From JALXCG01 sp026991065 [NCBI: Gemmatimonadota bacterium] (GTDB lineage Bacteria; GCA-2686955): a stretch of 8,026 nt of DNA. Shown in pieces: positions 1 through 8,026 of this stretch (positions are counted from its first letter, which is position 1; each line of letters starts with the position of its first letter). A model generated the notes under the pieces. That model made no database searches, was not told the DNA's origin, and saw nothing but the letters and a program-made list of their open reading frames with translations. Location of the stretch: positions 1 through 8,026 of the forward strand of contig JALXCG010000135.1 of NCBI GenBank assembly GCA_026991065.1. Direction: 5' to 3'. Both the position numbers and the translations under genes were made by a program.

Positions 1-169
1 CATAGGTACCCGGCGCCACCCAAACCGTGTCGCCCGATGCGGCGGCGTCGAGCGCCCCCTGGATGGTGGGAGAGTCCGCCGGTACATGGAGGGTGCGGGC
101 AGCGGCGGGAGCGGCGCAAAGGGTGACCGCGAGCAAGCAGCCGAAGAGATTCTGAACGGATGAAAACAT
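1..169 (-). CDS. Secreted right-handed beta-helix (pectin-lyase-like) protein, N-terminal part only
   Basis: The reading frame opens with ATG at 169-167 and stays open to the window edge, giving 56 complete codons. The first ~24 residues form a signal peptide (hydrophobic stretch LFGCLLAVTLCAAPAAA, probable cleavage after Ala-Ala-Ala or Ala-Ala-Ala-Arg). The mature start, LHVPADSPTIQGALDAA, followed by GDTVWVAPGTY, is the typical first turn of DUF1565/pectin-lyase-fold beta-helix proteins. These are exported and often bind or cleave polysaccharides, but many have no known activity. GGAG at 176-179 (minus sense) lies 6 nt before the ATG. The gene begins 3 nt after the stop of the upstream glycosidase-like gene, so the two are almost certainly cotranscribed and translationally coupled. 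The catalytic or binding part lies outside the window, so an enzymatic role cannot be assigned. Confidence 0.85.
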   Translation of the reverse strand, partial: MFSSVQNLFGCLLAVTLCAAPAAARTLHVPADSPTIQGALDAAASGDTVWVAPGTY

Positions 170-172
170 GAC

Positions 173-3097
173 TCACTCCGGATTGTCGTCGGCGGTGATC
201 GGGATCAGTCGATCCGCCACCACGGTGATGGTGTCACTGGCGACCGGGGTTCCATTGACCGCATAGGTGAACACACTCTTCATGTCATTCGTATTGACGA
301 CCAGAGGAGCCGCGCCGAGAGAAACGGGATGAACCTCCACACCGTAGCAGTAGACCACATTGTCCAGCACATGCGAGCGTTGATCCTTGCCGGTGTGGCG
401 AAACACCACACGCAGGGTGCCGCTCTCATCGGTGGAAACGCGGAAGAGCCGGTCCTCGGTGGAGTCTTTCCAGACCGTGGCGTCCGCGCCTTCCACCCTC
501 ACTTTCTGACCGGTCAGGACCGGGAGCATGTAGCCATTGCCCAGGTCTTTGCCCCAGCAGTCCGGAGAATCCGGGTCGCACTCTTCGAAGTCGATATCCG
601 GGTTGTTCAGATAGACCAGAACATCGTATTCGGTGTTCGGCTCCAGCTCGCGCAGAATCAAAGGTTGGGTGCTTTTGTCGCTCAGGTCGACACTGTCGGC
701 AAAGGCCAGCCCATTGTGGTCGCGGTAGATGGTGGTTGGTGGAACTTTCCATTTGCGATGCACCTTGCGTTCGTCGTCGCCGATCACGCAGGAATCATTG
801 GGCGCAACTCCCCAGCCGACCCGCGGCGGATGGGTGTAATCGGGTACCGGCACCGTTTTGGGGCGTTCATAGTGGTAAGCGGCATCCGCCGTCATCCAGT
901 TTTCGAGCTTGAGAAAGTCGAGATCCACCGGGCCGTCCGCCCAGGGGCCCATGTCCAGCAGCCGGGCCCGGGCGCGGTAGTCGCCATAGAGAATGGTGAA
1001 CTGGCACCCCGGCAAGAGCGTGGTATTGGGGACGATGCGCACAGTGTGGCCCTCAATCGACAGGTCGAAGTTGCTGCTGCCCTCTTGAAGGCTGGCGCTG
1101 GCGCGGCCCACCGAAACATAGCCGGGCTGATCGGGATCGGTGGAGGGAGCGACCCAATCGGACGGGAGCATGATCTCCAGGGTGTCGGTCGCCGATCGCT
1201 GCTCCTCGATGATCAGGGTGATCTCATAGATGTTCTTCGAAGTGGCTTTGCCGACCTGTTTCAGCCCGGAAAGTGTCGTCACGCTGAAGCGATCCCGGGC
1301 CGCGCGGACCCAGTTGGTGCCCGACTTGAGATAGATCGGCGCGCCACTGAGGTTCACTGAGAGTTCATAGGTACCGGTGGCCGGATCATAAGTAATGTCA
1401 TCGCTGGTGATCTCCAGGGTGTCGATCCCGCCCGGGTCCGCGGGGAGTTCAGTAATGGGGTTACAAACCCCTATGGGGTCGGCCGTCATCTCACTCGGGA
1501 TGCGGCGGTAGAGGCGCATGGGGGTGTCATTGCCCAATTGAAGCGTAACGGAGAGATCGTAGTCGGTGAAGTTGTCGTATTTCGGGTTAGCCGTCCAGAG
1601 CGCGGTGATGGTCGTGTCTGGATGGGTGATGCCGCGAAAGCGCAGGCCGTAGAGATAGGGATCCTCCGGGTCGAGGTCCAGGGAGCTTTCGTAGGCGGCG
1701 TTCCACGTCGCCTGGTTGTGCAGGGTGGCGGCGTAGTAGCCGGGCTTGAGAATCTCTGGGTGGTCTGAAGTCACCGCGCCATGAGCGGCAATGCCCGGGC
1801 GGTCGGCCGGCGAGTCATCCCCTTTGCAGTGGTCACGAAATGCCAGGTGAATGGCATCGAGATAGCCGGTGGCGAGGCCCAGCAGCAGGGTACGCCCCAC
1901 GTAGTTGGCTTGGGTCTCGGCAGGATTGGTGTAGGGGCCGCCATCTGGGGCGGTCATGAGGGCGGCTTCATCCACCGTAACGCGCACCGGGTCCATGCCC
2001 CAGAAACGCCCCAGGGAGAAGATGGAGTTGCATTTTTCGAGAAAACCGGTGTTCCGGGTCTGGCCCTCGCCGGCCAGCAGGCGGGACTCCGGCGGCCCGC
2101 CCTGGAAGATGTGCACCCCGAGCGATTCATTCTGCAGGTGCCCGGTGGTATCGCCGGAACCGTAGGCGAAGAGGGCGAAATGGCGCTCCAGCGGAGAGAG
2201 GGTGACCCACTTGTGGGGATTGCCTTCCACCTGAACAGGCTCTCCGCCCTCTTCTACCGACAGCCCCTTGCCTCCGGAAGTGCCGCCGATGTAGATGGTT
2301 CCGGGCGCCCCCGCGGCACGGATCGCCTGCTTGGCCCGGCGGAAGAGCACCACGGTGTTCCAGGGGTAGAGACCGCGCATGAAGGGCTCGTTGAAGATCA
2401 TCCAGCGCTTGAAGGTGGCCTGCACTGCGTTGTCGGGATTGGTCGAGACCAAAGTGTCACGCTGGGCGCCATAGACCTCTGCTGTGCGGCCGGCGAAGTT
2501 CTGCCAGGCGACGAGCAGAGAGTCTCCCTTCAAAGTTCCCCCGGCGATGGTGCCCGACGCTACGGGATCGGCAAAGATTCCCGTGAGAGCAAAATAACTA
2601 CCAGTCCAGTTGTTGTCCTTGTCGGTCAGTTCGTCCCCCTTGACCCATGTCCAACCGGCGCCGCCCGGGCCATAGAGGTCGAGATGCCAGATCTGGTGGA
2701 GGTAGAGCGGCCCCCAGTTCTCAAGATGGCCCTCGCTGTAGAGGTTGCACCACCAGGCGAGAGCCTGGGTGCTGTCGGAGTTGCATTGGACCCAGAGCGG
2801 AATCTGCCGCGAGAAGTCGGGCAGCATGTCGGTTACGCTGGTGCGGTTGCTGTCGACCAGCCCCGCCCACCCCTGCATGGCGTTGGCATGGCGGATCCAG
2901 CGGTAGCCCAGATCGTAGCGCGCCCGGGCGGTGTAGAGGCGGGCGGTGTTTTCATCTTCAACGGTCGGCTCCAGGCAACTGCCCCACAAATTGGTCACCA
3001 CCGATCCCAGCAACTCGGTGGTGACCCGAAAATCGGCATCGCCATCCCGCGGCGGATTTACCGGAAGTGGCTCCGCGGCGGATCTACCGGCGGTCAC
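173..3097 (-). CDS. Large exported glycoside-hydrolase-like protein (clan GH-A type TIM barrel plus C-terminal beta domains)
   Basis: The open frame gives 974 residues from a GTG at 3097 to TGA at 175-173. Residues ~25-460 look like a (beta/alpha)8 glycosidase. RWMIFNEP has Glu237 in the Asn-Glu-Pro context of the clan GH-A acid/base, and RVTVDEAAL offers Glu377 as the nucleophile. Residues ~450-590 (KPGYYAATLHNQATW, then LRFRG and TALWTANPK) resemble the barrel end and beta-sandwich of GH39/GH5/GH30-like enzymes. Residues ~600-710 form a beta domain ending in FTILYGDY. Residues ~755-925 look like a carbohydrate-binding or Fn3-like jelly roll (ELEPNTEYDVLVYLNNPD). The exact GH family and substrate are not recognisable. 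The GTG at 3097 is probably not the real start: it has no Shine-Dalgarno sequence, and the in-frame codons just upstream read VLLCLVLAL, a signal-peptide core. No in-frame ATG, GTG or TTG exists between 3097 and the stop at 3217-3215. The likely start is the ATG at 3221, out of frame here because of the 7-bp repeat. It forms an operon with the downstream beta-helix gene. Confidence 0.8.
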   Translation of the reverse strand: MTAGRSAAEPLPVNPPRDGDADFRVTTELLGSVVTNLWGSCLEPTVEDENTARLYTARARYDLGYRWIRHANAMQGWAGLVDSNRTSVTDMLPDFSRQIPLWVQCNSDSTQALAWWCNLYSEGHLENWGPLYLHQIWHLDLYGPGGAGWTWVKGDELTDKDNNWTGSYFALTGIFADPVASGTIAGGTLKGDSLLVAWQNFAGRTAEVYGAQRDTLVSTNPDNAVQATFKRWMIFNEPFMRGLYPWNTVVLFRRAKQAIRAAGAPGTIYIGGTSGGKGLSVEEGGEPVQVEGNPHKWVTLSPLERHFALFAYGSGDTTGHLQNESLGVHIFQGGPPESRLLAGEGQTRNTGFLEKCNSIFSLGRFWGMDPVRVTVDEAALMTAPDGGPYTNPAETQANYVGRTLLLGLATGYLDAIHLAFRDHCKGDDSPADRPGIAAHGAVTSDHPEILKPGYYAATLHNQATWNAAYESSLDLDPEDPYLYGLRFRGITHPDTTITALWTANPKYDNFTDYDLSVTLQLGNDTPMRLYRRIPSEMTADPIGVCNPITELPADPGGIDTLEITSDDITYDPATGTYELSVNLSGAPIYLKSGTNWVRAARDRFSVTTLSGLKQVGKATSKNIYEITLIIEEQRSATDTLEIMLPSDWVAPSTDPDQPGYVSVGRASASLQEGSSNFDLSIEGHTVRIVPNTTLLPGCQFTILYGDYRARARLLDMGPWADGPVDLDFLKLENWMTADAAYHYERPKTVPVPDYTHPPRVGWGVAPNDSCVIGDDERKVHRKWKVPPTTIYRDHNGLAFADSVDLSDKSTQPLILRELEPNTEYDVLVYLNNPDIDFEECDPDSPDCWGKDLGNGYMLPVLTGQKVRVEGADATVWKDSTEDRLFRVSTDESGTLRVVFRHTGKDQRSHVLDNVVYCYGVEVHPVSLGAAPLVVNTNDMKSVFTYAVNGTPVASDTITVVADRLIPITADDNPE

Positions 3098-3221
3098 AAG
3101 GGCAAGAACCAGACAAAGAAGTACCGTGACCCGTGACCCGTGACCCGTGACCCGTGACCCGTGACCCGTGACCCGTGACCCGTGACCCGTGACCCGTGAT
3201 TCTACTGCTCCAGACTATCAT
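3084..3221 (-). other. Out-of-frame leader reading frame: probable true start of the glycosidase-like gene in an OFF repeat state
   Basis: ATG at 3221-3219 is preceded by AGAGG (3231-3227, minus sense) with 5 nt spacing, the best initiation site upstream of the long gene. It encodes MIVWSSRITGHGSR, then copies of VTGHGSR translated from the 7-bp repeat, then runs out of frame through the signal-peptide region to TAG at 3086-3084 (45 residues). From the ATG to the first G of the CDS codon at 3097 is 124 nt, one more than a multiple of three. Losing one 7-bp unit (117 nt) or gaining two (138 nt) would join this ATG to the long gene. The leader would then read MIVWSSR, repeat-coded residues rich in Arg and His, VLLCLVLALV, and TAGRSAAE, a complete signal peptide. 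The leader stop overlaps the GTG at 3097, so weak reinitiation there without a signal peptide is conceivable. Confidence 0.55.
3124..3200. repeat. Heptanucleotide tandem repeat, (CCGTGAC)10 plus one variant unit
   Basis: Ten perfect copies of CCGTGAC run from 3124 to 3193, followed by CCGTGAT at 3194-3200. On the minus strand this is ATCACGG followed by ten GTCACGG units. The unit length is not a multiple of three, so each gain or loss of a copy changes the reading frame. The array lies immediately 5' of codons for a hydrophobic signal-peptide core and 3' of a good ATG with a Shine-Dalgarno sequence. That position is typical of contingency loci that vary by slipped-strand mispairing. A perfect array of this length is expected to be mutable, and also prone to collapse in assembly. 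Confidence 0.97.
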
Positions 3222-3226
3222 CGCAA

Positions 3227-3231
3227 CCTCT
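3227..3231 (-). promoter_or_regulatory. Ribosome binding site for the ATG at 3221
   Basis: On the minus strand the sequence reads AGAGG, then TTGCG, then ATG. A purine-rich stretch (GGAAAAGAGG) with 5 nt spacing makes this a convincing initiation site, whereas the GTG at 3097 follows a pyrimidine-rich stretch with no such signal. It is the main argument for placing translation start upstream of the repeat. Confidence 0.6.
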
Positions 3232-3255
3232 TTTCCTACCGAGTAGTTGTGCGAT

Positions 3256-3294
3256 TCTCCCGCGCGCTGCCCCGCACGCATCAGCCGCGGGAGA
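3256..3294. promoter_or_regulatory. GC-rich inverted repeat, possible leader hairpin of the minus-strand operon
   Basis: TCTCCCGCG at 3256-3264 pairs with CGCGGGAGA at 3286-3294. Inside this, after a single unpaired C at 3265, GCTG (3266-3269) pairs with CAGC (3282-3285), leaving a 12-nt loop. The result is a 13-bp stem with one bulge. No T-run follows on either strand, so it is not a standard intrinsic terminator. It ends 35 bp upstream of the ATG at 3221 and could be a 5' leader structure or a protein-binding site. Its role is unknown. Confidence 0.45.
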
Positions 3295-3525
3295 CTCTGC
3301 ATCTCTCCACCATCTTGACCCGGTTCGCGACAACGCGCAACCCCCAACCGCCAGGACTTCCCCCAGAAAATGGCCGTGGAGCAGCTCGTGAACGAAGCGA
3401 GAGGTCACCTTGCCCTGTGCCGCAAGCAACTTCGGGATCCGCGGTTACGCGACCAGATCCGCCAATCTTTGGGAGGTCCTGGCAAGAAGAGTGCGCAAAC
3501 GTTGCTTTCAGCCGGCGCGCAGCGC

Positions 3526-3554
3526 TTGACAAGGCGCACGCCGACAGTTAGCTT
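3526..3554 (+). promoter_or_regulatory. Candidate sigma-70-type promoter of the efflux operon
   Basis: A perfect TTGACA at 3526-3531 is followed after 17 nt by TAGCTT at 3549-3554, a weak -10 (T, A and final T match). Transcription would start near 3561, just before the palindrome at 3566-3590 and about 50 nt before the repressor start codon. The position fits well; the -10 is poor, and the organism's promoter consensus is unknown. Confidence 0.5.
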
Positions 3555-3565
3555 CCTGAAACGAG

Positions 3566-3590
3566 AAAACGAAAACATGGTTATCGTTTT
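3566..3590. promoter_or_regulatory. Palindromic operator, probably bound by the adjacent TetR-family repressor
   Basis: AAAACGAAAAC (3566-3576) and GTTATCGTTTT (3580-3590) are inverted repeats centred on 3578 with a 3-nt spacer and one mismatched pair (3573/3583), giving 10 of 11 paired positions. The AT-rich block stands out from its GC-rich surroundings. It lies just downstream of the candidate -10 and upstream of the Shine-Dalgarno sequence, where a bound dimer would block transcription of the repressor and pump genes. Length and symmetry fit TetR-family operators. The link to this repressor is inferred from position. Confidence 0.65.
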
Positions 3591-3611
3591 TTGGTTTTAT
3601 CAAGGAGGCCC

Positions 3612-4202
3612 ATGCCTGAAGATCCGAGACAGCAGGAGAAGCGCCACCACTTCTTCGCCGCCGCCGAGCCGTTGTTCACCCGTTACGGGTTTCGCAAGAC
3701 CACGGTGGAAGAGGTGTGTCGCGCCGCCGGTGCGTCCAAGCGAACCTTCTATGAACTGTTTCGCGACAAGGGCGACTTCTTCGCCCGCATGATCCTGGCG
3801 GCGGCCGCGCGGGCGATCACCGGTTGGCGGGAGCAGCGTCCGGAAGACGCCTCGGCGGTGGAGTGGTTCGATTCCTACATGGAGGGATATCTGCGTTTCG
3901 CCCAGGAGTGTCCCGCCCATGTGCAGTCGATGACCGAGCCGGAGATTCGCGGTGGTTTCGAGAACCTCGACCAGGAAGTGTTTCATCCGTTGATCGAACC
4001 GCTGCGCGAAATCATCGAGCATGGCATGGCGCGCGGTGAGTTCCGGCCGATGGATGCCGACCGGGTGGCGTGGATCGTCGGCGCCCTGCTCGACTGCATG
4101 CACTACTTGATTCCCCAACAGTACGGGCTGCCCGGCGCGGCGGATGATCCGGCGATGGCGCGGGAACTGCGGGACTTCATTGTCCAGGGGTGGAAACGAT
4201 GA
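3612..4202 (+). CDS. TetR/AcrR-family transcriptional repressor of the efflux operon
   Basis: 196 residues, a normal length for the family. The N-terminal DNA-binding domain is clear: residues ~13-27 (FFAAAEPLFTRYGFR) form helix 1, and TTVEEVCRAAGASKRTFYE at ~30-48 is the helix-turn-helix, followed by LFRDKGDFF, the usual 'F.sKe.L' segment. The ~140-residue C-terminal part is the variable helical ligand-binding and dimerisation domain; its inducer cannot be read from sequence. ATG at 3612 is preferred because AAGGAGG at 3602-3608 sits 3 nt before it and the family homology begins soon after. An upstream in-frame TTG at 3591 would fall inside the T-rich segment after the palindrome and has no ribosome binding site. 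The stop overlaps the next gene's start (ATGA at 4199-4202). Position suggests autorepression and control of the pump by a pump substrate. Confidence 0.92.
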   Translation: MPEDPRQQEKRHHFFAAAEPLFTRYGFRKTTVEEVCRAAGASKRTFYELFRDKGDFFARMILAAAARAITGWREQRPEDASAVEWFDSYMEGYLRFAQECPAHVQSMTEPEIRGGFENLDQEVFHPLIEPLREIIEHGMARGEFRPMDADRVAWIVGALLDCMHYLIPQQYGLPGAADDPAMARELRDFIVQGWKR

Positions 4203-5713
4203 GCAGAAGAATCTGTTGGCGGATCTGCCGCGCCGTTGCGCCGGCGTGGATGGCGGCGACTCTTGCCGTGCCCAGCGCCGCGGCCGCGCCCCAGCCGCTG
4301 CCGGAAGATCCGGTGATCGCGGTCGGGACCGATGCGGCCAGCGCCGAATTGCTCGGTCTCGACGGCTGCATCGCGATGGCACTGGAGGGCAACGATCTGT
4401 TGCGGGCGGAGCGCTGGCGGCGGCGATCGCTGGATGGTCAGATGAAGCAGGCGCTGGCCACCGGGCTCCCCACGCTGGATGCTTCCGGTTCCTGGATCCG
4501 CAGCCGTGATCCCAGCTTCGCCCTGGATGAGACCTTCTCCGGAGGCGGCGATGGTGACGCTGGCGGCGGCGGTGGCTCGCCGCTGGACAGCCTCTTCGCC
4601 GGCTTCGATTTTCTTCCGGCTCCGGAGGATATTCCGGCGCAGAGCTTTTGGCGGGCATCGCTCGATCTCAACTGGATGATCAATCCGGCGCTGATCTTTG
4701 GCGCGGTGGGCGCCGCGGGCTCCGGCATTCGCCACCAGGAAGCGGTGCTGGCCGAGGTGGAGAACGCCACGGTCGAGGGGGTGATGCGCGCGTATCACGG
4801 CATGATCCTCGCTCACGAACAGCTCGAAGCGGTGCGCGCCGACCGGGCCAACCAGGAGGAACTGCTGGAGATTCTGCGCCTGCGCTTCGAGAGCGGCATG
4901 GCGACCGAACTGGACACGCTGCAAGCCGCGGTGGCGGTGGCCAACATCGATCCCCAGATCCACGCCGCCGAGCGCGCTCTGCGGAAGGCGGCGGCGCAAT
5001 TGAATGCCGCAATGGGGCGCGAGCCGACCACTCCGCTGGCGATCCGGGCGCGGCAGCAGGTGGAGCTGGATCCGATCTCCCGCGACACCATTCTTCAGCT
5101 CCTCGAGGATCGCCCCGACCTGCGGCAGATGCGGATCATGGATGACCTGCTGCGACAGAATCGGCGGGTGCAAAAAGCGAAGATGCGTCCCTACCTGAGC
5201 ATGCACGGCAGCTACGGACTGGTGGGCAGGACCCTGGGTGGCATGAACGACACCGGCCACGATTTCTGGAGCGCCAGTGTTGCCCTTACGGTGCCGCTCT
5301 TCGACGGTTTCCTGAGCGGCGGCGAGGTACAGGAAAGTGACGCTTCGATCGCCCGCAATCAGGCGGAGCTGGAGGGCAAGCGGCGCCAGGCGCGGGTGGA
5401 AGCACTCGATCTGCTCGCCGGGGTCGCCGCCGCTCGCGGCACCCTGCACGCGGCGCAGCTTAACATGACCCGGGCCCGGGAGCTGGTCGCCAGCAGCAAA
5501 ATGATGTTGCGGCTCGGCAAGATCGACTATCTGTCGATGTTGCAGGCGGAAACCAATTGGGCGCGGGCACGCGCCAATCTGATTCAAGCGCGGTTCGACC
5601 TGCTTACGCAGACCGCGGCCTTGAAGCGCGCGGTCGGGGTCTCTCCCACCGTGCCCCTGGCCGATCTACCGCGGCTGGCGGCGCAGCGCGGCCGGGAAGG
5701 GATGGAGCAATGA
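4199..5713 (+). CDS. TolC-family outer-membrane efflux channel
   Basis: 504 residues. A signal peptide spans residues 1 to ~29 (basic MSRRICWRICR, hydrophobic core, cleavage near PSAAAA). The two-fold repeat of outer-membrane efflux proteins is visible. The first half begins with LDGCIAMALEGNDLL (~54-68) and continues with long alpha-barrel helices such as ESGMATELDTLQAAVAVA. The second half has VQKAKMRPYLSMHGSYGL, then SASVALTVPLFDG, and ends with helices including LGKIDYLSMLQAE. The protein would form the trimeric channel of the tripartite pump. The predicted first surface loop (about residues 103-150) is longer than usual and holds a Gly/Asp-rich run at 115-126. ATG at 4199 is chosen because of the ATGA overlap with the repressor stop and AGGGG at 4186-4190; an in-frame GTG at 4190 is less likely. 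Confidence 0.93.
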   Translation: MSRRICWRICRAVAPAWMAATLAVPSAAAAPQPLPEDPVIAVGTDAASAELLGLDGCIAMALEGNDLLRAERWRRRSLDGQMKQALATGLPTLDASGSWIRSRDPSFALDETFSGGGDGDAGGGGGSPLDSLFAGFDFLPAPEDIPAQSFWRASLDLNWMINPALIFGAVGAAGSGIRHQEAVLAEVENATVEGVMRAYHGMILAHEQLEAVRADRANQEELLEILRLRFESGMATELDTLQAAVAVANIDPQIHAAERALRKAAAQLNAAMGREPTTPLAIRARQQVELDPISRDTILQLLEDRPDLRQMRIMDDLLRQNRRVQKAKMRPYLSMHGSYGLVGRTLGGMNDTGHDFWSASVALTVPLFDGFLSGGEVQESDASIARNQAELEGKRRQARVEALDLLAGVAAARGTLHAAQLNMTRARELVASSKMMLRLGKIDYLSMLQAETNWARARANLIQARFDLLTQTAALKRAVGVSPTVPLADLPRLAAQRGREGMEQ

Positions 5714-6921
5714 TGGAGCAGAGCGGAATGGATGCTGAACGGACATCGGTTTGGAAGAGGCGGAAGTGGGCGTGGCGCAGCTCTTGCGCGACACTCTCGG
5801 GAGTGGTCCTGCTGGGGCTGGGCCTGATCCTGGGGGGGTGCGGTTCCGCCGGTCCGGCCGCGGAAGCGCCGCCGGAGCAGCCGCGGAATGTGCGGGTTCT
5901 GCAACTGGCGCCGACCCGCATCACCGAGTATTTCGAAATCTCCGGAACGGTGGAACCGCTGCGTGGCGCGAACATCAGCGCGGAGGAGAGCGGCACCGTG
6001 CTGCGGGTCGGGCACGACAAGGGGGAAGCGGTCAAGGCGGGCGATCTGCTGGTGGAGTTGGACCGCCGGATCCTTGCCGCGCAGCTTGACGCAACTCAGG
6101 CGAATCTGAAGCTGCAAGCCTACAATGCGGAAAAGACCCGCACCCTGCGCGCCGCCGGCAAGGTAAGTGAGCTGGAGCTGCTGGGTGTGGAAGCCCAGGC
6201 GGCCCAGGCACGCGCCACCGCAACCACCACGCGTCTGCGCTGGGAGCGGGCGGCGGTGAGCGCGCCGTTCGCCGGAATCGTTGCCGATCGCTATGTGGAG
6301 CCGGGGGAACTGGTGGCTCCGGGGCGTCTTCTGGCACGGGTGATCGATCCTTCGGTGCTGAAGCTCACCGGGTTTCTCACCGAGCGCGAAGTGGCGCGCC
6401 TGGAGCCCGGCATCCGCACCGAAGTGCACTTCGACGGCCGCAGCGCTCCGGCGCCGGGCGAAGTGACCTGGATCGGCTACGAGGCGGATCCCCGCACCGC
6501 CAAGTTCAAGGTGGAGATCCAGATTCAGAATGGCGACGGTGCCCTGCGTCCCGGAGTCGTGGCCCGCGCCCGGATCCCCAGCCGCGTTCACGAAGAGGTG
6601 ATTGCGGTGCCGCGCGATGCGCTGGTCGGCAGCGGCGCCAGCCCGGCCGTATTCGTGGTCGAGGGCGATCGCGCCCATCGCCGCGCGGTGATGCTGGGCG
6701 GCGATCAGGGGCTGATGAGTGTCGTTACCTCCGGGCTCAGTGCCGGCGAGCGGCTGGTGGTGCGGGGGCAGCGCGATCTGGTGGATGGTTCGCTGGTGCG
6801 CGTTACAGAAGAGACGCAACGCCCCGACGGCTGGCGCCCGGAGGACCCGGCCGTGGTCCGGGCCGCGATTGACGGCGCGGACGCGCCCGGACTGGACAGT
6901 GCCGGGGAGGCTCCGCAATGA
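5710..6921 (+). CDS. RND efflux periplasmic adaptor (membrane fusion protein, HlyD/AcrA type), lipoprotein
   Basis: 403 residues from the ATG at 5710. After a long basic N-terminus (WKRRKWAWR), the hydrophobic core ends in LILGGC, a lipobox with Cys44 as the lipidation site, so the mature protein should be anchored to a membrane and face the periplasm, as AcrA is. The first lipoyl half (SAEESGTVLRVGHDKGEAVKAGDLLVELD written in parts: SGTVLRVGHDKGEAVKAG at ~94-111) is followed by a short coiled-coil hairpin (~119-185). The second lipoyl half follows (VSAPFAGIVADRYVEPGE), then a beta-barrel (LKLTGFLTEREVARLEPG) and a membrane-proximal domain (VIAVPRDALV). The last ~35 residues form a loose acidic tail. 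ATG 5710 overlaps the tolC-type stop as ATGA; ATG 5713 and ATG 5728 are alternative starts that keep the lipobox. It links the inner-membrane permease to the TolC-type channel. Confidence 0.93.
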   Translation: MMEQSGMDAERTSVWKRRKWAWRSSCATLSGVVLLGLGLILGGCGSAGPAAEAPPEQPRNVRVLQLAPTRITEYFEISGTVEPLRGANISAEESGTVLRVGHDKGEAVKAGDLLVELDRRILAAQLDATQANLKLQAYNAEKTRTLRAAGKVSELELLGVEAQAAQARATATTTRLRWERAAVSAPFAGIVADRYVEPGELVAPGRLLARVIDPSVLKLTGFLTEREVARLEPGIRTEVHFDGRSAPAPGEVTWIGYEADPRTAKFKVEIQIQNGDGALRPGVVARARIPSRVHEEVIAVPRDALVGSGASPAVFVVEGDRAHRRAVMLGGDQGLMSVVTSGLSAGERLVVRGQRDLVDGSLVRVTEETQRPDGWRPEDPAVVRAAIDGADAPGLDSAGEAPQ

Positions 6922-8026
6922 AGCTGACCGATGCCTCCATCCGCAAATACCCGATGATCTTCGCCTTCATGGTGATCACCACCCTGGTGGGGCTGGATTC
7001 CTATCTGTCGCTGCCGCGCGAATCCTCTCCCGATATCAAGATTCCCTTCGTCATGGTGGTGGCCCCCTATGCGGGTGCCGGCCCGGAAGATATAGAGAAT
7101 CTGGTGACCCGCAAGCTGGAGCGTGAACTCAAGGGGATGGCGGACCTCAAAGAGATGACGAGTACCTCGAATGAGGGGATCTCCAACATCCTGCTGGAGT
7201 TCAACCCGAAGGTGGAGATGAGCGACGCCCTGCAGAAGGTGCGCGACCGGGTGGACCTGGCCAAGCCGGAGTTGCCCGAGGATCCGCGCGAAGATCTGCT
7301 GGTGATGGAGATCAGCTCCGACGACTGGCCGATCGTGCAGATCAATCTGACCGGCGAATATGATCCGATCCTGCTGAAGAAGGCCGGCGAGGATCTGCAG
7401 GACCGCCTGGAGGAGGTCCGCGGTGTTCTGGATGTGGATCTCACCGGCGGCGTGGACCGGGAAGTGTTGGTCGAGGTGGATCCCGACCGTTTGCAGTACT
7501 ACAATCTGTCGCTGCAGGATGTACAGGACGCGATCTTTCTGCAGAACACCACCATTCCGGGCGGTGAACTCTCTCTCGGTCTCTACAAGTATCAAGTGTC
7601 GGTTCCCGGAGAGATCGAGAAGCCGGAGGAGATTCTTGGGTTTGTGCTCAATCCCGGGGCGCCGACGCCGGTCTATGTGCGGGACGTCGCCTCGGTTCGT
7701 TTCGGGATCAAGGAGCCGGAGACAATTTCGCGGGTTAACGGCCGCCCGGCGGTGATCCTTTCGGTGAAAAAGCGCAGCGGCGAGAACATCATCGAGATCG
7801 TCGACCAGGTCAAGGAGGTGTTGGCCGAGATGGCGCCCACCCTGCCGCCCGGCACCGAGATCTCGATTGTCGGCGACCAGTCGCAGGATATTCGGCGGAT
7901 GGTGAATGAGCTGGAAAACAACATCATCAGCGGTCTCATTCTGGTGGTGGTGATCCTGCTGCTTTTTCTGGGGCTGACCAACTCTTTCTTTGTCGGGGTC
8001 GCCATCCCCTTCTCCATGTTGATCGC
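6918..8026 (+). CDS. RND-family efflux permease (AcrB/MexB superfamily), N-terminal part only
   Basis: The frame runs 369 codons without a stop to the window edge; the full family is about 1,000-1,100 residues, so roughly a third is visible. Residues ~13-30 (MIFAFMVITTLVGLDSYL) are the first membrane helix, followed by LPRESSPDIKIPFV. The porter domain shows the family pattern, with YAGAGPEDIENLVTRKLER at 51-69 and STSNEGISNILLEF at 82-95. IISGLILVVVILLLFLGL (~336-353) begins the second membrane helix, followed by FFVGVAIPFSMLI. As a proton-driven exporter it would supply the energy for the pump; the charged residues of helix 4 that carry protons lie beyond the window. The substrate cannot be told from this part. 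ATG at 6918 overlaps the adaptor stop (ATGA), with GGGGAGG at 6904-6910 at 7 nt spacing. Confidence 0.95.
   Translation, partial: MKLTDASIRKYPMIFAFMVITTLVGLDSYLSLPRESSPDIKIPFVMVVAPYAGAGPEDIENLVTRKLERELKGMADLKEMTSTSNEGISNILLEFNPKVEMSDALQKVRDRVDLAKPELPEDPREDLLVMEISSDDWPIVQINLTGEYDPILLKKAGEDLQDRLEEVRGVLDVDLTGGVDREVLVEVDPDRLQYYNLSLQDVQDAIFLQNTTIPGGELSLGLYKYQVSVPGEIEKPEEILGFVLNPGAPTPVYVRDVASVRFGIKEPETISRVNGRPAVILSVKKRSGENIIEIVDQVKEVLAEMAPTLPPGTEISIVGDQSQDIRRMVNELENNIISGLILVVVILLLFLGLTNSFFVGVAIPFSMLI

Follow-up and report, generated by a model that had tools for sequence, protein, structure and literature searches.

Repeats in signal-peptide code as candidate phase-variation switches in a family of secreted-type proteins

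The DNA analysed here (the window, 8,026 nucleotides in full) carries a perfect array of a 7-bp unit between a likely start codon and the code for a signal-peptide core, and, reading from the sequence, we consider it very probable that this array acts as a translational phase-variation switch. Slipped-strand gain or loss of 7-bp units would shift the frame of the ATG against that of a long open frame, such that a unit number that is a multiple of three would permit translation through the array into a complete signal peptide, with the large protein then made and exported. Any other number of units would give a short product, of 45 aa at 10 units and 44 aa at 11, and the contig shows one such OFF length. 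The array itself would be translated as the n-region, always as the basic heptapeptide GSRVTGH. Family members in the genome of the window (G000) and in a sister genome (G001) appear to have their own switches in signal-peptide code (GGGTCAC, GGAAGCC and poly-C), and because these repeats differ, each member could switch independently.

The comparison between family members provides the stronger evidence: finding three unlike repeats in the signal-peptide code of one gene family speaks for a slippage switch kept by selection, of the sort known from Neisseria opa and E. coli neuO. We lean slightly towards the broader view that switchability itself is under selection, in that unrelated repeats would have turned signal-peptide code of this family into a slippage switch on at least three separate occasions, and cells of one population would vary randomly and independently in which large secreted proteins they export, perhaps together with beta-helix partners. 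The sequences show the array, the frames, the arrays of the paralogues, examples of ON and OFF states, and poly-C tracts that differ in length between paralogues which otherwise align; that the repeats slip in living cells, and that the protein is expressed, exported and of any benefit, we infer.

The array and its reading frames

Tandem repeat analysis with TRF gave period 7, 10.9 copies and 100% matches, and an exact search placed ten full units of the coding-strand heptamer GGGTCAC at 3126-3195 on the minus strand, with partial ends. A preliminary description of this DNA had reported ten perfect units plus one variant; the ten units stood, whereas the variant gave way to a 76-b perfect period-7 run with partial ends. 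The array begins 22 nt past the ATG and immediately precedes the codons for the signal-peptide core, so that, as in translational phase-variation loci, a perfect non-triplet repeat lies inside the 5' coding region. The order that had been described, with a Shine-Dalgarno sequence and ATG 3221 followed by the array and then the signal-peptide core, was confirmed by the AAGAGG and by reading the codons (Table 1).

Table 1. Features of the window, with coordinates, strand and basis of each assignment.
Feature	Position	Strand	Basis or remark
Likely start codon ATG	3219..3221	-	AAGAGG five bases upstream; frame traverses array
Perfect period-7 tandem array, proposed slippage switch	3124..3199	-	TRF and exact search
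ATG frame as assembled (10 units), OFF product, 45 aa to TAG 3086-3084	3084..3221	-	
Putative signal-peptide core and cleavage region, long frame, VLLCLVLALVTAGRSAAE	3071..3124	-	Codons and translation
Long frame, secreted-type protein with a putative glycoside hydrolase (GH) clan A-like module	173..3097	-	974 codons from GTG 3097
Beta-helix-like secreted gene, 5' part, MFSSVQNLFGCLLAVTLCAAPAAARTLHVPADSPTIQGALDAAASGDTVWVAPGTY, cut by contig end	1..169	-	Identity by eye

From stop to stop the long frame comprises 1013 open codons. Frame arithmetic over 1-15 units revealed that the ATG joins it at 3, 6, 9, 12 and 15 units, with predicted products of 999-1027 aa at these multiples of three and of 23-52 aa at other numbers, such that in silico the number of units sets a full-length versus a truncated product. 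The same arithmetic bore out what had been proposed before, namely that ten units leave the ATG off-frame and ending at its TAG, that eleven are stopped as well (after 44 aa), that nine, six or twelve are ON, and that every third number is ON.

Paralogues in the same genome

Paralogue C29 possesses a perfect 55-b array (C29 252-306) of an unrelated heptamer, TTCCGGC (also given as GGAAGCC), which lies after a Shine-Dalgarno sequence and ATG and before AFALLLLLLVLIFG. By frame arithmetic this copy is OFF at its 7 full units and would be ON at 3, 6, 9 or 12. A third paralogue, C847 (59% identity to the window protein), was repeat-free in the 47 nt upstream of its match, up to the contig end; repeats were thus seen in two of the three G000 members, with the C847 contig ending too near for reading farther upstream. 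The window, C847 and the G001 homologue C234 all retain an intact long frame, of 991-1013 open codons and with 39-59% identity.

Arrays of at least three GGGTCAC units occur once in the whole of G000, as do those of TTCCGGC, and among the 386 genomes covered by our genome-wide heptamer and profile searches, four tandem units of GGGTCAC were present in G000 alone and four of TTCCGGC were absent from the 385 other genomes. Heptamers besides these two were covered in about 12% of G000, because the sample comprised 100 of 902 contigs (502,450 b; C29, C441 and C567 picked for earlier hits, the remainder by index), and no further heptamer switch was found in that 12%. Across the family search and this sample, the sole other long heptamer array was the one at the equivalent place in C29.

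Poly-C tracts in the sister genome

G001, a metagenome-assembled genome (MAG) as G000 is inferred to be, was the only other genome of the phylum among those compared, and was sampled in 20 stretches (299,130 b), 11 of them picked for earlier hits. In each of the four G001 homologues whose 5' end is readable (C2, C9, C87 and C234), the signal-peptide code contains a C7-C8 tract; one of these copies is in frame, two are off-frame but restorable by another tract length, and one is broken. C9 is ON at C8, with a frame that stays open as far as the contig end. C87 and C234 have 7 versus 8 C with no other length difference near the tract, and both are OFF as assembled and ON at 9, the ATG used for C234 sitting at the contig edge. 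C2, whose contig contains unread bases (X), is off-frame for all tract lengths from C6 to C12, an additional base being missing downstream. Tract-length differences among related loci, with both ON and OFF states, were therefore found between paralogues only (C87 and C234 OFF, C9 ON), and each tract length represents one consensus, because both assemblies are fragmented. The four tracts probably descend from a single ancestral tract.

The pattern TTGC7 occurred at 14 sites in G001, four of them in family 5' ends (3 for the reversed control pattern), and at nine sites in G000, none of them in the family (control 0); given the G000 counts, TTGC7 by itself is uninformative. Three sites in G000 lie near the starts of other genes.

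A filter for switch-like loci, defined by a Shine-Dalgarno sequence, ATG, tract and hydrophobic core, was passed by 4 of 100 tracts in G000 (513,582 b) and 3 of 70 in G001 (305,627 b), where 100 and 70 are half of the both-strand tallies (200 and 140). Family loci accounted for four of the seven passes, family contigs having been deliberately included in the sample, and of the six family loci whose 5' end could be read, C234 and C2 failed the filter. The G000 passes outside the family were two short G7 tracts (12% sample). Taken together, the single, non-scattered array, its equivalent in C29, the poly-C tracts in and out of frame in G001 and the frame arithmetic support the phase-variation reading that had been put forward for the window.

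Weighing the alternatives

We regard it as improbable that the arrays are neutral, having grown by slippage where the n-region tolerates any basic peptide, with the OFF genes being broken copies. Two unrelated perfect arrays in two of three paralogues argue against this, and no other period-7 run of at least 22 b was found in 510,576 b (the window plus 100 G000 contigs, C29 deliberately among them). Runs of at least 20 b there had lengths of 21, 55 and 76, while the longest run in five simulated sequences of matching length (order-1 Markov, 510,576 b) was 20. The n-region of signal peptides is indeed tolerant of much variation and C2 looks truly broken, but frames of about 1000 codons are still open in three members and one G001 copy is in frame.

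Somewhat less probable still is that the long frame starts elsewhere (at a CTG in the core or at GTG 3097), or that frameshifting or transcriptional slippage bypasses the array or the poly-C, such that length would be irrelevant. The long frame extends 39 codons upstream of GTG 3097, bounded by TAG, and these codons contain no ATG, GTG or TTG; the one CTG among them, within the hydrophobic core, would be available as a start. GTG 3097 itself falls past most of the core and would not yield a full signal peptide, and no Shine-Dalgarno-like sequence is visible before it by eye, whereas such a sequence and an ATG stand upstream of the repeat in the window, C29, C87 and C9. As for bypass, poly-C tracts could permit transcriptional slippage (one paper on slippage reportedly concerns A and T runs); a heptamer array is not known to serve as a slippery frameshift site. 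On the frame analysis of the upstream codons, an internal start was rejected as the normal start.

An assembly error, in which the copy number was miscounted and the true gene is never out of frame, seems very unlikely to us. Tandem repeats can be miscounted in short-read assemblies, but common short reads would be able to span a 76-b array, C29 is likewise off-frame although its unit is another one, and the poly-C loci vary in length; the position of the arrays stands even if the counts are wrong. Least likely of all is a dispersed heptamer family of the Nostoc or Xanthomonas kind located here by chance and having a role in DNA or RNA structure, for although intergenic heptamer enrichment is known in those two genera (PMC4692102, in the part available) and the coding-strand array, as (G3N4)x10, fits a G-quadruplex pattern by eye, the array is single in G000, the C29 unit GGAAGCC is without G3 runs, and G001 has poly-C at the equivalent stage of the gene. 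The random intergenic scatter of arrays that, according to the preliminary description, would weaken a switch role was not seen for GGGTCAC in G000; rather than many intergenic copies there is one array of this unit, inside a gene start. A dispersed repeat element was accordingly rejected as a candidate, there being a single array of at least three GGGTCAC units in G000.

The encoded protein and its neighbour

The protein that the proposed switch would control was without a Pfam match at E 0.01; when the limit was relaxed to E 1, one of three members gave a weak Ig-like match (0.077) and nothing else appeared, and a PDB sequence search returned an antibody chain (E 0.48) as its sole, chance match. 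Over residues 226-504, a profile comparison with hhalign matched a GH5/GH39-like protein at 95.6%, for a single chosen pair and a shallow profile. N236-E237-P238 and E377 are invariant among three family members and align with the NEP and TEI of that protein, which was typed by its own Pfam matches and aligned with a shallow profile. Enzymes of glycoside hydrolase clan A have their acid/base Glu in an Asn-Glu-Pro motif, a nucleophile Glu and a TIM barrel. Structure prediction gave no usable model of the full protein (pLDDT 31) or of the N-terminal module (pLDDT 32). The earlier label of glycosidase-like is thus backed by the GH5/GH39-like profile match, though by no useful Pfam or PDB match, and we keep it for the window protein with moderate support.

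The beta-helix call for the adjoining gene reflects likeness, judged by eye, to the Pfam-positive neighbour of C234 in G001, a homologue that is likewise adjoined by a beta-helix gene. ATG 169 directly follows the long-frame stop at 175-173, and this position together with the counterpart next to C234 indicates that the neighbour noticed earlier is real; it is possibly translationally coupled to the long frame.

Searches for relatives elsewhere yielded none among 34 pattern matches in viral contigs, one Streptomyces record matching the repeat peptide only when plasmids were queried with the N-terminus, and one relative among 218 pattern matches in a scan of genome contigs, this being G001's own contig (L010, the start of L025). 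The family profile also weakly reached genome G133, where residues 613-708 matched twice (E 2e-5 and 3e-4).

Implications

The best-studied cases of frame-switching repeats come from host-adapted pathogens and commensals, and immune escape is the usual explanation for them. Here, switches of different repeats appear in a little-known phylum, on seemingly secreted and possibly sugar-cleaving proteins, and if these bacteria are free-living, other pressures (phage, grazers, the sharing of secreted enzymes) come into consideration. Comparing the 5' ends of paralogues can bring such loci to light even when a genome is fragmented, and a change of repeat unit between paralogues offers a way to ask whether what selection keeps is the switch or a particular repeat. 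Our literature searches on phase variation gave nothing beyond a methyltransferase review when combined with metagenome-assembled genomes, and matches by title on Francisella and Neisseria only when combined with marine or uncultivated bacteria. The lineage and the gene family are new here, as is the mixture of repeat units.

Comparison with known systems

In Haemophilus influenzae, a heptamer array is tied to phase variation of the surface protein encoded by hmwA, but it is a promoter element that alters the level and leaves the frame unchanged; from what is generally known of hmwA, the window array is alike in being a heptamer array and differs in lying in the coding frame. neuO is not known to occur more than once per genome or to act as a signal-peptide switch, unlike the paralogous family with differing units described here. 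As far as the available part of the source describes it, neuO of Escherichia coli K1 (prophage CUS-3) has, like the window, a heptanucleotide array in its 5' coding region, with 42 of 64 complete genomes OFF, and differs in encoding a capsule O-acetyltransferase and in its unit, AAGACTC (PMC13001214). oipA of Helicobacter pylori resembles the window in placement, as its (CT)n lies within signal-peptide code and the frame sets ON or OFF, while the available excerpt presents a dinucleotide unit, an outer-membrane protein and a pathogen (PMC10564699). The Xanthomonas GGGAATC and Nostoc-type families, on the portion of their literature available, have many scattered intergenic copies, in contrast to the one array inside a gene start.

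Neisseria opa genes are multi-copy, and in every copy the reading frame is set by a repeat within the code for the leader peptide (PMC3745409); repeat copy numbers are also reported (PMC5953494), both sources being available in part. Likewise, several paralogues here have a repeat in signal-peptide code (two of three in G000 and all four readable in G001, one at a contig edge and one broken). Opa genes use one pentamer (CTCTT) throughout and encode outer-membrane adhesins of host-adapted bacteria; the window family has repeats that differ from member to member and encodes a large GH-like protein of secreted type, so that in place of a uniform repeat unit and an Opa outer-membrane barrel we found three different repeats and no Pfam match at E 0.01. 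By analogy, then, the window family would work like opa without being homologous to it.

Predicted frame switching by the heptamer array

To read translation across the array (coding-strand unit GGGTCAC), we computed frames from ATG 3221, which has AAGAGG five bases 5' of it and whose frame runs through the repeat. With the assembled ten units the product stops at 45 aa and with 11 units it is 44 aa long, while 3, 6, 9, 12 or 15 units give a product of 999-1027 aa that begins with a basic n-region of GSRVTGH heptapeptides followed by the core VLLCLVLALV. Because the 7-bp unit encodes an identical heptapeptide in all three frames, copy number alters the exit frame and the length of the n-region, not its composition. 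Between the upstream TAG and GTG 3097 the long frame (the 974-codon secreted-type gene) has no ATG, GTG or TTG, and a single CTG. The preliminary description, which had proposed a phase switch captured OFF at ten units, open at 9, 6 and 12 and ending early at 11, is correct in its arithmetic and in the assembled state. The start of a second secreted gene (beta-helix-like by eye) was read just past the stop of the long frame. By eye, the coding-strand array at 3126-3195 (-) fits the G-quadruplex pattern (G3N4)x10, and the unit of the paralogue on contig C29 does not.

Features of the window and of a short heptamer run elsewhere in its genome
Feature	Position	Strand	Basis or remark
Period-7 array	3124-3199, 76 b	-	perfect, ten full units; tandem-repeat and exact search
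Long frame	GTG 3097 start, 974 codons	-	1013 open codons stop to stop; ORF reading
Second secreted gene, start only	directly past stop of long frame	-	beta-helix-like by eye
TetR regulator, then efflux operon (OEP, HlyD, AcrB-type)	3591-8026	+	Pfam-type domain matches; divergent from switch gene
Run of CCCGCGA x3 (reads TCGCGGG on the coding strand, resembling GGGTCAC)	contig C608, L127 557-577		inside secreted beta-helix gene, in frame, away from start

Heptamer arrays in the same genome

The assembly of the window's genome, G000, is fragmented (4.14 Mb in 902 contigs, 84% complete) and is probably a metagenome bin; the window makes up all of its contig C135. Protein and profile searches revealed three family members in it, namely the window gene, C847 (59% identity to the window gene over full length) and C29 (62% identity in the N-terminal part, the gene being truncated by the contig end). 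C29 carries a perfect 55-b array of another heptamer, TTCCGGC, between its SD-ATG and AFALLLLLLVLIFGVESVPAEP, and by computed frames this array is OFF at its 7 full units and ON at 3, 6, 9 and 12. No repeat was seen within the 47 nt upstream of the C847 match, where the contig stops, so that the C847 start cannot be judged. At the contig end that cuts the C29 gene (L014) we noted by eye an 18-b inverted repeat (1-18 and 48-65), perhaps an assembly artefact.

Such arrays exceeded chance expectation in length: a 510,576-b sample (100 G000 contigs plus the window, with C29 included deliberately) held period-7 runs of at least 20 b measuring 21, 55 and 76 b, against a longest run of 20 b in five equal-length Markov-1 simulations. 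The 76-b and 55-b runs are the arrays of the window and C29, the 21-b run is the CCCGCGA run on C608, and the rest of the sample held no further long period-7 array. Arrays of at least three units occur once in G000 for each of the two heptamers, and four-unit copies of each were found in 1 of 386 genomes searched, G000 itself. A Streptomyces plasmid (NZ_CP109587.1, 284859-284930) encodes a similar repeat peptide, its gene table being incomplete and listing no gene under the match; such heptamers may recur in distant organisms.

Poly-C tracts in the sister genome

The phylum-level family search took in two genomes, G000 and its sister G001, one contig of which is NYZA01000234.1 (MAG: Gemmatimonadetes bacterium isolate ARS67). 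All four readable family 5' ends in G001 (contigs C2, C9, C87 and C234) possess a C7-C8 tract within the signal-peptide code. Contig C9 (tract C8) is ON and open up to the contig end, MKSVRTQCAVGLLGLLLAPPIDAIADIVPVMPPRDG; C87 (C7) and C234 (C8) are OFF, and a tract length of C9 would bring both in frame. Around the tract, C87 and C234 are one C apart and otherwise of equal length, the C234 ATG lying at the contig edge and its frame being taken from C87. The C2 copy (523-2954; L012, L016) is out of frame at all tract lengths from C6 to C12, with one more base missing downstream, and has several frame breaks and unread bases; we count it as a broken or decaying gene, or as misassembly or poor assembly. 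Across seven family loci, then, four are OFF (window, C29, C87, C234), one ON (C9), one broken (C2) and one unreadable (C847). As the poly-C tracts probably descend from a single origin, the tracts of the family add up to a minimum of three origins, two for the heptamers and one for poly-C, not six.

TTGC7 sites numbered 14 in G001, four of them in the family (reversed control pattern, 3), and 9 in G000 (control, 0); the latter all lie outside the family, which makes the motif count alone uninformative. We also screened tracts by position, requiring an SD, an ATG at ≤130 nt, a reading frame that stays open into the tract, and a hydrophobic core. With each tract counted once, 100 tracts were scored in 513,582 b of G000, of which 4 passed, and 70 in 305,627 b of G001, of which 3 passed. 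Four of these seven are family loci whose contigs were sampled deliberately (window, C29, C87, C9), and the family loci C2 and C234 failed. The non-family passes are C7 on G001 C50 (L112), G7 on C644 (L136) and G7 at window 5832-5838 (+). This last tract, in the signal-peptide code of an efflux membrane-fusion lipoprotein (GVVLLGLGLILGGCGS) and in frame as assembled, is probably ordinary and a possible weak slippage site.

Other tracts were observed near starts. One is a C7 tract in G001 C43 (L067, 1501-1510), in frame as assembled and 75 nt past an ATG whose frame resembles by eye a glycosyltransferase start (SMIARDETRFLPACLESIRGLADEVVVVDTGSNDDT); glycosyltransferases are classic targets of phase variation. 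In G000, C664 and C701 (L066, L068), apparently near-copies of one gene start, have, 34 nt past an ATG, an in-frame C8 tract in what looks by eye like a helicase frame (GAGTGKTRVI), and C810 (L074, 302-311) has a C7 tract immediately 5' of GAGGAG and the ATG of a signal-peptide-like gene start.

Protein identity and neighbours

The description of the protein as glycosidase-like has moderate support. No Pfam match at E 0.01 and no noteworthy PDB sequence match were found for the window protein, two predictions gave no usable structural model, and at E up to 1 Pfam returned one weak Ig-like match, in one of three family members. The family profile weakly matches two places in genome G133 and a G129 protein (E 2.6e-4) with Cellulase (GH5), GH39-like and CBM9 domains. 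In hhalign, residues 226-504 align with the G129 catalytic region at 95.6% probability, for one chosen pair and a shallow profile, with Asn-Glu-Pro (E237) opposite the G129 NEP and Asp-Glu (E377) opposite the TEI; E237 and E377 would correspond to the catalytic pair of GH clan A, acid/base and nucleophile respectively. A GH clan A-like secreted protein is likely, though not proven. A beta-helix gene comes next in the window (by eye) and on G001 C234 (Pfam Beta_helix, 1e-11), and a beta-helix-like start adjoins the family gene on C2 (by eye).

Comparison with known systems

Computed frames, the C29 array and the G001 poly-C tracts make the window array a well-supported candidate for a translational phase-variation locus, as the preliminary description had it, and suggest that the family is probably phase-variable. 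Judged from sequence, the most likely mechanism would be slipped-strand mispairing that gains or loses repeat units, with unit number switching translation of the predicted exported protein and every paralogue switching on its own tract. No publication on such loci in this lineage was found by title in the open-access literature among the matches listed. Excerpts of PMC4692102 describe detailed literature on heptameric repeats as unavailable, cite others for repeat enrichment near N-termini of prokaryotic genes, and report longer repeat runs to be commoner in non-pathogens with large, GC-rich genomes, so that a heptamer tract in a non-pathogen would be unsurprising by itself. The mechanism is already known, the lineage and family are new, and the mix of repeats is unusual. 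As excerpted accounts present them, each opa copy likewise has a repeat within its leader code (PMC3745409), and neuO, OFF in 42 of 64 genomes, likewise has a heptamer array giving full-length product only at multiples of three (PMC13001214). Unlike both, the family here combines repeats of unrelated sequence at equivalent points in its genes.
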